Positions 1 to 64,000 of a stretch of 64,000 bases of DNA are shown here, in pieces; the first letter of the stretch is position 1; each line of letters starts with the position of its first letter. The DNA is from Methanococcus maripaludis (GTDB lineage: Archaea > AGJL01 > Methanococci > Methanococcales > Methanococcaceae): the NCBI RefSeq assembly GCF_013760955.1, contig NZ_JACDUL010000001.1:86481-150480 (forward strand), written 5' to 3'. Position numbers and translations under genes: made by a program. Under the pieces are notes generated by a model, which was not told the origin of the DNA, searched no databases, and was given only the letters and a program-made list of their open reading frames with translations.

Positions 1-359
1 CAGCCCTCGTGGCTATGTTCTATCTTTCCAATCTGCATGAAACCTTTGTTTCCATTCCAACTAACGAACTCTGATGAAAGTTCATTTAAACTACTTTCCT
101 GAAATAGTTCTAATTTTTCTTCCCAATTTGTCCGCATAGCAGCCATTAACTTACCCATAACAACAGGTCTGCCACCCAAATAGTCCATGAGTGTTTTCTC
201 TGCAGGCCCTGTTCCAACCATTGTGCTAAGTCCAAGGTTAGATTCATCTGAATCTACAATTAAAACCTTTTTTCCCTGTTCGTCAATCTTCTGGGCCATT
301 AATGTGATTAATGTACTTTTTCCGCAACCACCACGGCCACAAATAATCATTTTAGGCAT
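1..359 (-). CDS. CooC-like P-loop ATPase (partial, C-terminus outside window)
   Basis: Only the first 119 residues are present; the gene runs off the left edge. The N-terminus reads MPKMIICGRGGCGKST, a deviant Walker A of the MinD/NifH/CooC class (GKGGxGKS/T pattern), followed by KKVLIVDSDESNLGL, the A'-type motif typical of these dimeric ATPases. In the CooC subgroup such proteins help insert nickel into carbon monoxide dehydrogenase; other members serve nitrogenase-like or cobalamin enzymes, so the client here is inferred only. An ideal ribosome binding site (GGAGG, 8 nt before ATG) fixes the start at 359. The upstream region carries a TATA-like palindrome. Confidence 0.8.
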   Translation of the reverse strand, partial: MPKMIICGRGGCGKSTLITLMAQKIDEQGKKVLIVDSDESNLGLSTMVGTGPAEKTLMDYLGGRPVVMGKLMAAMRTNWEEKLELFQESSLNELSSEFVSWNGNKGFMQIGKIEHSHEG

Positions 360-401
360 GATTTTAACCTCCAATCTACAATTAACTCAGGTGAATACTT
401 A

Positions 402-426
402 GTATGAACACTTATATAAGTCATAC
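402..426 (-). promoter_or_regulatory. TATA box within overlapping inverted repeats, upstream of the CooC-like gene
   Basis: The spacer 360-579 upstream of the CooC-like gene contains a perfect 12-bp palindrome ACTTATATAAGT (410-421) that includes a TATA-like core. It lies inside a second inverted repeat, GTATGA (402-407) and TCATAC (421-426). The position, about 50-65 bp before the ATG, suits an archaeal promoter with a 5' leader. Whether the repeats form a repressor or activator site is inference. Confidence 0.4.
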
Positions 427-579
427 ACATTTAATATAAAATATTATTAAACGCCCATAAATATAATTTAAATACTACTAAGAATTAACATTTTTAGCAA
501 ATTTTGATCAAAAATAAAGACTTTTCTGCTAAATTAAAAATTTCTTTAAAAGAATAATAAAAAAAGAAAATTATGAAAA

Positions 580-1728
580 TTATTGTATTTCTTCCATGAT
601 TTCATTGTATATTGTGAAATCGTAGAGAATTGCATTTATTTCTTCAGCATTTTCAAGACCTGCTAATTGGCCAGTCATTGCACCTTGTTCATCCATAACT
701 TTTACAAATTCAGGTCCAATTGATTCTAAAGAACCGATTTCATTTGTAAAACCAATGTTTGGAATTGAAAGTTCTTCAACTTCTAAGTCTGTTCCAAGCC
801 ATTCAGCACTCGCATTTATTGCAAGTTCTTGATTTGCCGTAATTTCGTTGTTTGATAAAGCCATTAATTTTAAGAATGTTTTTAAGCCGTCTCTTTTGTT
901 TTCAATTGCATTGTTTGATGCTACAAATACACAGCAAGGGTGGTTTTCCCACATTCCTTCAGGAGGAATATCTCCCGAATAAAGTACTGACTTTCCAATT
1001 CCTGAAACTGCTAACTGTTCAGGTGTTGGTTCCCATGCAATTACTGCATCTAATTCATTGCTACTTAATAACTGAGGCATTGTTCCTTGGCCTTTACAGT
1101 TAATAAGCTGAACCATTGCATCTTTTTCATTTGGATTTTCTGTGTAGGTAATTCCTTCAGTATCGAGTGCAGATTTTATCATCACATACTGAATGGATGT
1201 TGGAAGTGGATGTCCAATTTTTACCTGAACTCCAGATTCTGCCTGTTTTTTTACATATTCAACAAATTCTTCCCAATTTTCAGCAGGAATATCGCTTCTA
1301 ATAACGATTGCTGAACCTTCAGATTGGGCAGGGCTTACAATTTTTGCATTTGATCCTTGATCAATTGAAAACACAGCCGGAGGAACTCCGTTTAAACCAA
1401 CGTCAACCTGACCTTGTGCCATCAAGGTCATGATTTTTGCTCCACCTTCAATAACTTTTATAAATTCAACATTTGCTACGAGTTTATCATTTTCATAAAG
1501 TTCGTAGGTATTTTTATCTTCAACTTCTTTCAAATAAACGCCATATTCCTCTTGGAATAATTCAGGATATTCTGCTGCAACAAATAATGGTGCATCATGG
1601 TCTGATGTAAGGTATGCAACCTTCAAGTCAGCAACTTCTGCATCTGAAGACGTACTGTCTGTACAACCTGCAAATAAAAGTGCCAACAATAAGCTTGCAA
1701 TTATTGCAAATTTTTTGATAAGTAACAC
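580..1728 (-). CDS. ABC-type NitT/TauT-like solute-binding lipoprotein
   Basis: A 382-residue secreted binding protein. It has a basic N-terminus, a hydrophobic stretch and a lipobox LFAGC with Cys22, followed by a Ser/Thr/Asp-rich linker, so it is probably anchored outside the membrane. The body (LKVAYLTSDHDAPLFVAAE, then VDVGLNGVPPAVFSIDQG) resembles NitT/TauT/SsuA-type periplasmic proteins that bind small oxoanions or organic compounds. No permease or ATPase gene lies beside it, so the substrate is unknown and the rest of the transporter must be encoded elsewhere. The start is a GTG overlapping the GAGGTG that would act as ribosome binding site; an in-frame stop lies just upstream, so the start cannot be much earlier. 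Confidence 0.75.
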   Translation of the reverse strand: MLLIKKFAIIASLLLALLFAGCTDSTSSDAEVADLKVAYLTSDHDAPLFVAAEYPELFQEEYGVYLKEVEDKNTYELYENDKLVANVEFIKVIEGGAKIMTLMAQGQVDVGLNGVPPAVFSIDQGSNAKIVSPAQSEGSAIVIRSDIPAENWEEFVEYVKKQAESGVQVKIGHPLPTSIQYVMIKSALDTEGITYTENPNEKDAMVQLINCKGQGTMPQLLSSNELDAVIAWEPTPEQLAVSGIGKSVLYSGDIPPEGMWENHPCCVFVASNNAIENKRDGLKTFLKLMALSNNEITANQELAINASAEWLGTDLEVEELSIPNIGFTNEIGSLESIGPEFVKVMDEQGAMTGQLAGLENAEEINAILYDFTIYNEIMEEIQ

Positions 1729-1833
1729 CTCGAATAATCATTCATAGAAAATATGTATTTTTATATATAAAATTTACAGTAAAATAAAAAGTAAAACAGC
1801 TTTTAAAAACATTTAAAAAAAGAAGTGTGTTTA

Positions 1834-2406
1834 TTATTTTTTTGAACCTTTGAGTCTGGTTCCACAGTATGGACAGACCATCCACGTTGGATCGACTTCC
1901 CTCTTACATCCTGTACATTTTTGAACCTTATCTTCTTCTTTTATAAGCTGGAATCCACAGTGTGCGCAGTTGTTCCAGTTTTCAGTAGTGTGTTTATTAC
2001 AGTTTGGACAGGGTTTTGTTTCAGGATAAATCATTTCAGTTAAATTTGAACCGCAATTTGCACAGTTTTCCCAACCAATATCGACTACAGAATTACAGTT
2101 TTGGCAGTAAATTAAATTTTCAACAAATTTTGAACCGAGAGTCACTTTCACTTTTTCAAGCGCAATTGCAGCCTCCCTTTTTAAAACTTCGTCAATATCA
2201 TAGTCCATTATTCTTTCAATTCCAGAAATAATTCTCTGGATTGACATTTTGTCAGTCATTTCCATGTACTGTAGTGATTCAGGCCTTAAAACAGTTAAAT
2301 CAACAATTTTTTTCAAAGTGATTAATTTAGTAGCAGGTACTGAACTTTTGAGCCCGTTTAAGATACTTGCTCGCTCTTCCTCATTAATCGGAACTATTGT
2401 AACCAT
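1834..2406 (-). CDS. Triple zinc-ribbon protein (DZANK-like)
   Basis: A 190-residue protein with an alpha-helical, HEAT/adaptor-like N-terminal half (about residues 1-98) and three successive zinc ribbons in the C-terminal half: CQNC/CANC, CPNC/CAHC and CTGC/CPYC. It ends with a basic tail, RLKGSKK. Such double or triple ribbons usually mediate protein or nucleic-acid contacts; no enzymatic motif is visible. The start at 2406 is preferred because GGAGG lies 7 nt upstream; an in-frame codon further upstream (2439) lacks this signal. The gene overlaps the end of the upstream ORF by about 23 bp, suggesting translational coupling. Function unknown. Confidence 0.75.
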   Translation of the reverse strand: MVTIVPINEEERASILNGLKSSVPATKLITLKKIVDLTVLRPESLQYMEMTDKMSIQRIISGIERIMDYDIDEVLKREAAIALEKVKVTLGSKFVENLIYCQNCNSVVDIGWENCANCGSNLTEMIYPETKPCPNCNKHTTENWNNCAHCGFQLIKEEDKVQKCTGCKREVDPTWMVCPYCGTRLKGSKK

Positions 2407-2907
2407 TATCTGCCTCCTTCCAGTAGGGGATATTATCATCCATTACTTTTAAATCTCCTAGTTTAATTATCTTACGATAATAATATTCCATATAGGCCAT
2501 AACATCTGCTTCAGAAGCGTTTGAAAGTTCTGAAATTTCTATTGCTCTTGTTTCTATTTCGTAAATATAGTATATCTTCATATTTCCGCTGTCATTGTAA
2601 TAAGAAAGCACTTCAACGGTTTTTATATCGTCAAAATTATTGTAGGAGTACCATAAAATATAACAAAGATCCAATTTTGCAGGTTTATCCAGTTCTCCGT
2701 GTAATCTTTCTTCTATAGTATTTCGAACTTGAAAAATTCTTAAAATATTTCCGTCTTCCGAATCAATTTTTTTTACTTCGTAAACCCCATATTTTTCAAA
2801 TTCTTCCATTTCTGAAAGATTGCTCTTTTTTTCTTGCAATATAATAAGGGGGCCACTGCAAAAAGTAAAACAATTACTAAAATAATAAGGTATTCTTTTA
2901 TTGTCAT
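2384..2907 (-). pseudogene. Probable frameshifted single-pass membrane protein
   Basis: The soluble 151-residue frame (2384-2839) has only a TTG or an internal ATG as possible start, and neither has a ribosome binding site. Upstream, in another frame, an ATG at 2907 opens MTIKEYLIILVIVLLFAVAP, a clear transmembrane or signal-anchor segment. This frame leaves the soluble frame exactly at a run of five C residues on the coding strand (plus-strand GGGGG, 2848-2852). One extra C would join the two into a single protein of about 173 residues with an N-terminal anchor and an acidic extracytoplasmic or cytoplasmic domain. The ATG at 2907 lies 17 nt after the upstream gene. This could be a real mutation, a sequencing error or slippage. 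No family recognised. Confidence 0.55.
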
Positions 2908-2924
2908 GGCTTTCACAATTAATC

Positions 2925-3734
2925 TCAATTTAGAAGAAGTTTTGAATCAATTACGGCTTCCCCTTTGAGCGGATCTTCATAGTCACTAATAGTGAGCCCG
3001 ACATTTATAAGATTATCCAGTTCTTTTTTAAAGGACATTTTTCTAAAATGCTCCCTTTTATTTAATTCCTGCATATATCGTAAAATCTCTTTTTCACGGG
3101 ATTTTTTGATTTTTATGTCAAAATTATTCTTTGATTTTATTTTATCGATAGTATCAGAGGCACCCTCTGAAAATATTTCAAAATATTTTTCAGAAAAACT
3201 ATCAAATTTTTTGGTTTTAAAAAGATATTTTCCAAGTTCTTCTCGCTCTTCCCAGTAAATTTTTGTTTTTTCGTCCAATTGCGTTTTTTCACTTGCTTCA
3301 GTGCCATTTATTGATAATTCTGAAAGCTGATCGTGATACAATTCTTCGCAACATTCTATTGCATGGTTTATTGTTCGCTTACTGGTTTTTCCAGCTTGAA
3401 TTCCGTTGCAATAGTGCTTTAAAATCAACAGCATTTCGCCATTCCACTTTACCATGAAGCTAAATGGAAAGAGTTTGCACATTGCAGGTTTTGAATCGTA
3501 GCCCTTTTCGATTTGTAATTTACATAAATTATTCTCAATAAGTCCGCATTTCCCATTCCTTAAAGCTAAAACATGGCCATATTCTGAATTTGACTTTTCG
3601 ATGTAATTTTCATAACCTTCGAGTCTCATTCTGTCAAAATAACTCAAGTATACTCTCCAACTTTTACAGCTGCAGCAATATGTACAATTAACGCAAGAAT
3701 ATTTTACTCCGTCAAATGTAACTTCAAAGCTCAT
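2925..3734 (-). CDS. YkgJ-family cysteine-cluster protein
   Basis: A 269-residue protein of the YkgJ/UPF0153 zinc- or iron-chelating family. The N-terminal cluster CVNCTYCC (Cys14, 17, 20, 21) and the later CGLIENNLCKL and MCKLFPF motifs are the family hallmark. The C-terminal half is charged and helical, without recognisable motifs. The start at 3734 is preferred because GAGGG precedes it; the frame is open further upstream. It follows the HerA-like gene by 16 bp, probably in one operon. Members are thought to bind a metal or Fe-S cluster, but their biochemical role is unsettled. Confidence 0.75.
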   Translation of the reverse strand: MSFEVTFDGVKYSCVNCTYCCSCKSWRVYLSYFDRMRLEGYENYIEKSNSEYGHVLALRNGKCGLIENNLCKLQIEKGYDSKPAMCKLFPFSFMVKWNGEMLLILKHYCNGIQAGKTSKRTINHAIECCEELYHDQLSELSINGTEASEKTQLDEKTKIYWEEREELGKYLFKTKKFDSFSEKYFEIFSEGASDTIDKIKSKNNFDIKIKKSREKEILRYMQELNKREHFRKMSFKKELDNLINVGLTISDYEDPLKGEAVIDSKLLLN

Positions 3735-3750
3735 AAGCCCTCTTTTGACG

Positions 3751-5244
3751 CTACAAATCGTCATTAAAAAGTTCATTACTTTCTATAAATTCAGGAATAT
3801 TCTTTTCTTTTTCGATAGTCCAAAGTTCGTCAAATTTAACGTCTTCACCGCCATATTCTCCTTCAAACCTTTTTATTTTAACCATTGCAGGAATTTTTAA
3901 ACAAGGGCCTATTATTACCGCTTCTCCAACGTTTAATCCGGGAAGCTGTTTTAATAAATCTTCACTTAAATTTTCTGATGCGTGTTGAACGTGTTTTTGG
4001 TCGCTTGGCTCAATTAATTTTGAAATTATGAAATTGTTACACTGGGATAGTGACTCCTGATCAAGGGTTTTTGGCCGTTGTGACACGAGACATATTCCAA
4101 CACCAAATTTACGACCCTCCCTTGCGATTTTTGAAATCGGAACTTTGGATTTTGTGGGCCTGTTTTGTGGCACAATAAGGTGTGCTTCCTCATATATTAT
4201 AAATATTGGTTTTGCAACTTTTGTATCCCATAATACTTTTTTTCTATCCTTTAAAATCTCCCCCGTAAAATAAGAGATGATTAAATCAGTGCTGCTTTCG
4301 TCTAATTCGCTTATATCAACAATATTTACGTAATTTTCTTTTATATCCTGAATCGGATTGTAGTTTATTGCGGTGATTTTATCCTTAAAAGTCATTAAGT
4401 CTTCAAATCGCATAATTAATGTCAAAATACTGTCCACTTTGCTCTTGAATTCATCCATTCCCATGTAATAATTAAGTTCGTTGATAATCGAGTTTATATA
4501 TTCATCAACAGTATTGAAATCGACTTCTTTGTACGTTTCCTTTATTTTTTTCATTGCACGTCTTCCCATTGCCCGTTGGACTGTAGCTTGTGGGTCAACC
4601 CCTGCAAGAGTCATTAATGCGTCATACGACATGTTGTATACATTTATTTTTGGCCGTATGATATTTCTTCGAATTATACTGCTCTTTGCTTCAATTTCAA
4701 CATATTCTCTGTGCATGTCAAAAACTAAAACGGTTGCGTGAATGTTATTTAATTCTTCCAAAAGAACAGAAACGGTATTTGATTTACCCATCCCAGTAAT
4801 TGCAAGTATTGCCAGATGCCTTGAACAGAGCTTGTTTACATCGAGCTTAACTTTTGAATCTGCTGAAATTAAATTTCCAATTTCGATTGTTCCTTTTGAA
4901 AAAATTTCCCCTAAAATCTTTTCAGATGCGTTATACACTTCAGTTCCGGGTTTTGGCGGAATTCTTGGGATTTGCATATTTTTTACATCGCCCAAAATCT
5001 TTATTTTACCAATTGTATAATATGAATCGTTGTTTTCAAAATATTTCAATTTTTCAAAGTCTTTGATATTGTAAACTTCTTCAAAGATTTTGCATCCTTG
5101 ATTAACCGATTCAACCATTCCCAAAATTTCTAAATCGCAGTAATTAATCGATACATAACTTCCAATTTCAGGTAACTGCTTTGCAAGGAAATTTAACTCA
5201 GTATTTGAGGTTTCACCTATAACATAACCCATTAAATTATCCAA
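3751..5244 (-). CDS. HerA-like DUF87 ATPase (HAS-barrel plus FtsK/HerA motor)
   Basis: A 497-residue ATPase. The N-terminus (GYVIGETSNTELNFL ... EILGMVESV) looks like a HAS-barrel domain. It is followed by a RecA-like motor with Walker A TGMGKSNT (about residues 150-157), the HerA-type VLVFDMHREY motif and the Walker B-like IIYEEAHLIVPQ near residue 350. HerA enzymes are hexameric DNA translocases that usually act with the nuclease NurA in archaeal end resection. No NurA gene lies in the neighbourhood, so this may be a HerA paralogue with another partner. The TTG at 5244 is chosen because GGAGGG precedes it at a workable distance; an ATG at 5232 is the alternative. Confidence 0.8.
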   Translation of the reverse strand: MDNLMGYVIGETSNTELNFLAKQLPEIGSYVSINYCDLEILGMVESVNQGCKIFEEVYNIKDFEKLKYFENNDSYYTIGKIKILGDVKNMQIPRIPPKPGTEVYNASEKILGEIFSKGTIEIGNLISADSKVKLDVNKLCSRHLAILAITGMGKSNTVSVLLEELNNIHATVLVFDMHREYVEIEAKSSIIRRNIIRPKINVYNMSYDALMTLAGVDPQATVQRAMGRRAMKKIKETYKEVDFNTVDEYINSIINELNYYMGMDEFKSKVDSILTLIMRFEDLMTFKDKITAINYNPIQDIKENYVNIVDISELDESSTDLIISYFTGEILKDRKKVLWDTKVAKPIFIIYEEAHLIVPQNRPTKSKVPISKIAREGRKFGVGICLVSQRPKTLDQESLSQCNNFIISKLIEPSDQKHVQHASENLSEDLLKQLPGLNVGEAVIIGPCLKIPAMVKIKRFEGEYGGEDVKFDELWTIEKEKNIPEFIESNELFNDDL

Positions 5245-5334
5245 AAATACCGCCCTCCGGTTTTATCTGAAAAATATTAAAAATTAAAAATATTTAAAAA
5301 AATTGATAAATGTTTTAATATTGTTCTAATTTAT

Positions 5335-7230
5335 TTACTGAACTTTTTCTTTTAATTTTTTCTGTAATGTTGTGTTTATCAGTTTCCCGTCAGCGTTTCC
5401 CCTAAGCTGTGCCATACATCTTCCCATCAAAAGGCCCATTGCACCCATTCCTTTTTCATTTACTGTTGAAATGTTTTGATTAATTATATCTTCGATTATT
5501 GATTCTACTTCTTCAACAGACATTGAAGACATTCCCTTAATTTCCAAAACTTCATCGAGGTTCTTTGCAGGGTTTTCGATAAATCCTTTTATAACATCAG
5601 GAACTGCTTCTTTTGACATTTTATCTTCTGAAAGTCCTTTGAAAACTTCATCAAGATGTTCTTCGGTCAATACCTCAGTTTCGAGCCCTTCTCTTTTTAT
5701 TTCTTTTAATGTAGCTTCGAGAGTTGTCGCAATTAGTGTAGGCTTAATTTTTGAATATTTTTTTGCCAGACTTTCAAACAAATCAACATGGTATGACATT
5801 ACCATCTGTTTTGCAAGATCTTCGTTTAACTCGTACTCGTTTACAAACCTTACGAGTTTTTCTTCAGGCATTTCTGGAAGGTTATTCCTAACCATTTCGA
5901 GTTTTTCTTCCGTGATTGTAATTGTTGGAACATCTGTTTCAGGATACATCCTTGCAGCACCAGGAAGTGGCCTTAAGTATGATGTATTTCCATCATCGAG
6001 TGCTTTTCTCGTTTCTTCAGGAATTCCGATCATTGATTCTTTTGCCCTTTCGATTACTGCGTTGAGTGCTCTTTCAACTTTGTTTTTCTTATCCGCAACC
6101 AAAATTACAGCATCATTTTCGCCACAACTCATGAATTCTTTTAATTTTATAACTTCTTCTTCGGTAATTCCGTATTTTGGAAGTTCATCGGTGTGGAATA
6201 ATCCGCCAACCCCACCAAGAACTTTTCCACGATCTGAAAATTCTGTTCCAAGCCTTCTTCCAGGCTGAACTTCCCTTCCAATCATTCCTGAAAATCCGTT
6301 TAATAAAATTGCTTTAATTACACCTTTATTTTTGAGTGCACTTTTCAAAACTTTTGATTCGGTGTCTTTTAAAAGTTCGGTGATGTCTTTTATTTCATCG
6401 ATAACTTCTGCATTTCTTTTTAAAAGTTCTTCTTTAATTTCATTTAAACTTATTTGCCTTGTAACTTCGTTTTCGATGATTTTTTCAATTAAATCAAGGT
6501 TTTGAACCCCCTTAACTTCAATTCTTGCACCGCCTTTAATTGAAATATTTACATCCTGACGGATTGTACCTAGACCCCTTTTAACCTTTCCAGTTGCCCT
6601 TAAAATCGTTCCGATCCTTCTTGCAGCTTCTTTACCCATTTTTGGAGATGTGATATCTGGTTCAGTTGTAATCTCTAAAAGCGGAATTCCAAGTCTATCA
6701 ACACAGTACTTCGTGTAATCTTTTCCATCTTCAATTTTTTTACATGCATCTTCTTCTAAACAAATGCTTGTAACCCCAATATTTCCATAGTCTGTTTCAA
6801 TAAATCCTTCTTGGGACACAAACATTGTTCTTTGAAATCCGGATGTATTTGAACCATCAATAACCATTTTTCTCATGACTTGAATTTCATCCGCCATTTT
6901 CATGTTCATCAGTGTTGAAACTTCTAATGCAGTATCCACTGCTTCAGGAGCAACGTCGTGAGGTGGTTCGTCATCAAGTTCTACGAGACATGTTGTATCG
7001 TTGTAGTACTGGTAAATAAACTTCTTTTCCTTTTTTGATTCGAGCAATGCTGCCTTATCAACGTGGCCCATTTCACTTTGAGATGGTCTCAAAACCCGTT
7101 CAATTTCCCCGTGAGGTTCGTCATCCCTTATTTTTGTAGGGCAGTTACAGAAAAGTTTTCTTTTAGTGTTTAACTGCTGGTGTATCTCAAGTCCGACTTT
7201 CAATCCAAGTTTTTCATAATCATAATCCAT
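5335..7230 (-). CDS. gatE: Glutamyl-tRNA(Gln) amidotransferase subunit E
   Basis: A 631-residue subunit of the archaeal GatDE complex, which converts Glu-tRNA(Gln) into Gln-tRNA(Gln) in the cytoplasm. The N-terminus LGLKVGLEIHQQLNT is the GatB/GatE signature for tRNA-dependent amidation. The length includes the AspRS-like insertion that separates GatE from bacterial GatB, and the C-terminus has the YqeY-like helical tail ending in LRGNADGKLIN. The start at 7230 has GGTGAT just upstream. gatD lies 31 bp upstream on the same strand, so the two form an operon, as expected for the heteromeric enzyme. Confidence 0.95.
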   Translation of the reverse strand: MDYDYEKLGLKVGLEIHQQLNTKRKLFCNCPTKIRDDEPHGEIERVLRPSQSEMGHVDKAALLESKKEKKFIYQYYNDTTCLVELDDEPPHDVAPEAVDTALEVSTLMNMKMADEIQVMRKMVIDGSNTSGFQRTMFVSQEGFIETDYGNIGVTSICLEEDACKKIEDGKDYTKYCVDRLGIPLLEITTEPDITSPKMGKEAARRIGTILRATGKVKRGLGTIRQDVNISIKGGARIEVKGVQNLDLIEKIIENEVTRQISLNEIKEELLKRNAEVIDEIKDITELLKDTESKVLKSALKNKGVIKAILLNGFSGMIGREVQPGRRLGTEFSDRGKVLGGVGGLFHTDELPKYGITEEEVIKLKEFMSCGENDAVILVADKKNKVERALNAVIERAKESMIGIPEETRKALDDGNTSYLRPLPGAARMYPETDVPTITITEEKLEMVRNNLPEMPEEKLVRFVNEYELNEDLAKQMVMSYHVDLFESLAKKYSKIKPTLIATTLEATLKEIKREGLETEVLTEEHLDEVFKGLSEDKMSKEAVPDVIKGFIENPAKNLDEVLEIKGMSSMSVEEVESIIEDIINQNISTVNEKGMGAMGLLMGRCMAQLRGNADGKLINTTLQKKLKEKVQ

Positions 7231-7261
7231 AATTATCACCAAAAATCAAAGTAAATATAAA

Positions 7262-8518
7262 TTAGCACTCCAAATTAATAGATTCGTTAATTTCTCCGGC
7301 AATATCTTTAGACATTAATTCTTTTGCATCTTCGATTTCGTAATTTCCAAGTAAATACATTAATTTAACAAATGCAACTTCTGAAAGCATGTCTTCACAA
7401 GGAATTACTCCTTTTGCCTGAAGTTCTCGCCCATTTGAATAAACATTCATGTTTACTCGACCGTTAATTGTTTGGGTAGTCATTGCAACTAAAACGTTGT
7501 TTTCATTTGCGTAATCGATTCCTTCAAAAAACGTTTCAGGAGTGTGTCCAAGTCCCGTTCCTTCTAAAATAATTCCTTTGTATCCTTTATCAACGTAAAA
7601 CTTCAAAATTTCGGAATCAATTCCAGGATAAACTTTAATTAATGCTACTTTTTCTTCCAAATTTGTATTCAATACTATTTCCTTGATTTTTGACTTGTCC
7701 TGGTTTTTAACATCCCTTAAATATTTTACTTCTTTTGTAAATGGATTAATTTCTGCGAATGGTGTTTTATTTACTGATTTGAATGCATCTCTCCTTGATG
7801 AATGGAGTTTTCTAACCTTTGTACCTTCGTGTAAATGGCATACTGTATCCCCAGTTTCACCGTGCATTAATACATAAACTCCTTTTATCGGTTCAGTTGC
7901 AGCTTTTACTGCTGAAATTATGTTTAATGCAGCATCTGAAGAAGGTCTGTCACTACTTCTTTGAGCACCGACCAAAATAATTGGAACTTCTGAGTTTACC
8001 ATGAATGAAAGTGCTGATGCAGTGTAGTGCATTGTGTCAGTTCCGTGTGCAATAACAATTCCTTCTGCACCGTTTTCAATTTCTTCTTTTATTGCTTCTG
8101 CAGTCATCACCCAGTACTTTGGAAGCATGTTTTCACTTAAAATATTCAAAATAACTTTTCCTTTGATGTTTGCAATATCTAATAATTCAGGAACTGCCAT
8201 AATTAAATCGTCTGCTGTAAATGCGGGGTGAACTGCACCTGTTTTATAGTCGACTCTTGAAGCAACAGTTCCCCCAGTTGATAAAATAGAAATGTTTTTT
8301 AATTTTGGGTTTTTTTCTAAATTAAGAGGTGGAAGGCCGTATTTTGGTTTGTCCCCAGATTCCAAAATTTCAATATTTTTTATTTTGTTTTTATCAATTC
8401 CTACGTTGTATCCACTTTTCATTTTGATTACAATCGTATCTTCGTTTAAAGACGGCATTACCGTTCCAGAATATGTCGTGTTTTCCAGTTTGAGTTTTAC
8501 AAAATCACCGATATCCAT
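7262..8518 (-). CDS. gatD: Glutamyl-tRNA(Gln) amidotransferase subunit D
   Basis: A 418-residue asparaginase-fold glutaminase that releases ammonia from glutamine for GatE. A small N-terminal beta domain (about residues 1-65) precedes the type I asparaginase core, with the catalytic threonine segment [12 protein letters not shown] near residue 75-85, the second-threonine motif [15 protein letters not shown], and the lysine-containing [13 protein letters not shown] region. The extra N-terminal domain and the pairing with gatE separate it from a free asparaginase. Promoter elements must lie in the 93-bp spacer upstream, which otherwise holds nothing recognisable. Confidence 0.95.
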
Positions 8519-8611
8519 ATTTCCACCTGTTTTGATAAAATAATATGAAGATTAAATAAAATACGTCATTATGGTATAAAAAAATTAAACTTAAGCATTT
8601 GAGTTAAATTC

Positions 8612-9322
8612 TTAAATTTCTTCGATGTATTCTTTTACGATTGGAATTAACCGATCTATTGTTTTTGGAGTGTATTTTGGAGATATGCTAAATACCACAT
8701 AATCAAAATTTCCTTTTTCAATGTAATCGTTTCCAGATATTAATTTAAAAGGGACTTCAGGTTCCAAATCCAAAATTTTTACATTTTTAATTTCATTTTC
8801 TATTTTTTCAGTTTTTTTAAGCTGAATAATTCCACTTTTTACATCATAATCCTTAAAATGAAAATTTAAAAGATCATTTCCACCTTTTGGGTGTGTAACA
8901 TAAGTTAATCTATCAATCCACCGATTTGCAATTGCAAAAGCAAGATAATTTCCCTCATACATCATTTCAGGATCATTTCTTTTTTCAACAGGTTTATGGA
9001 GGAGCTCTTCCATGATATACTTGTATGAAAAGTCCCCAAGCCCGAGATCTGCGTGAGCATCGATGTGAATTACGTCAAAAGGAACTTCGATTTCATTTTT
9101 CTCGATAAGTTCTCTCCAAAAATAAAAAGCTTCGTGGTGTTTTTTTACAATTCTTCCTTTTATTTTATTATTTTTAGATAAATTACAGTTATTTTCTAAA
9201 AATTCGATAAATTTATCTTTTTTCCATACAACATACTCTTTTTCATCGAGTCTTTTATTTCCTTTTTTCCAAAATGCAATTTTATTTAAGAAAAAGTCCA
9301 GATCAATATCTAAAATTCTCAT
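8612..9322 (-). CDS. UPF0489 family protein (arginase-like fold)
   Basis: A 236-residue protein resembling UPF0489 (the family of human C5orf22). The conserved segments MRILDIDLDFF at the N-terminus and VIHIDAHADLGLG near residue 110 look like the Asp/His metal-binding motifs of the arginase/deacetylase fold, so a metal-dependent hydrolase is plausible but unproven. The start at 9322 is chosen because residues from there match the family start; the upstream in-frame extension is a hydrophobic run that looks like translated promoter DNA. The ribosome binding site is weak. It is divergent from the DUF1786 gene. Confidence 0.65.
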   Translation of the reverse strand: MRILDIDLDFFLNKIAFWKKGNKRLDEKEYVVWKKDKFIEFLENNCNLSKNNKIKGRIVKKHHEAFYFWRELIEKNEIEVPFDVIHIDAHADLGLGDFSYKYIMEELLHKPVEKRNDPEMMYEGNYLAFAIANRWIDRLTYVTHPKGGNDLLNFHFKDYDVKSGIIQLKKTEKIENEIKNVKILDLEPEVPFKLISGNDYIEKGNFDYVVFSISPKYTPKTIDRLIPIVKEYIEEI

Positions 9323-9459
9323 AGTTTCACAAAAATCAATTAAAAGCAAGACAACTATAAAATTCATGATATAAATAAAAAATCTTAAAATAGAGAAGTA
9401 GAATAATACCATCAAATATACTTAACATTTATTAAAAAATGTCATTTAAGGTGATTACT

Positions 9460-10476
9460 TTGAATATATTATGCATCGACATTGGAAAAGGAACTCAGGA
9501 CATTTTGTACTTTGATACTGAAAAAAACGTTGAAAATGCAATAAAATTAATACTGCCATCCCCCACAACAATTATTTCTCGAAAAATTATGAAATTGAAA
9601 GAAGATTTAAGAATCAATGGTAAATTAATGGGCGGGGGCCCGGTTTCGTTTGCAATAATGCAAAAATTAAAAAAAGGATATAATGTAGAAATTTCCGAAC
9701 GGTGTGCGAGAACCATTAGGGATGACTTAGACGAAGTTAGAGAAAAAGGAATTGTTATAAAGGATGAAATAAAAAATCCAAACGTAAATTTAGAAGATTT
9801 AGATTTTGAAATGTTGAAATCAATATTTTCTTCGATGAATCAGGAATTTTCACCGGATGTTGTCTGCGTAGCCTGCCAGGACCACGGATTTGTAAAAGGG
9901 CAGAGTGATCGGATTACTCGATTTAAATACTTTGAAAAAAAATTAAATGAAACTAAAGATCCTTATGAATTTTATTTTGATAATAAAAAGCATAAAACAG
10001 ACAATTTTTCACGATTTGAATCCATTTTAAAGACGCTTGATGAAAATAAATACAATGGATTTGTAATGGATAGTAAAATGGCATCAGTTTGCGGTATTTT
10101 AAATTATGCAAATGAAAACAATATAAACGAGTTTATCGGACTTGACATTGGAAACGGTCATACTTTAGGGGTTTCAATGCAAAACCAAAAAATTAACGGC
10201 CTTTTTGAACACCACACCAGATTAATCGATGCTCAAAAACTAAAAGACATTGTTGAAAGAACTTGCAATGGAACTTTGAAAAATGAAGAGGTCTATAAAG
10301 ACAACGGACACGGTGCATGTGTAACATGTAAAACTGAACCTGAATCCATACTAATTGCAGGTCCAAACAGGGAATTATTTAAAAATTACGGTGCTTATGC
10401 ATATCCTGGCGGAGATGTAATGATTACAGGCTGTATCGGTCTTTTAGATGTTTATAATAAAATAGGAAAAATCTAA
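9460..10476 (+). CDS. DUF1786 family protein (ASKHA-like)
   Basis: A 338-residue protein of a methanogen-enriched family (DUF1786). Two glycine-rich phosphate-loop-like motifs of the actin/sugar-kinase/Hsp70 type are visible: CIDIGKGTQDILYFD at the N-terminus and GLDIGNGHTLGVSM in the second half. Conserved cysteines occur in VACQDHGF and GHGACVTCK. This suggests an ATP-binding fold with possible metal or Fe-S contacts; the function is not established. The TTG at 9460 is preferred because AAGGTGATT lies directly upstream; the in-frame ATG at 9439 has no such signal. Confidence 0.6.
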   Translation: MNILCIDIGKGTQDILYFDTEKNVENAIKLILPSPTTIISRKIMKLKEDLRINGKLMGGGPVSFAIMQKLKKGYNVEISERCARTIRDDLDEVREKGIVIKDEIKNPNVNLEDLDFEMLKSIFSSMNQEFSPDVVCVACQDHGFVKGQSDRITRFKYFEKKLNETKDPYEFYFDNKKHKTDNFSRFESILKTLDENKYNGFVMDSKMASVCGILNYANENNINEFIGLDIGNGHTLGVSMQNQKINGLFEHHTRLIDAQKLKDIVERTCNGTLKNEEVYKDNGHGACVTCKTEPESILIAGPNRELFKNYGAYAYPGGDVMITGCIGLLDVYNKIGKI

Positions 10477-10500
10477 GGATTAAATTTTATAATTAACTTT

Positions 10501-11817
10501 TTATTTTTTTAATTCCCAGTCTTTTAATCTTATTGTTTTTGCTAGTGTTGTTCCACGCGTTATTTCTTCTTTGACCCTATCTTCCCTTTCTTTTACATCG
10601 ATTGCCCTGTTTGCAATTTCCATTGCCTCATTTTTTGGAACCACAATAATTCCGTTTTCGTCCCCAACAATCCAGTCTCCCGGTTCAACCGTTCTTCCCG
10701 CACATTCAATTACTGCATTTATTTCTCCAAATCCTTTTGGTTCTCCCGCAGTTGGAGTTATACTTCTCGCATAGACTGGAATTCCAATTTTTAAAATTTC
10801 TTCGACATCCCGAACAGCACCATCGATTACAATTGCAACTACCCCTTTAGTTTTACAAGAAAGCGTTGCAAGTCCACCCCAGCAGGCAATTTCAGAACTG
10901 CAGTTGTCAATTACCAAAACATTTCCTGCTTCGCAATCATCTATCGCACTTACAGGTTTACTCCAATCCCCAGAATAAGTCCTAACTGTAACTGCAGGTC
11001 CTGCAAATTTCAAAGGTTTTTCAGAGTTCCAAACTGGTTTTAAACCATTCATTTCACCAGTTCTGTGCATTGCGTCACTTATATTTGATGTACTTACAAC
11101 ATTAAATGCATTAACTAGCTCATTTTCATTAAATTTCTTAAATTTATCCGTTTTTACAGGTTTTCCGGTTTCGAGGCCTTTTATAATATCTCTTGCAGTT
11201 TGTTCAGGGTCTGCGGATTTGTATAATGTTCCTCCCGCAATTATTATGTCTGCACCTGCTTCGTATGCTTTTACCGCGGTTTCGCTGTTTAAACCGCCTG
11301 CTGCTGCAATTTTTGCTTTCTTACAGTTTTCTGAAACTCGTTTTACAAGTTCAACAGGATCGACATTTAAAACCTGTTGGTCAAGTCCTACGTGGATATT
11401 TATGATATCTACACCCATTTCTTCGAGTTCAACTGCTCTTTTTATTGGGTCTTCAGTTGCAATCAAATCAGTTCCAACTAAAACCCCGTATTTTTTTCCA
11501 GCTTTTACAGCATCTTTTATCATTGAATCGGGACCGACACCCAATATTAATATTACATTTGCACCTGCTTTTGCCGCCATTTCAACTTCGGTACTTCCTG
11601 CATCCATTGTTTTCATATCTGCAACGATTGTAAGGTTTTGGAAGTTTTTTCTAAGTTCCCTAATTGCATTCATTCCTTCGGATTTTATTAATGGAGTTCC
11701 TGCCTCAACCCAGGTAACTCCGCCTGCAACTGCCTCTTTTGCAATTTCTATTGCCCTTGGAAGATCAACAAGATCAAGAGCTACCTGCACCGGAGGTAAT
11801 TCTGATTTAACCTGCAT
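10501..11817 (-). CDS. Bifunctional 3-hexulose-6-phosphate synthase / RraA-like domain fusion
   Basis: A 438-residue fusion. Residues 1 to about 210 form a KDPGDC/orotidine-decarboxylase-type TIM barrel, with LQVALDLVDL-like opening, TIVADMKTMDAG and AAGGLNSETA motifs of 3-hexulose-6-phosphate synthase. Residues about 225-438 form an RraA/DlpA-like domain, with GPAVTVRTYSGD and VIDGAVRDVEEI. In archaea without an oxidative pentose phosphate branch, reverse ribulose monophosphate chemistry supplies ribulose 5-phosphate with formaldehyde release; the first domain fits this role. The RraA-like domain may be an aldolase or a regulator; its substrate is unclear. A transaldolase gene at 50.7 kb fits the same pentose network. 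Confidence 0.85.
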   Translation of the reverse strand: MQVKSELPPVQVALDLVDLPRAIEIAKEAVAGGVTWVEAGTPLIKSEGMNAIRELRKNFQNLTIVADMKTMDAGSTEVEMAAKAGANVILILGVGPDSMIKDAVKAGKKYGVLVGTDLIATEDPIKRAVELEEMGVDIINIHVGLDQQVLNVDPVELVKRVSENCKKAKIAAAGGLNSETAVKAYEAGADIIIAGGTLYKSADPEQTARDIIKGLETGKPVKTDKFKKFNENELVNAFNVVSTSNISDAMHRTGEMNGLKPVWNSEKPLKFAGPAVTVRTYSGDWSKPVSAIDDCEAGNVLVIDNCSSEIACWGGLATLSCKTKGVVAIVIDGAVRDVEEILKIGIPVYARSITPTAGEPKGFGEINAVIECAGRTVEPGDWIVGDENGIIVVPKNEAMEIANRAIDVKEREDRVKEEITRGTTLAKTIRLKDWELKK

Positions 11818-11902
11818 AATATCGCCCCTTTCGATTAAAAAATAAATAAATCTTTGTAAATTAAAATGTTTTAGAAAATATTTGTTAATTTAAAAAAATT
11901 AA

Positions 11903-13342
11903 TTATAAAGCTAAATTTTCTTTAGCCCATGAAATTCCTGCATTTAATATTTCAACGTTTATAGGAATTAATTTAGGTTTTTTTGAGAAAGTTTGTTCTA
12001 TTGCACCAACAAATACCGATTCAGAAAGTCCAGTGTAGCCAATTGCAGATAAAACTCCAAGCATTACAGTATTTGCCGCTCTTGAAACGCCCATTTCAGT
12101 TGCGATTTTTGAAGCTGGAACTTTTATTGCAGTAACCCCATTTGGAATTTCAAAATCCCCAATATTTTCATCATAAATTATTGTTCCGCCAACTTTCACG
12201 TCTTTTGCAAAGTTTTCAAGCGATGGTTTGTTTAAAGCAATTAAAACTCCTGGGGAGTATACTACAGGAGATCCAATTTCGTGTCCCGAAATTATAACGG
12301 AACAGTTTGAGGTTCCACCTCTTTGTTCTGGGCCGTATGACGGGTACCATGAAACGTACTTTTGGTCCCTGCATGCTGCTTCTGCAAGCGTCAAACCCAT
12401 ACTTAAAACTCCCTGTCCACCAAATCCTGCAATTTTTACAAGTTTTTCTTCGAAAGAAAGGTCTTCTGATGGATCCTCTGAACCTTTTGAATTTACTTCA
12501 AATATTTTGTCAAGACATTCTTTTGAAAAGTCACTTTCTCCACGATCCAATGTTTCAACTTCAGCGCTTCTGTCTCTGAAGTTTTGTAGTGGGAATTCTT
12601 TTTCCATTTCTTCGTTTATGAATTTTTCAGCAGCTTTTGCATCCTGTTTCAAGTTCGTTGGGCAGGGTGATAATATTTCAACAAATGCATATCCTTTTCC
12701 ATCTCTTTGAATTTCAAGAGCCTTTTTGATAGCACGTTTTGCCTTTCTTATGTGTGCAATATCTGAAACTGAAACTCTTTCAATAAATACTGGAGCTTTT
12801 AAGCTGCTTAAAAGTTCGCACATGTGAATTGGGTATCCTGCAAACCTTGGATCCCTTCCAGTTTGACAGGTTACAGTTTTTTCACCAATAAGTGTTGTTG
12901 GAGCCATCTGGCCACCAGTCATTCCGTAAACTGTGTTATTTACGAAAAATACTGCCATTTTTTCTCCACGGTTTGCTGCCTGAATTGTTTCATTCAATCC
13001 AATTGATGCCAAATCCCCATCTCCTTGGTATGACATTACAATTGCATTGCCTTCTGCTCTTGAAACACCAGTTCCAACAGCTGGAGCTCTTCCGTGAGCC
13101 ACTTGGATATTTCCGCAGTCAAAATAATAGTATGCAAATACTGCACATCCAACAGGGCTGATTAAAACGCATCTATCGACAATTTCAAGTTCATCAATTG
13201 CCTCTGCCATTAATTTATGGATTATTCCGTGTCCACAACCTGCACAGTAGTGCGTTGCAGTTGGTGCAGAACCTCCCTTTCTTTCAAAAACTTCAGGCAT
13301 TGCATTTGGCTTTTTCATAATTTTTTCCGTAATTTCTGTCAT
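11903..13342 (-). CDS. vorA: 2-oxoisovalerate:ferredoxin oxidoreductase, fused beta-gamma subunit
   Basis: A 479-residue fusion of two subunits of a 2-oxoacid:ferredoxin oxidoreductase. The beta part (about residues 1-275) has the CAGCGHG cysteine motif and the thiamine-pyrophosphate motif GDGDLASIG ... [10 protein letters not shown]. The gamma part starts near residue 300 with [15 protein letters not shown] and has [13 protein letters not shown]. The enzyme interconverts branched-chain 2-oxoacids and acyl-CoA plus CO2 with ferredoxin. GGAGG lies 7 nt before the ATG at 13342, which is separated from the vorB stop by a single base. It is the last gene of the vorC-vorB-vorA order. Assignment to VOR rather than another 2-oxoacid enzyme rests on subunit layout and neighbours. 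Confidence 0.85.
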
Positions 13343-13343
13343 T

Positions 13344-14399
13344 TTAGTTGCCTCCTGCAATTTCTTTAATTTTAGCTAAAATCTGATCCACTTCAATTAA
13401 ATTTCCACCAAGCCTGTTTACAAGTTCTATTGGTCTTTTACAACATGTTGCAAGTTTAATATCTTCAGCCATTTGACCGTTGCTCATTTCAACTGAAATA
13501 AATGTGCATTTTCTCTCTGCAAGTTTGTTAAGTTCTTTTTCAGGGAATGGGTAGAGTGTTTTTGGTCTGAATAACCCTACTTTTATTCCCTCTTTTCTTG
13601 CAACATCTACTGCAGTTTTTGAAATTCTGCTGCTTATTCCGTATGAAACAAGGATAATTTCAGCATCTTCAAGCATGTATCCTTCAAAATCCTGCTCATT
13701 TTCTTTTATTACTGCGTATTTATCCTGTAATTTGTAGTTAAATTCTTCAAGTTCTTTAAAATCTAAGAAAATTGACGTAACTAAATTTTTCCTTGTTTCT
13801 TTTGTTCCTCGGACTGCCCATGAGTCATCGATTTCAGGTTTTATTGCCTGTTCAGGGAATTTTAATGGTTCAACCATCTGTCCCAAAACACCATCTGAAA
13901 GAACGATTACGGGATTTTTGTACTTTGTTGCAAGTACGAAAGCTTTTGCAGTGAAATCGCACATTTCCTGAACTGAATTTGGAGCTAAAACTATATTTTT
14001 GTAGTTTCCGTGTCCCCCACCTTTTACAGCCTGATTGTAATCAGCCTGTTCTGGTCCGATATTTCCAAGACCGGGTCCCGCCCTTTGTACATTTACAAGG
14101 ACGCATGGAAGTTCAGAACCTGCTAAAAATGAGATTCCTTCTTGTTTTAAACTCATTCCTGGACCGGATGTAGCACATAATACTCTTTTTCCGGTTGATG
14201 CTGCACCGTAAACCATATTTATTGCAGCTTCTTCTGATTCTGCTTGAACAAACTTCCTCCCAACCATTGGGAAGTATTTGGAAGCTTCGTGAAGTATTTC
14301 ACTTGCCGGAGTTATCGGGTATCCAAAGTAACAGTCACATCCTGCATACATGGCTCCGATAATAACAGCAGTGTTTCCTTTTACAAGTTGTGTTGCCAT
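13344..14399 (-). CDS. vorB: 2-oxoisovalerate:ferredoxin oxidoreductase, alpha subunit
   Basis: A 351-residue alpha subunit. Family signatures are [20 protein letters not shown] with the PITPASEI motif, then [20 protein letters not shown] and [13 protein letters not shown], where the subunit contributes to the thiamine-pyrophosphate active site. The C-terminal part carries the domain III/transketolase C-like fold ([10 protein letters not shown]). GGAGATAAT precedes the ATG at 14399. It sits between vorC (11 bp upstream) and vorA (1 bp downstream) and is certainly co-transcribed. Confidence 0.9.
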
Positions 14400-14409
14400 A
14401 TTATCTCCT

Positions 14410-14667
14410 CTAATCGCATTTTTTAAGCGGGATGTGTACTTCTATTGCTAAAGGTTCTGGACAAGTGTAGTAGCAGTTTCCGCAACCTGTGCATCCTTCG
14501 CCAGTGTAAATTACGTAGTGATAGCCTCTTTCATTCCAGTCTTTGCTCATTTCTAAGACGTCTTTTGGACATGCAATTATACATCTTTCACATGCTTTGC
14601 ATTCGAGAGTGTTAATTACAGGATAAGGTTTTTTTGTAGAACATTCCATGTTTTCATCTGTTTTCAT
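14410..14667 (-). CDS. vorC: 2-oxoisovalerate:ferredoxin oxidoreductase, delta (ferredoxin) subunit
   Basis: An 85-residue 2[4Fe-4S] ferredoxin subunit with the cluster motifs [12 protein letters not shown] and [12 protein letters not shown]. It passes electrons between the thiamine-pyrophosphate site of VorAB and free ferredoxin. The ATG at 14667 has no good ribosome binding site; the internal Met7 is an alternative start. It follows the acyl-CoA synthetase gene by about 60 bp, so it is likely read from the same transcript. Confidence 0.9.
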
Positions 14668-14728
14668 TTAAATTTTAAAAATAATTTTTCGATCAAATGT
14701 ATTCTAAAAAAAATAATTTTTATGGTAT

Positions 14729-16408
14729 TTAATTATTACTTTTTTCTTCATCCTTTTCCCGGATTTCTACGCGCCTAATTTTACCACTGATTGTTTTTGG
14801 GAGCTCTTTTACAAAATCGATAGCCCGTGGATATTTGTAGGGTGCAGTGTTGTGTTTAACGTGATCCTGAAGTTCTTTTTTGAGTTCTTCGCTTGCTTCG
14901 TAATCAGGAGTTAAAACAATTGTAGCTTTAACTATCTGGCCCCTTATAGGGTCAGGAACTCCAGTTATTGCGCATTCAAGCACTGCAGGATGAGAAATAA
15001 GTGCACTCTCTACTTCGAAAGGACCGATTCTGTAACCAGAACTTTTGATTAAATCGTCGTTTCTCCCAACAAACCAGAGGAATCCATCTTCGTCTTTCCA
15101 TGCAGTGTCCCCTGTGTGGTAATAACCATCGTACCATGATTTTTTGGTTCTTTCGGGGTCTTTAAAGTATCCTGAGAAAAGACCGAGTGGTTTTCCATCT
15201 TTTGTTTTGAATACGAGTTCTCCTTCTTCACCAACATCGCACTCTTTTCCATCCGGCCCTTTTATCATTAAATCAAAAATAGGTACGGGTTTTCCCATTG
15301 ATCCGGGTTTTGGATCCATCCAAGGGAAGTTTGCAACAGATACAACCGTTTCGGTCTGCCCAAATCCTTCCATTAACCTAAGTCCCGTAAACTCTAAAAA
15401 TTTATTATATACTTCTGGATTTAATGGTTCTCCAGCAGTTACTGCATAGTGCACACTTGAAAAGTCTGCTTTTGAGATATCCTGCTTGATCATGAACCGG
15501 TAAATTGTAGGCGGTGCACAAAACGTTGTAACTTTATATTTTGCAATTTTTTCAAGCATATTTCCTGCATCGAATCTGTCATAATCGTAAACGAATACAG
15601 CAGTTCCTGCAATCCATTGACCGTAGAGTTTTCCCCAGATACACTTTGCCCAGCCACTGTCTGCAACAGTATAGTGAAGTCCATCGTCTTCAACGTTTTG
15701 CCAGTATTTTGCAGTTGTAATATGCCCTAAAGGATATTCATGATCGTGCTGAATCAATTTTGGATATCCAGTAGTTCCTGATGAAAAGTATGCAACCAAT
15801 ACATCGTTATTTTTAGTATCCATTTCTCCAACAGGCCTTGTAAATTCTTCTGATGATTCCCCCAATTCTTTTGAAAAATCAATCCAATTTTTTTGATTTA
15901 AATTTACAACACATGCTTTTAAAACGTCTGAATTAATTTCAGAAACTGCTTCGTCAACATATTCAGGAACCCCATTTTCACCGATGCAAACTATCATTTT
16001 TAAGCCTGCTTTTTCAATTCTGTAAACAATATCTTTTGTTGTGAGCATGTGCGTTGCAGGAATTGCGACAGCCCCAATTTTATGAAGTCCAAGCATACAA
16101 AACCAGAATTCATACCTACTCTTTAATGTGAGCATTACAGTGTCTCCCTTTTTAATTCCGTGTTTTAAAAAGAAATTAGCTGCTTTGTCACTGTATTTTT
16201 TCATATCATTAAATGTAAAGATTTTTTCATCGTTATTATCATCACACCATACGATTGCAATCTTTTCCGGTGCAATTTTTGCGTATTCATCAACAATATC
16301 ATAAGCAAAGTTAAAGTTTTCAGGAACATCTATCTTAAAAGTTTCCACAAAATCTTCGTATGACTCAAATTCCGTTTTTTTAACATATTCATTGACTAAA
16401 GATACCAT
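14729..16408 (-). CDS. AMP-forming acyl-CoA synthetase (MACS-type; annotated often as acetyl-CoA synthetase)
   Basis: A 559-residue adenylate-forming ligase. Core motifs are [11 protein letters not shown] (ATP loop), [36 protein letters not shown] and KTISGKIRR with the catalytic lysine. The length and the [11 protein letters not shown] signature fit medium-chain/branched acyl-CoA synthetases better than classical 650-residue acetyl-CoA synthetase. It activates a carboxylic acid to acyl-CoA with ATP. Being placed between an XRE-cupin regulator and vorCBA, it may supply isobutyryl-CoA or similar acids for reductive carboxylation to branched-chain 2-oxoacids; acetate remains a possible substrate. 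The GGTATAATT before the ATG supports the start. Confidence 0.85.
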
Positions 16409-16446
16409 AATTATACCTTTTTTCGTTTTTAAGATTAAATTAAGTT

Positions 16447-17001
16447 TTACATTATAATTGCGAGGAATTTAGCGTTTTTCCCATTTAATGCTTCCATAGC
16501 ATGATCATATCCCGAATCAAAGAATATAGAATCCCCTTCTTCCAAAACAACTTCGTTATTGTGGATGTAAAGTTTTATCGTGCCTTCTAAAATATAGTTA
16601 AACTCCTGGCCAGGGTGTGAGTTTTTAGAAGGTTTTTTGCCATCAGTTCTAGGTTCAACAGTTACGATAAATGGTTCTGCTTTTTTATGAATGAATTTTT
16701 CAGCCAAATTTTCGTATTTGTACTGTTTCCTTCGCTCTACAGATACCCCTTTTCCTTTTCTTGTAACTGTGAAAATGTGCATTCTGGTTTCTTCTCCAGT
16801 TAAAAGTAGCCCCATATCAACTTCAAACTTGTGTGCAATCTCATACAACACACTTGCAGGAATATCGCAGGTTCCTTCTTCGTAATGTTGATATATTTCA
16901 GGTGAAACGTTTAAGTGATCCGCCATCTCTTCAATTGAAATTTCTGAGAGTTCCCTCAATTCGCGAACTCTTGATGCAATTTCTTTCATTTTTTCTTTCA
17001 T
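16447..17001 (-). CDS. XRE-family transcriptional regulator with C-terminal cupin
   Basis: A 184-residue regulator. An N-terminal helix-turn-helix of the XRE type (about residues 8-62, with [22 protein letters not shown]) is joined to a cupin_2 barrel (about residues 115-184, with [12 protein letters not shown] and [16 protein letters not shown]). Such proteins bind DNA and sense a small molecule through the cupin. It is the first gene before the acyl-CoA synthetase and vorCBA (38-bp gap), so it probably controls that operon and perhaps itself. The 241-bp spacer upstream (17002-17242) holds its promoter. GGTGCGAAT before the ATG fixes the start. Confidence 0.85.
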
Positions 17002-17242
17002 ATTCGCACCTTTGAAACTAATCAGTTTTAACGTGATAGGGTATTTTAAACCGCATAATTATTGCAAATTTCGGTTGATATATAATGCAAAAGCATACGG
17101 AGTATTTAAAATAAATATCTAATTCCGATATATATAATGATCGATAATTATAATTACAAACTATCGTGTTGGACTATATAAATTGTTGTTTTGTACAAAA
17201 AGAAATAATTTGAGGATATACTATCTAAAAACAAAAATTAAT
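17002..17242 (-). promoter_or_regulatory. Promoter region of the XRE/acyl-CoA synthetase/vor operon
   Basis: No gene is visible between tfrA and the XRE gene. On the minus strand there are several TATA-like sequences, for instance the complement of GATATATAATG (17076-17086) and of GATATATATAATG (17127-17139). These could drive the XRE-acs-vor transcript. No clear perfect operator palindrome was found. Confidence 0.35.
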
Positions 17243-18862
17243 TTATTCAATTTTTTCAAATTTAATTTTTCCATCACATGCCACAAAGTTTCCAGTACAC
17301 CCGTCATTGGTTTTTGGATAATCGTTTCTAAAATGTGCGCCCCTTGATTCTGTTCTAAGTAAGGCAGAATTTATTACAATTTCAGAAACTAAAATCATGT
17401 TTTCAAGTTCCAACTTTTTTGAAAAGTCCACTATTCCATTTATTGAAACCGCTTTTCCGTTTATTTCATTTATTTTTTCAAGTGCAGCGTTTAATCCAAT
17501 TTCGTCTCTTGAAATAGAAACAAAATCCCACATTGTCTTTTTTAATTCATCAATTAATGAATATACGTTATCTCCAGAATTTGAATCTTTAAATGTATTT
17601 TTCAAGTCTTGGATATATTCTTCAACAAAAGCATATACTTTTGAAATGTCAAGTTCCATTTCAGCGTAATTTAAAGCATTTTTTCCAGCAATTGCTCCAA
17701 AAACTTGCGTATCAGCAAGTGCATTTCCACCAAGCCTGTTTGCACCGTGAATTCCACCTGCAACTTCCCCACATGCGAATAATCCAGAAATATTTGTTTC
17801 ACAATTTTCATTTATTTTAATTCCGCCCATAAAGTGGTGTGCTGTTGGAGCTACTTTCATCGGCTCTTTTCTAATATCCACTCCAACCATCAAAAATTGT
17901 GAAAACATTGTTTCAAGCTTTTCTTCGATAATTTCGGGATCCAGATGTGTTACATCTAAATAAACTGCACCATCAATGCCCCTTCCTTCCTGAATCTCGT
18001 TATATATCGCTTTAGCAACTACATCCCTTGTTGACAATTCCATTCTTTTTGAATCGTAGTTTTTCATGAATCTTTCTTTATTTTTATTGTATAAAATTCC
18101 GCCTTCGCCCCTTACAGCCTCGGTTACCAAAATTCCAGTTCCAAGCATTCCTGTCGGGTGAAACTGAACCATTTCCATGTCAACTAGTTCGACCCCTTCA
18201 CGATAAGCAATTGCAAAACCATCCCCAACTTTTTGTTTCGGATTTGATGTTATCGGATAAATCTGTCCAGCACCACCTGTTGCAAGAATTGTAGATTTTG
18301 CATATACTGGGTAAATATCGCCATTTAATAAATCTAAAAATACTGCCCCAAAACATTTTTTGAGTTTTTTTCCGTTCTCTTCAACTTCATCGACAATTAA
18401 TTTTATTGCCATTGTGTCTTCTAAAATTTTTATGCGCTCAAATTTATTCAGATATTCCATTAATCCTGCAATTATCTCGTGGCCAGTTCTGTCTCCACTG
18501 TAACAGGTTCTATTAAAACTCTGTCCGCCAAACGGCCTTTGTGCAAATTCTGCTTTTTCCGATCTATCAAAAATACATCCAAATTTTTCCAAGTTCTTAA
18601 ATTCTTTTGGTGCGTTTTTTATCAAAACTTCTACGAGTTTTTTATTGTTTATGTATCCACCGCCCTTCATCGTATCGGAATAATGCTTTTCAAACGAATC
18701 TTCGGGATTTAATACTGCATTGTACCCACCTTCAGCCATCACAGTACATCCACTTTTTCCAAAAAGGCCTTTTGAAGCAATTACAACATTTTTCTGCCCG
18801 CATTCTATTGCTGCCCTTGCTGCAGCACCGCCACCGCCAATTATGAGCACATCTGTTATCAT
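17243..18862 (-). CDS. tfrA: Fumarate reductase (CoM/CoB) flavoprotein subunit A
   Basis: A 539-residue flavoprotein of the succinate dehydrogenase/fumarate reductase family. The FAD-binding GGGGAAARAA near residue 9, the FGGQSFNRTCYSGDRTGHEI region, the QFHPTGM motif and the HFMGGIKINENCET plus GGIHGANRLGGNAL segments are all present. In hydrogenotrophic methanogens TfrAB reduces fumarate to succinate with coenzymes M and B as thiol donors, feeding the incomplete reductive TCA cycle towards 2-oxoglutarate; korB and korC for the next step lie at 57-58.5 kb. The Fe-S subunit TfrB is not adjacent. GGTGATTTT precedes the ATG. Confidence 0.88.
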   Translation of the reverse strand: MITDVLIIGGGGAAARAAIECGQKNVVIASKGLFGKSGCTVMAEGGYNAVLNPEDSFEKHYSDTMKGGGYINNKKLVEVLIKNAPKEFKNLEKFGCIFDRSEKAEFAQRPFGGQSFNRTCYSGDRTGHEIIAGLMEYLNKFERIKILEDTMAIKLIVDEVEENGKKLKKCFGAVFLDLLNGDIYPVYAKSTILATGGAGQIYPITSNPKQKVGDGFAIAYREGVELVDMEMVQFHPTGMLGTGILVTEAVRGEGGILYNKNKERFMKNYDSKRMELSTRDVVAKAIYNEIQEGRGIDGAVYLDVTHLDPEIIEEKLETMFSQFLMVGVDIRKEPMKVAPTAHHFMGGIKINENCETNISGLFACGEVAGGIHGANRLGGNALADTQVFGAIAGKNALNYAEMELDISKVYAFVEEYIQDLKNTFKDSNSGDNVYSLIDELKKTMWDFVSISRDEIGLNAALEKINEINGKAVSINGIVDFSKKLELENMILVSEIVINSALLRTESRGAHFRNDYPKTNDGCTGNFVACDGKIKFEKIE

Positions 18863-18884
18863 AAAATCACCAAATGCCGAAATA

Positions 18885-19214
18885 TTATTTTTTTAATTCC
18901 TTAAAGACTTCAATGTCTTGCACCGTTATAAGGCCGTTTTCCGACACCATTTCAACGAGTTTTGGCATTATATCATTTAATTTTTCCTCGTAATCGATAC
19001 ATTCAATTACTGCTGGAAGGTTCATGGAAAGTCTTAGTATATCAATTCTCGAAAAGCCCCGGGTTCCATAACCACAATATCCTTTAAAAACCGTTGCCCC
19101 TGCAATTCCATTGCTTTTTAGTGTTTTAATTATCGAATTGATAAGTAATTCTTTTCCGTACTTGTCTTCTTCTTTTAAGTAAATCCTGAGAAGTTTTGCA
19201 GATATTTTTTTCAT
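18885..19214 (-). CDS. DUF190 family protein
   Basis: A 109-residue DUF190 protein, with the conserved KLLRIYLKEEDKYG start and the GATVFKGYCGYG motif of this PII-like fold. Family members are often encoded beside CrcB/FluC fluoride exporters, as here, where the start codon is 4 bp after the fluC stop, so they are clearly co-transcribed. They may regulate the exporter or its trimeric assembly, but this is not proven. The start at 19214 is preferred (GGTGATTTA upstream); a longer frame overlapping fluC is unlikely. Confidence 0.8.
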   Translation of the reverse strand: MKKISAKLLRIYLKEEDKYGKELLINSIIKTLKSNGIAGATVFKGYCGYGTRGFSRIDILRLSMNLPAVIECIDYEEKLNDIMPKLVEMVSENGLITVQDIEVFKELKK

Positions 19215-19218
19215 TAAA

Positions 19219-19587
19219 TCACCAGAAAAACATTGATGCGAGTCTTCCAAAGTATATCATTACCAAACATCCAAAAACATTTAAAATAATGTTTAATCCG
19301 ACTTCCAAATAATGATTATATTCTAACATGACAAATGACTCATAACTAAATGTAGAAAATGTAGTAAGGGCCCCGCAAAACCCAGTTATTATTAATAACC
19401 TGTATTCAGGAGATAACGAACCAAATAATGAAGAGTACACTATAAAGCCTAAAATAAAACTTCCCAAAAGATTTACAATAAGAGTACCTGTTGGAATTCC
19501 AAATTTTACAGGAATTATGCCGCTAACAAAGTACCTCAATATCGCCCCGAAAAATCCACCAAGGCCGATAAGTAGAATTTCTCTCAA
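19219..19587 (-). CDS. fluC: Fluoride exporter CrcB/FluC
   Basis: A 122-residue membrane protein with four predicted transmembrane helices. It carries the FluC signatures GGFFGAILRYFVS, GTLIVNLLGSFILG and GFCGALTTFSTFSYE, which line the double-barrelled fluoride channel of the dimer. It removes fluoride from the cytoplasm. The start is a TTG with GGTGATTTT before it; no better start is visible. No fluoride riboswitch fold was recognised in the short leader, but a small inverted repeat lies just upstream of the ribosome binding site. Confidence 0.92.
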   Translation of the reverse strand: MREILLIGLGGFFGAILRYFVSGIIPVKFGIPTGTLIVNLLGSFILGFIVYSSLFGSLSPEYRLLIITGFCGALTTFSTFSYESFVMLEYNHYLEVGLNIILNVFGCLVMIYFGRLASMFFW

Positions 19588-19607
19588 AAAATCACCAAAT
19601 ATTCAGA

Positions 19608-19624
19608 TTAGTTTGCCTAACTAA
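19608..19624 (-). promoter_or_regulatory. Inverted repeat in the fluC leader
   Basis: TTAGTT and AACTAA arms flank a 5-bp spacer. The element lies between the TATA-like sequence (about 19629-19645) and the fluC ribosome binding site, a position where a bound repressor would block transcription. The same AT-rich stretch also serves as likely promoter of the divergent tRNA-Arg gene. Its function as operator is inferred from position only. Confidence 0.3.
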
Positions 19625-19691
19625 AAGATTTATATAGTATATAATAAATTATATTCAAGAGTACTTCTTAAAATAATATATAATTTTGGTT

Positions 19692-19766
19692 GGGCCCGTG
19701 GTTTAGCTTGGATAGAATACAGGGCTTCGGACCCTGTGGTCGGGGGTTCAAATCCCTCCGGGCTCG
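19692..19766 (+). tRNA. tRNA-Arg (anticodon TCG)
   Basis: A complete cloverleaf: 7-bp acceptor stem GGGCCCG/CGGGCTC with one G-U pair, anticodon stem CAGGG/CCCTG around loop CTTCGGA (anticodon TCG), and a T arm with GGTTCAAATCC. The discriminator base is G and CCA is not encoded. A TATA-like sequence (TTTATATAGTATAT) lies about 50-65 bp upstream, and a T-run follows at 19773-19777 as possible terminator. Confidence 0.95.
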
Positions 19767-19840
19767 TCAACATTTTTAATGATTGATTTGAAAACTAATT
19801 ATTCTTTTTTAAAATTATTACAAAAATTTAAAATTTTAAT

Positions 19841-20179
19841 TTACCATTTTTTAAAGATGAAAATCGCTGCAAGGATTATAAAAAAGAATCCTACCGCGTA
19901 ATTCCACCTAAATTCTTCTTTTAAGTAAAGTACTGAAAAGATACTGAATATTACAAGAGTTATTATTTCCTGAATTACCTTCAACTGTGCTGGCGTAAAA
20001 TAATTTGAGCCGATCCTGTTTGCTGGAACCTGCAAACAGTACTCGAAAAATGCAATCCCCCAACTTACCAGTATAACAATCCAAAGTGGAGACATTTTGT
20101 ACTTCAAATGCCCATACCACGCAAAAGTCATGAAAATATTTGATAAAACGAGCAATAAAACTGGCAAATACTGTTTCAT
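19841..20179 (-). CDS. DMT-family small membrane protein (DUF486)
   Basis: A 112-residue integral membrane protein with about four transmembrane segments. It opens with LPVLLLVLSNIFMTFAWYGHLK and holds the conserved FFEYCLQVPANRIGS and FTPAQLKVIQEI motifs of DUF486, a branch of the drug/metabolite transporter superfamily. Substrate and role are unknown. GGTAGGGT precedes the ATG. It is divergent from the acetyltransferase gene, with a 71-bp spacer between the start codons. Confidence 0.8.
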   Translation of the reverse strand: MKQYLPVLLLVLSNIFMTFAWYGHLKYKMSPLWIVILVSWGIAFFEYCLQVPANRIGSNYFTPAQLKVIQEIITLVIFSIFSVLYLKEEFRWNYAVGFFFIILAAIFIFKKW

Positions 20180-20250
20180 ACCCTACCTTTTTTATAATTT
20201 TTAAGTATATAGAATTAAACTGTTTATTAAAATCTTTCGATGGTGTTACT

Positions 20251-20763
20251 TTGAGTACCAATTTAAAAATTAATATCCGGCCGACAACGGTTTCAGATGC
20301 CCCATTAATCTTCGAATTTATCAATGAACTTGCAAGATACGAAAATTTAGAAGACAGCGTTCTTGCAACTGAAGAAATAATTAAAGAGTCGTTATTTGGA
20401 AAAAAACAGTATGCCGAAGCTTTGATTGTAGAAGCAGATTTAAAACCTGTTGGTCTTGTTTTATTTTTCCACAATTTTTCGACATTCCTTGGAAAACCCG
20501 GAATTTATATTGAAGATTTATACATTAGGGAAGAATTTAGGGGAATTGGAATTGGAAGAAAAACATTTGAATATTTATCAAATCTTGCAAAAGAGCGAAA
20601 TTGCGGAAAAATTGAATGGACGGTTTTAGACTGGAACCCTGCAAGAAAGTTCTATGAAAAAATGGGTGCAGTTCCTGTTGATGACTGGTTAATTTACAGA
20701 TTAACAGGCGATAAAATAGATGAACTCTCAGAAAAATATCAAAAAAGTGAAAATAAAAATTAA
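20251..20763 (+). CDS. GNAT-family N-acetyltransferase
   Basis: A 170-residue acetyltransferase similar to spermidine/diamine acetyltransferases. It has the acetyl-CoA-binding motif A (LYIREEFRGIGIGRKTFEYLS), motif B (WTVLDWNPARKFYEKMGA) and an N-terminal INIRPTTVSDAPLIFEFI typical of the fold. The acceptor substrate is not identifiable. The TTG at 20251 is the likely start because GGTGTTACT precedes it; the frame is open upstream to an ATG at 20140, but that part overlaps the divergent DUF486 gene. Confidence 0.8.
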   Translation: MSTNLKINIRPTTVSDAPLIFEFINELARYENLEDSVLATEEIIKESLFGKKQYAEALIVEADLKPVGLVLFFHNFSTFLGKPGIYIEDLYIREEFRGIGIGRKTFEYLSNLAKERNCGKIEWTVLDWNPARKFYEKMGAVPVDDWLIYRLTGDKIDELSEKYQKSENKN

Positions 20764-20778
20764 AATAAGCTTAAAAAA

Positions 20779-21330
20779 TTAATCTGCTTTAATTATATTT
20801 TTCAACGTGTTTTCAAGGTCATGTATAAAATCATTGTAATTTCCTTCGTTTACAACCATGTAATCTGAAAGTGCAATTACATTTCCAATTGAAAAATTCA
20901 GCTCTCTTTCATCTCTTTCAACAAAGGTATTCCAATCGTTTGAATCGTCTTCACGGTTTCTACCAGATAACCGATCAAATCTAGTTTTTGGCGAAGAGTG
21001 AATTGCAATAATATCGAGTTTTGCATGTTTTTTAAGATAATTAACTTCATAAATACTTCTAATTCCTTCGATTATAACGAAATCTTCGCAATTGTATTTT
21101 TCATTAACATAATTAAGGCAAGGTATCGCAATTGCCTCTTTTCCATGAAGTTCTCGAAGTTTTACCGCAGTATTTCCTACATTTTCAGGATTTAAAATAA
21201 GTCCCTGTTTTGATGTTTCGTGCCTTACAACATCACCCATAGAAACGACTGTTATTTTGTATTTTTCTGCCAATTTCGTAATTGCACTTTTTCCAGATCC
21301 GGGCATTCCCGTAATTCCAATTAACTTCAT
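20779..21330 (-). CDS. UPF0200 family nucleoside/dephospho-CoA-kinase-like P-loop protein
   Basis: A 183-residue P-loop kinase-like protein. The Walker A GMPGSGKS (residues 8-15) is followed by SMGDVVRHE and [13 protein letters not shown], typical of UPF0200, and by a lid-like [10 protein letters not shown] segment. It resembles dephospho-CoA and adenylate kinases, but the archaeal dephospho-CoA kinase is reported to belong to another family, so its substrate is open. No strong ribosome binding site is seen. It ends close to the acetyltransferase gene, convergently, with a 15-bp gap. Confidence 0.7.
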
Positions 21331-21368
21331 AGTATCCCGATTATTAACGTTTTTTTAAGTTTAATTAT

Positions 21369-21572
21369 TTAACTAACTTCACTGAGCGCATCCATTGCAG
21401 TGTTGTGCGTATTATTGATCGTGTCAATATTTGATTCCTGAACTGCCTTTGAACTTACAATTAAGTGGTAACCCAAAAGAATTGCCGCAGTAATGACTGC
21501 AAGAATCAGAACTGAAAATTCAAGACTTAACTGGCCCCGGTTTGAAAAAAACTTCTTTAAAGCAACAGACAT
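21369..21572 (-). CDS. Type IV pilin-like protein with class III signal peptide
   Basis: A 67-residue protein with a short basic leader ending SNRG, then QLSLEFSVLILAVITAAIL. This fits the class III (QXSXEXXXL) signal of archaeal pilins that are cleaved by EppA between Gly13 and Gln14; the glutamate at mature position 5 and the hydrophobic helix are conserved. The mature protein of about 54 residues has Asn/Thr-rich sites suited to N-glycosylation (NNT). It probably forms a minor pilin of methanococcal surface pili. It is a lone gene, with GGTGGTAAA upstream of the ATG. Confidence 0.85.
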   Translation of the reverse strand: MSVALKKFFSNRGQLSLEFSVLILAVITAAILLGYHLIVSSKAVQESNIDTINNTHNTAMDALSEVS

Positions 21573-21684
21573 TTTACCACCATTTTATTATATACCTTTA
21601 AATTATATAGCTTTGTACCATTTTCATACATTTATAACATTATCTGTAATTTATGGTTTTTATTACTGATTATTTGGTGAATCC

Positions 21685-24120
21685 ATGATTATTGTGAGAA
21701 AATTAAAGAAAAAGAAAGAAGAGATCCAATTTGTTGATTTAACCGACGAAAGAGCGTATTATGGTATAATAAGACCTGCAAATAATAGGATTACACTTTA
21801 CAAATGTAGGGAAGAAAAAGCAGGAAATGTAAACCCAGTGCAGCCCTCAAAATTATTAAATTTCGTTAGATCAAATAAAGTCTTTTTAAGTACTGACGAA
21901 GAATCGTTAAAATTAGAAGAATTCCTCAAACAAAACAATATTAAATACGGCTACATCGATTTATGCCCTTTTTGCATTATTAAAGGGAAATTTAGCGAGA
22001 TTACGGATAAATACAAAATATACAACAGCGAGACCTGTCTTGAATGTGCAATTGATGAAGTGAAACATGAAGTCGCCGTTAACGAAGAGTTTATCGAAAA
22101 ATTACTTAGAAGATTTAAAGATGCGAATAAAGTAATTGAACTTTTCAAGTCTAAAAACCCGCTTAAAAATCCAGAACTTACGAAATACGATGTTTTAACT
22201 GGAAATGTTGATGACGAAATTAAAAATTATACAATTGATGAACTTGAAATTCCCGACTTTTTAAAAGAAATAATTAAAAATAGGGGAATTGACGAATTAC
22301 TCCCAGTTCAGACTCTTTCTGTAAAAGCAGGGCTTTTAAAAAATGATAATTTGTTAATTACTTCTGCGACGTCTTCTGGAAAAACTTTGATTGGGGAACT
22401 TGCAGGAATTAAAAATATATCTGAAAAAAAGGGTAAATTTTTATTTTTAGTACCTTTGGTTGCACTTGCAAATCAAAAGTACGTTGAATTTAAAGAACGA
22501 TATGAAAACGAAGGATATTCAGTATCGTTAAGAGTTGGAATGGGAAGGCTCTCAGAAAATAAAGGGGGCGATATCAATTCAAGTATCGATTCTGATATCA
22601 TAATTGGAACTTACGAAGGAATAGATTATTTGATAAGATCGGGTAAATTAAAAGATGTTGGAACGGTTGTAATTGATGAAGTCCACTCTATGAATATGGA
22701 TGAACGAGGTGCGCGTCTTGACGGCCTTATTGGAAGATTGAGGTACTTATTCAACTGCCAGATGATATACCTCTCTGCAACTGTTGGAAATCCTGAAGAA
22801 TTAGCATCAAAATTAGGATCAAAACTTGTGTTATACAATGGAAGACCAGTTCCACTCGAAAGACACTTAATTTTCACAAAAAATGATTACGGGAAATTAA
22901 ATCTTGTAAATGATATTGTTAAACAGGAATTTAGCTCAAAATCAAAATACGGGTTTAGGGGCCAGAGTTTAATATTTACATTTTCAAGAAAAAGGGCAGA
23001 ATATATCTCAAATTATCTAAATACTAAAGGAATAAAGTCAGATTATTACCACGGCGGAATGGAATACTCAAAAAGGCGAACTGTTGAAGATAATTTTTTA
23101 AAACAGAAAACGATGTGTGTGGTAACTACCGCAGCACTTGCAGCAGGTGTTGATTTTGCAGCTTCAACAGTAGTTTTAGAAAGCCTTGCAATGGGTGGAG
23201 ACTGGCTAAACCCTTCAGAATTCCAGCAAATGTGTGGTAGGGCCGGAAGAAAGGGGATGCACGATAAGGGAAAAGTTTACAGCCTTGTTGAAATCGGCAA
23301 AAAATATCACGCTAAAATGGAAAATTCAGAAGATGAAATTTCGTTTAAATTATTAAATTCAGAACCTGAAGAAGTTTCTTTAGAATACAGCGAAGATGAA
23401 GAATTTGAACAGGTTTTGGCAAACGTTTGTGCCATTAAAAACTACAGAAGTAAGGTTACGATTCCCGATGTTTCAAAAGTTCCAGTTCTTGGAAAAAATT
23501 TGGGTTTAAATTATGTTTTAGATTCGCTTTCAAATTTCCATATGCTTGAATTACAAAATAAAAACATAAATACAACTCGATACGGATATGCAACTTCAGT
23601 TTCATTTTTGTATCCAAAAGATGCTGAAAAAATAAGGAAAAATTTACACAAAGACCCTATTGATTTGGTGGTGTCCATTTCACCGTTTGAAAACGTTTAT
23701 ATCCCAGCAAACTTGAAAAATAAAATCACAAAAACCACGAACACAAACATTCCAACAAGATTTACGGATGCTTTCGAAGTAATAAAAGAAAATTTTGAAA
23801 AAATAAAAGATAAGACCTTAAGAGATGAAATACTGCCATGGCTGATAGAATTTGATGAAATGATTGAAGAAGATATTATCAATTACAATTCCAAAAAAGT
23901 TCTTAATTTGAGAATAATCAAAAAAACACCGCTTCAAATATCAAAAGTCATTCATGACGTATTAAAACTTCAAACATACAGTGGAGATATCTATTCATAC
24001 CTTGAAACTGCAATAAATACGCTTGATGCAGTTGAAAGAATTGGTAATATTTACAATAAAAAAATAGCAAAAGAATCTGCAATATTAAAGAAAAAAATGG
24101 AAAATCCGTATAAAAATTAA
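21685..24120 (+). CDS. Ski2-like DEAD/DEAH-box helicase with N-terminal zinc ribbon (DUF5814-type)
   Basis: An 811-residue superfamily 2 helicase. The N-terminal region has paired cysteines CPFC (about 94-97) and CLEC (about 118-121), a probable zinc ribbon. The motor has TSATSSGKT (motif I), VIDEVHS (DEVH, motif II), LSATVGN (motif III) and MCGRAGRKG (motif VI), typical of Hel308/Ski2-like enzymes. The C-terminal helical part is long and unlike canonical Hel308. Role in RNA or DNA remodelling is inferred. GGTGAATCC before the ATG fixes the start. Its stop overlaps the stop of the convergent DUF2334 gene. Confidence 0.8.
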   Translation: MIIVRKLKKKKEEIQFVDLTDERAYYGIIRPANNRITLYKCREEKAGNVNPVQPSKLLNFVRSNKVFLSTDEESLKLEEFLKQNNIKYGYIDLCPFCIIKGKFSEITDKYKIYNSETCLECAIDEVKHEVAVNEEFIEKLLRRFKDANKVIELFKSKNPLKNPELTKYDVLTGNVDDEIKNYTIDELEIPDFLKEIIKNRGIDELLPVQTLSVKAGLLKNDNLLITSATSSGKTLIGELAGIKNISEKKGKFLFLVPLVALANQKYVEFKERYENEGYSVSLRVGMGRLSENKGGDINSSIDSDIIIGTYEGIDYLIRSGKLKDVGTVVIDEVHSMNMDERGARLDGLIGRLRYLFNCQMIYLSATVGNPEELASKLGSKLVLYNGRPVPLERHLIFTKNDYGKLNLVNDIVKQEFSSKSKYGFRGQSLIFTFSRKRAEYISNYLNTKGIKSDYYHGGMEYSKRRTVEDNFLKQKTMCVVTTAALAAGVDFAASTVVLESLAMGGDWLNPSEFQQMCGRAGRKGMHDKGKVYSLVEIGKKYHAKMENSEDEISFKLLNSEPEEVSLEYSEDEEFEQVLANVCAIKNYRSKVTIPDVSKVPVLGKNLGLNYVLDSLSNFHMLELQNKNINTTRYGYATSVSFLYPKDAEKIRKNLHKDPIDLVVSISPFENVYIPANLKNKITKTTNTNIPTRFTDAFEVIKENFEKIKDKTLRDEILPWLIEFDEMIEEDIINYNSKKVLNLRIIKKTPLQISKVIHDVLKLQTYSGDIYSYLETAINTLDAVERIGNIYNKKIAKESAILKKKMENPYKN

Positions 24121-24923
24121 CTAAAATCTATTTTTTTAATTCCAAAATACATATAAACGTCCATTGGATCCTCAGAATTAAACCTGTTTTCTTCTTTTGT
24201 GAAATTCAAGAATTCATTCAAGAATTCAATGCCCCCGCCATAATTTACAGCTTTTGGGTGTATCGAAAGGAAATATTTATATTCTGACTCCAAATACTCT
24301 TCTTCAGCCAAATTCAATTGATTTTTAGTATTATTTTCTTCGAGATACCAGGTATATTCCTTGTTTGTAATATTGTATGTATAAACACTATTGTTATTCA
24401 TTTCAAAGGCATATTGTCCAATAATTATTGAAAAACCATTGTTAAGCATTGCTTTTTTTGAATCTTCGGAAATTCCATATCTTGGCGGAAGAATACAGGA
24501 TATTTCATCAAATTTGTAAGTATTTAATATTTCAAGCGATTTCTCTATTTTTTCACTCGCGATGGAATAATTGCAGTCAAATTCTCTTTCAATGTGGTCA
24601 TAACCGTGTAATTCAACGTTGTACCCTTTTGTTTGAAGATATCTAATGTATTTAACGAAATTTTGATTTTCTTTTAATGGGTTGTCATTTGCATGGTTTA
24701 CTATCAAAAAAAGGTACGTTCTTTTAGAATAACCATATTTACTGATTACTTCATCAATTTCTTTTAAATCTTCTAAATAAACCGGGCTAACATCATGAAT
24801 TAAGATTATTGGTTCAAAAAGATCTTCTTCGATTTCGTTAGAATTGTCTTCAAAAGAGTATCTAGAAAAATTTGCCGATAAAATTAAAATTAAGGTAAAA
24901 AGAATCAGGGTTTCCATTTTCAA
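24117..24923 (-). CDS. DUF2334 / polysaccharide-deacetylase-like membrane-anchored protein
   Basis: A protein of about 268 residues with an N-terminal hydrophobic segment (METLILFTLILILSANF) that is a signal peptide or membrane anchor. The domain has ILIHDVSP, VELHGYDHIE and FLSIHPKAVNYGG, the Asp/His motifs of the NodB-like deacetylase fold, and several N-glycosylation sequons. It probably acts outside the cell on a surface glycan. The TTG at 24923 fits the GGGGAT upstream best; ATG 24917 or ATG 24935 are alternatives. Confidence 0.7.
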   Translation of the reverse strand: MKMETLILFTLILILSANFSRYSFEDNSNEIEEDLFEPIILIHDVSPVYLEDLKEIDEVISKYGYSKRTYLFLIVNHANDNPLKENQNFVKYIRYLQTKGYNVELHGYDHIEREFDCNYSIASEKIEKSLEILNTYKFDEISCILPPRYGISEDSKKAMLNNGFSIIIGQYAFEMNNNSVYTYNITNKEYTWYLEENNTKNQLNLAEEEYLESEYKYFLSIHPKAVNYGGGIEFLNEFLNFTKEENRFNSEDPMDVYMYFGIKKIDFS

Positions 24924-25037
24924 AAATATCCCCATAAAAATGGTTAATAATTATTTGAAAATAGGGTGTTTTGAGATATATAAGACCATATTATTTATTA
25001 ATCTAAATTAATAAATTAATATGTCCAAAATAAAAAG

Positions 25038-25110
25038 TGCGCCAGTCGGGATTTGAACCCGAGTTACTGGCTTGGAAGGCCAAAGTGATACCAGGCTACA
25101 CCACTGGCGC
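25038..25110 (-). tRNA. tRNA-Gly (anticodon TCC)
   Basis: A complete cloverleaf on the minus strand: acceptor GCGCCAG/CTGGCGC with discriminator A, anticodon loop CTTCCAA (anticodon TCC) on a TTGGC/GCCAG stem, and a GGTTCAAATCC T arm. CCA is not encoded. It is 18 bp downstream of the second tRNA-Gly gene and probably shares its promoter. Confidence 0.95.
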
Positions 25111-25128
25111 ACGTTCAAAGTTTAGAGA

Positions 25129-25201
25129 TGCGGCCTCCGGGATTTGAACCCGGGTGTCGGCCGTGGCAGGGCCGTATGATACCAGTCTACATCAAAGCCG
25201 C
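25129..25201 (-). tRNA. tRNA-Gly (anticodon GCC)
   Basis: A complete cloverleaf on the minus strand: acceptor GCGGCTT/AGGCCGC with discriminator A, anticodon stem CGGCC/GGCCG around CTGCCAC (anticodon GCC), and a GGTTCAAATCC T arm. CCA is not encoded. It is the promoter-proximal member of the tandem tRNA-Gly pair. Confidence 0.95.
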
Positions 25202-25251
25202 TATTTTACTCCCTTTCTCACTCATCTCAGAGCATAGTACACATTGTAGCA

Positions 25252-25265
25252 TATTATATATAAAC
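25252..25265 (-). promoter_or_regulatory. TATA box of the tandem tRNA-Gly genes
   Basis: On the minus strand the sequence reads GTTTATATATAATA, a near-consensus methanococcal box A, about 50 bp upstream of tRNA-Gly(GCC). There is no other promoter-like sequence in the 18-bp spacer between the two tRNA genes. Confidence 0.6.
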
Positions 25266-25434
25266 TTTTCGGTTGAGTTAATTGCTAAAAGATTATTCTT
25301 TGAAATAAAAGAAAATTCCCATATTAATTTTATATACAAAAAATATTATAACTAGATAGGTAAGATTAGATTACTGTTTCGAGAAAATTTGGTTTTTGAG
25401 ATTGGTTGGTCAAACTTCATTAGGAGGATCATTT

Positions 25435-26754
25435 ATGGATTTAGGAACTACCAAATATATCATATATACCGAACTCATTGCAGACGGTTATGTCGAAAAA
25501 CATGATGTAATCGGCGCAATTTTTGGTCAAACCGAAGGATTGTTGAGTAATGAACTCGATTTGAGGGATTTGCAAAAAAGTGGTCGAATCGGAAGAATCG
25601 ATGTTGACCTTGAAAATATCAATGGAAAATCCTTTGCTAAAATAACGTTGCCTTCAAGCCTTGACAAGGTTGAAACATCAATACTTGCAGCAACTCTTGA
25701 AACGATTGACAGAGTTGGCCCCTGTTTTGCCACGGTTAAAATAACCGAAGTTGAAGATATTCGAGTCTCAAAAAGACAGTATATCACAAACCGAGCTAGA
25801 TCTATTTTAAGAAAATTAATGGACGAAATGATTGACACCTACGAAATAACGGAAGAAATCAAAGAGTCATTAAGGACCGAAGAAATTATGGAGTTTGGAC
25901 CGGAAAACCTTCCTTGTGGTCCAAATGTAGTCCATTCTGATTCAATTATTGTTGTTGAAGGAAGAGCCGATGTTTTAACTCTTTTAAGATGTGGAATTAA
26001 AAATACCGTAGCTGTTGAAGGAACCTCAGTTCCAAAATCAATTATGGAATTGACAAAGAAAAAAACAACTACTGCTTTTACCGACGGTGACAGGGGCGGA
26101 GAATTGATTTTAAAAGAACTCCTCCAAACTTGCGATATAGACTACGTTGCAAGAGCGCCATATGGTAAAGAAGTTGAAGGAACGTCTAAAAAAGAAATAA
26201 TGAAATGTTTGAGGGCGAAAGTTCCGGTTGAACAGATCGTTGGAAATAACTGCAATAATTCATGTAATGTTTCTGAAGTTATCAATTCGAATTCTCCAGA
26301 AGAAATTGTTGAATCGGTAACTCCAAAATATTTTGAAAAAGTAGAAACACCGGTTACGGAACCTGTTTTTGATGACAATGTGGTTGAAGAAGAAACCGTT
26401 ATTGTAGAACCTGTGAAAAAAACTGAAACTGAAATTATCGATGTTGATGCCGCAAACGAAAGTCAGGTAGATAAAAAATTCAGTGGTGTTAAGGAAATAG
26501 TCGATAGCATTAAAAATACAGGCAACGTTAAGTTTGTTGTTGATGGAACCGAAAAAACAAACACGTTTAAAGAATTTCTAACAAATATCCATGAAATCAA
26601 AAAAATGGACTTTTTTGCAGCAGATATGCCAATAAGCCAGAAGATAGTGGATTTACTTTATGACAAGACCCCTATAATTGTTGGAAAAGAAATAAATGTT
26701 ACTAAAAAACCCGTAAACCTTCGATTATTTTCATTTGACGAAATTGTTGCTTAA
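25435..26754 (+). CDS. dnaG: Archaeal DnaG-type primase
   Basis: A 439-residue archaeal DnaG. The N-terminal region starts [33 protein letters not shown]. The TOPRIM domain follows with [13 protein letters not shown] (about residue 170) and the DGDRGG motif near 220. Archaeal DnaG associates with the exosome as RNA-binding subunit and has weak primase activity. A variable acidic linker (residues about 290-350) precedes a C-terminal domain. The start at 25435 has GGAGGATCATTT before it, so the longer frame from 25396 is rejected. The upstream TATA-like TTTTATATAC is at about 25329-25338. Confidence 0.93.
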
Positions 26755-26787
26755 AAACAATTTCTTTTTAAATTTAAAGGTGATTGA

Positions 26788-27081
26788 ATGCATAAGGATG
26801 AACTCATCCAATTACACCAACTCTTAGTTTACATGAGAAAAGATTTGGCTAGAAAATTTGGAATCGAACTTGAAGAATCATTTAAAGAATATGATGAATT
26901 AAATATAAGGCCCCACCATATCCACAGGACCAAATCAGAACACACTTTTGCTATTTTTTTATTATCTGGAACAATTGGAAAGATACTGTCTGAAAAGGGC
27001 AATGTTCCTAGAAGTGTTGCGAGCAGGTTGAGCGATACCGGCGAAAAATTAAGTAAAGAAATTGCTAGAAAAAAACGATAA
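26788..27081 (+). CDS. UPF0058 family protein
   Basis: A 97-residue helical protein of the archaeal UPF0058 family: it starts MHKDELIQLHQLLVYMRKDL and has the conserved RPHHIHRTKSEHTFAIFLL segment, rich in histidines that could bind a metal or nucleic acid. The C-terminus is basic (KEIARKKR). Function unknown. It follows dnaG by 33 bp with AAAGGTGATTGA before the ATG, so the two are likely co-transcribed. Confidence 0.8.
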   Translation: MHKDELIQLHQLLVYMRKDLARKFGIELEESFKEYDELNIRPHHIHRTKSEHTFAIFLLSGTIGKILSEKGNVPRSVASRLSDTGEKLSKEIARKKR

Positions 27082-27120
27082 TCTTTTTATTTTTGTTTAA
27101 TTTAATTTTCAGGTGGTTAT

Positions 27121-28398
27121 ATGGTAAAAAACCTCGTAAATTCTGTTGAAAAAGTTGTTTTTGAAAAATCTACCAAAAAATTTGGGGTTTCAAGAATTTT
27201 AAAAGAAAATGACGATAAACCAGTTTTCATAAAAGATGTAAACGGATATCCAGTCATTGGAAATTTATGCACTAGAGACGTTATTGCAAACAGTTTAGGG
27301 ATTGAAAAAGAAGATTTAATGAAACATATGGTTGAATCAATCGATAATGAGAAAAAGGGAGAATTAATTGTCGATGAAAGTTTAGAAAAACTCTATATTA
27401 ATGATGATTTAGAAAAAATTCACGAATACCCAATTCCAACATACTATGGAAAAGACGCTGGGCCTTATTTAACTTCAGGAGTAGTTATCGTAAAAGATAA
27501 AGATGAAGGGGTAAACGCATCAATTCATAGGATTTTAGTTAGGCCTGATGGCAATTTAGCAATTAGAATGGTTGAACAAAGACACCTTCACTATATTTAC
27601 AACAAAAATATTGGAAATGGCGAAGTAGACTGTGCAATTGTTATTGGAGTTCATCCTGCGGTCTTACTTGCGGCTTCAACCTCGGGAGATGTTTCATTTA
27701 ACGAATTAAAGTACGCTTCAGCATTAATGAAAAAACCATTAAATTTAGTAAAATGTAAAACAGTCGATTTAGAAGTTCCAGAAGCAGAATTTATAATCGA
27801 AGCAAAAATAACAGCAGAAATGGTTGATGAAGGGCCATTTGTAGACATTACTGGAACATACGACGTTATAAGAAAGCAGCCATTGATCAAAATAACCGCA
27901 CTTAGAAGAAAAGAAGAGGCAATATTCCACGCATTACTTCCAGGGGGAAGTGAACACAAAATCTTGATGGGACTTCCACAAGAACCTAGAATGTATAAGG
28001 GAATAAGAAACACTGTTCCATCACTTAAAAATGTTGCTTTAACACAAGGGGGATGCTGCTGGTTAAATGCTGTTGTTTCGATTGATAAAAAAACAGAAGG
28101 GGACGGTAAAAACGCAATCCTTGCAGCACTTGCAGCACACCCTAGTTTAAAACACGTAACTGTTGTAGATGGCGACATTAACATTTACGATGCAAATGAC
28201 GTAGAATATGCTGTTGCTACAAGAGTTCAAAGTGATAAAGACATTATTATCATTTCTGGAGCTAAAGGATCGTCTTTGGATCCGTCAGCAGACCATAAAA
28301 ATAAACTAACAGCAAAAATGGGAATTGATGCTACAATGAGTTTATTAAAAGGAAAAGAAGAATTTATTAGGGCAGAAATTCCCGAAAATGATGAATAA
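27121..28398 (+). CDS. UbiD-family decarboxylase (candidate anhydromevalonate phosphate decarboxylase)
   Basis: A 425-residue UbiD-like enzyme. The sequence has SIHRILVRPDGNLAIRMVEQRHLH, GVHPAVLLAAST and TGTYDVIRKQPLIKITALRRK, segments that form the prenylated-FMN and metal site in the family. In archaea one UbiD homologue decarboxylates anhydromevalonate phosphate in the modified mevalonate pathway to isoprenoids; this gene is a good candidate, though substrate cannot be read from sequence. GGTGGTTAT precedes the ATG. It is third in a dnaG-UPF0058-ubiD series, 39 bp after UPF0058. Confidence 0.8.
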   Translation: MVKNLVNSVEKVVFEKSTKKFGVSRILKENDDKPVFIKDVNGYPVIGNLCTRDVIANSLGIEKEDLMKHMVESIDNEKKGELIVDESLEKLYINDDLEKIHEYPIPTYYGKDAGPYLTSGVVIVKDKDEGVNASIHRILVRPDGNLAIRMVEQRHLHYIYNKNIGNGEVDCAIVIGVHPAVLLAASTSGDVSFNELKYASALMKKPLNLVKCKTVDLEVPEAEFIIEAKITAEMVDEGPFVDITGTYDVIRKQPLIKITALRRKEEAIFHALLPGGSEHKILMGLPQEPRMYKGIRNTVPSLKNVALTQGGCCWLNAVVSIDKKTEGDGKNAILAALAAHPSLKHVTVVDGDINIYDANDVEYAVATRVQSDKDIIIISGAKGSSLDPSADHKNKLTAKMGIDATMSLLKGKEEFIRAEIPENDE

Positions 28399-28457
28399 TC
28401 TTAAAAAACTTATACTTTTTTAAAAACGTTATTTGAAAAAAATAATAAAATACTTAA

Positions 28458-28979
28458 TTAATCTCTAATTAAGTCTTGTCCTTTTGTTACAACGATTTTA
28501 CATGCTGTTGGCAATTTCATTGAACATCTTCTTAATGCTTCTTTTGCAGCGTAGAATTTTTCAGGGTTTACACCGATTGTGATGATTTCCTGTCCTTTTT
28601 TAACTTTTGCAGCTGTTCCAACAGCTTTACCGAATGATAATCTCATTCCATCGGAAATCCTGTCCGCACCTGCTCCTGCAGCCATTTTGTTTTCTCTTAA
28701 AATTTCGTGTGGGTAAACTCTGATGTTGAATAAGTATCCAGTTCTACCGCATTCTCTTAAGATGTATTTGTTACCGGCAATCCTTGAGGATTCCAAAGCG
28801 TTGTGTCTTATCAAGATGTCTGATTTTGATATAAGCTGTACTTCTACAGGGAATTCAACACTTGAGTTTCCCATAACGTAGTGAACAACTTTTGGTTGTG
28901 GTACTGCTCTTACGTACTCTTTTCTTGTGTATGATCTTCTTTCTGTGGTTCTGTAACATCTTGCTGGTCTTAGTGCCAT
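28458..28979 (-). CDS. rpl10e: Large ribosomal subunit protein L10e (uL16)
   Basis: A 173-residue uL16-family protein. MALRPARCYR, VMGNSSVEFPVEVQL and GADRISDGMRLSFGKAVGTAAKVKKGQ (in pieces) match archaeal L10e, which binds near the peptidyl-transferase and tRNA sites of the 50S subunit. GGAGGAACAATT before the ATG supports the start. A promoter with TTTATATATC on the minus strand lies at about 29051-29060. It is monocistronic and convergent with the UbiD gene. Confidence 0.97.
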   Translation of the reverse strand: MALRPARCYRTTERRSYTRKEYVRAVPQPKVVHYVMGNSSVEFPVEVQLISKSDILIRHNALESSRIAGNKYILRECGRTGYLFNIRVYPHEILRENKMAAGAGADRISDGMRLSFGKAVGTAAKVKKGQEIITIGVNPEKFYAAKEALRRCSMKLPTACKIVVTKGQDLIRD

Positions 28980-29105
28980 AATTGTTCCTCCATATGTTTC
29001 GTGTTTGTAAAAAAGCCATTCATAAGCGTGCTACAATATACATCTATCTAATGATATATAAACATTTCTTAAAGCAGAACGTGTTAAAAAATTTAAAAAA
29101 GGTCT

Positions 29106-29789
29106 TTACTTCTTTGATTTTTTAAAGCCATTTATTCTTTTATTTATTCTGTGTTTTATTCCATCAATTCCGTAATTATCCCTCGTTATCGCTGGAACAA
29201 AATTATCAAGCCACTGTCTCCAAGGTGGTAAAAATCCGAGTGTTTCGGAAACTCTGTCAAGGTGGTTATCCCATTCGGAATTTTTTATTTTATCCATTTT
29301 ATTTACAACAAATATCGGGTTTAATTCAAGTTCTTCCAAAAAATCAGCCATTTCGAGATCAATTGGAACTTCCCCTTTGTTATCCCATCTCTCAACGATA
29401 TCGATGAAAGATTTAGCATCCAATATATGAATTGATGCAGCAATTGTATCTTTATTGTTTTCGACATAGTCTATTATCTGATCTTTAATTTTTTCCTGCG
29501 CTTTTTTTTCTATTCCTTCCATGAAACCAAAACCTGGAAGATCTACCAAAATATACGTTCCCATATCGTATTCACTAATTTTTAGTGTAACTCCGGGCTT
29601 TTTTCCCACCCGTACATTCTTTCCAGTTACGAGTTTTACAAAAGTAGATTTTCCGACATTTGAACGGCCCATCACAATTACTTTCGGTCGCTCATCAGCT
29701 TTCTTTTCGGTTCGAATATATTTTTTAAATTTTTGAATATCTTGTGTGCCACTAGTGTTATTTTCATTGTTCGTGTTTTCGTACTGCAT
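29106..29789 (-). CDS. engB: EngB-type GTP-binding protein
   Basis: A 227-residue GTPase of the EngB/YihA group. After a polar N-terminal extension it has [11 protein letters not shown] (G1), GVTLKISEY (switch I), DLPGFGF (G3), FVVNKMDK (G4) and a basic C-terminus. In bacteria EngB acts in large-subunit assembly; the archaeal role is likely similar. It lies 13 bp downstream of the GH57 gene, so it may share its transcript. The ribosome binding site (GGGAT) is moderate. Confidence 0.88.
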
Positions 29790-29802
29790 GATTAATCCCT
29801 TG

Positions 29803-31026
29803 TTACTTGAAATATGTTGAAAGTAATTTTAAAACTAGATGATTCTTAAAATCATAATATGTGTCTAAATATGCTGCATATGCATCATACGGCGTTGAAA
29901 AATGACTGAAATAAGAGTGTACATCCATGTCATTAAAACCTTTTGTGCACATATAGTAAAAATTATCACTAGTCTGCATGTTCTTATAGATTTTATATTC
30001 TATTAACTCTTTTCGCTCTTTTTCATCAAATTGCTGTAAGTACTGGTTTAGATATCCTCTTATTTCTTTTAATTTCTGGAATGATAACTGCTGCATTTTA
30101 CTTCCAAGCCATGCACTAATGTCTCTTTCTGAATCTGCCCATGAAAGGGTTGAAAATTCAAAAACATCGATAGTATCTTTTGATTTGCATAATTCAAAAA
30201 TTTCAGAAGGCGTTGCATATTCGATGTGGTTGTGGTTATCCAGTTCTTTTGGAAGGTGCCTTAAAAATTCAAAAATTCCGGTATCATACCACTGGTGCTC
30301 TCCAAACGTTTCATAATCCATGTATAAATTTATACAATCTCCAGGAGTATTTGAAAGCCAGTTTGCATATTTATCAGCCATTAACGGGTATTCTTTCCAG
30401 TCTCTCGAAGAAAATCTAAATCCTATATCATCGCTTAAATTGTAATTTCTAAGAAGTACATTTAATCCACTTAATGAGCTGTAAACGTAATTTGGCGACC
30501 TCCAGTCTAAAATACGGTTAGTGCCTTCGGTAAACATTCCGTTAAATCCCATTTCTTTAATCGTTTCCGCAATTTTGTTGTTAAAAATCAGTTCGGTATT
30601 TCTAAAAGTCGTTGTTTTGTATCCAAAAAGTTCTTTTATCAGTTTTTTATGTTCGAGAATATCTTCTTTAAATTCGTCGTGTTCTTCAAAAAGACTCGAT
30701 AATGAATGGTGGTAAGTTTCACCTAAAAATTCCACATTTCCAGTTTTTGCTAAATCTCTGAATAATTCAACGACTTCTTCATTAAATTCGAGAGCCTGCT
30801 CTAAAAAAACACCCGTAATGCTGTAAGATATCTCGATATCATAATTATCGATTAATTCAAGCATTATCATATTTGATGGGATGTAGCACTTATCTGCCAC
30901 TTTATTGAAAATTTCCTTGTTTAATTCTACGTCGACATAGCGGTTCCAAAGATCCCCACTGTTTGAATTTACAGATTTTCTAAGCCTGTTCGGTTGATGG
31001 ACCTCGAAATTAAGAGACAGCAACAC
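29803..31026 (-). CDS. Glycoside hydrolase family 57 alpha-amylase-like enzyme
   Basis: A 407-residue GH57 enzyme. The predicted nucleophile lies in TFRNTELIF (Glu145) and the acid/base in [13 protein letters not shown] (Asp237), both conserved in the family; FEVHQPNR at the N-terminus is the first motif. No signal peptide is seen, so it acts in the cytoplasm on an alpha-glucan. With the GH15 enzyme upstream it likely mobilises stored glycogen. The start is GTG with GGGGGATAATT before it. Confidence 0.9.
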
Positions 31027-31092
31027 AATTATCCCCCACAGATTTAAAGTACATGAAAATAGTGTATTTAATAGTATATAATATATCTTAAT

Positions 31093-32958
31093 TTATGGAA
31101 TCAATATGTCAAAATCTCCGTGAATTGCAATTATAAACATTGCATGCGACCATCCTAACGGCATTGCAGAAATTGGAACCCCTAAATCTTTGTGTATCTG
31201 CTCAGGCATCAAACCACTGAATGTATATTTGCACGCCCAATCAAATAATTCTGAACATTTCTCACGGTAATTTTCTAAAATCTCTTTTTTAATCGATTTA
31301 TTTTTTGAGAGGGTGTAAACAAGCATTTCGTAATACATGTAAAGCCATAATGTATTTATAATCCAAGGATTTCCGCCGAAATAAACGTCTTCAGGGTATC
31401 TTCCAATTCCCCCAACTTTATAATTAAATGCGGACTCTATCTGATCTGCTGTTGCAACCATTTTTGGGTCGTCTGCATTTACTAAATTAAATGGAAAACT
31501 TATCCCAAGTATACTTGAATCCAAAGCTTCGTCTTTTGGATGAAGTGCCTTTAAAAAGCGATTTTTATCATTTAAATATATTTTTTCAACAACTTCTTCT
31601 TTTAAAAATTCGCTTGCATTTTGCCATTTTTCAATAGATTCACTATTCTCTTCCAAAATTTTTGCAATTTCTATTGCTGATTTCAATCCGCCATAAACTG
31701 AACCCAACGTGTATGTAAAAACACCATATTTCTCTTCCCACAAGTCATAGCTTGGATAAAGAGTTACTGCCACATTTGAAAGATAATCTGCTGCTTTTTT
31801 TATCATTGCCCAATTTTTCTTTAAAAATTTCTCATTATCGCTCTTTCGGTAATGAATTAAAGCTGCCCAAAGCGTAGTTCCGACCTGATCAATTTGTATT
31901 GCAGTTAATCGGGGAATTCCATTGATATAGTAACTCTGAACCCAAGAACCATCCTCATTTTGGGTTTTTCTGCACCATTCAAAATATTTTTCAACGATAC
32001 TGGATTGACCACAGAGAGAAAGTGCTACTGCGATGTAACCACCATCCCTGCACCAGACATGCCTGTAATCAGGATATAACGACGGTGATGCCATTATTCC
32101 TCCACCTCGATCACATAACAGTAATAATGTAAGAAACGATCTTTTACACAGATCTTCGCACATCATAACCCGATTTAATTCATTTGCACTGAGTTTACTG
32201 ATCGTTGTTTCTAGTAAATTTTTCCAGTAAGAATTTGTAAGCTGGTAAAAATCTTCGTGGTTATCTATAACAACCTTGATTGAATCCATGATTTCCATTA
32301 ATTTTTGGTAATCTCCATTGTACTGATTTATAATTATGTAAACGGAAACGGACTGTTTTTGACCGGGAAGTAATTTTAAATTCCACGAAATGGCACTATC
32401 AGTTATAAGGCCTGAAGAACTAGAATATTCTTTTAAAAGTCCATTTGCTATATCGAGTAATGCACTTTTATCGGATGAACGAACCCCACACTGGTAAGAA
32501 TCGATTTTTTTATCACTTCCAATACACGTAGAATAAGTTCCATCATATTTTAGTATCGTCTGGTGGTCTTTAATAAATTGAACCGTGTTTTCTTTTGGAA
32601 TTTCCCCCATTCGTAAATTTTCATAAAAAAATAGCTTTAAATCCTGAGTTTCATCGGTTTTATTCGAAATTGAAATCTGCTTTATAATAATATTGTGTGA
32701 AATTGGAATATAATCCCTTGATTCCATTAAAAACTCGTTGCATTCGTAAGTAGTTCTCAAAATATTCGTATCTTTTACGTAACTCTGGTTGATATCCCAG
32801 TTGTTATCCCATGCCCACTTGAGGCCGTGATTGAAAATTGCAAAAGAAGCGTCAAAAATGTGTTTTTCATAGCCGAGGCTCGGGTAAAACATGTATTCGA
32901 TAGAACCTGAATCATCTATCTTTGCGAGGATATTTCCATTCCCAATAATTCCAACCAT
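31093..32958 (-). CDS. Glycoside hydrolase family 15 glucoamylase-like enzyme
   Basis: A 621-residue GH15 enzyme. The N-terminal beta-sandwich domain starts GIIGNGNILAKIDDSGSIEYMFYPSLGYE. The catalytic (alpha/alpha)6 barrel shows YPDYRHVWCRDGGYIAVAL, WCRKTQNEDGSWVQSY and the DLWEEKYGVFTYTLGSVYGGL segment with the acid residue. It would release glucose from alpha-glucan ends. No signal peptide is seen. The ATG at 32958 is preferred because GGTGGGGCTA lies before it; the GTG at 32967 overlaps that signal. It lies between the GT4 and GH57 genes, co-directional. Confidence 0.88.
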   Translation of the reverse strand: MVGIIGNGNILAKIDDSGSIEYMFYPSLGYEKHIFDASFAIFNHGLKWAWDNNWDINQSYVKDTNILRTTYECNEFLMESRDYIPISHNIIIKQISISNKTDETQDLKLFFYENLRMGEIPKENTVQFIKDHQTILKYDGTYSTCIGSDKKIDSYQCGVRSSDKSALLDIANGLLKEYSSSSGLITDSAISWNLKLLPGQKQSVSVYIIINQYNGDYQKLMEIMDSIKVVIDNHEDFYQLTNSYWKNLLETTISKLSANELNRVMMCEDLCKRSFLTLLLLCDRGGGIMASPSLYPDYRHVWCRDGGYIAVALSLCGQSSIVEKYFEWCRKTQNEDGSWVQSYYINGIPRLTAIQIDQVGTTLWAALIHYRKSDNEKFLKKNWAMIKKAADYLSNVAVTLYPSYDLWEEKYGVFTYTLGSVYGGLKSAIEIAKILEENSESIEKWQNASEFLKEEVVEKIYLNDKNRFLKALHPKDEALDSSILGISFPFNLVNADDPKMVATADQIESAFNYKVGGIGRYPEDVYFGGNPWIINTLWLYMYYEMLVYTLSKNKSIKKEILENYREKCSELFDWACKYTFSGLMPEQIHKDLGVPISAMPLGWSHAMFIIAIHGDFDILIP

Positions 32959-33053
32959 TAGCCCCACCCTGAAAAACTATTAAAAATTAGTTAAATAGTG
33001 TAAAAATCAAAAATTAAGTCTTATTAAATATATTAATCATGTTTTATAATAAT

Positions 33054-34238
33054 TTATTGCTTCATCATTTCAATTGCACGTTTATATACCTGAACCGTTT
33101 GATTTGCGATTGCATCCCAGCTGTATTTCGTGTATGCATCATGCTTTGCATTTTTAATAATCCATTCTCTAAATCCCCAGTCCGAAATTACCCGATCAAG
33201 CCCCCATGCAATAGAATCTGCGTCTCGAGGGTAGACTTTGACTCCATTGTATTCGTGATTTATAATTTCACTCAAACCCCCAATATCGCTTGCAACTACG
33301 GGAGTTCCGGCAGCCATTGCTTCAAGAGCTACGATTCCAAATGGTTCGTAAACTGAAGGAATGACACAAGCATCTGCATATTTATACAATTTTTTTAAAA
33401 AATTCCCATTCTTAAATCCTAAAAAAATAACTCTATCCCTACAGCCTAAGGTCCATGCTATGTGTTCTAAATGTCCTTGCATGTGGCCCTCCCCTGCAAC
33501 TATCAGTTTTGAACTTGGGTGCCCTATTAAAAATTTTTGAAATCCCCTTATTAAATGTTCAACCCCCTTTTGGTAAGCAAGCCTTCCAACGAAAAGAATC
33601 ATGTTTTCATTATCAGAAAGCCCGAGACTTCGTCTAAAATTGTATTTTTCATTATCATTTCCATCGATATCAAATTCCCAAGGATTAACGCCATTATATA
33701 TTACATTTACCTTTTCCCAAGGCGTATTGAATCCATAACACATTTCATCTTTAGTAGAATGGCTTACTGCAATGAGCTGGTTTGATTCGTAGCTTCCCCA
33801 CCATTCTGCATCGTTAATGGCTATTGAATCTTCAGAATTAATTCCACCACATCGTCCCCGTTCAGTACTGTGAACTGATTGAACGTATGGTTTTTTTGCA
33901 GTGTGTTTTAAATTTGAACCTACAAACGAAGTCATCCAGTCATGGCAGTGTATAACGTCATAATTTTCAACACCCAAGCTCCCTATCTTTTTTTCAAGCG
34001 AATTTGCCATGAACATTGCCCATGTTAAAAAATTATTGTGCGAAATCGGTTTTACACGGTAAACATTTACCCCATTTACTTCTTCGTATTCTGGAAGGTC
34101 GTAACCTACCGTTATCACGTCGACTTCGTTGCCTGCCCTTACAAGCGCTTCAGATAACCCCTTACAATGTACTGCTAAGCCACCAACCATTATCGGATGG
34201 TATTCCCAAGTAACGATGGACACCCTCATTTTTTCCAC
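33054..34238 (-). CDS. Family 4 glycosyltransferase (glycogen-synthase-like)
   Basis: A 394-residue GT-B glycosyltransferase. VGGLAVHCKGLSEAL marks the acceptor loop, LFVGRLAYQKGVEHLI the hinge, and PSVYEPFGIVALEAMAAGTPV the EX7E nucleotide-sugar site. It sits divergent from glgA, so it may elongate glucan or add glucose to another acceptor. The GTG at 34238 lies 3 nt after GGGGAG; the ATG at 34229 is an alternative. The 100-bp spacer to glgA must hold both promoters. Confidence 0.85.
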   Translation of the reverse strand: MEKMRVSIVTWEYHPIMVGGLAVHCKGLSEALVRAGNEVDVITVGYDLPEYEEVNGVNVYRVKPISHNNFLTWAMFMANSLEKKIGSLGVENYDVIHCHDWMTSFVGSNLKHTAKKPYVQSVHSTERGRCGGINSEDSIAINDAEWWGSYESNQLIAVSHSTKDEMCYGFNTPWEKVNVIYNGVNPWEFDIDGNDNEKYNFRRSLGLSDNENMILFVGRLAYQKGVEHLIRGFQKFLIGHPSSKLIVAGEGHMQGHLEHIAWTLGCRDRVIFLGFKNGNFLKKLYKYADACVIPSVYEPFGIVALEAMAAGTPVVASDIGGLSEIINHEYNGVKVYPRDADSIAWGLDRVISDWGFREWIIKNAKHDAYTKYSWDAIANQTVQVYKRAIEMMKQ

Positions 34239-34338
34239 TTACTCCCCTTCAACGATTAAAAACTAATATATTCTCCATTAAACATATATTTTCATTAACA
34301 TATAAAAAGTAAGGGAGTATGTTAAAAGGGGTATTTTT

Positions 34339-35910
34339 ATGAAAATAGCAATATTGACACCGACAATTGCACCTTTGACGTCAATAGGGGGACTCGGGGA
34401 TATTTTAGAAGATTTACCAAAATTTTTAAAAAATTTAGGAAATGAGGTATTTGTAATAACATATGACCATCAAAATAAAATTTCGAAAAGACCTCATGAA
34501 ATTATAAAAAAAATAGAAATAAAATATCAGGGTTCAAAATTCTTCTTTGATGTGATAAAAACAGTTCATCCTGAATCCAATTTTGAAATTTTTGCATTTA
34601 GTAATTCAGAAATTAATTCACTTGATAACTGGGATCCGATAAAATACGAAATTTTTGCAGATTTAGTTGTATCTTTTTTATCAGACATTGAAAATATTGA
34701 ATGTGTTTCGGGCCATGACTGGCCATGTGGACTTGCAATTGCAAAATGCCATGAAAAATTAAATCTTCCAACGACACTTACAATACATAATGAAGCATTT
34801 AAAGGCCCAATAATTGAATATAAGGGTCATGTACTTTCATTTTTAGAACATGGAATATATTTTAGCGATGCATTTAATACAGTAAGTCCAAATCATGCCG
34901 AAGAAATACGAAATTTGGATTTTTTGAAGAATTTATCCAAAGATAAACCGTTTCATGGAATAATTAATGGAATAGATTCTGAAATTTATGCTCCAGAATA
35001 TATAGTCGAAAGAATGAAAATTTTGAGTAATGGAAAATTAAATCCAAAAGATTATTGCTACATTGAAAACTACGATATCTCAAATGCTGCGAAAGTAAAA
35101 CCCCAAATAAAAGAATCATGGTTTTGCAACTGCAAAAATTTGAAAAAATATATTAATGATTGGAACGAGATGGATAAAAGTAACATTTCAGGCAGCAATA
35201 TTGAAATATATGGAAGTATTAAAGGAGAATTGAAAACTCCATTGATTGGATTTGTTGGTCGGGCAACATATCAGAAAGGATTTGATTTGATATTTGAAAC
35301 GATGCCAGAAGTTTTGGAAGAAAATAATGCGAGTTTTATACTTCTATCAAAAGGGGAAAAGTCGATAGAAGAAAACATAAAGGACTTTGCAGAAAGCTAT
35401 CCAAACAAAATAATGGCCTTGGTTGGACACTGTCCCCCAATAGTTCCAATTATATATGCTGGATGCGACTGGACTGTTGTACCATCTCTTTGGGAACCTT
35501 GTGGATTAACCCAGATGGAATCTATGGCTTACGGAACCCCAGTAATTGCAAGAAATACTGGTGGATTAAGTGACAGCGTAATTTCACTTCATCCAGATCC
35601 GCACAAAAACCCAAATTTCGACATTGCTACAGGAGTTTTATTTAACGATTACGATAAATCAGGGTTTAAATGGGGTATTGAACATGGACTTTATTGGACA
35701 TTCTATAATTTAGATGAAGCGTGTCTTTTTATAAATTATAAACACGTTCACTGTCCAGAAAGTCCATATGAAGAAAACAGCCCGTTATCACTGATGATTA
35801 AAAATTGTTACTACCACGTACAAAAAAACCTGAGCTGGCAGAATAACGACAGTGCTGAACGATACAGGGCACTTTTTGGCGGTGCAATGTACAAACACTA
35901 TTTTAAATAA
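34339..35910 (+). CDS. glgA: Glycogen synthase (GT5)
   Basis: A 523-residue GT5 starch/glycogen synthase. The sugar-nucleotide loop SIGGLGD (residues 15-21), the HDWPCGLA and TIHNEAFKG motifs, VGRATYQKGFD and WEPCGLTQMESMAYGTPV (EX7E) are clear. It transfers glucose from a nucleotide donor to glucan; which donor (ADP- or UDP-glucose) cannot be told. It leads the glgA-pgi-pfkC set, with pgi 27 bp and pfkC 20 bp apart. GGGGTATTTTT precedes the ATG. Confidence 0.93.
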   Translation: MKIAILTPTIAPLTSIGGLGDILEDLPKFLKNLGNEVFVITYDHQNKISKRPHEIIKKIEIKYQGSKFFFDVIKTVHPESNFEIFAFSNSEINSLDNWDPIKYEIFADLVVSFLSDIENIECVSGHDWPCGLAIAKCHEKLNLPTTLTIHNEAFKGPIIEYKGHVLSFLEHGIYFSDAFNTVSPNHAEEIRNLDFLKNLSKDKPFHGIINGIDSEIYAPEYIVERMKILSNGKLNPKDYCYIENYDISNAAKVKPQIKESWFCNCKNLKKYINDWNEMDKSNISGSNIEIYGSIKGELKTPLIGFVGRATYQKGFDLIFETMPEVLEENNASFILLSKGEKSIEENIKDFAESYPNKIMALVGHCPPIVPIIYAGCDWTVVPSLWEPCGLTQMESMAYGTPVIARNTGGLSDSVISLHPDPHKNPNFDIATGVLFNDYDKSGFKWGIEHGLYWTFYNLDEACLFINYKHVHCPESPYEENSPLSLMIKNCYYHVQKNLSWQNNDSAERYRALFGGAMYKHYFK

Positions 35911-35937
35911 TTTTAATTATTTTTTGGGAGGAGTAAT

Positions 35938-37251
35938 ATGAACGGGGAACTATCCTTCAAATACGATAATGTAATGGAAGAAAGTTTAGGGAATTCTGGA
36001 ATTAGTATAAATGAATTAGAATCTTTTAGAGACGAATCTTCCAAAACTATTGAAATTTTAAAGGAAAAAGAATTAAATGGTAATTTAGGATTCCTAGATG
36101 TTTTGAATGATAATTTGGATAGATACCAGGAATTAAAAGAGTATTCCAAAAATTTTGAAAATATGCTAATTATTGGGATAGGTGGATCAAATTTGGGGTT
36201 AAGAGCCACTGAAGCTGGAATACTTGGAAATTTTTCATCAAGATATGAAATTCCAAGAATATTTTATATGGACAATTCTGACCCCGAAAAAACCCAAGAT
36301 ATCCTTTCAAATATCGATTTAGAAAAAACTCTCGTGTTTGTAATCAGCAAATCTGGAAACACAGTTGAAACTCTCGCAAATTTCTTTATAGTTAGGACTT
36401 TGATGAAAAAGAAAAATATCGATTTGAAAAAACATGTAGTTTCAATAACTAGCGGTGGAGAACTTAAAAAAATTACTGAAAAAGAAAATTACATTCATTT
36501 TGAAGTTCCAGAAAATGTTGGGGGAAGATTTTCTGTTCTATCATCTGTTGGAATTGCACCTCTTTCGTGTACTAACGTAGATATTGAAAAATTAATTGAA
36601 GGCGCTAAATCCATGGAAAAATCCTGTAAAAAAGAAGATATTTTCAAAAATCCAGCCCTACTGAATGCAGTAATCCATAAAATTATGTATAACCGTGGAA
36701 AAACCGTTTCGGTAATGATGCCATACATTGAAAGACTTAGAAGTTTTGGAATGTGGTATGGACAGCTCTGGGCTGAGAGTTTAGGTAAAAAAGGTTTTGG
36801 ACAGACCCCTGTTATTGCAGTTGGTGCAACAAGTCAACATTCCCAGCTTCAACTCTATATGGATGGACCAGATGATAAAATTGCGACATTTTTAAAAGTA
36901 AATAAATACAAAAATGATTTAAAAATTGAGTATGAGTATGAACACCATCTTTCAGGCCATAATTTATCAGAAATAATCGGTTCAGAACTGGTTGGAACTG
37001 AAAACTCGATGACACATAATAATGTCCCAAATGTGAAGATTTCGCTTTCAGAATTAAACGAAATTACTTTGGGAAAACTTTTCCTGATGTATGAGATGCA
37101 GACTGCCATTTCTGGAGAACTTTACGGGATTAATGCATTTGACCAGCCTGCAGTTGAATATGGGAAAAAAATAGCCCATGAATGTTTAACTGGCTCAAAA
37201 ATTAATTCTGAAAAATATCTAAATGGAAAATATACTATAACTTCCAAATAA
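35938..37251 (+). CDS. pgi: Glucose-6-phosphate isomerase
   Basis: A 437-residue member of the classical PGI superfamily (not the cupin type). IIGIGGSNLGLRATEA, VISKSGNTVETLANF and the GGRFSVLSSVG motif bind the sugar phosphate; QHSQLQLYMDGP and the C-terminal AVEYGKK lysine complete the active site. It interconverts glucose 6-phosphate and fructose 6-phosphate and links glycogen to glycolysis/gluconeogenesis. GGGAGGAGTAAT precedes the ATG. Confidence 0.95.
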   Translation: MNGELSFKYDNVMEESLGNSGISINELESFRDESSKTIEILKEKELNGNLGFLDVLNDNLDRYQELKEYSKNFENMLIIGIGGSNLGLRATEAGILGNFSSRYEIPRIFYMDNSDPEKTQDILSNIDLEKTLVFVISKSGNTVETLANFFIVRTLMKKKNIDLKKHVVSITSGGELKKITEKENYIHFEVPENVGGRFSVLSSVGIAPLSCTNVDIEKLIEGAKSMEKSCKKEDIFKNPALLNAVIHKIMYNRGKTVSVMMPYIERLRSFGMWYGQLWAESLGKKGFGQTPVIAVGATSQHSQLQLYMDGPDDKIATFLKVNKYKNDLKIEYEYEHHLSGHNLSEIIGSELVGTENSMTHNNVPNVKISLSELNEITLGKLFLMYEMQTAISGELYGINAFDQPAVEYGKKIAHECLTGSKINSEKYLNGKYTITSK

Positions 37252-37271
37252 GTTATTTTTGAGGGGTATGT

Positions 37272-38663
37272 ATGGAACTGCTTAACCAATTTAAAAACTT
37301 TTCAAACGTATCTATTTTTTTAGCATATAATGTAAATGTCGATGCATTGAAATATTTGGCAGATTCATCAGATATTGAAAAATTAAAAGAAAATTTTAGT
37401 GATTCCGACATTGGATTAAAAATCGAAGAATACCCTAGAACAATTGAAAAACCGATAGATTTTGTTGCGAGGCTTATTCATGCCATGAAATCGGGAAAAC
37501 CTGCAGAAGTTCCTTTGAAAAATAATTTAGAAATTGAACCTTTTTTTAACGGTTTGAATTATAATGAAGAACGAATTGGTGGCCAGGTTGGCATAATCTC
37601 AAATTTGCTTTCTATTTTGAATTTAAAAAGAATAATTTTCTATTCACCAATTTTAGCAAAAAAACAGGCTGAAATGTTTGAAAATAATGAAAATTTAGTA
37701 TTCCCAAATTTAATCGATGGAAAATTAGTTTTAAAAAAACCAATTGAATCTTTTAAAAACGATGAACTTAAGATAAACCGGATTTTCGAGTATAAGGAAG
37801 ATATTGAATTTCATTTACAGAATGAAAAAATTATAACTCCGCGATCTAATCGATTTATTGTCGCATCTCGCCCTGAAAATTTGCGAATTGAAATAGAAAA
37901 AGGATTGAAAAATCATCTACCCGATATTGGAAGATTGGTTGATTGTGCAATAATTTCAGGGGTTCAAGCAATAAAAGAGGAATATTCTGACGGAAAAACT
38001 GCGGAATACTATTTAAATCGAGTTAAAGAAGATATAAAATTGTTAAAAAAAGAAAATAAAGACTTAAAAGTCCATTTTGAATTTGCATCTATCCAGAATA
38101 CTGAAATGAGAAAAAAAATTGCGGAATCAATTTTACCCGAAGTTGACTGTGTTGGGATGGATGAAACTGAAATTGCAAATATAATCCATGTTTTAGGTTA
38201 CGAAGAATTAAGCGAAGGAATTTTAAAATACAGCAGAATTGAAGATGTGCTGAAAGCTTCAAAAATACTCCTTGAAAGATATAATTTAGAAGGAATGCAG
38301 GTTCATACGCTCTATTATATAATGTATCTCTGTAAAAAGGGCGGTATTTTAAGCGATAAATCGTTAGAAAAAACCCTTGAATTTGCGACAATTTTGGCAT
38401 CAACAAAAGCTGCACTCGGACAGATTTCAAATGTTGGCGATTTAAAAATTGGGCTTGAAATACCCCATAATAAACACGGCCAATTGCTAAAAGAACTAGT
38501 TGAAAAAATATCAAAAGAAAAAGAATTAGAGGATTATAGAATTATTTTAGTTCCTTCAAGAATCGTTGAGAACCCAAAAAGTACCGTTGGACTTGGGGAT
38601 ACAATTTCAGCAGGTGCTTTTGTTGGTTATGTTTCAGAACTAAAAAAATTAAAAAATAAATAA
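37272..38663 (+). CDS. pfkC: ADP-dependent phosphofructokinase/glucokinase
   Basis: A 463-residue ribokinase-fold kinase of the archaeal ADP-dependent type. NVNVDALKYL near the N-terminus, NEERIGGQVGIISNLLS, the VHFEFASIQN motif and the C-terminal STVGLGDTISAGAFVGYV with the catalytic Asp are typical. It phosphorylates fructose 6-phosphate (in methanococci also glucose) with ADP. It ends 1 bp before the convergent fdhB stop. GAGGGG lies before the ATG. Confidence 0.92.
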   Translation: MELLNQFKNFSNVSIFLAYNVNVDALKYLADSSDIEKLKENFSDSDIGLKIEEYPRTIEKPIDFVARLIHAMKSGKPAEVPLKNNLEIEPFFNGLNYNEERIGGQVGIISNLLSILNLKRIIFYSPILAKKQAEMFENNENLVFPNLIDGKLVLKKPIESFKNDELKINRIFEYKEDIEFHLQNEKIITPRSNRFIVASRPENLRIEIEKGLKNHLPDIGRLVDCAIISGVQAIKEEYSDGKTAEYYLNRVKEDIKLLKKENKDLKVHFEFASIQNTEMRKKIAESILPEVDCVGMDETEIANIIHVLGYEELSEGILKYSRIEDVLKASKILLERYNLEGMQVHTLYYIMYLCKKGGILSDKSLEKTLEFATILASTKAALGQISNVGDLKIGLEIPHNKHGQLLKELVEKISKEKELEDYRIILVPSRIVENPKSTVGLGDTISAGAFVGYVSELKKLKNK

Positions 38664-38664
38664 T

Positions 38665-39828
38665 TTATTGGGTTGGACATGAGCCTCCAAGCGCAGGTGG
38701 TGCTTTATCATCCACACCAGGCCTGTAACCAAGCTCTTTTCTTGTTTTTTCCTGAATTTTGTGGAATATTCTTGCAACCGGAATTTCCATAGGACATACA
38801 TCTTCACACTGTCCACAATTTACACAGCTAAATGCCATGTGAGACATTCTGACCCCTTGGAACATTATTGGATCAGGTGGAATTGATCCTGTGTCGATGT
38901 AGTCTGCAGTGAGGGCACATTCCTTACAGAAACATACTGGACATACATCCCTACAACCGTAGCATTTTATACACTTATTCCACTGCCTGTTCCATTCTTC
39001 AATTGATGGATATTTTTCTTCAAGCCATTTATTCTTGTAGTCTTCACCCATTTTTAACATTGAGCTTTCTACTTTGGCCCTTATTTCAATTCCTTTTGGA
39101 TTTGGGGCTTTTGTTTTAACATACCCATCTTTTTCTGCATCTTTAAGTAACTGCTTACCTTTTTCAGTGCATACTTCCATGAAGGTATATTTTCCAGCAT
39201 CTTCTCCGATTACACCCCAGTTTCCAGCAGCAATATCTGCTTTTCGTGGGATTTTTTCGTCACATCTCTGGCAGTTTACTCTTCTTCCGTAGCCGTTGTC
39301 TTCGAGATCGTGCATTTTAACTTCTTTGTGGGATCCGTCTTTCATAACAATTATGAATTTACCCTTGTCGATCTCTTCTTTTACAACATCCTTAGGATCT
39401 ACTTCGTAAAATAATTTTATCATTTCCATTGCAGTTTTTGGAGGAACCGTTCCACCGCAATTTAATCCAATCATGTAGACGTTGTCAAGATTAATCTGGA
39501 CCCTTTTTGCAAGTTCAACGATTGCCCTCATGTCGCAAGGTTTTACTGGAACTGCAATTTTTACATCTTGCAAATATTCTTTTATAATTCCGCCCCACAT
39601 CGTTGGAGCGCAGTGTAGAGAACCTGCAGTACTCAACAAATCTTCTGAAGATGTAACAAACGTTGGAATTGCGTCATATACATCTAAACCTTTTTTCAAA
39701 GCTAAAACACCATCTACAATACCCTTGTCTAAAAGATATTTGAAAAGTGCAGTAACTGCACCACCACATTCTCCTTTTTCGAGTATTGCAGGGTCAGAAG
39801 CCTGTACATAATACATTTCATTGCTCAT
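38665..39828 (-). CDS. fdhB: Formate dehydrogenase, beta subunit
   Basis: A 387-residue electron-transfer subunit of F420-dependent formate dehydrogenase, of the FrhB/FdhB family. The N-terminal and middle parts (GECGGAVTALFKYLLDKG, KPCDMRAIVELAKR, GLNCGGTVPPK) bind F420/FAD. The C-terminal part has two cluster motifs, CIKCYGCRDVCP with CFCKEC and CVNCGQCEDVCP. It passes electrons from FdhA to F420 or to the Hdr complex. GAGGGATATC precedes the ATG, and fdhA ends 35 bp upstream with a small TCCC/GGGA hairpin in between. Confidence 0.95.
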   Translation of the reverse strand: MSNEMYYVQASDPAILEKGECGGAVTALFKYLLDKGIVDGVLALKKGLDVYDAIPTFVTSSEDLLSTAGSLHCAPTMWGGIIKEYLQDVKIAVPVKPCDMRAIVELAKRVQINLDNVYMIGLNCGGTVPPKTAMEMIKLFYEVDPKDVVKEEIDKGKFIIVMKDGSHKEVKMHDLEDNGYGRRVNCQRCDEKIPRKADIAAGNWGVIGEDAGKYTFMEVCTEKGKQLLKDAEKDGYVKTKAPNPKGIEIRAKVESSMLKMGEDYKNKWLEEKYPSIEEWNRQWNKCIKCYGCRDVCPVCFCKECALTADYIDTGSIPPDPIMFQGVRMSHMAFSCVNCGQCEDVCPMEIPVARIFHKIQEKTRKELGYRPGVDDKAPPALGGSCPTQ

Positions 39829-39863
39829 GATATCCCTCGTTTAAAATCCCGATTTTGGGAAAA

Positions 39864-41888
39864 TTATATTTTTTCCACCTTTGCAGCACATACCTTGTAT
39901 TCTGGGATTTTACAGTTTGGATCCTGAGCAGGATTTGTTAAGATGTTAGCTGCAGTTTCTGCAAAGTGGAACGGCATAAATACAACACCTTGTTTGATAT
40001 TTGGTGTTACTTTCGCATTTACAACGACTTCGCCCCTTCGGGTTGAAACTTTGACTTTCTGTTTGTTTTTAATTCCCATATTTTTGGCATCTTCGGGATG
40101 AATTTCAACAAATCCTTCGTTTATTTCATCAGCCATATGCTTACTTCTTCTGGTCATTGTTCCTGTGTGGTAGTGGAAAATGATCCTACCGGTTGTAAGG
40201 GTCATTGGGTATTCCAAATCTGCCATTTCGTCTGGATCTGCATAGTCTATTGCAAAGATATTTCCAAGTCCATCTGGAGTTAAACATTTTTCACAGTGGA
40301 GAATTGGAGTTCCTGGGTCTTCACAGGTTTTACATGGCCAGTGGAGTCCATCTACACCAAGTCTTTCGTAAGTTACACCTGCGTATTGAGGAGTTACTTT
40401 TGAAATTTCTTGGAATACTTCTTCAGGAGTATTGAAATTAAATAATTCCCCTTGACCCATCTTTTCAGCAATCATTTTCACGATTTTCCAGTCAGCAATT
40501 GCTTCACCAGGAGAATCTACTGCTTTGTTGATTTTTTGGATTCTTCTTTCAGTATTTGAGAAAGTTCCATCCTTTTCAGCCCATGAAGCCCCAGGTAAAA
40601 CTACATCTGCAACCTGTGCGGTTTCTGTTAAGAAAATATCTTGAACGATCAATAAATCAAGGCTTTTCAACGCATGTTCTACGTGGTGAATATCCGGATC
40701 TGAAACCATCGGGTTTTCACCCATTACATAAATACATTTAACCTGTTCTCCAGCTTTTGCAAGCATATCTGGAATCGAAAGACCTACATTTGGATCAACA
40801 GATGTGTTCCATGCTTCTGCATATTTTTCATGGTTTGCAGGAACTGCCTGGTATCCCGGGAATACGTTTGGAAGTGCACCCATGTCACATGCTCCTTGAA
40901 CGTTATTCTGGCCCCTTAATGGATTTACACCAGTTCCCGGTTTTCCAATATTTCCAGTAATCATTGCCAAATTGCAGCAAGATTTTACGTTATTTACACC
41001 GGTTGTGAATTGCGTTATACCCATACAGTAAAGTATCGATGCGGCACCTGCACTACCATACATTTTAGCAGCTTCGACAATTAATTCCGGAGCTACACCA
41101 GATAATTTTGACGCATACTCGGGAGTATAGGTTTCAAGAGTTTTCTTAAGTTCTTCGTATCCTTTTGTCCTATTTTTGATGAATTCTTCATCGATTAATT
41201 TTTCTTTCACGATTACATTCATTATTGCATTTAAAACTGCAATATTTGTACCGGGTAATAACTGTAAGTACAAATCAGCCTGTTTTGCAGTTGGAGTGTA
41301 TCTTGGATCTATTACAATTATTTTAGTTCCCTTTTCTTTTGCACGAACGACTCTTCTCGCAATCAAAGGGTGTTGTTCAAACGTATTTGAACCGATTATG
41401 AATATACAGTCTGCATCTTCTATATCCGAAATTGAATTTGTCATAGCACCTGAACCAAAGGCTTGCCCTAAACCGACCACAGTTGCCGAGTGTCAAAGTC
41501 TCGCACAGTGATCAACATTATTAGTTTTCATTACTGTTCTTGCAAATTTTTGAAATACATAGTTGTCTTCATTGGTACATCTTGCAGATGAAAAGAATCC
41601 GATTTCTTCAGGGGAATAATCTTTTAATTTACCAGAAATCAATTCTAGTGCTTCATCCCATGATGCTTCCACCAATTCTCCATTTTTTCTGATCAATGGA
41701 GTTTTCAACCTATCATCACGGTGTACAAATTCGTGACAATAACTACCTTTAATACAGGTTTTTCCCTCGTTTACAGGGTGTCTTTTAAAAGGATTGGTCC
41801 CAACAAGTTTGCCATCCTTTACTACGAGGTCCACACCGCAACCTGTACCGCAATATGGACAAATCGTATGAATGAAGTTTAATTCCAT
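39864..41888 (-). CDS. fdhA: Formate dehydrogenase, alpha subunit (selenoprotein; UGA = Sec132)
   Basis: A 674-residue molybdo/tungstopterin oxidoreductase read through one in-frame TGA (plus-strand TCA, 41493-41495). Around it the protein reads VDHCARL[12 protein letters not shown], the conserved active-site position that is Sec or Cys in formate dehydrogenases. The N-terminal [4Fe-4S] motif is [14 protein letters not shown] ... TCIKGSYC; the C-terminal molybdopterin-dinucleotide domain follows, with [21 protein letters not shown]. It oxidises formate to CO2. A SECIS-like hairpin lies about 50 nt upstream of the ATG, in the leader. A caller that ends genes at UGA would split it in two. Confidence 0.96.
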
Positions 41889-41939
41889 TTTTTGATCACC
41901 ATTTTAGTTATAAAATGGCAAGTTTGGTTCGATTAAAAA

Positions 41940-41971
41940 GACGGTGTTCCTAAAAACTGGTTCACACCATC
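41940..41971 (-). promoter_or_regulatory. Archaeal SECIS-like element in the fdhA 5' leader
   Basis: On the mRNA strand GAUGGUGU pairs with ACACCGUC in an 8-bp stem (one G-U). Above it is the asymmetric internal loop GAA opposite a single A, then a CC/GG helix and an 8-nt apical loop AGUUUUUA. This is the layout described for archaeal selenocysteine insertion elements. Most archaeal SECIS lie in 3' untranslated regions; a 5' location is known for methanococcal fdhA. It ends 51 nt before the start codon. Confidence 0.85.
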
Positions 41972-42028
41972 CAGTTGTGCTATTATAATTTATTATGACA
42001 TAATGGATAAGATTAAATGAATAAATTG

Positions 42029-42040
42029 AAATATAAAAAA
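42029..42040 (-). promoter_or_regulatory. Candidate TATA box for fdhAB
   Basis: The minus strand reads TTTTTTATATTT, a methanococcal box A-like sequence. A start about 25 nt further would give a leader of roughly 115-120 nt that includes the whole SECIS hairpin. A second TATA-like sequence (TTATAATA, about 41983-41990) would start transcription within the hairpin and is therefore less likely. Confidence 0.4.
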
Positions 42041-42080
42041 TGGTAGATATAGTTAAGTATTTTATGTAGGCTAATGTAGG

Positions 42081-42106
42081 CAGATAAAGTTAGGCTATTT
42101 TATCTG
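42081..42106. repeat. Perfect 8-bp inverted repeat and GGCTA repeats upstream of fdhA
   Basis: CAGATAAA (42081-42088) and TTTATCTG (42099-42106) form a perfect inverted repeat with a 10-bp spacer. Around it the word GGCTA recurs at about 42069, 42093, 42115 and 42124, including a direct repeat TTTGGCTA twice in 17 bp. The element lies between the carbonic anhydrase stop and the fdhA promoter. No T-run follows on the minus strand, so an operator is more likely than a terminator. The rest of the 304-bp spacer 41889-42192 holds the SECIS, TATA candidate and no supported gene. Confidence 0.45.
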
Positions 42107-42192
42107 AACTATTTGGCTAATTTGGCTAGTTAAACTCTAATGGGTTAGATACGGGATGTGTCCGCCACTCAGGCATCATCCACATTCTAATT

Positions 42193-42645
42193 TTAGGCTA
42201 TTTTTACTAAATCCCCTGATTCAATATCCATTACATATCCATCGATATTGATATCTTTAGGGAATGCAGGGTGGTTTTTCAAAAGTTCAACACCTTCGAT
42301 AACATTGGTTTCTTCGCAGTACATTCTGCCAAGCCATGCTTCAAAATCAGGTGTGAAATTTGGATTTGCACCTCGCTCTACCATTTTTTTCTTAACAGTT
42401 TCAAAGTCTGCAGCTGCCATTCCACAATCTGTATGGCCTATAACCATGATGTCTTCAACATCCAAAAGATATACTGCGATCACTAGTGACCTGATTACAT
42501 CTTCGGTTATGATATTTCCTGCGTTCTTGATTACTTTTGCGTCACCTTGAGCTATTCCGAGCTTTTCGGAAAGGAAGTTGACAAGCCTTGTATCCATGCA
42601 GGTCACAATTGCGAGTTTTTTCTTCGGTTTTGCGTTTTCTCCCAA
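42193..42645 (-). CDS. Beta-class carbonic anhydrase
   Basis: A 150-residue beta-carbonic anhydrase similar to the small methanogen Cab type. Zinc ligands are predicted as Cys16 (with Asp18 and Arg20 in CMDTR), His71 and Cys74 in HTDC. It interconverts CO2 and bicarbonate in the cytoplasm. The location between the formate channel cluster and fdhA suggests a role in handling CO2 produced by formate oxidation or supplied for methanogenesis. GGAGG lies before the ATG (GGAGGTTATAACTTGGG region). It is 20 bp downstream of the membrane/OB gene and co-directional. Confidence 0.93.
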   Translation of the reverse strand: MGENAKPKKKLAIVTCMDTRLVNFLSEKLGIAQGDAKVIKNAGNIITEDVIRSLVIAVYLLDVEDIMVIGHTDCGMAAADFETVKKKMVERGANPNFTPDFEAWLGRMYCEETNVIEGVELLKNHPAFPKDINIDGYVMDIESGDLVKIA

Positions 42646-42665
42646 GTTATAACCTCCATGTATCT

Positions 42666-43199
42666 TTAGATTTTTCGGACACCAATTCCATAGATTTTAG
42701 GCTTCCAAAGATTTGGAATACCCATTATTCCGAAAAATTTGTAGTCTTTTGCTACAATTCCGTATAGTTCTATAATATCCCCTTTTTTTATTCCTTCCGG
42801 AACAGGAGAAATTAAGTTGGAGAATATTTCTCCAGTATTATCTTTAACTCGGATAGTTGGTTTCGTAGAAATTCCATATATTACTTTATCCAATTTTCCT
42901 GTGACTTTGACTCTCTGATTTAAGCTATCTTTGGTTATTTCCGATATATTGTATTCCTCAGCGTAGTTTACGTATTCGGGGAGGAGTTGATCTGATAATT
43001 CTTTATTCATCTGAGAAATTTTAATCGGAATTAATGTTAAACCTAAGATAAATGGAATTGCCATAATTAGTATCCATATATTTCTACTAACATAGACAGA
43101 CCACGCTGTAAATACTAAACATATTATCAGCGAAATAAATGCTGATGGCGTGGTTTTTGCGTGTCTTTTTAGATCACTTAGAGATACGTTTAATTGCAT
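42666..43199 (-). CDS. Membrane protein with C-terminal OB-like domain, unknown function
   Basis: A 177-residue protein. About residues 18-60 form two transmembrane segments (FISLIICLVFTAWSVYV and WILIMAIPFILGLTLI). The C-terminal part (NQRVKVTGKLDKVIYGIS ... IKKGDIIELYGIVAKDYKF) has the beta-rich look of an OB/NfeD-like domain facing the cytoplasm. It sits between fdhC (37 bp upstream) and the carbonic anhydrase gene (20 bp downstream) in a tight co-directional set, so a role in formate/CO2 handling or in membrane tethering is plausible. I do not recognise a named family. Confidence 0.7.
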   Translation of the reverse strand: MQLNVSLSDLKRHAKTTPSAFISLIICLVFTAWSVYVSRNIWILIMAIPFILGLTLIPIKISQMNKELSDQLLPEYVNYAEEYNISEITKDSLNQRVKVTGKLDKVIYGISTKPTIRVKDNTGEIFSNLISPVPEGIKKGDIIELYGIVAKDYKFFGIMGIPNLWKPKIYGIGVRKI

Positions 43200-43236
43200 T
43201 ATAACACCAAAAAGATGAAGTTAATGTTCTTCATCT

Positions 43237-44061
43237 TTAGATTTTTTTACCGTATGCGAACTGGTAGATCATTGATACGAATACCACTGCACCGATGATG
43301 TTTCCAATGGTTACTGGAATGATATTCCAAAGCCACCAGTCTGCAACGCTTACTGTTGCACCAAGCATCATACCTGCAGGGATGAAATACATGTTTGCCA
43401 CACAGTGCTCAAATCCGGTTGCAACGAACGCCATGATTGGGAACCATATCATGAAGAACTTACCGAGAATACTCGTTGAAGCCATTGAACCAATAACTGC
43501 AAGGTTAACTAACCAGTTACAACCAATACCTTTAACAAGTGCTGCAAGCCATCCGACAGATCCTGCTGCCATGTATGGTAAAACTTTAGCTTGAGCGGTG
43601 TTTATTGCTGATTGACCAAATGCATTTACACTAGCTGCACCGGTTGTCGTGTCAAATGATCTCAATGGACCAAATGCCATCATTGAAGCATATATTAAGG
43701 AACCAATAAGGTTACCAATGTAAACATAAATCCATACTTTTATCAACTGTGCATAGGAAGCCTTTCTCTGGAAAACTGCTACAGGCAGTAACATCATATC
43801 TCCAGTAACCAGTTCCATTCCTGTTAAGATAATCAAGATCAGCCCTACGGGGAACACTGCGGCTGCCATGAATTTACCAAAACCGGCACCTAATGCCGTA
43901 CCTATTCCTGTTCCTACAACGGTAGCGAGTCCACCACCTATTGCAATGTAAGCGCCGCCCATAACTCCTCTGACAAGAAGTTGGCTTGGACTAAGGTTTC
44001 CTTTTACCTGACCTGCATTTCCTGCAAGTTCCACCATTTTGTCGGGTGGGTTTACATCCAT
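43237..44061 (-). CDS. fdhC: Formate channel of the FNT family
   Basis: A 274-residue formate/nitrite transporter with about six transmembrane helices. It has the GGAYIAIGGGLATVVG first helix, the conserved ELVTGDMMLLP loop, the NWLVNLAVIGSMAS half-helix motif and GFEHCVANMYFIP. It imports formate for FdhAB. GGAGGTAATATC precedes the ATG. It is first in a set with the membrane/OB protein and carbonic anhydrase. A hairpin lies in the leader about 32 nt before the start. Confidence 0.95.
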   Translation of the reverse strand: MDVNPPDKMVELAGNAGQVKGNLSPSQLLVRGVMGGAYIAIGGGLATVVGTGIGTALGAGFGKFMAAAVFPVGLILIILTGMELVTGDMMLLPVAVFQRKASYAQLIKVWIYVYIGNLIGSLIYASMMAFGPLRSFDTTTGAASVNAFGQSAINTAQAKVLPYMAAGSVGWLAALVKGIGCNWLVNLAVIGSMASTSILGKFFMIWFPIMAFVATGFEHCVANMYFIPAGMMLGATVSVADWWLWNIIPVTIGNIIGAVVFVSMIYQFAYGKKI

Positions 44062-44092
44062 GATATTACCTCCATGTGAATATTGTGGTCTT

Positions 44093-44110
44093 GTGGGGTA
44101 CTACCACCAC
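44093..44110 (-). promoter_or_regulatory. Hairpin in the fdhC leader
   Basis: The mRNA strand reads GUGG-U-GGU-AGU-ACC-CCAC, a 7-bp stem with one bulged U and a three-base loop. It lies between a TATA-like region (AACTATAATATATAATA on the minus strand, about 44119-44135) and the ribosome binding site. It may be an RNA structure or, as DNA, an operator. This is visible in sequence; the role is unknown. Confidence 0.35.
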
Positions 44111-44295
44111 ATATGTATGTATTATATATTATAGTTATCGGTTGAGAACGTATCATAAAGGTTAAATACTGTATTATATTAAAAAAAGAGAGTAATTTAC
44201 ACGTATTAATTAATAATTTTTGTTAATTAATATTAATTAACTTCAAGTTGTTGAAATTTTTTAGTATTCTAACTTTAAAAAAATAAAAAATGGGT

Positions 44296-44541
44296 TTAAG
44301 CCATTGTGAACTGGCCTTCGTCTGCTTTAACTGCGGTACCGTATCCTAAAAATTTACCATCTGCACAAGCAATCCTAAAAGCTACTAATCCCATACCGCC
44401 TTTAGCAAGTACTTGTTTTTTTAAATCTTCAACGATAGCATCTACATTATCAGATACTGCAGAGACTATGCCCATATAGTACAGCCCGAGCCCGGGAATG
44501 TCATCTGCAGTGGTAATTATAAACTTTCCTTCAAAAACCAT
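44296..44541 (-). CDS. YbjQ-like (UPF0145) small protein
   Basis: An 81-residue protein that starts MVFEGKFIITTADDIPGLGLYYMGIVSAV, similar to the opening of the YbjQ/UPF0145 heavy-metal-binding fold, and ends with GLVAFRIACADGKFLGYGTAVKADE. It is shorter than typical 105-residue members, missing the middle helical segment. GGTGTCCTT before the ATG at 44541 excludes the longer frame. It lies alone between fdhC and the histidine kinase gene; function unknown. Confidence 0.65.
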   Translation of the reverse strand: MVFEGKFIITTADDIPGLGLYYMGIVSAVSDNVDAIVEDLKKQVLAKGGMGLVAFRIACADGKFLGYGTAVKADEGQFTMA

Positions 44542-44753
44542 AAGGACACCTCTTAGATATACGCGCCCCACAAAACCATTCATAATTTTGATATTGAAAA
44601 TATATATAATTTATTATCTGGATATTTGTATGTAAAATTATAAAATAAATATTAAGATCATTTTAAGGATAATATTTATTCAAATTTAAAAAAACTCTAA
44701 AAAATCGCCAGTACTCTTTTAAAAATATAATATTTTAAAAAAAATAATTCAGT

Positions 44754-46673
44754 TTATTGGGATTCGGTAGATATTGGAAGGAGTATGTGGAATGTACTTC
44801 CCTTTCCAAGTTCACTTTCAACCCAGATCGAACCTTTGTGTGCTTCGACAATACTTTTACAGACTGCAAGTCCAAGACCTGATCCACCTTTTTTCCGCTT
44901 TGTTGATGAATCAACCTGGTAAAACCTGTTGAATACTTTTTCCATGTCTTTTTTAGGAATACCTGCACCGTGATCAGTTACTTTCAAATGAACGTGTTCG
45001 TCCTCTAAAACACCACTTATCATAATGGATTCATTTGCAGGACTGAATTTTATCGCATTTTCTATCAAATTAGTGAGAACCTGAGTAATCCTATCTTTAT
45101 CTGCTTCAATAGTAATTTCTTCAACTTCCCTGTTTAATTTAATATTTTTTTCAGTTGCAAGCGGCTTTAAATATTCGATAACATCGCATACTATTCCTTT
45201 AAGATTTACCTTTTCGCGGTACATCTCAAGTTCTCCACGTTCAATCTTTGAAAGATCAAGCATACTCTCAATTAATCTCCTAAGTCTTACGATGTTATCG
45301 TCTGCAACCTGCAAACACTTTTTCTGGGAATCGTTTATTGCACCCATTGTACCATCAAGGACCAGTTCAACGTAACCCTTTATTGAAGTAAGCGGAGTTC
45401 TTAATTCGTGTGAAACAATTGCAATTAATTCGGATTTTAAATTATCGAGTTCTTTTAATTCATTATATGATGCCTTCAATTCTTCTGCGTGTTTCTTTAG
45501 CTTTTCATCAGAAATATTGATTTGAGTTGCCATCTTGTTAAATGCTTTTGCAAGTTCACCAAATTCATCGTCAGAATCAACAATGACTTTTTGATCGTAT
45601 CTTCCATTACTTACCCGTTCGGCACCCTGCTTTAATTGTTCAAGTGGACTTATTATTCCTCGATTTATAAGGTATGAGACCATCAAGGCAATAAATAATC
45701 CAATCAATCCAACTGCAAAGGTTTGATTTCTAACATCTGCCTGTAATGCTAAAAACTTACTTTCGGGAGTTCCGACAAATAACATTCCTATAATTTTGCC
45801 ATTTGAATCATAAATTGGCTCATAAGCCGTTAAATACCATTCATTTACAACAAAAGCCCTACCATAGTACGTGTTTCCATCCAAAACAACATATTTATAG
45901 ACCTCTTCTGAAACAAGTGTTCCAATTGCCCTTCCACCATTGTCCTGAACATTTGTGGATATCCTGACACCACCTAAAAATATTGTTGTAGCATCTTTTG
46001 AAGCGTCTTTTACAGTATCCACAATAGAATAATCCTTATTCAGAATATCTGCTGCCATTGCAGCCCCAAGTAAAGTTCCATCTTCATCATAGATTGGTTC
46101 AATAGATATCAAAGCCATTGCACTATCTTGAACACTTTCCGTAGAATCTATCGAATCTTCTGTTCCTTTTATATCAATATTTACTATTTCATCAACATTT
46201 TCGTATTTTATGGCTTCTTTATCGAGAACTTCTATTGAGGTGTATCCAGTACTGTTTATTACCATTTTAAAAAGACTTTCATAAGATTTATCCCCGGTTA
46301 CATCAGAATTCGACCTTGCAATTACATTTCCATCTTTATCAAAAAAAACAACAAAATCAGGATCTGATGCATCCTTATAAGATAATGCCACATTTTTCAG
46401 TTCCAATGTATTGCCCTTCTTTAAAAGATCAACAGTATCCCCATTAGAAACGATATACTTGTTCATTGCAGAAATTTTATCCAGTTTAAGAGTTACCACA
46501 CTCTCTGCAGTATTTAAATCATCATTTATTTTTTCCTGTGCCTGGTTTGTCATTTCGGTGTTTATCGTATCAGTAGATACCGCACCGAGCATTACTATTG
46601 GAATTAACGCCGTGATTATGGAATAAATTATTAATTTAGTTCCCAATCGTTTAATAGGAGGTATAGTGTTCAT
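44754..46673 (-). CDS. dCache-HAMP sensor histidine kinase
   Basis: A 639-residue membrane kinase. A first transmembrane helix (about 13-31) and a second (about 319-336) enclose an extracellular double-Cache-type sensor domain of roughly 285 residues, with [14 protein letters not shown] and [21 protein letters not shown] as its two PAS-like hallmarks. HAMP (about 337-390), a short coiled coil, HisKA with SHELRTPL (His422) and an HATPase domain ([23 protein letters not shown]) follow. It senses an external small molecule and phosphorylates the receiver encoded 26 bp upstream. Its ligand is not evident. Confidence 0.9.
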
Positions 46674-46699
46674 TTCAATCCCCTAACCCTTAATGTAAT

Positions 46700-47059
46700 T
46701 TAATTTTTATTAAGTATTGAACTAACCTTTTCCATTAAATCTTCCCTATCAAAAGGTTTAACAACACAATCATCAACTTTTTTATTAATCGCAGTTTCAA
46801 GAGTACTCATTTGTGCATTTGCAGTCAATACAATTACAGGAATCTCAAAACCTTCATTTCTAATTTTATCCAAGAACTCCCATCCTGTCATTCCTGGCAT
46901 CATAATATCAAGAATAATTAGATCTGGATTCTCCTTAACCTGTTCGAGCCCCTGATATCCATCATGTGCCACGATAACTTCATAATTATTAATTTCTAAA
47001 ATAATTTTAACGAGATTCAATATATCTTCTTCATCTTCAACTACTAAAATTTTTTTCAT
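46700..47059 (-). CDS. Stand-alone CheY-like response regulator receiver
   Basis: A 119-residue receiver domain without output domain. Acidic residues in VVEDEED, phospho-acceptor Asp51 in LIILDIMMPG, the Thr in VIVLTANAQ and the Lys in VVKPFD are present. It precedes the kinase in the same operon. It must act by protein contact, since no DNA-binding part is present. The ATG at 47059 is preferred because GGTGTATCG precedes it; the in-frame GTG at 47068 overlaps this signal. Confidence 0.9.
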   Translation of the reverse strand: MKKILVVEDEEDILNLVKIILEINNYEVIVAHDGYQGLEQVKENPDLIILDIMMPGMTGWEFLDKIRNEGFEIPVIVLTANAQMSTLETAINKKVDDCVVKPFDREDLMEKVSSILNKN

Positions 47060-47282
47060 TCGATACACCTAATTTAGGGTTAAATCATCATAATTGGCTT
47101 TGATTTAAAAAAGATAGACTTGTGGTACTCAGAGCACACATCACATATATAAATATGACCTCATATAATAAGCAAAAAAAACTATGACCGTATAATATTT
47201 ATAGATTACGAAGCACATTTATATTGTTATTTAAATTACTGGTACTTTAAAATTATTATTTAATCTAAATACTGGTGTTATT

Positions 47283-48686
47283 GTGGAATTTATCGAATTC
47301 GGGTACGGTACTTCAACAGATGAAAATTCTTTAAAAGCGGGGGCTCATGCTGCATCCAATGCTTTGAAAATGATGAAGAAGTATTCAGAAAAACCAAATA
47401 TTGTATTTTTATATTCTTCTCCAGACTATGATCCTGAAGAAGTTCTTAACGGAGTAAAGTTAATTCTTGGAAACACTGTACAGATAGTCGGTGGAAGTTC
47501 AAAATTCCAAGTTTGTGGAAATAAATTTTTGGAAAACGGGGTTTCGATTGGAATTTTGGGTTCAAAATACTTCAGTACCGGAATGGGTGTCGGACTTGGA
47601 ATTTCGATAAACCCAAAAGAATCGGGAAAAAAAGCAGTTAAAGATGCAGTTGAAAACCTCGGGATGCTTCCAAAATTGCTTTATGTAATAATGGATTTTT
47701 GTAAATGCGAAGAACAGGTTTTAAAAGGAATTGTTGAAGAACTTGGGGTTACAATCCCGATTTTTGGAGGAGTTTCCTCCGATAATTTCGAATTCGAACA
47801 TACATACCAGTATGGAAACGATGTTTATCTCGACAGTATTGTTTGCGTCGCATTTGGTGGGGATATCGTACCAAAAATATCATACAATGACCACGAGTAC
47901 AAAGAACATCATGGAAAATTGGAAAATGTAATAAATAAATCAGAAAAACGTGCTATTGAAGAAATAGGAAATATTTCTGCAATAAAAAGATATATTGAAA
48001 TTTCAGGATATGAGGGTTCTGTAAAAGACCTTGAAAAAGACCCTAAATTCTATTTATCACATCCTTTAGGTATTTTGGATACTGCAGGAGATATCCATTT
48101 TAAAGGTCCGATAGCAATTAAAAATAAAAAATTAATTACAGGGTCCAATATAAGCAACTCAAATGAATTAAAAATAGAAACTATTGATAAAAATGAATTG
48201 AAAAAGATATTTGAAACCAACACAAATGTTTTGAAGAATACTCAACCACATTATGACCCTGCATTTACATTTTACAATATTTCATCGTTTTTATCAGAAA
48301 TTGATCCTGAAGAAATTGAAAAACTGATTGAAAATTCGGATATAAATCCGTTTTTTGGAAGTTCGACTTTTGGAGAAATATCTTTTAGAAAATATGGAAA
48401 CTATTCAATGAGCATGTGTTCTTTTGCACCAGATTTAGTTACGATAAGTGCAAAAGAAGGAATTCACATGTTTACAAAACACCCTGCAACAAAAGAAACA
48501 CTTTTAAAAATCCACGAACTTGGAGGTTCGGTAAAAGTTGAAGAACTTGCAAAATCGCTTGGAATACATAGGAGATCTGCATACGATAGGATCGACCCAC
48601 TCTTAAAATACGGTTTTATCGAAAAAGACCAAGCAGTAATCACTATCACTGACTTTGGAAAACTTCTGCTTAAATTCGAATTTTAA
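47283..48686 (+). CDS. FIST-domain sensor protein with C-terminal winged helix
   Basis: A 467-residue protein. FIST_N covers about residues 25-220 (ALKMMKKYSEKPNIVFLYSSPDYDPEEVLNG, IVGGSSKFQVCG, IPIFGGVSSDNF) and FIST_C about 235-385 (YLSHPLGILDTAGDIHFKGPIAI, NPFFGSSTFGEI). Residues about 400-467 form a winged helix-turn-helix (VKVEELAKSLGIHRRSAYDRIDPLLKYGFIEK, in pieces). FIST domains are predicted ligand sensors, often beside two-component genes; a fused DNA-binding wing makes a one-protein sensor-regulator. It is divergent from the receiver/kinase operon over a 223-bp spacer. Start is GTG with GGTGTTATT upstream. Confidence 0.82.
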   Translation: MEFIEFGYGTSTDENSLKAGAHAASNALKMMKKYSEKPNIVFLYSSPDYDPEEVLNGVKLILGNTVQIVGGSSKFQVCGNKFLENGVSIGILGSKYFSTGMGVGLGISINPKESGKKAVKDAVENLGMLPKLLYVIMDFCKCEEQVLKGIVEELGVTIPIFGGVSSDNFEFEHTYQYGNDVYLDSIVCVAFGGDIVPKISYNDHEYKEHHGKLENVINKSEKRAIEEIGNISAIKRYIEISGYEGSVKDLEKDPKFYLSHPLGILDTAGDIHFKGPIAIKNKKLITGSNISNSNELKIETIDKNELKKIFETNTNVLKNTQPHYDPAFTFYNISSFLSEIDPEEIEKLIENSDINPFFGSSTFGEISFRKYGNYSMSMCSFAPDLVTISAKEGIHMFTKHPATKETLLKIHELGGSVKVEELAKSLGIHRRSAYDRIDPLLKYGFIEKDQAVITITDFGKLLLKFEF

Positions 48687-48710
48687 TTAAAAAAAATAAA
48701 ATAAAAAAAT

Positions 48711-49472
48711 TTAAATTAAATCTATTGATGTTAATCTTTTCGAAATTAAATTCAATATATTTCGCAAATTTTCTTCGTTATTGTAGCTTTCAACAATTTT
48801 CAAGAGTTCAGCCCTATCCATTTTTTTGTATTCAATTACATATTCTGTAATTAATGGAATACATCTTGTAAGTTCATCGATTATTGAAATTGTTGATTTT
48901 CTTGCGGTTCTTGAAAGAGGGTTTAAATCGATTGCAATTACCGTTTTTCCCATTTTAACGAGTGCTTCAGCCCTATCTCCATCTTCCAGGGGAACTAAAA
49001 CTACATCTGCAGTGTAAATTCCAGATTCTGAAACTTTTCCCCTCAAGTGATCAACACCGGGAATTTGTTTATCTGCATTATCAATTCCTAAAAGAACAAT
49101 TCCATCCCCAATATCACTTTCAAATACATCTTTTATTTTTTCTTCCCGTTCACTTGTCCTGTAAAATAAATTAACTTCTATTTTGCCATTTAATTCTTTT
49201 GCTAACTCAACAAACTCGTCTTTTGCCAAAGCTACGCTGTTTCCATTTACCGAAATTACTGGGTTTTCTGCTAAAACTAAAAGAGCTGCTGAAACTCTTA
49301 TGGAATTTAGTGCAACATCGGTTGTGTTTTCTCCGATCAAATAATCGAAAGTTTCACCCCTCCCGTGAGCAATCATTCCGCCTTTTGCCAAAACGCCTGA
49401 TTCAAATGCTTCTACAATTCTGTCTCGATTTAATAATGATTTGTATCTTGGATGGGATTCTGGAACCATCAT
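48711..49472 (-). CDS. 4-phosphopantoate--beta-alanine ligase (archaeal phosphopantothenate synthetase)
   Basis: A 253-residue member of the archaeal DUF137/COG1701 family, which condenses 4-phosphopantoate with beta-alanine in coenzyme A synthesis, replacing bacterial pantothenate synthetase. It opens [21 protein letters not shown] and has [29 protein letters not shown] and [15 protein letters not shown], all family-typical. The ATG at 49472 is chosen because GGTGAGACT precedes it. It is convergent with the FIST gene, with a 24-bp gap. Confidence 0.9.
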
Positions 49473-49534
49473 AGTCTCACCGTATTTTATTCTCACAATT
49501 TTTACTTTTCAAAGATATGCGTTGATCATTTTTA

Positions 49535-50677
49535 TTAGTTTACTACATTGAAGAACAAACACTTCAAATATTCAAGGTCTTTATTTGCCATTGTTATTAT
49601 GTGGTCAGGTGCCTGTGTCCTGTATGCCCCGATTTGCCTTATCTCTTTTTTAGCCCTTATTGATGAAGAAACAATTGTATTTTTAAAGTTTTCCCGATCA
49701 ATGTGGTGTGAACAAGAGCACGTCACAAGAATTCTTTTTGCCAATTTCAATCCAAGATAGTTCATTGAATTATAAGCATTTAACGCATTTTTGATATCTT
49801 TTGAAGAATCCGTAAATGCAGGTGGGTCAAGCACTACAACATCGAATTTCTCGTTATTTTTAATCATTTCTTTCATTGCGTCAAAAGCATTTGAAACTAT
49901 AAAGTTATAATTTTTAACACCGTTTAATTCCATGTTTTCTTCTGCAACTGCGAGTGCTTTTTCAGATAAATCTACTGCTGTAACATTTCCACCATTAATT
50001 CCCGCGTGAACTGCAAAGCCTCCAGTGTAGCTACAAACATCAAGTACTTTATCTCCTGGTTTTACATAATTTTCAAGATCAATTCTATTATCCCTTTGAT
50101 CTAAGAAAAATCCAGTTTTATGGCCCTTCATGTTTACGTTAAATTTAGCGTTTCCTTCGGAAATTACAGTTTCAATTTGTGATTTATCTCCAAAAATCTT
50201 CGTTTTTACGTCACTTCCCTTTTTACCGCTCTGAACATACATTGTTTCAACATCGGTAATTTCAGAAATACATTCAAAAATTAAATCGGAGTAATTATCC
50301 ATAATATTCGATGAAATCTGAATTGAAGCAATTTTATTGTATTTATCAAGAATTATTGACGGTAAATAGTCTGCTTCTGCATAAATCATCCTGTAAGTAT
50401 CGTTATAATTTAATATATCCGTTCTGTAATTATTTGCGTTATTTATCCGTTTGAAAAAGAAATCTTTATCAATTTCTTCGTTTTCCCTTGTTAAAATTTT
50501 AATTAACGGAAATTTTGGGTCGTATAATGCTTTTGCAACGAAATTTCCATTATAAGTTATATCAACAATTTCTTCCGTTTTAGAAAAATCGTCTTTATTG
50601 ATTATCGCATTTTTGTAAATTATGTTTGAAAAATTTTTTAAAGACTGATAAGCCCGTTTATCAATTTGAAATGACAT
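49535..50677 (-). CDS. SAM-dependent RNA cytosine-5 methyltransferase (RlmI-like)
   Basis: A 380-residue methyltransferase. An N-terminal PUA-like domain and an EEHD-like linker precede the Rossmann catalytic part with VLDVCSYTGGFAVHAG (SAM-binding), VTAVDLSEKAL, VVLDPPAFTD and CSCSHHI, the two motif cysteine/proline signatures of m5C RNA methyltransferases like RlmI. It probably modifies rRNA. The ATG at 50677 has GGTGGTTTTT before it. Confidence 0.85.
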   Translation of the reverse strand: MSFQIDKRAYQSLKNFSNIIYKNAIINKDDFSKTEEIVDITYNGNFVAKALYDPKFPLIKILTRENEEIDKDFFFKRINNANNYRTDILNYNDTYRMIYAEADYLPSIILDKYNKIASIQISSNIMDNYSDLIFECISEITDVETMYVQSGKKGSDVKTKIFGDKSQIETVISEGNAKFNVNMKGHKTGFFLDQRDNRIDLENYVKPGDKVLDVCSYTGGFAVHAGINGGNVTAVDLSEKALAVAEENMELNGVKNYNFIVSNAFDAMKEMIKNNEKFDVVVLDPPAFTDSSKDIKNALNAYNSMNYLGLKLAKRILVTCSCSHHIDRENFKNTIVSSSIRAKKEIRQIGAYRTQAPDHIITMANKDLEYLKCLFFNVVN

Positions 50678-50727
50678 AAAAACCACCGGATTTATAAAAA
50701 AATCGAAATAAAATAAATTAAAAGAAT

Positions 50728-51375
50728 TTATCTGTTCATGTGTGCTTCCCAGTCAGCGAGGAATTTTTCAATTCCATTATCTGTTAATGGGTGGTTGAAT
50801 AATTTGTCAAGTACGTCAAATGGAATTGTTGCAATGTCTGCGCCCATTTTTGCGGATTCGATAACGTGGATTGGGTGTCTTACTGAAGCTACGATAACTT
50901 CTGTTTCGATTCCGTATGCGCTAAAGACTTGCATTACTTCTGAAATTAAAAACATTCCATCCTGTCCAACATCATCGAGTCTTCCAACGAATGGGGAAAC
51001 GTATGAAGCTCCAGCTTTTGCTGCGAGTAATGCCTGATTTGCTGAAAAGATTAATGTAACGTTTGTTTTTATTCCTTCTTTTGAGAGAATGTTTACTGCT
51101 TTCATTCCTTCTTTTGTCATTGGAATTTTAACTACAACGTTTTCTGCAAGTTTTACGAGTTCTCTTGCTTCTTTAACCATTCCTTCCGCATCAAGTGCAA
51201 TAACTTCAGCACTTACTGGACCGTCAACAATTGCGCAGATTTCTTTGATTACTTCGTAGAAGTCTCTTCCTTCTTTTTTGATTAAACTTGGGTTTGTTGT
51301 AACTCCGTCAACTAAACCAAGTGCGTTAAATTCTTTAATTTTTTCAACATTTGCAGTGTCTAAGAAAAACTTCAT
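50728..51375 (-). CDS. tal: Transaldolase (TalC/fructose-6-phosphate aldolase subfamily)
   Basis: A 215-residue short transaldolase. [28 protein letters not shown], the Schiff-base lysine in [11 protein letters not shown] (Lys83) and [13 protein letters not shown] are diagnostic. It moves dihydroxyacetone units between sugar phosphates and, with hexulose-phosphate synthase at 11 kb, serves pentose formation. Some members of the subgroup have aldolase activity instead. GGTGAAAGG precedes the ATG. Confidence 0.92.
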
Positions 51376-51450
51376 CCTTTCACCATTTTGTGTTTCGCTT
51401 TTATTAGAGTTATAAATAAAGATATTTATAAGTAATGTAACTTGAAAATT

Positions 51451-52062
51451 TTACAAAAAAGTTAGATTGAATTCATCGGCAAGCCATTTTGCATAACTTA
51501 CTTCTTTTGGATATTTATTAAAAATTTTTTCAACCATTCCATTCTTATTTTTTGAAGTTATTCCAAATTCCAAAATTTCAAGGACCGTTTTTTCAACTTC
51601 ATCAACTTTCCAGTTTGGAACTTCGATAGTCATGCAGAGGTCTGTTTTTTTAAATTTTCCTCGCAATATTGGAGAAATCGATGCCATCAAAACCCCATTA
51701 TTTAAATCAACAAACGGAGGAATTCCTTTCAAATCGACTCGTTTTAATTCAGTTAAATTGGAATAAGATTTTTTTGAATACGAATGGATTTCAAAATAAA
51801 ATTCAGGTTTATATTTTCCAATTAATTCTAAAAGAGATTTTCCCGTCTCTGTTTCATAGTATTCTGGATTTAATGTGGAATAATACTTTGAATCGTTTAC
51901 AAGTTCGGATACGATTATTATATTTCCAAAAGTTTTTAAATTTAAAATATTTTTTTGTAAATTTTCTAAAATCTGTGAAGTATATTTCGATTCACTGCCG
52001 TGAATTCCTGCTAAAAAAAGCTTTTTTGGAATCTCATTTTCAAAATTATTGTAAATTTTCAA
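51451..52062 (-). CDS. DUF2119 family protein (M14-peptidase-like fold)
   Basis: A 203-residue protein. LFLAGIHGSESKYTSQIL near residue 20 resembles the HxxE zinc motif of M14 carboxypeptidase/succinylglutamate desuccinylase folds, and FEIHSYSKKSY supplies a further histidine. Members of DUF2119 are restricted to methanogens as far as I know; substrate unknown. The start is TTG with GGTGAAATT before it. Confidence 0.65.
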   Translation of the reverse strand: MKIYNNFENEIPKKLFLAGIHGSESKYTSQILENLQKNILNLKTFGNIIIVSELVNDSKYYSTLNPEYYETETGKSLLELIGKYKPEFYFEIHSYSKKSYSNLTELKRVDLKGIPPFVDLNNGVLMASISPILRGKFKKTDLCMTIEVPNWKVDEVEKTVLEILEFGITSKNKNGMVEKIFNKYPKEVSYAKWLADEFNLTFL

Positions 52063-52095
52063 AATTTCACCAAATAAGTTAAAAAAATAGAAAAA

Positions 52096-52701
52096 TTAAA
52101 GTGTTGCAAGCTTAAATCCATCTTTTAACAAAACTGTTGCTGCAGTTACTGGTTTTTCAAATTCTTCGTAGTCCATTACAAATTTAGTTACTTCTTCTGC
52201 AGTTTTTCCCGCAACTGAAATTACCTGGTGCTTTGTGATATTACATGCTTCGTAAACACTCAAGTAGTACGCTTTTCCAGATTCTAATTCAACTTTTTTA
52301 ATTCTGACGTCGTTTTCACTTACATATCCCATGTATGCACTGTCTTTTGTTAAAACTACTGCAATTCTTGGAGTATTGTAGTCATCTTTTTCATAGTCCA
52401 TTGTCAATAATGAATATGATAAAGCATCCCTTATTGGAAGTCCAAGCTTAATTTTATCTGCAATTATATCTGTGTGTGAACCGTTTGTAGCTATTGCAAC
52501 GTCACCTACGAGCTTTACACAATTATAGGTAATATATGGATTTTTAAACATTTCTTCCAAGTCTTTTGGTAAAATTGCAACAGTATTATCATCCATTACT
52601 TTTGCAACCCTGTTTGGAAAGCTCCTGCTTGAAACCCTGTATGTTACAAAAGGATTTCCTTCATCCGTTTTTCCAAGAACCAAAAATCTACCAATATACA
52701 T
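52096..52701 (-). CDS. purO: Archaeal IMP cyclohydrolase
   Basis: A 201-residue PurO enzyme, which closes the ring of FAICAR to IMP in archaeal purine synthesis. [31 protein letters not shown] and [13 protein letters not shown] (each part shorter in text) match the family, as does the [14 protein letters not shown] motif. It is unrelated to bacterial PurH. The ATG at 52701 has GGTGGTTTG before it. Confidence 0.92.
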
Positions 52702-52726
52702 CAAACCACCTGATTTTAAAGTCTAT

Positions 52727-52885
52727 TTATTCAGTTATTGCATTTAGAGGACAATAACTTTTACATATCGCACAATTTGTACAAATTTCAATATCAATTT
52801 CTGCCTTACCAACCGCAGAAATAGCCCCGACCGGACAGAATGGAACACATCCTGCACATCCTACACATTTATCCAATATTTCCAT
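52727..52885 (-). CDS. Short 2[4Fe-4S] ferredoxin
   Basis: A 52-residue ferredoxin, below the size that ORF searches commonly report. The first cluster motif is CVGCAGCVPFCP and the second CTNCAICKSYCP, each followed by a short loop (VGAISAV and LNAITE). It can carry electrons between cytoplasmic oxidoreductases. Its ATG has only a weak GTGA upstream. It lies between purO and a membrane protein gene, co-directional, 18 bp after the latter's stop. Confidence 0.88.
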   Translation of the reverse strand: MEILDKCVGCAGCVPFCPVGAISAVGKAEIDIEICTNCAICKSYCPLNAITE

Positions 52886-52903
52886 GTTTTCACATTAACT
52901 ACA

Positions 52904-53530
52904 TTATAAACTAAGGTTATTTATCTCTTGGTTTTTTAAATTTATTTCGTATTCTTTAAGCTCAGAAATACTCATCCTGCTTTTACATTTCTCTTTTGGA
53001 ATTATATATAATAATTTAGGGTCATCGTAGTCTCCTTTTAAACCCAAAACAATCATATCTTCCTCTGGAGTTTCTTCGTAAAGTTTTATAACTTCGTTTA
53101 CAGGGTATGTCTTTTTATAAACGGGATATACCGATTTATCGAAATAATAGAGTTTTTCATCGTTTTCAGATAATCCATTATTCATTAAATAATTAATAAA
53201 CTGCTTATGTTCCCAATTCTCACATTTATCTTCGAAAATTACGGGGATATCTTCTTCGACAGATTCTTCCTCAATTTCCAATTTTTTTGAAAAGTTTATC
53301 AGAACTTCTCCGTTGTCAGAACTGCCTGTAACTTTAATCTTTTTAGTTTTTAATTTTCTAATAATTCCATTAATTCCAGATTTAATTTTTTTATAACCCA
53401 AATAAATTGCTCCCAAAACGATTGCTAAAAATATTATTGGGATAATCAAAATTAAACCAAGGATTATCAGAGGAATTAAAAATATCCAAAATATAGGGGA
53501 GATTTTGGTTAAACTGTATACTTTCATCAT
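52904..53530 (-). CDS. Membrane-anchored protein of unknown function
   Basis: A 208-residue protein with one long or two closely spaced N-terminal transmembrane segments (about residues 12-45, IFWIFLIPLIILGLILIIP then FLAIVLGAIYLGY), a basic stretch (IIRKLKTKKIKV) and an acidic cytoplasmic domain of about 130 residues. No family recognised. GGTGCAAAT before the ATG fixes the start, 8 bp after the FEN-1 stop, so it is probably co-transcribed with the fen gene. Confidence 0.65.
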   Translation of the reverse strand: MMKVYSLTKISPIFWIFLIPLIILGLILIIPIIFLAIVLGAIYLGYKKIKSGINGIIRKLKTKKIKVTGSSDNGEVLINFSKKLEIEEESVEEDIPVIFEDKCENWEHKQFINYLMNNGLSENDEKLYYFDKSVYPVYKKTYPVNEVIKLYEETPEEDMIVLGLKGDYDDPKLLYIIPKEKCKSRMSISELKEYEINLKNQEINNLSL

Positions 53531-53538
53531 ATTTGCAC

Positions 53539-54513
53539 CTAAAACCAGGCTTCAAGATTTTTCTGGGATTTTTTATTGCCCAAAAGATTGCTAATTTTTT
53601 CAATGTTTGGTAAAATTCGATCTTTTGAAAAATCATTTTCTTCGATCAAAAATTCTGCCAGTTCCTCTTTTTTAGGGGTTTTCAATTTTGTATCGTATTC
53701 TGATGTTACATTAGGTTCATCAAATATTTTTCTAATCTCAGAATAATTTTCAATTTCTGAAATATACTTTTCCATTTGACCTTTTTTAACCGTATCAATC
53801 GCTTTTTTTGGACCGAATCCTTTCAATCCACCAGGATTGTAGTCCGTTCCAATCAGTATTGCAACATCAATCAACTGGTTAAGAGAAACATTTAATTCAG
53901 ATAAGGTTTTTTGAAGTTCTATCAATTCAATATCTTTATTTGATGAAGTTATGTTTTTTACAACGTTTTCCGCACCATAAAGAATTGAATCGTAGTCCTG
54001 ACTTATTACACAAAATGCATCGTTTGATTTTACAAGTTCTGCACATTGGGCCTCCCCTTCTGATGGAGCATTGATATATGGAATTCCCATCAATTCAAGG
54101 AGTTTTTTGGAATTATCGATTGTTTTTTTATCCAAAAAATTTGCTCTTTTAGCATATTTTTGCATTTCTTCCAAGTTATTCTGCTCTTTTGCTTCCAAAT
54201 AACTGTCAAGCGCACCATTTCTGGATTTTCGTCTTTCTTCTTTTGTTTTTTCTTTTAAATCGTGAGATTTGCCATCAAAAACCCATATTGGGGTCATTTC
54301 ATTTTCTAGCATGTAAATTGTCTTATAAAAAATACCGTTGTAAGTTGAAGTAATTTCCCCATTCTTATTCTTTAAAGGACTTCCATCCCTTAAACGAATG
54401 CTTGATAAAAACTGGTAAATTACGTTCATTGCATCTATTGCAACAGTTTTATTCTTTAAAAATTTTAAAGAGATTTCCGTTTTGGGTATCAAATCTCCAA
54501 ATTGAACTCCCAT
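53539..54513 (-). CDS. fen: Flap endonuclease 1
   Basis: A 324-residue FEN-1. MGVQFGDLIP, the metal-binding VAIDAMNVIYQFL and VFDGKSHDLK, PSEGEAQCAELV, VISQDYDSILYG and IGTDYNPGGLKGFGPKKAI (helix-hairpin-helix) make a complete nuclease. The C-terminal SQKNLEAWF is a PIP box for the PCNA clamp. It removes 5' flaps in Okazaki-fragment maturation and repair. GGTGTTAAC precedes the ATG. It follows the DHH phosphoesterase gene by 37 bp. Confidence 0.96.
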   Translation of the reverse strand: MGVQFGDLIPKTEISLKFLKNKTVAIDAMNVIYQFLSSIRLRDGSPLKNKNGEITSTYNGIFYKTIYMLENEMTPIWVFDGKSHDLKEKTKEERRKSRNGALDSYLEAKEQNNLEEMQKYAKRANFLDKKTIDNSKKLLELMGIPYINAPSEGEAQCAELVKSNDAFCVISQDYDSILYGAENVVKNITSSNKDIELIELQKTLSELNVSLNQLIDVAILIGTDYNPGGLKGFGPKKAIDTVKKGQMEKYISEIENYSEIRKIFDEPNVTSEYDTKLKTPKKEELAEFLIEENDFSKDRILPNIEKISNLLGNKKSQKNLEAWF

Positions 54514-54550
54514 GTTAACACCGAATTGTAAATAAAAAAGTTAATTTTAA

Positions 54551-56836
54551 TTAATCTTTTTCTTTCATTTCTAAAACTACTTCTGAGAATCTATTTATTA
54601 CTTTTTCTCTCAATCCTTCAACAAATTTCAAACTTCCTGCACACTCGTGTCCACCACCATCAAGCGATGCTTCAGGAATTTCATCGATGAATTGTGTCAC
54701 GATGTGATTTAAATTGAAGCTGAATTTTTCGCTTACTGCATCAGTTGCACGAACTACTCCAAAATCAGGGCCATATGAAAGGGTAATTACTGGAGTTCCA
54801 GGTTCATACTGTTGAACTATTGAATCGTGTGCAAATCCACAGGTTTTTCCAGGAGCAGGGAATGTAAACTTGTGTGCATATTTTTCAACATCCAACGTGT
54901 TGAATACAATTCCATTTGGTAAGATTTCTGTTTTTATTGCAGGGCGTACGGCTTTCATCTGCCTGTCAACCATTGCCATTGCTCTTTCGTAAAGTATGTT
55001 TATAAGTTTTTCATGCCTTGCAAAGTCTTTTTTGTTCATTCCATAGATGTCTTCTACGATACCCATTCCGTTCATGAATTTTAAGTAAAATGCTTCAAAA
55101 TCCATGCACTGACCGATTTTTTCAACATCTTCTCTGGAATATACTTTTCCAGTTCCAAACTCAGCACTGCATTTTGTAAGTCTTTCTAGTGCTATTTTTA
55201 TGTAGTTCTCTACAGCTTCGCCTTTTGCGTGGTCGCCAACAACTGCGATACCAGGTAAGTGTTCAACGAGTTCGGTAACATCTGGATTTATCATTCTTGC
55301 AACTTCTGTTGCCAAAACACCTGCTGTAAGGTTGCTGTCTCCTCCAACGAGGTAAGGATTTACGTGTGCTTCAACGAATTCATCAATTTCTACTTTTCCA
55401 TCGATTACTTCGCCAGGGAAGTGGTGATCCACTACAACAACTTCGATATCGTATGCTTTAACTTGGGATACTGCAGGAATATCTTCATCAGTACTTCCGT
55501 TATCTACAAGAACAATTAAAGGCATTTTCTGTCCAAATCTTAAGTAATCTTCAATTGAAAATACTAAATCTTTGGTTACATCTTCTAATTCATAAAATGG
55601 AGCTTTTGAAGGGCTTCTTCTAAAGTAGTGCCATTGTGCACCGGAATCCATTGAATATTTCTCCAAAACAGGGATTACTGCTTTTTCAATTGCAATTCCA
55701 CCGCAATATCCATCCGTATCTGCGTGGTGTCTTATAATTACAGGTCTTCCATCTAAAACTGCTCTTCTGATTCTTTTTGCAACATCCGCCATTTTTGGCC
55801 TTAATTTTTCCAAAATGTCACTTTCAACTAAAAATTCGATGTCGCTATCAGGCTCTGCTTTTTTATCAAGTTCAATGTCAATTTTATCTTTTACTTTTTG
55901 TTCAGCGTCGCCTTCGAGTTTTTCAAGTTTCATTCTTTCGATCTGAAGTTTTCCATCCCTTACAGAAACGGAACCAACTACATCGATAATTGAACCCATT
56001 ACTACATCAGGGTGTGTCCTAACTCCGGCAGATTCAAATGCTGCAACCCATGCAACTTCTGAACCATCTGTAATAGTAAATACTGTTGGACCGGGTGTTT
56101 GAGCTGCCTGGAGAACTTCTCCTTGAACTCGAATAACTTTATCTTTCATGTTCATTAATCCCGTATCAAATATTTCCTTGATATCGATTAATTCGTGTTC
56201 TTTTTCGAGTTTTTCGAGTTTGTATCCTGCAATTGGAACGTATCTTAAATCAAGTTCTCTTTTTTCGAGTTTTAATTCGGATACCTGGACAATAATTTCG
56301 TCCCCGATATTAAAATCGCTTGGCCTTTTTCCAACAACTTCCCTGAATCTTAAAAGACCTCTTGTTTTTTCATTCAACTGAACGAATACTCCGTATTTTT
56401 CGGTTCGGTTAATTTTTCCCTTGTAAAATTTACCTTCTTCAAGATCGTTCATGGTAAACATGTTGTCTAAAACATAAACAACCTTTTTGTTCTCTTTTTG
56501 TTCTTCTTCCTTACCACTACAGTTCTCACAAGTGTTTAAGTCTTTATCTTCAGGATATTTTCCAATTTCACGACCGCATGAGTCGCATTTTACAACTTTT
56601 CCAGTTCCGTTGCAGTACTCGCAATCTTCATATTCCGGAATTTTTCCGGTTCCATTGCATGTGGGGCATGGAATTTCTTCATCGTCAAAATCATATTTTG
56701 AATTTTTAGAAGCGTTTTTAAAATGACTTTTTGTTTCAAATTCTTCTAAATAACCTTTTCCTTCGCATTCCGGACATTCTGAATATTTTACTACCTTCTT
56801 TCCAGTTCCGCCACATATTTTACAGTTTTCTATCAT
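54551..56836 (-). CDS. DnaJ-type zinc-finger/S1/OB-fold/DHH phosphoesterase (RecJ-like)
   Basis: A 761-residue multi-domain protein. Four CXXCXGXG-like repeats (residues about 5-90) form a DnaJ-type zinc finger, followed by another cysteine pair near 105-115. An S1 domain (about 140-200, GKINRTEKYGVFVQLNEKTRG) and an OB-fold (about 225-305) precede a DHH domain with RHHADTDGYCGG and VVVDHHFPG, and a DHHA1 domain with DGGGHECAGS. This architecture is that of archaeal RecJ-like nucleases or phosphoesterases. GAGGATACT precedes the ATG. Neighbouring FEN-1 supports a role in DNA replication or repair, though RNA substrates are possible. Confidence 0.85.
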   Translation of the reverse strand: MIENCKICGGTGKKVVKYSECPECEGKGYLEEFETKSHFKNASKNSKYDFDDEEIPCPTCNGTGKIPEYEDCEYCNGTGKVVKCDSCGREIGKYPEDKDLNTCENCSGKEEEQKENKKVVYVLDNMFTMNDLEEGKFYKGKINRTEKYGVFVQLNEKTRGLLRFREVVGKRPSDFNIGDEIIVQVSELKLEKRELDLRYVPIAGYKLEKLEKEHELIDIKEIFDTGLMNMKDKVIRVQGEVLQAAQTPGPTVFTITDGSEVAWVAAFESAGVRTHPDVVMGSIIDVVGSVSVRDGKLQIERMKLEKLEGDAEQKVKDKIDIELDKKAEPDSDIEFLVESDILEKLRPKMADVAKRIRRAVLDGRPVIIRHHADTDGYCGGIAIEKAVIPVLEKYSMDSGAQWHYFRRSPSKAPFYELEDVTKDLVFSIEDYLRFGQKMPLIVLVDNGSTDEDIPAVSQVKAYDIEVVVVDHHFPGEVIDGKVEIDEFVEAHVNPYLVGGDSNLTAGVLATEVARMINPDVTELVEHLPGIAVVGDHAKGEAVENYIKIALERLTKCSAEFGTGKVYSREDVEKIGQCMDFEAFYLKFMNGMGIVEDIYGMNKKDFARHEKLINILYERAMAMVDRQMKAVRPAIKTEILPNGIVFNTLDVEKYAHKFTFPAPGKTCGFAHDSIVQQYEPGTPVITLSYGPDFGVVRATDAVSEKFSFNLNHIVTQFIDEIPEASLDGGGHECAGSLKFVEGLREKVINRFSEVVLEMKEKD

Positions 56837-57163
56837 AGTATCCTCTTAAATTAGATTGATAAATATCCAAATCATGAAAATTAATCAAGTTCTTTAAAAA
56901 AGAATGTTGATTTAATTATAAATAATTAATTAAAAAATTACAGGATTAAAAAAAGATTTTTGGGGTTTTTATCTATTTTTCAGCATTTTATAAACTTTAA
57001 ATAAATATTTAAAGAATAATTATTTTTTAAATTTAAAATAAATGTATTTATGTCCAATAATATCTAATTTGATGTTTAAAATGTAGTATCTTAAAAAATT
57101 AAATCTTTTAAAGCATTATTTTTTAAATTAAACAATATAAAAAATTAGCAAATGTAATTTAAG
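56837..57163. other. AT-rich intergenic region
   Basis: This 327-bp stretch between korC and the DHH gene is extremely AT-rich, with many A and T runs. It must hold the promoter of the DHH-fen transcript; TATA-like sequences are too numerous to choose one. No open frame, tRNA, palindrome or convincing RNA structure was seen. Confidence 0.6.
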
Positions 57164-57697
57164 TTAAAGGTAATCATATCCTTTTTCAAAAGCCATTAAA
57201 TTCTTTTTTTCCGTTCCTTTCGGGATACTATCGAGAAGTGCTTTTTCAACTTCTTCTTTTGAAACCAATTCTGCCAATTTTGTTAGTGCACCAAGCATTA
57301 CGATATTTGCAACGATTCCAAGCCCAACTTCCTTGTTTGCAATTTCCGTAAATGGAACTTTGTATACTTCATATTTTCCTTCGTAACCGTTTGGAATAGT
57401 AACTAAATCCCTATCAACGATTACTTTTGCATTTTCTTTTAAATCGTAACCGTATTTATCAAAGGCAGGTTGTGACATTGAAATGAGGATATCCGGCTGA
57501 ATTACTTTTGGAAAATCTATTTCGCTTTCTGAAATTACAACTTCAGACTTACTCGCACCACCCCTTGCTTCAGGGCCGTAGCTCTGTGTCTGAACTGCCT
57601 CTTTTCCAGCGTAAAGGGATGCAGCACGTCCTAAAATAACTCCTGCTAAAATTATTCCCTGACCGCCAAAACCTGAAAATCTTATCTCTTTTCTCAT
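57164..57697 (-). CDS. korC: 2-oxoglutarate:ferredoxin oxidoreductase, gamma subunit
   Basis: A 177-residue gamma subunit with RFSGFGGQGIILAGVILGRAA and SYGPEARGGASKSEVVIS, the family hallmarks. It belongs to the enzyme that carboxylates succinyl-CoA to 2-oxoglutarate with reduced ferredoxin, last step of the incomplete reductive TCA cycle. It follows korB by 9 bp. The alpha and delta subunits are not in this window, so the genes are dispersed in this organism. Assignment to KOR rather than another 2-oxoacid enzyme rests on subunit form and memory of methanococcal gene order. Confidence 0.82.
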   Translation of the reverse strand: MRKEIRFSGFGGQGIILAGVILGRAASLYAGKEAVQTQSYGPEARGGASKSEVVISESEIDFPKVIQPDILISMSQPAFDKYGYDLKENAKVIVDRDLVTIPNGYEGKYEVYKVPFTEIANKEVGLGIVANIVMLGALTKLAELVSKEEVEKALLDSIPKGTEKKNLMAFEKGYDYL

Positions 57698-57706
57698 GGT
57701 ATCACA

Positions 57707-58504
57707 TTATTCCTGTAATTTTTTAAGCTGTTCGACATATTCTGGTTTCTCGATATTTAAAAACTCCCCAACAATTATTTTGTTTAAAAGTTCTTCTTTT
57801 TCTATAGTTTCTGCTTTTCGAACAGTTGTTGCACTTTCTTTTAAATTTTTCATCATTTCTGAAGGTTTCCTTGAAACATTGAATCTTCCGTAGTAGGTGG
57901 GACACTGTGAAACTACTTCTATAAATGAAAATCCTTTTTTATCCATCCCTTTTTTAATTGAATTTGCAAGCTGGATCGGGTTTGCAGTAGTCCATCTTGC
58001 AACGTAAGTTGCCCCTGCTGCTTTTGCAAGTTCGCACAAATCAAGTGGGTTTTCAGGGTTTCCATAAGGTGCAGTTGTTGCTTTTTTCTCGTGAGGAGTT
58101 GTTGGCGAACACTGTCCTCCGGTCATCCCGTAAATATTGTTATTTATACAAATTACAGTTATGTCGATGTTTCTCCTGCATCCGTGAATGAAGTGGTTTC
58201 CACCAATTGCTGAGAGGTCACCATCTCCAGTAAATACAACAACTTTTTTGTCGTTTTGAATTACCTTAGTTCCAAGAGCAAAAGCAATTGGTCTTCCATG
58301 GGTTGTGTGGAGTGAATCACAGAAAAGGTATCCTGGAACCCTTGAAGAACATCCGATACCAGAAATTGCGATGTAATCCTCGTTTTTGAGGGATAATTTA
58401 TCAAGAGCATTCGTAAAGCAGTTTAAAACAATACCATTACCGCAACCTGAACAAAATATGTGCGGTAACCTGTCCTTTCTCATGTATTTTAGCGAAGGAT
58501 GCAT
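57707..58504 (-). CDS. korB: 2-oxoglutarate:ferredoxin oxidoreductase, beta subunit
   Basis: A 265-residue beta subunit. FCSGCGNGIVLNCF has the cluster-ligand cysteines, and GDGDLSAIGGNHFIHG ... NNNIYGMTGGQCSP the thiamine-pyrophosphate/Mg motif; VVSQCPTYYGRFN near the C-terminal third is typical for KorB. GGTGAGATAA precedes the ATG. It forms an operon with korC; compared with the fused VorA at 12 kb, the two subunits are separate here. Confidence 0.85.
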   Translation of the reverse strand: MHPSLKYMRKDRLPHIFCSGCGNGIVLNCFTNALDKLSLKNEDYIAISGIGCSSRVPGYLFCDSLHTTHGRPIAFALGTKVIQNDKKVVVFTGDGDLSAIGGNHFIHGCRRNIDITVICINNNIYGMTGGQCSPTTPHEKKATTAPYGNPENPLDLCELAKAAGATYVARWTTANPIQLANSIKKGMDKKGFSFIEVVSQCPTYYGRFNVSRKPSEMMKNLKESATTVRKAETIEKEELLNKIIVGEFLNIEKPEYVEQLKKLQE

Positions 58505-58601
58505 TTATCTCACCTAAAATTAAGCCATGTTTAATACGTCGAATAATAAAAATAATTAAAATCCAAATATAATTTATTTAATTTATTCTTAATGTTTATC
58601 T

Positions 58602-59378
58602 TTATTTTTTATTCATGTTTGCAGCGGCGTGCGTAAGCTCAAATACTGCGCCACCAAGGTCGTTTCCAATATCTTGTAATTCTGAAATATCAAGTTCAAT
58701 ATCTGAATTTTCAAAAGAAATTGCAACAGGCAAAAATTTGTACGCAACCTCTACAATGTCGAACGGTTTACAAAACATCTCAATTGCAACGAGTCCTGAA
58801 AAAATACCTTTTGATTCATCCATTGATTTTGTAATTACCTTGTTTACAACAATATCTGGATTTAATGATGCGAGTATCTTTTTAATAATTATCTCTTCGG
58901 ATTTTCCGTCGCCTTCAAATACTGCTTTTACCCTTAAAAGTCCTTCTTCGCTTTCCATTAAATAAATATCATCTTCATCGCAAAGCCCTTCTTTCAAAGC
59001 GTTTATATCTGCGTCAACTTCATTTTTTACATAGACGTTGAATGCAACACCAAATTTTTTAGCGAATTTTTTGAAAAAATCGATAATGTAAAGAATAGTG
59101 TTTCCCATTTCGTTTCCAGAAATCTTCAATTTTGTAGGGGATACTACATCCAAATCTGCACCATACATTAAACAGTACTTAATGTAGTCCAAAACTGTTT
59201 CAAATTTTATTTTTAATTCCGTAATTCTTGTATAAAGTTCCCCTTCGTCGTCTGACTCGTTTGATAAAACTTGTGCGTTGTATTTTTCTTTTAATTCCGC
59301 TATCAACTTTTCAAACTGTTCATCGACAATTTCTTTGTTATTTCCCTTTAATTCTTGGTATGATATAGTTTCAATCAT
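58602..59378 (-). CDS. Uncharacterised methanococcal protein
   Basis: A 258-residue soluble acidic protein without transmembrane segments, cysteine clusters or nucleotide-binding motifs. It has a helical N-terminal part (residues 1-45, coiled-coil-like NKEIVDEQFEKLIAELKEKY) and mixed alpha/beta remainder with GNEMGNTILYIIDFFKKFAKKFG and a C-terminal DISELQDIGNDLGGAVFEL. I recognise no family. GAGGATACT before the ATG strongly supports translation; the same leader motif precedes the DHH gene at 56.8 kb. It lies alone between korB and the LysRS gene. Confidence 0.6.
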   Translation of the reverse strand: MIETISYQELKGNNKEIVDEQFEKLIAELKEKYNAQVLSNESDDEGELYTRITELKIKFETVLDYIKYCLMYGADLDVVSPTKLKISGNEMGNTILYIIDFFKKFAKKFGVAFNVYVKNEVDADINALKEGLCDEDDIYLMESEEGLLRVKAVFEGDGKSEEIIIKKILASLNPDIVVNKVITKSMDESKGIFSGLVAIEMFCKPFDIVEVAYKFLPVAISFENSDIELDISELQDIGNDLGGAVFELTHAAANMNKK

Positions 59379-59524
59379 AGTATCCTCTTCAAACTCGTTA
59401 GGACTTATGTATATTGCCTTACTATTTTTATAACTTTATAAGATTTGAGTAGTTAAAACCGTTTTTGTAAAAATTGATAAATTGCTTTTAAGTTACTTAA
59501 AAAATGAAAAAAAGTTTTATTAAA

Positions 59525-61126
59525 TTATTCAGTTAGTGAAAATCTTCCAATCACGAACTCTTTTTTAAGGGATGCTAAAAAGCTTCCTAACTTTGGTCCG
59601 TAGTTTTTACCGAGAAGTATTTTGTATGATGCAACAAATGCTTCTTTTGGTGCGAGGTCCAATTTTGTTGCGGTTTCATACATCAATTCGTGAACGGTAG
59701 TCGCATCGATTTCGATTTTTTCTACTTCCTCAGCAAACAATTTTAACCATGCTTTTTGTTCTTCTGAGAGTGTTTCGTACTGCTCTTTTGCTTGCTCGAG
59801 ATCATTTATTTCTAAATTTTCACCGTAGTCTGAAGCCCATTTTTTAGACATGTAAAGCCTTTTTTCAAGCCTTGATTTGTCGTATTCTGAAAATTCTGCT
59901 GGATTGTATCCATTTCTTCCCAAAATATCGAAAACTCTTTCCATGTCAATCTCTTGGGTTTCTTTATCGAGTGCAATTTGCGCAATAATTGAACAGAACC
60001 TGTATGCAACCTGTAGTGGTAATTTTTCAGGTTTTTTTGGAGTTACGAGTTCGTATAAACTTATTTTTTCATCTTCACTGTCATTTAATTCTTCAGTTTT
60101 TCTTTTTTCGATTAATTCGAAGTATTTTCTCTCGAGTTCATCGTAATCGTCAACTAAATTTGAAATTGCTTTTAAATCGAAATCTATGTGTTTTGTTGGT
60201 TTTCCTTTTAAAATTAAGAATCTTAAAACTTCAGGGTGGCAGATTTCGTTCCAGTCTTTTACTGCGAATACAACTCCAGATGATGAAGACATCGGCATTG
60301 CCTTGTCACCAATTTTTAACTGGATCCATTCATAAACCATTTTTTCTGGTGCTTGATAGTTGTAAATCTGTCTTGCAATCTTAATTCCCGTATCGTATGA
60401 ACCGCCCGACGCTGCGTGGTCTTTTCCCATCGGTTCAGCAGTAACTCCAAAGATACCCCATCTTGCAGGCCAATCAACTCTCCACGGAAGTTTTCCAATA
60501 CCGTTGAATGGTTGAACTGTGTTTTCAAATCCGCATTTACAGACGTAAGTTATTGTTTTATCTTCAGAATTGTATGCAGTAACTTTGGTTTCGTGCATTT
60601 TACCGCATTTTTCACATACAACGTTTAAAGGAAACCAGTCATCCGCAAGTGGCTCTTTTCTGTATGAATCGAGTATTTCTTTAATTTTCAACCTGTTTTC
60701 AAGAGCAGTTATAATTACATCGTCGTACATTCCTGCCTTGTAACATTCGTTTGCCCTGTGTGTTGTAATATCAACGCCCAAATCATCAAGGCTGTTTAAA
60801 AATGGCATTAAAAAGTGATCTGCATAGCTTTTACAACATCCCTCTGGACATGGGATTTCACTTAATGGCATTCCAATATATTTTTCAAATTCCTGAGGTA
60901 AAAATGGATATAATTTCCTTAATGGATCGTAATCGTCCGCAACAAAAATTAATTTAGCGTTTGCACCTGATTTTGCAATTCCTTTGTAAACTGCATCGGC
61001 AGTTAGTGTTTCCCTTGCATTTCCGATGTGGATGTGACCTGATGGCGTAATGCCGCTTGATACCACATATTCGTTTGCATTTCTTTTTTTCATTATTTTT
61101 TCCGATGTTGCATCAGCCCAGTGCAT
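59525..61126 (-). CDS. lysK: Class I lysyl-tRNA synthetase
   Basis: A 533-residue class I LysRS, the archaeal form unrelated to the bacterial class II enzyme. The HIGH-like motif is [11 protein letters not shown] (about residues 24-34), KMSKS is replaced by MPMSSSSG, and zinc-like cysteines occur in [13 protein letters not shown] and CKCGFENT. It charges tRNA-Lys. GGAGGAAACACA lies directly before the ATG at 61126, which excludes the longer frame. A TATA-like sequence lies at about 61220-61232. Confidence 0.96.
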
Positions 61127-61300
61127 TGTGTTTCCTCCTAAAATTTTAAACAATTAAAAACAAAAAAATAATTGAATTAAATAGAAATTCATGATTTTCT
61201 AGGTTATAGCTGAAACATTTTATATAATTATGTGTTACAAAATTTATGAAAATATATCGATTAATCAATATCTATAAATTAATACTTCCAAAATAAAAAA

Positions 61301-61374
61301 AGCCAAGGAAGGGATTTGAACCCCTCTGAAGCGGATCTGCAGTCCGCTGCCTCGCCGGACTAGACTACCTTGGC
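61301..61374 (-). tRNA. tRNA-Cys (anticodon GCA)
   Basis: A complete cloverleaf on the minus strand: acceptor GCCAAGG/CCTTGGC, anticodon stem GCGGA/TCCGC around CTGCAGA (anticodon GCA), T arm GGTTCAAATCC and discriminator U, the identity base of tRNA-Cys. CCA is not encoded. Methanococci make Cys-tRNA(Cys) through O-phosphoserine. A TATA-like TTTATATATTT on the minus strand lies at about 61420-61430. Confidence 0.95.
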
Positions 61375-61741
61375 ACATTTCCTACGATTAGACGCATGAA
61401 TAAGAATTATGGTTCAAATATATAAACCTATTGGTTTATTTGTTAATCTTACTTAATCCACCATTTTCATATATTAATTATCTAATTAAAAGATATTGTT
61501 AATCCATGCAAAGGAATATATACAATAAATGCGTTGGTAATTAAGGAAATCATTAAGGTAAATTAAAACACGACGTCAAAATTGGCGAATCAAAGACTAA
61601 ATCGAAATCTATATAAATGAAATTTTATAAGGTATAGTGTGATAGAAAACACGAGACCATAATTAAAACACGGTTAAAAAGACACTAAATAAAAAGTGTG
61701 ATAACTCCATATATATCATATCTATCAGTAGCTATCTGTGT
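61375..61741. other. Long spacer with interspersed short repeats and tRNA promoters
   Basis: This 367-bp region separates tRNA-Cys and tRNA-Ser. It holds the TATA box of tRNA-Cys on the left and of tRNA-Ser (ATATATATCATA, 61709-61720) on the right, and a further strong TATA-like CTATATAAATG at 61609-61619. The word AATTAAAACACG occurs at 61561 and 61661, exactly 100 bp apart, with AAAACACG again at 61646. AGTGTGATA occurs at 61636 and 61695, and ACACT/AGTGT form a small inverted repeat (61682-61699). No gene is supported; a small RNA from the middle TATA is possible. Confidence 0.5.
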
Positions 61742-61826
61742 GCAGAGATAGTCTAGCCTGGGAAGGCGTACGGCTGGAAACCGTATGAGGCTTTGCCTCG
61801 CGGGGGTTCAAATCCCCCTCTCTGCG
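61742..61826 (+). tRNA. tRNA-Ser (anticodon GGA)
   Basis: A class II tRNA with long variable arm (GAGGCTTTGCCTC). The acceptor is GCAGAGA/TCTCTGC with discriminator G, and the anticodon stem TACGG/CCGTA encloses CTGGAAA (anticodon GGA). CCA follows in the DNA at 61827-61829, unlike the other four tRNA genes here. rps13 starts 59 bp further with no obvious TATA in between, so the tRNA may head the ribosomal operon transcript. Confidence 0.95.
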
Positions 61827-61888
61827 CCATTTATTTTTTTATTACTATACTTATCAGTCAAACACGAAGATCTCTGGAGGTGCAAAGA

Positions 61889-62338
61889 GTGACTCAGACA
61901 GAATTCAAACACAGAATTAGAATCTCAAAAACAGACCTTGAAGGTAAAAACCCACTTGAATACGCACTACAAGAAATGAAAGGTATTGGTAGAGCGATGG
62001 CTAGAGCAGTAATTAGAGTTACTGAATTAGACCCTAAACAACAAGCTGGTTACTTAGCTGACGAAGATGTTTTAAAAATAGAATCAGTATTGGAAGACCC
62101 TGCAACACATGGAATCCCTTCATGGATGTTCAACAGGAAAAAAGATGTTTACTCAGGACTCGATAAACACCTTATCGAAACAGATCTCGTACTCACAGTA
62201 CAAGAAGACATCACAAACATGAAAAAGATAAGATGCTACAGAGGAGTCAGACACGAGTTAAGATTACCTTGTAGAGGACAGAGAACCAGAGGTTCATTCA
62301 GAAAAGGAACTTCAATGGGAGTTAAAAGGAAAAAATAA
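61889..62338 (+). CDS. rps13: Small ribosomal subunit protein S13 (uS13)
   Basis: A 149-residue uS13. FKHRIRISKTDLEGKNPLEYAL, LQEMKGIGRAMARAV and the C-terminal RCYRGVRHELRLPCRGQRTRG are diagnostic; it contacts tRNA and the subunit bridge at the head of the 30S. The start is GTG with GGAGG 8 nt upstream, which excludes longer frames that overlap the tRNA gene. First protein gene of the rps13-rps4-rps11-rpoD-rpl18e series. Confidence 0.96.
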   Translation: MTQTEFKHRIRISKTDLEGKNPLEYALQEMKGIGRAMARAVIRVTELDPKQQAGYLADEDVLKIESVLEDPATHGIPSWMFNRKKDVYSGLDKHLIETDLVLTVQEDITNMKKIRCYRGVRHELRLPCRGQRTRGSFRKGTSMGVKRKK

Positions 62339-62358
62339 ACGGATAAAAAGGTGAAAAA

Positions 62359-62895
62359 ATGGGAGATCCAAGACGATTGGGTAAAAAATACGACACGCCT
62401 AACCATCCATGGATTGGGGAAAGAATCCAAAGCGAAAGAGAAATTAGCCAAAAATACGGTCTAGTTAACAAAAAAGAACTTTGGAAAATGGAAACCCAAT
62501 TAAGGAACTACAGAAGACAGGCAAGAAAATTAATCAGCGACACCACAACACAAGGTGGAAAAGAAGCTGTTCAGTTATTCAATGTTTTAAAAAGATACGC
62601 AATATTAGTTGAACAAGAACCAACACTCGACCACGTTCTTTCATTGAACATTGAAAGTATCTTAGAAAGAAGATTACAGACCATGGTATACAAAAAAGGT
62701 CTCGCTAAAACAGCAAAACAAGCTAGACAGTTCATTGTTCACGGCCACATTGCAGTAAACGGCAAAAGAGTTACTTCTCCATCATACTTGGTTTCAGTAG
62801 CTGAAAATGATGCGATAGAATACGTGCCTAACTCACCAATGGCTTCAGAAAACCACCCTGAAAGAACTGCCGCAGTAAGCGAAGAAAATCAATAA
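62359..62895 (+). CDS. rps4: Small ribosomal subunit protein S4 (uS4)
   Basis: A 178-residue archaeal uS4. GDPRRLGKKYDTPNHPW and the S4 RNA-binding domain (LERRLQTMVYKKGLAKTAKQ, split in text) with the VHGHIAVNGKRV motif are clear. It nucleates assembly on 16S rRNA. GGTGAAAAA precedes the ATG, 20 bp after rps13. Confidence 0.97.
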   Translation: MGDPRRLGKKYDTPNHPWIGERIQSEREISQKYGLVNKKELWKMETQLRNYRRQARKLISDTTTQGGKEAVQLFNVLKRYAILVEQEPTLDHVLSLNIESILERRLQTMVYKKGLAKTAKQARQFIVHGHIAVNGKRVTSPSYLVSVAENDAIEYVPNSPMASENHPERTAAVSEENQ

Positions 62896-62904
62896 GGTGA
62901 TTAT

Positions 62905-63279
62905 ATGAGTCAAAAATGGGGATTAGTACACATTTATGCATCGTACAACAATACAATTCTCCACGTTACTGATTTAACTGGAGCAGAAACTATCGCTAAA
63001 GTTTCAGGCGGTATGATTGTAAGAAACCAGAGAGATGAATCATCTCCATACGCTGCAATGCAAGCTGCATTCAAAATCGCAGATTTAATGAGAGATAAAG
63101 GAATTGATCAGGTACACGTAAAGGTCAGAGCTACAGGTGGCCAGAAATCTAAAAACCCAGGACCTGGTGCCCAAGCTGCTATCAGAGCATTATCAAGAGC
63201 AGGAATCAGAATCGGAAGAATTGAAGATGCTACACCAATTCCACACGATGGTACTACACCAAAAAGAAAGAACAGATAA
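62905..63279 (+). CDS. rps11: Small ribosomal subunit protein S11 (uS11)
   Basis: A 124-residue uS11. [41 protein letters not shown] and the basic tail [10 protein letters not shown] are diagnostic. It binds 16S rRNA at the platform near the mRNA exit. GGTGATTAT precedes the ATG, 9 bp after rps4. Confidence 0.97.
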
Positions 63280-63291
63280 TTGGTGATTTTT

Positions 63292-63879
63292 TTGATAAAA
63301 AACATCCAAAAAGAGGAAAAGAGAACAGGGGAAATTATGAAAATGGAATTAAAAGCCCCTTTATCTTTTTCCAGTGCATTAAGAAGAATAATGATTTCAG
63401 AAGTCCCTACATATGCTATTGAAAATGTATACTTTTATGAAAACACATCTTCAATGTACGATGAAGTTCTAGCTCACAGACTTGGATTAATTCCAATAAA
63501 GGGAGTTCCAGTAAGTGGAGATGAAGTTATTGTACTTACAATCTCCAAAGAAGGACCTTGTATGGTATATTCATCAGATTTAAAATCTGAATCCGGTGAG
63601 CCTGCTTTTGAAAATATTCCAATTGTAAAATTAGCAGAAGGCCAGAAACTTGAGTTAGAAGCTGAAGCTCTTGTAGGCACAGGAAAAATTCATGCAAAAT
63701 GGCAACCTTGTAATGCAGTTTACAAACAGATATCAAATGACGAAGTGGAATTTAAAATTGAGTCATTCGGAAACATGGATGCTGAAGACATTGTAAGATC
63801 TTCACTTGAAATTTTAAAAAACAAAGCTGAAAAATTCTTATCGGAATTAGAAGGCAGAGAATTAAGTGACGAAAATTAA
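63292..63879 (+). CDS. rpoD: DNA-directed RNA polymerase subunit D
   Basis: A 195-residue archaeal RpoD (Rpb3/alpha homologue), with the alpha-like motif SSALRRIMISEVPTYAIENVYFYENTS (split) and ISKEGPCMVYSSDL. It forms the D-L platform of RNA polymerase assembly. Only two cysteines are present, so the Fe-S cluster domain found in many archaeal D subunits is absent. The TTG at 63292 with GGTGATTTT is the likely start; the ATG further on at about 63337 would cut into the conserved fold. Confidence 0.94.
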   Translation: MIKNIQKEEKRTGEIMKMELKAPLSFSSALRRIMISEVPTYAIENVYFYENTSSMYDEVLAHRLGLIPIKGVPVSGDEVIVLTISKEGPCMVYSSDLKSESGEPAFENIPIVKLAEGQKLELEAEALVGTGKIHAKWQPCNAVYKQISNDEVEFKIESFGNMDAEDIVRSSLEILKNKAEKFLSELEGRELSDEN

Positions 63880-63939
63880 CTACCTATTATTTCTTCCAAA
63901 TTATTGGAAATTATGAATCAATATCAATAGGGTGAAATT

Positions 63940-64000
63940 ATGAAAAAAATCATGTCAACAAACCCAAAAACTCCTGAATTGATTCAGAAGTTAAAAGAAG
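63940..64000 (+). CDS. rpl18e: Large ribosomal subunit protein L18e (partial)
   Basis: Only the first 20 codons are present (MKKIMSTNPKTPELIQKLKE), matching archaeal L18e, which follows rpoD in the conserved archaeal order. GGTGAAATT precedes the ATG at 63940. The gene continues past the right edge. Confidence 0.88.
   Translation, partial: MKKIMSTNPKTPELIQKLKE

Follow-up and report, generated by a model that had tools for sequence, protein, structure and literature searches.

A conserved 47-bp block upstream of fdhA1 in Methanococcus maripaludis, a candidate control site of narrow range

The gap between the carbonic anhydrase gene and fdhA1 in Methanococcus maripaludis holds a cluster of short repeats, and the question raised by this locus is whether these repeats form an operator of the formate dehydrogenase genes, as the original prediction proposed, and how far among related genomes such a site extends.

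Genes and repeats of the fdhA1 region

We analysed a 64-kb stretch of DNA, hereafter the window, which is part of a 1.76-Mb genome (G000). Its minus strand carries the genes RR-HK-SeBP-fdhC-177 aa-carbonic anhydrase (CA)-fdhA1-fdhB, an order from RR to fdhB that largely recurs across the other genomes read, and a FIST protein gene lies beyond RR on the opposite strand. The carbonic anhydrase gene (42193-42645, minus strand; Pro_CA) is followed by fdhA1, in which an in-frame TGA is read through and which appears in the open reading frame list as a first part ending at this TGA (41493-41888, minus strand) and a remainder listed from an internal start codon (39864-41480, minus strand). A SECIS-like stem-loop in the fdhA1 leader (41940-41972, minus strand) was recognised by eye from its GAA and opposite A, and a SECIS in the fdhA1 5'-UTR is described in the accessible text of PMC11881835.

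The repeats themselves were as predicted. The perfect 8-bp inverted repeat CAGATAAA-N10-TTTATCTG (42081-42106) is exact, with arms at 42081-42088 and 42099-42106 around the spacer GTTAGGCTAT; GGCTA occurs four times on the plus strand (42069, 42093, 42115 and 42124), and TTTGGCTA stands twice in tandem at 42112-42128 (plus strand; starts 42112 and 42121, period 9). A fifth GGCTA (42196) belongs to the carbonic anhydrase gene, whose reading frame ends there. Taken by itself, the inverted repeat is weak evidence because such repeats are frequent both in the window, where a search for perfect 8-bp arms 3-15 bp apart gave 45 overlapping matches, and in shuffles of the intergenic region, 14.5% of 200 of which contained at least one perfect 8-bp repeat with a spacer of 3-20 (two were observed). 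The GGCTA cluster is unusual: no other 70-bp stretch on the plus strand of the window contains a 5-mer with three or more G/C four times, and four GGCTA were reached in 2 of 500 intergenic-region shuffles.

The same gap also holds a kink-turn-like element 3' of the carbonic anhydrase gene (42156-42185, minus strand), TGTG-GAT-GAT-GCC..GGC-GGA-CACA. This pattern had nine matches in 8 of 36 genomes, eight of them before fdhA1, against one in the reversed control (G033). Pairing of its stem is kept despite changes in G001 (CG to TA) and G020 (TA to CG); one mismatch occurs in G003, and G023 and G028 have a weak outer stem. The sole match not before fdhA1 (L237, G020:C14:16498-16519) follows an open frame of 389 aa whose end is iron-sulfur-like.

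Conservation, range and copy number of the 47-bp core

We read the gap before fdhA1 in 14 genomes of the order; in G028, which is without the carbonic anhydrase gene, it is the gap after the ortholog of the 177-aa gene. The site was present in four of the 14, namely the source genome and the three closest relatives examined (G001, G002 and G003), and their alignment contains a 47-column stretch (columns 170-216) with a single change, corresponding to 42075-42121 on the minus strand and reading ATTAGCCAAATAGTTCAGATAAAATAGCCTAACTTTATCTGCCTACA on the fdhA1 strand. On permutation of the columns the longest such stretch averaged 14 and 47 was reached in 0 of 10000 trials, a rough estimate as alignment columns are not independent. 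Between G000 and G003 the core is identical at 46 of 47 positions and its flanks at 44 of 75 and 67 of 112; four-fold sites of fdhA1, fdhB and the carbonic anhydrase gene are identical at 230 of 405, a background against which 46/47 has a probability of about 1e-10 for a single window, with no correction for how the window was chosen. The same test gave 4e-4 and 1e-4 for the closer relatives G001 and G002. The arms are invariant in all four genomes and the spacer is as conserved as the arms. The core is thus conserved beyond the neutral background, as would be expected of a transcription-factor operator, in a sample of four genomes of which G000 and G002 are little diverged.

This conservation supports the core and the arms of the proposed operator in all four carriers and does not extend to the GGCTA words, of which there are four in G000 and G002, three in G001 and two in G003. 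The copies at 42093 and 42115 alone fall within the core; the outer copy on the fdhA1 side (42069-42073, plus strand) is missing in G001 and G003, and the outer copy of the tandem pair (GGCTA at 42124) is missing in G003. The fdhA1 gap of G003 (L179) also contains, upstream of the SECIS, a stretch of about 45 bases (ATATTATTTTTTATATTAAGTACTGATAAAGTAATATAGCACGA) in near-exact tandem repeat.

The comparison with other strains proposed along with the operator gave a similarly divided answer, as repeat and core were kept in the four carriers and the site was absent in the ten other genomes, eight of them from four other genera and two (G004 and G006) from the same genus. The fdhA1 gaps of these ten contained no TAGCC and one GGCTA (G028). 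A search of 22 family genomes for a 32-base core pattern, allowing up to three mismatches, found one copy in each of the four carriers, every time before fdhA1, and no match in the other 18. The second fdh operon had been named as another place to look; the region upstream of fdhA2 is without the 47-bp site and has instead a different box in common with fdhC, whose leader likewise lacks the site. As it is absent before fdhA2 and in 18 of 22 family genomes, the site is not a general fdh operator. Judged by its conservation, it is real and functional, of narrow range.

As an operator may serve several genes, we searched the four genomes for further copies. The palindrome with up to three mismatches gave 31, 28, 24 and 19 matches in G000, G001, G002 and G003, and the reversed control 16, 18, 13 and 20; among the matches listed, which cover G000, G001 and part of G002, there was none elsewhere at zero or one mismatch and one at two (G002). 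TAGCC triplets were present at the locus in G000-G002 and absent in G003, with scattered matches in other genomes, and this search also returned the common TAGCCATTGTAGCCCGCGTGTAGCC, which we take to be 16S rRNA. Pairs of TAGCCWAA numbered 3, 2, 3 and 1 in G000, G001, G002 and G003, all at the fdhA1 locus, against one in all in the control, and the left half with up to three mismatches had one other match (G001), the control also giving one. A regulon was rejected on these searches, which gave no sign of one and no other convincing copy in the four genomes.

A single block in few genomes might also be a binding site of a chromatin or replication protein, or a relic inserted in an ancestor of the species, with no role in fdh expression. 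The distance from the kink-turn-like element to the SECIS is 199-283 nt in the four carriers and 128-153 nt in four genomes of two other genera, as if the block had been inserted; across genera the kink-turn region aligns poorly, and only lengths were taken from this alignment. Against these possibilities stand the tight constraint on the core, next to flanks that change freely, and the core's fixed place before fdhA1; the viral contigs scanned contained no match to the site. We consider this explanation very unlikely.

A protein-binding site in DNA or an element of the leader RNA

The original prediction placed the repeats before an fdhA promoter, for which the sequence and the published transcripts speak differently. 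The best TATA match between the repeat and fdhA1 (100 nt) is 7/8 and was equalled or bettered in 584 of 1000 mononucleotide shuffles of that stretch; no TATA box better than shuffles is visible there, and none at the same place in G003. The match lies within a conserved 27-nt block (42016-42042, minus strand), identical at 24 of 27 positions between G000 and G003 (3.5e-4 for a single window) and at 23 of 27 across all four genomes, which is a candidate core promoter of fdhA1B1. What argues for a promoter is the published transcript data. Upon selenium depletion in M. maripaludis the SeBP and fdhC mRNAs reportedly fall by 2.4 and 2.7 log2 and the fdh mRNAs stay high, in a region previously found to be co-transcribed; the authors conclude that its promoters are incompletely mapped (PMC11097638). 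The simplest account of these data is an unmapped promoter between fdhC and fdhA1, for which the 47-bp block is the strongest candidate control site; alternatively, the 3' part of the transcript may be selectively stable.

As for the regulator, the original prediction regarded it as not established. This stands insofar as the literature found, much of it available in part, names no DNA-binding protein for fdh; it needs qualifying in that fdhA1 mRNA reportedly rose, and growth on formate slowed, when the response regulator encoded upstream of fdhC was disrupted (Sattler 2013, via PMC10025317). This response regulator has, in the window, a receiver domain only. The accessible text of PMC10025317 further describes fdhC to fdhB as a putative five-gene operon and an fdhC-lacZ fusion as responsive to H2.

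We favour, at a probability of about 0.6, the explanation that a protein binds 42075-42121 as DNA and that this site controls a promoter internal to the cluster, which serves fdhA1B1 and is distinct from that of fdhC. The protein would be a sequence-specific transcription factor that binds, probably as a dimer, to CAGATAAA/TTTATCTG in double-stranded DNA and makes further contacts to the TAGCC words, and the bound site would control a promoter at the TATA-like block that transcribes fdhA1-fdhB1 separately. As the site lies about 40 bp upstream of that block, an activator would fit better than a blocking repressor. Several observations point to such a DNA site: the constraint on the core relative to flanks and four-fold sites, the one copy per genome always before fdhA1, the perfectly symmetric arms, which enclose one TAGCC word and have further copies next to them, and an RNA fold no better than shuffles. 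The selenium response argues in the same direction (PMC11097638); SeBP and fdhC have the fdhC-type box described below and the fdhA1 gap has none. Against it stand the lack of a TATA box better than shuffles or at the same place in G003, the lack of a regulon, and the small set of four carriers with G000 and G002 nearly alike. It is uncommon for a plain dimer site to have a spacer conserved equally with its arms, as this one has, and if fdhC-fdhB is one operon, as PMC10025317 puts forward in the part available, the stretch may be part of a long mRNA.

In such a mRNA the block could act as an RNA element in the leader of the long fdhC-fdhB transcript. Its arms would pair into a hairpin whose loop is conserved, and this hairpin, acting together with the kink-turn-like element and the SECIS, would determine how the fdhA1 part is processed, how stable it is or how it is translated. 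The block indeed lies in an intergenic gap of the putative operon (PMC10025317, accessible text) and between the SECIS and the kink-turn-like element, which varies as RNA would; loop and flanks are conserved equally with the arms, the TATA box is not demonstrable, and selective stability of the fdhA1B1 part would explain the reported transcript levels as well (PMC11097638, accessible part). The fold itself does not bear this out, since a 61-nt stretch scored z -0.44 against shuffles and longer stretches -0.51, +0.45 and -0.95. No compensatory changes occur in the arms, which is uninformative as the arms never vary. No Rfam family was found on the block above gathering score, at which the window yielded tRNAs only; a permissive scan added weak snoRNA matches only, none on the core. 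We regard an RNA role as possible, if rather doubtful.

The two modes of action might also be combined. A composite leader made up of the 47-bp block, with the kink-turn-like element on one side and the SECIS of the 5'-UTR on the other, could make fdhA1B1 independent of the fdhC promoter: the DNA site would fire a standby promoter whose transcript carries the SECIS, and the long fdhC messenger would carry the kink-turn (an L7Ae site) as well. Such an arrangement, which we think unlikely, would mean two fdh control systems in one cluster, with an order-wide box and the FIST-winged-helix protein (see below) directed at formate transport and selenium handling, and a clade-specific site at enzyme supply.

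Archaeal activator and operator sites, e.g. those of SurR or Lrp-type regulators, are likewise short symmetric sites upstream of metabolic operons. The 47-bp block differs from them in its conserved spacer with an extra word, its occurrence as one site per genome and a protein that is only putative, and its sequence differs from the SurR site GTTn3AAC (given in the accessible part of PMC10025317). Within the genus, the LysR-type HrsM has a target between frc and vhc (PMC11097638 and PMC5322559, in their accessible parts), and selenoprotein genes were down in an hrsM mutant in one report cited by PMC5322559. The likeness is a selenium-linked control of methanogenesis genes in the same genus; the differences are that no second copy of the core or palindrome stands out in motif searches of the genome, and that fdh transcripts are reported as selenium-independent (PMC11097638, accessible part). 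We rate HrsM low as a binder of the block. In the literature found, as far as accessible, the DNA-binding proteins of the H2/formate switch in methanococci are not worked out; the site offers a 47-bp bait and a deletion target for fdhA1B1, both precisely delimited, and it marks a specific candidate for the unmapped promoter inferred in PMC11097638.

The fdhC-type box and a candidate regulator

The box before fdhC (44081-44117, minus strand, in the fdhC leader of the window; from profile and motif searches) is described here for comparison. Like the 47-bp block it is a conserved site before fdh genes; unlike it, it has another sequence, with the consensus TATGTG-N10-ACCCCACAAGACCACAA, and stands before fdhC, SeBP and fdhA2 and not before fdhA1, where it was found in 0 of 14 genomes. 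Among 36 genomes of the order, the 13-mer CCCACAAGACCAC matched exactly at 25 places, spread over 17 genomes, and the reversed control matched nowhere. Of these matches, 21 lie before fdhC, SeBP or fdhA2 (13 genomes; in G000 before fdhA2 at C3:319269-319285), and the other four (G011, G031, G032 and G034), with no such neighbour in the sequence printed, were excluded from the profile. With a degenerate box before fdhC in G008 (score 40.8) the total is 14 genomes. By eye, a TATA-like sequence lies shortly upstream of the box.

Upstream of SeBP (PF11524, 44296-44583) the box is reversed, and the window copy is degenerate (44547-44583, plus strand). Scored in twelve genomes, this region had a clear box in G008, G015, G019, G020 and G023, and G028 has one that is clear in the profile search, the scored stretch having missed it. 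The score was low in G000, G001 and G002, yet above the best of 100 shuffles; G003 and G009 have the core CCCCACAA only, not exceeding shuffles, and scoring gave no box in G006. The two orientations argue for action as DNA rather than RNA, and a pseudoknot that we had considered for the box was dropped, the same box being reversed before SeBP. Allowing up to two mismatches, a further intergenic-looking copy (GCCCCACACGACCACAA), with no clear gene adjoining, is common to G000 (L229, C3:89725-89741), G001 (L228, C1:626201-626217) and G002 (C1:1208741-1208757); the reversed control had one match each in G002 and G008.

Found in five genera, the fdhC-type box is likely a DNA operator and a better candidate than the 47-bp site for a general fdh switch. 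A joint response of SeBP and fdhC to selenium has been reported (PMC11097638). No title or abstract that we found names the 47-bp site or the fdhC-type box; most subscription papers lay outside the search, and absence from print is not claimed.

A protein that might read this box is encoded by the FIST gene (47283-48686, plus strand), whose product has a conserved winged-helix-like region at its C-terminus. All seven orthologs scanned matched Pfam TrmB with E below 0.1 (best 6.2e-5); the window protein matched at E 0.0042, below Pfam's cut-off. A profile of the region retrieved the solved chains 2x4h (E 0.0012) and 1sfx (E 0.008), presumably both winged-helix regulators. Of the 36 genomes, 14 have an ortholog (over 250 bits; the next match had 58), and these are the very 14 with fdhC and the box; G021, in which the carbonic anhydrase gene and fdhA1 are present, lacks fdhC, box and FIST ortholog alike. 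By this association alone the FIST-winged-helix protein is a candidate DNA-binding regulator of the fdhC-type box, and box and candidate together allow the fdh switch to be tested directly in an archaeon amenable to genetics. The FIST and fdhC genes of G015 and G020 sit on separate contigs, fdh lying close to the end of one, which is uninformative on linkage. In G008 and G009 they lie far apart on the same contig, so that linkage alone does not explain their co-occurrence.
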